Shown one piece after another: positions 1-5,458 of a stretch of 5,458 nt of DNA. Within the stretch, counting starts at the first letter, position 1. The number at the start of each line of letters is the position of its first letter. This DNA is from Deltaproteobacteria bacterium (GTDB lineage: Bacteria; Bdellovibrionota_F; JAHFAK01), in the NCBI GenBank assembly GCA_023250585.1, contig JAHFAK010000129.1:1-5458 (forward strand). The letters run 5' to 3'. A program made the position numbers and the translations under genes. The notes under the pieces are model-generated. The model saw only the letters and a program-made list of their open reading frames with translations. It was not told where the DNA came from and did no database searches.

Positions 1-113
1 CAGTATCTCATGAGATAGAAATTAATAGAGAGTCCTATGAATCATTCATAAAGTATCCAATAAAAATACAAATTTTTGAAGAATTACTTTCACAAAAGGA
101 GGTTTTAAAATGA
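1..113 (+). CDS. C-terminal end of an unidentified protein (5' end outside window)
   Basis: A frame open from the left edge (first full codon at 3) encodes about 36 residues, beginning VSHEIEINRE and ending LLSQKEVLK, and stops at TGA 111-113. The fragment is charged and has no recognisable motif, so I cannot name it. It is probably a genuine gene end: it runs without a stop across the visible stretch, whereas the other two + frames stop within the first 20 bases, and its stop overlaps the next ATG as ATGA, a common coupling of adjacent bacterial genes. The strong ribosome binding site of the next gene lies in its last codons. This is inferred from gene-junction structure, not homology. Confidence 0.5.
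   Translation, partial: VSHEIEINRESYESFIKYPIKIQIFEELLSQKEVLK
96..102 (+). promoter_or_regulatory. Strong Shine-Dalgarno (AAGGAGG) for the broken gene at 110
   Basis: AAGGAGG is a near-perfect anti-16S match placed 7 bases before ATG 110-112. It is the best ribosome binding site in the window, yet the reading frame it serves ends after three codons (ATG AAA AAA TAG). This argues that a full gene once started here, or that the assembly has lost an A in the A-run at 113-118. Confidence 0.7.
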
Positions 114-231
114 AAAAATAGTTCTCTTACTGTTTTATTCATATTTTCTTTGCAATAACTCCGAAACTTTCTCATCCGTCAAACCGAAGATCATCAGGAA
201 AATCAAACCGATGGACAAGGTACATTTTTAA
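110..231 (+). pseudogene. Frameshifted small exported or lipoprotein-like gene
   Basis: ATG 110 follows an ideal Shine-Dalgarno and overlaps the upstream stop as ATGA, but the frame ends at TAG 119-121. Adding one A to the six-A run (113-118) restores a frame that reads MKKIVLLLFYSYFLCNNSET and continues to TAA 229-231. That product has a lysine start, a hydrophobic core and a Cys, resembling an export or lipoprotein signal, although Y-F-L before Cys is a poor lipobox. A second frame, open from 159, encodes a polar stretch (QTEDHQENQTDGQGTF) typical of a post-signal linker, so there may be a second frameshift. What is seen: the signals and the stop. What is inferred: that this is a decayed lipoprotein gene. 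A homopolymer sequencing error is the main alternative, and a three-codon leader is less likely. Confidence 0.5.
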
Positions 232-301
232 ACCAAAATTTGACAATTTTCCCTAAATCAGGATATACATTTCTTTGTAAACTTATCGATGGGAGGCTAA
301 T

Positions 302-1069
302 ATGCGAAAATTATCTGCTTTTATTTTACTCTTTATCTTTTCTCTTTTTATCATGTCTGCCACACAAATCTATTACATACGAAATTTTAATGCGAATGTC
401 GTTCCTTATAATGATAGTACTGGCGAAGGGACCTATCTTAAGTACTATCCCCTTGATGATAGCAACATTGGTTATAGTGAAACCCCTATTCTTGCAGGTG
501 CCACCGGAGATTATGTTTGGAATGAATATCGAATTACTACCATGCGCTCAGGTGCCAAAGTTCTTAAAGATACAAGTTTGAATGTGATATATGATCTCAC
601 CGATGCTAGTGTAGATGTAGGGAATTATTATGTCGTGAATGAACATGATAGTGATGACTTTGTTAAAGAAGTAATTTATAAATATTATTTCGAAGATGAT
701 ATAGATCAAAAAATAGCTACTGCACAACAGAAACTCAAAGAATGGTTTGGTACGCCATATAATTCTTCTGATCCTCTCAATGAATTCTATGAACGAGTTT
801 TTATTTATAGCGATGATGCATCTTTAAGCAAAGATCCTTCGCAACCAGATGATAATGAATATGAAGTCATTACCCCAGCATTTCTTATGCCCTATAAAGA
901 ATATAACAATGGAGCTCAGCTTGTTATGCATAGAGATAGCATGCCCATCTATTTATTTGAAGAAGTTGTTGCAGCAACAAACCCTAATCCAGATACAATG
1001 AGTGAAATATCAAAAATTGACTGGCATGCAGTCGTTGATATCAAACATCGTGCAAGTAACCTTTGGTAA
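302..1069 (+). CDS. Exported protein of unknown function, 255 aa
   Basis: I do not recognise this protein. ATG 302 is chosen because GGGAGG (291-296) lies 5 bases upstream and the N-terminus is a textbook Sec signal: MRK, a hydrophobic core at about residues 5-18, and a likely cleavage after MSA near residue 20. The mature part is rich in Asp, Tyr and Asn and has no cysteine, so it is not a lipoprotein and probably folds without disulfides. There is no further membrane span, no repeat and no catalytic motif I can point to. It lies downstream of the broken small gene, on the same strand and probably in the same transcript. It ends directly against the stop codon of the convergent TSP3 gene. 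Location is likely periplasmic or extracellular; function is unknown. Confidence 0.8.
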   Translation: MRKLSAFILLFIFSLFIMSATQIYYIRNFNANVVPYNDSTGEGTYLKYYPLDDSNIGYSETPILAGATGDYVWNEYRITTMRSGAKVLKDTSLNVIYDLTDASVDVGNYYVVNEHDSDDFVKEVIYKYYFEDDIDQKIATAQQKLKEWFGTPYNSSDPLNEFYERVFIYSDDASLSKDPSQPDDNEYEVITPAFLMPYKEYNNGAQLVMHRDSMPIYLFEEVVAATNPNPDTMSEISKIDWHAVVDIKHRASNLW

Positions 1070-1074
1070 TTACC
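1065..1074. other. Zero-gap convergent gene junction (palindrome GGTAATTACC)
   Basis: The + strand stop TAA (1067-1069) is followed immediately by TTA (1070-1072), which is the stop of the - strand gene. The two stops form TAATTA inside the 10-bp palindrome GGTAATTACC. No intergenic base exists, so any terminator for either gene must lie inside the other's coding sequence. I see no GC-rich stem with a T-run here. Confidence 0.85.
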
Positions 1075-2785
1075 TCGATATACATTGATTAACCATTTGT
1101 AATAACTTCTTATTATACAAATCTACAATACCATCGTTATTTTGATCATTAATGTGTCTGAATTCAGTGTCTTTAAATGCTTGTAACTCTGAATTTTTCT
1201 TATACATCATATAATTGTATGATGTTTTATTTAAATGATACTCCTCTTTACTGTCCTTAATCCTAGAAAAAAGACTATAATCAGCTGTCATAACCTGTCG
1301 ATCAAGGATATCATATTTTCCGCTTCTCATAACAATAGCTGTGGAAATAACTCTGCTTTGAGGAAGCTTTGTATCCAACGTTATATCACACATATAGGTC
1401 TGTGATCCTTGGTTTTGTTTAATGATCTTTGCCGGAAAATACTTGTATGTCTCAAACGTTCCCTCAGTCATCTGAGTTACCACGCATCCTCGTTCAGGCG
1501 GTACTCGAGGTACACCATTTTTAAACAGATCCTTCCACCGAGGATCTTGAACCTTACCCTTCTCTACATACTGCTGCATACACGGAAGTGGAAGCGGTGA
1601 AGTTGTTTGACCTGGTTTTGGATTTGTATCTGATGAACACGTACCACTTGGTCCACAATTACCCGATGATGAACTTCCACTTACCTCAAACGTCATCTGT
1701 ACACTACTTGAAGCTAAGTTAGAAAACGTATATGCAGTTGCCCATGCTGAGAGATTTATTCCTAATCGTAAATCATCTCGGGTTAATATACCCGGATCAT
1801 CTGTTCGAGTAATAATCTCTGCTTTATAATTATCTCGGTTACTAATATCAGTACGAGTAATCATATCATTGAGAACATATATATTTAAAATATCTGCTGC
1901 ATCTATAGTCTTTCCTGATATTAAGGCTATCCTAAAATCTGAAGTAATCTCTCCTGCAAATGCTCCCGAGTCATCATACACATTAAAGCAATCCATATCA
2001 GGACATTGATACTGCACATTCACCTTCATCGTCGATGGATCGGATGGACTATCATTCTTGGCATTCCCCGTAGGTGTTGTATCACACACATCTCCGCTTC
2101 CATCATGATCACCATCTTCTTGATTAGGATTGCTTACATACGGACAATTATCCTTCTCATTCGCCTTCCCATCTCCATCAAGATCTTCATCACATGCATT
2201 GCCTGTACCATCACTATCTGTATCTTCTTGCAATGTGTTTTGTATATCTGAACAATTATCATCGGTATTAAGAACCCCATCTTCGTCTTTATCCTCTGGA
2301 TTACATGCAGTATTGTCTACATTATACGGACATGGATCTTCTGAATCAGAAATTCCATCTTCGTCTTTATCATCATCACACACATCCCCGAATGAATCTC
2401 CATCTCCATTTGATTGATCTTTATTTACTTTGTTTGGACAATTATCAGCAGTATCTATAATCCCGTCATTATCAGTATCTTGGCATGCATCTCCTATCCC
2501 ATTACTATCACTATCTGCCTGATCTGGATTAGCAATTGCGCTACACACATCTCGCCCATCTACTACTCCATCTCCGTCTGTGTCTTCATTCGGATCGAAT
2601 GTGGCTAATTGATTACTCTCACTCTCGAGAGCATTCTTTGATTCATCATCATCCCCTCCGCAAAAAGGGATTCCTAACGAAAACAAAAGTATGATAGTAC
2701 TTATCGAAATGAATATAAGCGATATAATCGATATCCGGTAGTAGGGGCAATTCTTTCTTCTGTGTTCTTTTAATTCAAGATTCAT
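1070..2785 (-). CDS. Membrane-anchored/lipoprotein-like protein with TSP3 calcium-binding repeats, 571 aa
   Basis: A surface-type protein. The start is supported by GGAGAG 8 bases upstream (2794-2799). Residues 1-16 are basic, 17-41 are hydrophobic, then FCGGDDDES follows. Cys42 with a Gly/Asp tether looks like a lipoprotein N-terminus, but Ile-Pro-Phe before it is a poor lipobox, so a type II membrane anchor is possible. Residues about 64-236 are thrombospondin type 3 repeats: nine Asp-rich calcium loops alternating long (DTDGDGVVDGRDVC) and short (DSDSNGIGDAC) forms, each closed by a Cys. TSP3 repeats bind Ca2+ and form a rigid stalk. Residues 250-571 are unrecognised: a possible beta-rich domain (255-370), a Ser/Gly/Pro linker (370-400) and a C-terminal region with further Cys residues. 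An isolated Ca-loop (DQNNDGIVD) lies at about 547-555. It is transcribed alone and convergently to the exported-protein gene. I see no convincing promoter in the AT-rich DNA upstream. Confidence 0.85.
   Translation of the reverse strand: MNLELKEHRRKNCPYYRISIISLIFISISTIILLFSLGIPFCGGDDDESKNALESESNQLATFDPNEDTDGDGVVDGRDVCSAIANPDQADSDSNGIGDACQDTDNDGIIDTADNCPNKVNKDQSNGDGDSFGDVCDDDKDEDGISDSEDPCPYNVDNTACNPEDKDEDGVLNTDDNCSDIQNTLQEDTDSDGTGNACDEDLDGDGKANEKDNCPYVSNPNQEDGDHDGSGDVCDTTPTGNAKNDSPSDPSTMKVNVQYQCPDMDCFNVYDDSGAFAGEITSDFRIALISGKTIDAADILNIYVLNDMITRTDISNRDNYKAEIITRTDDPGILTRDDLRLGINLSAWATAYTFSNLASSSVQMTFEVSGSSSSGNCGPSGTCSSDTNPKPGQTTSPLPLPCMQQYVEKGKVQDPRWKDLFKNGVPRVPPERGCVVTQMTEGTFETYKYFPAKIIKQNQGSQTYMCDITLDTKLPQSRVISTAIVMRSGKYDILDRQVMTADYSLFSRIKDSKEEYHLNKTSYNYMMYKKNSELQAFKDTEFRHINDQNNDGIVDLYNKKLLQMVNQCISR
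1118..1150 (-). other. Isolated C-terminal EF-hand-like/TSP3-like calcium loop
   Basis: Residues 546-556 of the TSP3 protein read NDQNNDGIVDL, matching the D-x-N-x-D-G-x-x-D pattern of EF-hand, dockerin and TSP3 loops. It lies more than 300 residues from the main array, near the C-terminus. A single loop may stabilise the C-terminal domain. The motif is seen; calcium binding is inferred. Confidence 0.5.
2078..2596 (-). repeat. Coding tandem repeats: TSP3 calcium-binding array
   Basis: This stretch encodes residues 64-236 of the TSP3 protein, an alternating series of about four and a half long/short Asp-Cys units. Repetition is mostly at protein level. Exact DNA repetition is limited, for example a 17-bp direct repeat CCATCTTCGTCTTTATC at 2277-2293 and 2355-2371 (encoding D-K-D-E-D-G). 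The array is therefore old and diverged rather than a recent tandem expansion. Confidence 0.8.
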
Positions 2786-2885
2786 ACTACATTCTCTCCA
2801 CGAAAATATTTACATACACATTTATTCATATTCATAACATACCACAATTAATGATAATTTGCATTAAAAATAATAATAGAATTCA

Positions 2886-2912
2886 GAAATTACATTATTT
2901 TATAATAATTTC
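2886..2912 (-). terminator. Possible weak terminator downstream of the DUF5658 gene
   Basis: GAAATTA (2886-2892) and TAATTTC (2906-2912) form an inverted repeat with further AT-rich pairing inside. It begins 44 bases past the DUF5658 stop in its direction of transcription. The stem has almost no GC and the following T-run is broken, so it is a weak intrinsic terminator at best. The rest of the spacer 2786-2956 is AT-rich with no gene. Confidence 0.25.
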
Positions 2913-2956
2913 AATTGGTTAATGACTTTCTGGAAAACTCGTATTTCAGAGGTTTC

Positions 2957-3433
2957 TTAATGAAAATACAAAATTACCTGATAAATATCGAGGGCAATAT
3001 AGAGAATGATAAGAAGCACAATGAGTTCACGAACAAAAATGAAAAATTTATGAAGAGCAAGTGAAATAATTCCAATAACCGTCAGCACATATTTAACCGC
3101 TAAAAAATAGTAGTTGTGAAATAAAAAAGCATTGAGCAAAGGATTGATCTCTCGATAACCGCGCTTAATATGATAAAGAGTAAAAAGAGAATCCATCACC
3201 GATAAAACAATGATCAGAAGAATAACTACCCAATATTTTCCTCCAACCCGATCGACATAGTAATTGGCCTGGGGATCTTCTGTTCGTCGATGTGCTTTGC
3301 GTCGTCCCCAAAAAGTATAGCGACTGATAAACTGCGTCGGCCGTTTTCGGCGATCGACCCGTTTTCGTTCAGTTACTTCATCATCAGTTATTGGAGGTTG
3401 ATTACCTATTGTATCTTTTAAATCTTCGCTCAT
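2957..3433 (-). CDS. DUF5658-like integral membrane protein, 158 aa
   Basis: A small inner-membrane protein matching, from memory, the DUF5658 family, whose function is unknown. Residues 1-60 are cytoplasmic in character, with an arginine-rich tract (ERKRVDRRKRPT, then SRYTFWGRRKAHRR). Then come about three membrane segments (67-87, 107-126, 128-155). The first carries the family-type stretch VMDSLFTLYHIKRGYREINPL, where an Asp in the helix is followed by a conserved E-x-NPL loop. The start is supported by AGAGGAG (3439-3445) 5 bases before ATG. It is the last gene of the - strand run after the cpaF-like and PHA-like genes, separated from the latter by 155 bp that hold a palindromic element. 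It may be cotranscribed with them, or have its own promoter inside or beside the element. Confidence 0.75.
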   Translation of the reverse strand: MSEDLKDTIGNQPPITDDEVTERKRVDRRKRPTQFISRYTFWGRRKAHRRTEDPQANYYVDRVGGKYWVVILLIIVLSVMDSLFTLYHIKRGYREINPLLNAFLFHNYYFLAVKYVLTVIGIISLALHKFFIFVRELIVLLIILYIALDIYQVILYFH

Positions 3434-3438
3434 AATTA

Positions 3439-3445
3439 CTCCTCT
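3439..3445 (-). promoter_or_regulatory. Shine-Dalgarno of the DUF5658 gene, just outside the palindromic element
   Basis: Read on the - strand, AGAGGAG sits 5 bases before the ATG and only about 6 bases beyond the end of the inverted repeat at 3452. The element has therefore not destroyed translation of the gene, but a folded transcript would place a large hairpin right next to ribosome entry. Confidence 0.6.
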
Positions 3446-3451
3446 AATATT

Positions 3452-3581
3452 TCAGTACCCAACATCAGAACTTCGCATACCTTCGTTACTCCTCGTCTCG
3501 TCATTGCGGCGTATTATTTCATACGCCTCATTCCTCGACTTCGTCGCGCCTCGGTCTGCTCGTTCTGATGTTGGGTACTGA
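3452..3581. repeat. 130-bp palindromic (MITE-like) intergenic element with 20-bp perfect inverted repeats
   Basis: TCAGTACCCAACATCAGAAC (3452-3471) is exactly the reverse complement of 3562-3581. The 90-bp interior is richer in CG dinucleotides than its surroundings. It carries its own hairpin (GGCGTAT 3508-3514 with ATACGCC 3521-3527, 6-base loop) and GCGACGAAGTCGAGG-type sequence on the - strand. It has no coding capacity. A 7-bp direct repeat AATTACT at 3434-3440 and 3583-3589 flanks it, but the left copy lies 11 bases from the repeat end, so it is not a clean target duplication. The element fills nearly the whole gap between the PHA-like stop (3589) and the DUF5658 start. It is probably a dispersed repeat; a processed RNA hairpin is the alternative. 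Confidence 0.75.
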
Positions 3582-3588
3582 CAATTAC

Positions 3589-3891
3589 TTATGTTATTGT
3601 GTTTAATTCATGATCAATAAGTTTTTCCAATTCACGTTTAATTTTACCTTTAAATAAAATATATCTCAATGGAAGAACAAGCTTTAACGTAACTTCTTCT
3701 TTTCCAAGCACTACTTCTCCACTTACATGCGATGAATGAATCTCTGCCCTTTTTTTTGTAGTATCCCATTTCAAATCAAAATCATGATCTTGTAAATGAG
3801 TATTTCGTAACTTCTGAATAAAATCATTAATACGTCGGGGAATATCTTGTAATCCTCCGGGAATTTTTTTTGTAATACTAATTTCAGACAT
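3589..3891 (-). CDS. Polyhydroxyalkanoic acid system (PHA_gran_rgn-like) family protein, 100 aa
   Basis: A small soluble protein whose length and pattern fit the polyhydroxyalkanoic acid system family (PHA_gran_rgn). It has an N-terminal helix (about 14-30), a beta-rich middle (38-75) with SGEVVLGKEEVTLKLVLP, and the C-terminal signature FKGKIKRELEKLIDHEL (80-96). The family is linked to PHA granules in some proteobacteria, but many members occur without PHA synthase, and none of the PHA genes is in this window, so the role here is open. The start is chosen at MSEISITKK. Unusually there is no Shine-Dalgarno, since the upstream 30 bases are occupied by an A/T-rich inverted repeat. It lies 44 bp downstream of the cpaF-like gene on the same strand. 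Assignment is by remembered family pattern, without a search. Confidence 0.65.
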   Translation of the reverse strand: MSEISITKKIPGGLQDIPRRINDFIQKLRNTHLQDHDFDLKWDTTKKRAEIHSSHVSGEVVLGKEEVTLKLVLPLRYILFKGKIKRELEKLIDHELNTIT

Positions 3892-3921
3892 ATACTTTTT
3901 TTCGGGAAGCAGAAAAAGTAT
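3892..3921. repeat. Short inverted repeat between the cpaF-like and PHA-like genes
   Basis: ATACTTTTT (3892-3900) and AAAAAGTAT (3913-3921) form a 9-bp inverted repeat with a 12-base loop that contains the small palindrome TTCGGGAA. The stem is AT-only. It occupies the spot where a ribosome binding site for the PHA-like gene would be. Next to it (3922-3948) is GAAGC-type sequence on the - strand (AGCGAAGCGTAAGCAACGAAG) that includes the cpaF-like stop codon. Together they look like a short dispersed repeat rather than gene sequence. It might act as a weak terminator or a coupling signal. Confidence 0.5.
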
Positions 3922-3935
3922 CCTTGCTTCGTTGC

Positions 3936-5033
3936 TTACGCTTCGCTCAACCCAAATAACTGTTTCGAAACTTTATATCCTTGAATTCGCGCTTCATTGT
4001 AAAATGATGGCAATATCCCTGTAGGAATATGCTTGCCAATTACTTTTCCATCTTCTTCGACTCGCTCTGGTTTGAAAATAAAAATATCATTAATAAGATA
4101 ATTCCCATGTTCATCGAGATCTATGATTTCTGAAATATGGGTGAGTTTTCGTGAGCCATCGCGGAGTCTTCCCGCTTGCACCACAATATCAATAGCAGAA
4201 GCAATTTGCATTTTAATTGCTAAATGAGGCAACTCTACATCGCTCATCAGACACAAGGTTTCGAGTCGTCCCATTGTTTGCCTGGGATCATTTGCATGCA
4301 CCGTCGTCATAGAACCACTATGTCCGGTATTCATCGCTTGTAATAAATCTAATGCTTCACCCCCACGGACTTCGCCAATAACAATGCGATCAGGACGCAT
4401 ACGCAGTGATGATTTAATTAATTCTCGCAAAGATACTTCACCCTTTCCATCTTTATCAGGCGCTTTTGTTTCCATTGGCACCACATGCTCTTGTTGCAGC
4501 TGCAGTTCAGCCGAATCCTCGATGGTAATAATTCGTTCATTCTGAGGAATGAGTGACGAAATTACATTGAGGAGTGTTGTTTTTCCTGAACTTGTACCAC
4601 CAGAAACAACGATATTTTTTTTGAGTTCAATCGCAAGTTTCAAAAACTTTGCGCATTCAAGACTGAGAGAACCAAATTGAATAAGGTCTTTGATTGATAA
4701 CGTATCTTTTGAAAATTTTCGAATTGCCATATACGCACCTCGGCGAGCACACGGAGGAATTACAATATGAATACGAGAACCATCAGGCAGTCGAGCATCA
4801 AGCGTTGGCCGTTCTTCATTAATTACTCGCCCCATATACTGGGCCACGCTTCTAATTGCGGCCATCAGCTCATCCTCACTTCCAAAATGTTCAGGAACTT
4901 TATAGATCTTTCCCTTGCGTTCAATGTAAATCTGCGATGGCCCATTGATCATGATTTCTGAAACGGTTTCATCATCGAGATATTGAACCACTGGTTTTAA
5001 TAATGCTTTTGTTGCTTGTGCAATTACGCTCAT
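3936..5033 (-). CDS. cpaF: CpaF/TadA-type secretion ATPase (type II/IV secretion superfamily), 365 aa
   Basis: A hexameric cytoplasmic ATPase of the GspE/VirB11/CpaF superfamily, which powers pilus assembly or secretion (in Tad systems, Flp pilus). The N-terminal domain carries EIMINGP (26-32) and R-P-x-LDARLPDG-S-R (75-87). The core has Walker A GGTSSGKTT (145-153), the Asp box with IEDSAEL (171-177), Walker B region IVIGEVRGGEALD (217-229) and the His box SMTTVHANDP (241-250). All catalytic motifs are intact and the length is normal for CpaF without an FHA domain. The start is supported by AGAGG (5040-5044) 6 bases upstream. No other tad/cpa gene (prepilin, platform, CpaE) is in the window; its partners are a PHA-like and a DUF5658 gene. 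The last residues (LSEA) are encoded by repeat-like DNA. Family assignment is firm; the system it serves is unknown. Confidence 0.93.
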   Translation of the reverse strand: MSVIAQATKALLKPVVQYLDDETVSEIMINGPSQIYIERKGKIYKVPEHFGSEDELMAAIRSVAQYMGRVINEERPTLDARLPDGSRIHIVIPPCARRGAYMAIRKFSKDTLSIKDLIQFGSLSLECAKFLKLAIELKKNIVVSGGTSSGKTTLLNVISSLIPQNERIITIEDSAELQLQQEHVVPMETKAPDKDGKGEVSLRELIKSSLRMRPDRIVIGEVRGGEALDLLQAMNTGHSGSMTTVHANDPRQTMGRLETLCLMSDVELPHLAIKMQIASAIDIVVQAGRLRDGSRKLTHISEIIDLDEHGNYLINDIFIFKPERVEEDGKVIGKHIPTGILPSFYNEARIQGYKVSKQLFGLSEA

Positions 5034-5050
5034 AAACGGCCTCTATCAAT

Positions 5051-5079
5051 AGTATATCAAATTTAGAGATGTTTTCCAA
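5051..5079 (-). promoter_or_regulatory. Sigma70-type promoter for the cpaF-like gene
   Basis: On the - strand, TTGGAA (5079-5074), a 17-base spacer and TATACT (5056-5051) give 4/6 and 5/6 consensus matches at ideal spacing. Transcription would start near 5044, which leaves a very short leader with AGAGG (5044-5040) at its 5' end before ATG 5033. The spacing is good, but the short leader lowers confidence. Before the nearby repeat inserted, this promoter would have overlapped the last codons of the CYTH gene. Confidence 0.45.
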
Positions 5080-5087
5080 ATGTAATG

Positions 5088-5098
5088 TACGAAAGACA
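5088..5098. repeat. Left copy of the putative target-site duplication
   Basis: TACGAAAGACA occurs here and again at 5252-5262, directly bordering the inverted-repeat element on both sides. Three bases (TAC) of the right copy can equally be counted as the end of the element, so the duplication is 8 bp (GAAAGACA) to 11 bp. Confidence 0.7.
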
Positions 5099-5254
5099 GT
5101 AATAGCTCAGTAAATGGGAAAAATGAAGATGGATCCCGTGGTCAAGCCACGGGATGACAAACGGGAAACACTCTCACATTGTCATCCCGCGGCTTGACCG
5201 CGGGATCCAGTTCCATAGAAAAATTACTTATTCCTCCATTTACTGAGCTGTTAC
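5099..5254. mobile_element. 156-bp MITE-like element with terminal inverted repeats and two nested hairpins
   Basis: The ends (5099-5117 and 5236-5254) are 19-bp inverted repeats with one mismatch, bearing AGCTCAGTAAATGG. Inside, 5131-5160 and 5179-5208 are 30-bp inverted copies of each other with two differences. Each copy is itself a hairpin: ATCCCGTGG/CCACGGGAT (5133-5155) and ATCCCGCGG/CCGCGGGAT (5184-5206). The two differences are a T-A pair in one stem and a C-G pair in the other, so pairing is kept. The spacer is 5161-5178. There is no transposase or ORF. Flanking direct repeats TACGAAAGACA indicate insertion by transposition. The GTCATCCCGCGGCTTGACC-type core resembles, from memory, dispersed palindromes seen in other bacterial genomes. 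A non-autonomous element mobilised in trans is the best reading. Confidence 0.8.
5131..5208. repeat. Paired inverted hairpins at the core of the element
   Basis: Two 9-bp stems with 5-base loops (5133-5155 and 5184-5206) face each other around an 18-base spacer. The whole region can fold either as two separate hairpins or as one long 30-bp stem. No T-run follows either stem on either strand, so this is not an intrinsic terminator. Confidence 0.75.
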
Positions 5255-5458
5255 GAAAGACATGAGACATGTCTCATGTCTTCTTTCAACAATTCATCAT
5301 ACGATTTCGTAATTCCTTTTCGATAATCAAAACCCAATTTTTTTGAAACTTCTATAATGCTTTTTTTCGTTCCTTCAATTTCAAGAAATGATCCGATTTG
5401 CGGCAGGGTATCAATACAAATTTTTGTTTTTTTATACATGTAGAATTCTCGAATTTTT
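5251..5458 (-). CDS. CYTH-domain protein (class IV adenylate cyclase/triphosphatase-like), C-terminal part
   Basis: The frame is open through the right edge, so the true start lies outside; the Met at 5439 is internal, because the codons before it (KIREFY) continue the family pattern. The 68 visible residues hold the C-terminal signature of CYTH proteins: KIREFY, a strand ending in CID, then IGSFLEIEG, whose ExE glutamates line the active-site tunnel and bind metal/triphosphate, then a helix (KKSIIEVSKKLGFD) and SYDELLKE. CYTH enzymes hydrolyse inorganic or thiamine triphosphate, or make cAMP; which applies cannot be told. After SYDELLKE the tail DMRHVSCLS is encoded by a 26-bp palindrome, and the stop codon comes from the inserted element. 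Without the insertion the frame would run on eight more codons (YITFGKHL) to a TAA at 5063-5065. Confidence 0.75.
   Translation of the reverse strand, partial: KIREFYMYKKTKICIDTLPQIGSFLEIEGTKKSIIEVSKKLGFDYRKGITKSYDELLKEDMRHVSCLS
5257..5282. repeat. 26-bp perfect palindrome inside the CYTH 3' end
   Basis: Each half reads AAGACATGAGACA, so 5257-5282 equals its own reverse complement with no loop. It lies within the last codons of the CYTH gene and overlaps the right-hand target duplication (5252-5262). The mobile element inserted at its edge. It could be an operator-like dimer site, part of an older repeat, or simply a hairpin-prone insertion target. Confidence 0.75.

Follow-up and report, generated by a model that had tools for sequence, protein, structure and literature searches.

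A resident parent transposase is usual for MITEs, although it is not strictly defining. Among described families, MITEAba12 measures 113 bp and makes a 9-bp duplication (PMC6382973), and MITECca01 is present in 169 copies and has an IS982 parent (PMC9769881). IS66 elements in general carry GTAAGCG ends and duplicate 8 bp (PMC11946415). ISDge4, a member of the ISBst12 group of IS66, has the end sequence GTAACTGCTCAG (GTAACTGCTCAGCA) and is bordered by an 8-bp repeat, and transposition in this group is still poorly characterised (PMC12898284). In the part of the MITE literature covered by our search, no IS66-type MITE was named. Here, we relate an element in a 5,458-nucleotide stretch of DNA (the window, taken at its full length) to these systems. 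We consider it highly probable that this element belongs to a recently active, non-autonomous MITE family with IS66-type ends, mobilised in trans by a transposase of IS66/ISBst12 type; which enzyme moved it, and that the enzyme acted in trans, we infer. MITEs as such are known, and what is new is an IS66-type MITE family at high copy number with no parent found in the assembly.

The element occupies 156 bp (5099-5254, without strand), is near-palindromic overall, and was assigned to a MITE subfamily that we call A on the basis of its ends, the approximately 40 similar places in the genome and its fold. Its left terminal inverted repeat (5099-5117, plus strand) has the tip GTAATAGCTCAG and its right one (5236-5254, minus strand) the tip GTAACAGCTCAG in inward reading; the two repeats, GTAATAGCTCAGTAAATGG and GTAACAGCTCAGTAAATGG, are 19 nt long and match at 18 of 19 positions, which bears out the original prediction of a 156-bp block with 19-bp terminal inverted repeats. 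The unstranded target-site duplication GAAAGACA lies on either side, at 5091-5098 and 5255-5262. A longer repeat of 11 bp (TACGAAAGACA) can be read at 5088-5098 and 5252-5262, and a duplication of 8 bp, or up to 11 bp, had been proposed; the shorter length is the better reading, since the right-hand TAC belongs to the final GTTAC of the element. Inside the type A core, a 30-bp palindromic module, TGTCATCCCGCGGCTTGACCGCGGGATCCA (5180-5209, plus strand), is matched by an inverted copy of the same palindrome at 5130-5159 (minus strand), 87% complementary over the longer arm. The whole element folds into a single nested long hairpin (DNA z = -12.8; RNA z = -13.9) and holds no open frame of 60 amino acids.

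At the insertion site, positions 5339-5458 of the window are identical to G000:C60:1-120, an exact overlap of 120 bp, and C60 probably adjoins the contig of the window in the genome, the assembler having left the two unjoined. The overlap completes a minus-strand gene for a CYTH-domain protein (window 5251-5458) whose frame ends within the element, its stop codon being the TAA in the right tip (5251-5253, minus strand). When the flanks are joined and one duplication is removed, the frame continues YITFGKHL followed by a stop. On this reading, the element is inserted at the 3′ end of the gene for the CYTH-domain protein, which lies upstream of tadA, and makes its frame 8 residues shorter. The other flank of the element holds a T2SSE-family (tadA-like) gene, for which a site at 5079-5051 resembles a promoter by consensus only; we claim no regulatory role for the element. 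Immediately next to the element, where the CYTH gene has its 3′ end, there is also a perfect 26-bp palindrome (AAGACATGAGACATGTCTCATGTCTT, 5257-5282) with a terminator-like score on both strands. Several genes for thrombospondin type 3 repeat proteins with a similar N-terminal membrane segment, mutually close, are present in the window (1070-2785) and on C60 (L093:459-3939).

The genome to which the window belongs is a draft of 2.24 Mb in 164 contigs, 96.7% complete. A genome search placed type A sequence at about 40 places, many of them where contigs end, an indication that these repeats caused breaks in the assembly. Among the 30 type A copies read with flanks, 12 are identical to the consensus in their core, and the median core identity is 99.0%; such high identity points to a recent burst. 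A search of the genome with the end pattern returned 170 matches, compared with 57 for the reversed control, and the sequence around most of these matches (1.02 Mb, approximately 45% of the genome) was read for a survey of ends. Within it, a weight matrix identified 142 end-like sites. The 8-bp duplication is exact at 47 of these and has one mismatch at 22, whereas shuffled flanks gave 0.2 exact and 1.8 single-mismatch duplications per round. The duplication had been taken as a mark of transposition, and the excess over shuffled flanks shows that it is not due to chance. The sites in the 1.02 Mb resolve into 48 distinct elements bordered by 8-bp duplications, which are exact for 33 of the elements; most measure 154-164 bp. 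This set includes one mis-paired entry of 371 bp (L087), rejected as a false pairing because the true element is shorter and has CTTCATGGT at both sides. The duplication is exactly 8 bp in 27 of the 33 exact cases, and 9-bp duplications occur at a few further copies.

These duplications are richer in A+T (75%) than the stretches read (64%). Only 12 of 40 joined sites (30%) fall within an open frame of 100 codons, as against 86.5% of random positions. In the sequence read, joined flanks have no match away from their own sites, and no empty site was found at a paralogous place. One type A copy (L144:308-383) begins directly after a tRNA-Arg gene, and its duplication, AGGCGCAC, is the gene's final 8 bases. 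Taken together, the elements are short and gene-less, have inverted ends and a duplication that differs between copies, and are dispersed in many copies, and on these features they are MITEs. The original prediction of many genomic copies with the same ends is thereby confirmed, many having their own 8-bp, sometimes 9-bp, duplication. Neither a single-copy sequence at the same place in distant relatives nor copies lacking these ends appeared. The prediction is supported both in its observation and in its main reading.

The family comprises at least three subfamilies, namely A (that of the window), B and C, under the common tip GTAAYNSCTCAG, which is also the consensus over the elements. Past this tip the three share little, although A and B are partly alike immediately inside it. 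Type B is built on a different palindrome, measures about 157 bp, contains GACGTCGCTTCCATAATA..., and has the same tips and 8-bp duplications; among duplication-bearing elements it is no rarer than type A (examples at L138:7885-8041, L116, L149 and L091 in this genome). Type C starts with GTAAYNSCTCAG-AAGGTGTG, has AAGGTGTGAAAAAATC after the tip and contains a TGTCATTGCGA...GAAGCAATCTC stretch. Type C and type A/C composites were seen at L126:1317, L090:17071, L145, L155 and L085. Composites of 326-443 bp containing type C have exact duplications of their own, from which it follows that they moved as units. At the other extreme, elements of 35-44 bp retain the 8-bp duplication (L080:5210, L121, L081:4797, L082:10220, L093:4876, L095:8419 and L137). 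We rejected these as minimal transposons because their junctions lie at short direct repeats of the GGGAGTA or AGGCAT type, repeats that stand on both sides of the palindrome in complete copies of type B; on their sequence they look like deletion scars across the palindrome. A search for long elements gave no convincing duplication within 7 kb of any unpaired end, and a one-mismatch case in L096 was judged to be chance.

To place the tips, we searched 386 genomes for genes of IS66 transposases and located the ends of their elements independently of the presumed tip, by an exact 8-bp direct repeat together with inverted ends agreeing in their first two letters. The IS66 proteins tested exceed the NCBIfam IS66 cut-off. 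In other genomes this yielded the ends GTAACTATTCAG/GTAACCATTCAG, present in G047 in several copies, as well as GTAAGCGCTAAT/GTAAGCGCTCAA, GTATCCGTTCGC/GTAAGCGTTCGG and GTAAATATTCGG, and the 8-bp duplication is exact in every case; two lesser candidates (L187 and L200) were unlike IS66 ends and were set aside. The end of ISDge4 agrees with GTAACAGCTCAG at 11 of 12 tip letters, and the likeness to IS66 ends as a whole rests on approximately 9 of 12 positions plus the length of the duplication. Having a GTAA start, the IS66 tip pattern and an 8-bp duplication, and thus resembling IS66 elements and ISDge4 in tip and in duplication length alike, the ends are IS66-type, nearest to the ISBst12 group. 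The element is nevertheless not itself an IS66 insertion sequence, as the DDE_Tnp_IS66 gene is absent from it and was not found in the assembly.

A corresponding enzyme was sought in the genome itself. Neither PF03050, for which the controls were positive, nor a five-protein profile run without a control detected an IS66 transposase in the 96.7%-complete assembly; ISL3 and IS256 transposase genes (PF01610 and PF00872) were likewise not found. Two DDE_Tnp_1 (PF01609) genes, on C103 and C116, were considered as the autonomous partner and discarded for having no matching ends. The draft yielded neither a gene-carrying element with the same ends nor a parent transposase whose ends match. The view that no transposase is nearby and that an enzyme from elsewhere is needed therefore holds.

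The foremost alternative is that the MITE was moved by a transposase of another DDE family making duplications of this size. Duplications of 8-9 bp are made by ISL3, IS256, IS1, IS6 and IS1595, so that the length by itself is compatible with any of them, and the genome yielded no mobilising enzyme. The tips, however, start with GTAA and have TCAG at positions 9-12, as in IS66 elements and ISDge4, and the missing ISL3 and IS256 genes tell against two of the candidates. We regard this alternative as unlikely.

A second alternative, very improbable in our estimation, starts from the 30-bp module, which would be the mobile unit in a family of REP-like palindromes dispersed by a REP-associated (Y1) transposase. 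The element is indeed strongly palindromic, and the module stands alone in many other genomes: TGTCATCCCGCGGCTTGACCGCGGGATCCA is found exactly in at least 93 stretches from other genomes, including those of Rickettsia and Kangiella and Gammaproteobacterial and Deltaproteobacterial assemblies, where (L207-L286) it is single, paired or otherwise arranged, in differing surroundings and without the MITE tips in the contexts viewed. A palindrome spread in this way would be expected to have no target-site duplication, yet 8-bp duplications are present, and their precise position at the outer GTAA tips indicates that the 156-bp unit moved and not the module. Types B and C, moreover, have the same tips and duplications without the module. 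The MITE thus carries a common bacterial palindrome. Least credible of all is a structured RNA or terminator-like regulatory element held by selection and not a transposon, which would account for the strong RNA fold and for sites mostly outside open frames, but is contradicted by the absence of any Rfam family match in the window, the occurrence of both orientations, the precise duplications, the unrelated interiors under the same tips and the joined sites that do lie within open frames.

The module's wide occurrence is in contrast to that of the MITE around it. A search of 97 other genomes, in which the nearest relative was one class-mate, gave no type A copy of full length, and a search of 385 other genomes gave no type B copy. 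The type B core was not found in viral contigs, and a single tip match there was judged to be chance, as it lies in a coding-looking stretch and has no paired end. The 20-letter end has no exact match in a collection of 84,980 species, in which this genome itself is possibly not included.

For a MITE family with IS66-type ends, a mechanism can be proposed. A transposase supplied in trans would recognise little beyond the 12-bp tips, cut the target with an 8-bp stagger and then join the element ends to the target, and repair of the gaps would yield the 8-bp duplication. The same enzyme may have spread at least three otherwise unrelated interiors (A, B and C) as well as fused composites, mostly to intergenic sites, and may since have been lost or be located in unassembled sequence. 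More tentatively, and with somewhat less than even confidence, we suggest that a 12-bp tip suffices for an IS66/ISBst12-type transposase, and that unrelated palindromic cargo was spread under it as three MITE subfamilies and composites with no parent remaining. The cargo would then be strongly palindromic, including a palindrome common across Proteobacteria, and its host lineage a deep and little-sampled one. This links a high-copy MITE family of a little-sampled lineage to the IS66/ISBst12 group and offers natural data on the minimal end sequence that the ISBst12 group may need. The family also makes up a good part of the genome's dispersed repeats and probably accounts for some of its contig breaks.

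In relation to known systems, the family thus stands closest to the ISBst12 group of IS66, represented by ISDge4 and the G047 element (L175), with which it shares the tip form GTAAYNNYTCAG and the 8-bp target duplication. Members of that group are about 1.5 kb long, whereas the MITE described here has 156 bp, no transposase gene and unrelated sequence inside its tips. The free-standing palindromes of Rickettsia, Kangiella and other Proteobacteria match 5180-5209 exactly and differ, in the contexts viewed, in the absence of the MITE tips. With MITEAba12 and MITECca01 the family has in common that it is short and gene-less, with inverted ends, duplications of its own, many copies and a bias against genes. 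Those two have a resident parent insertion sequence whose ends match theirs, whereas the present family has no parent that could be found and combines one tip with several unrelated interiors.
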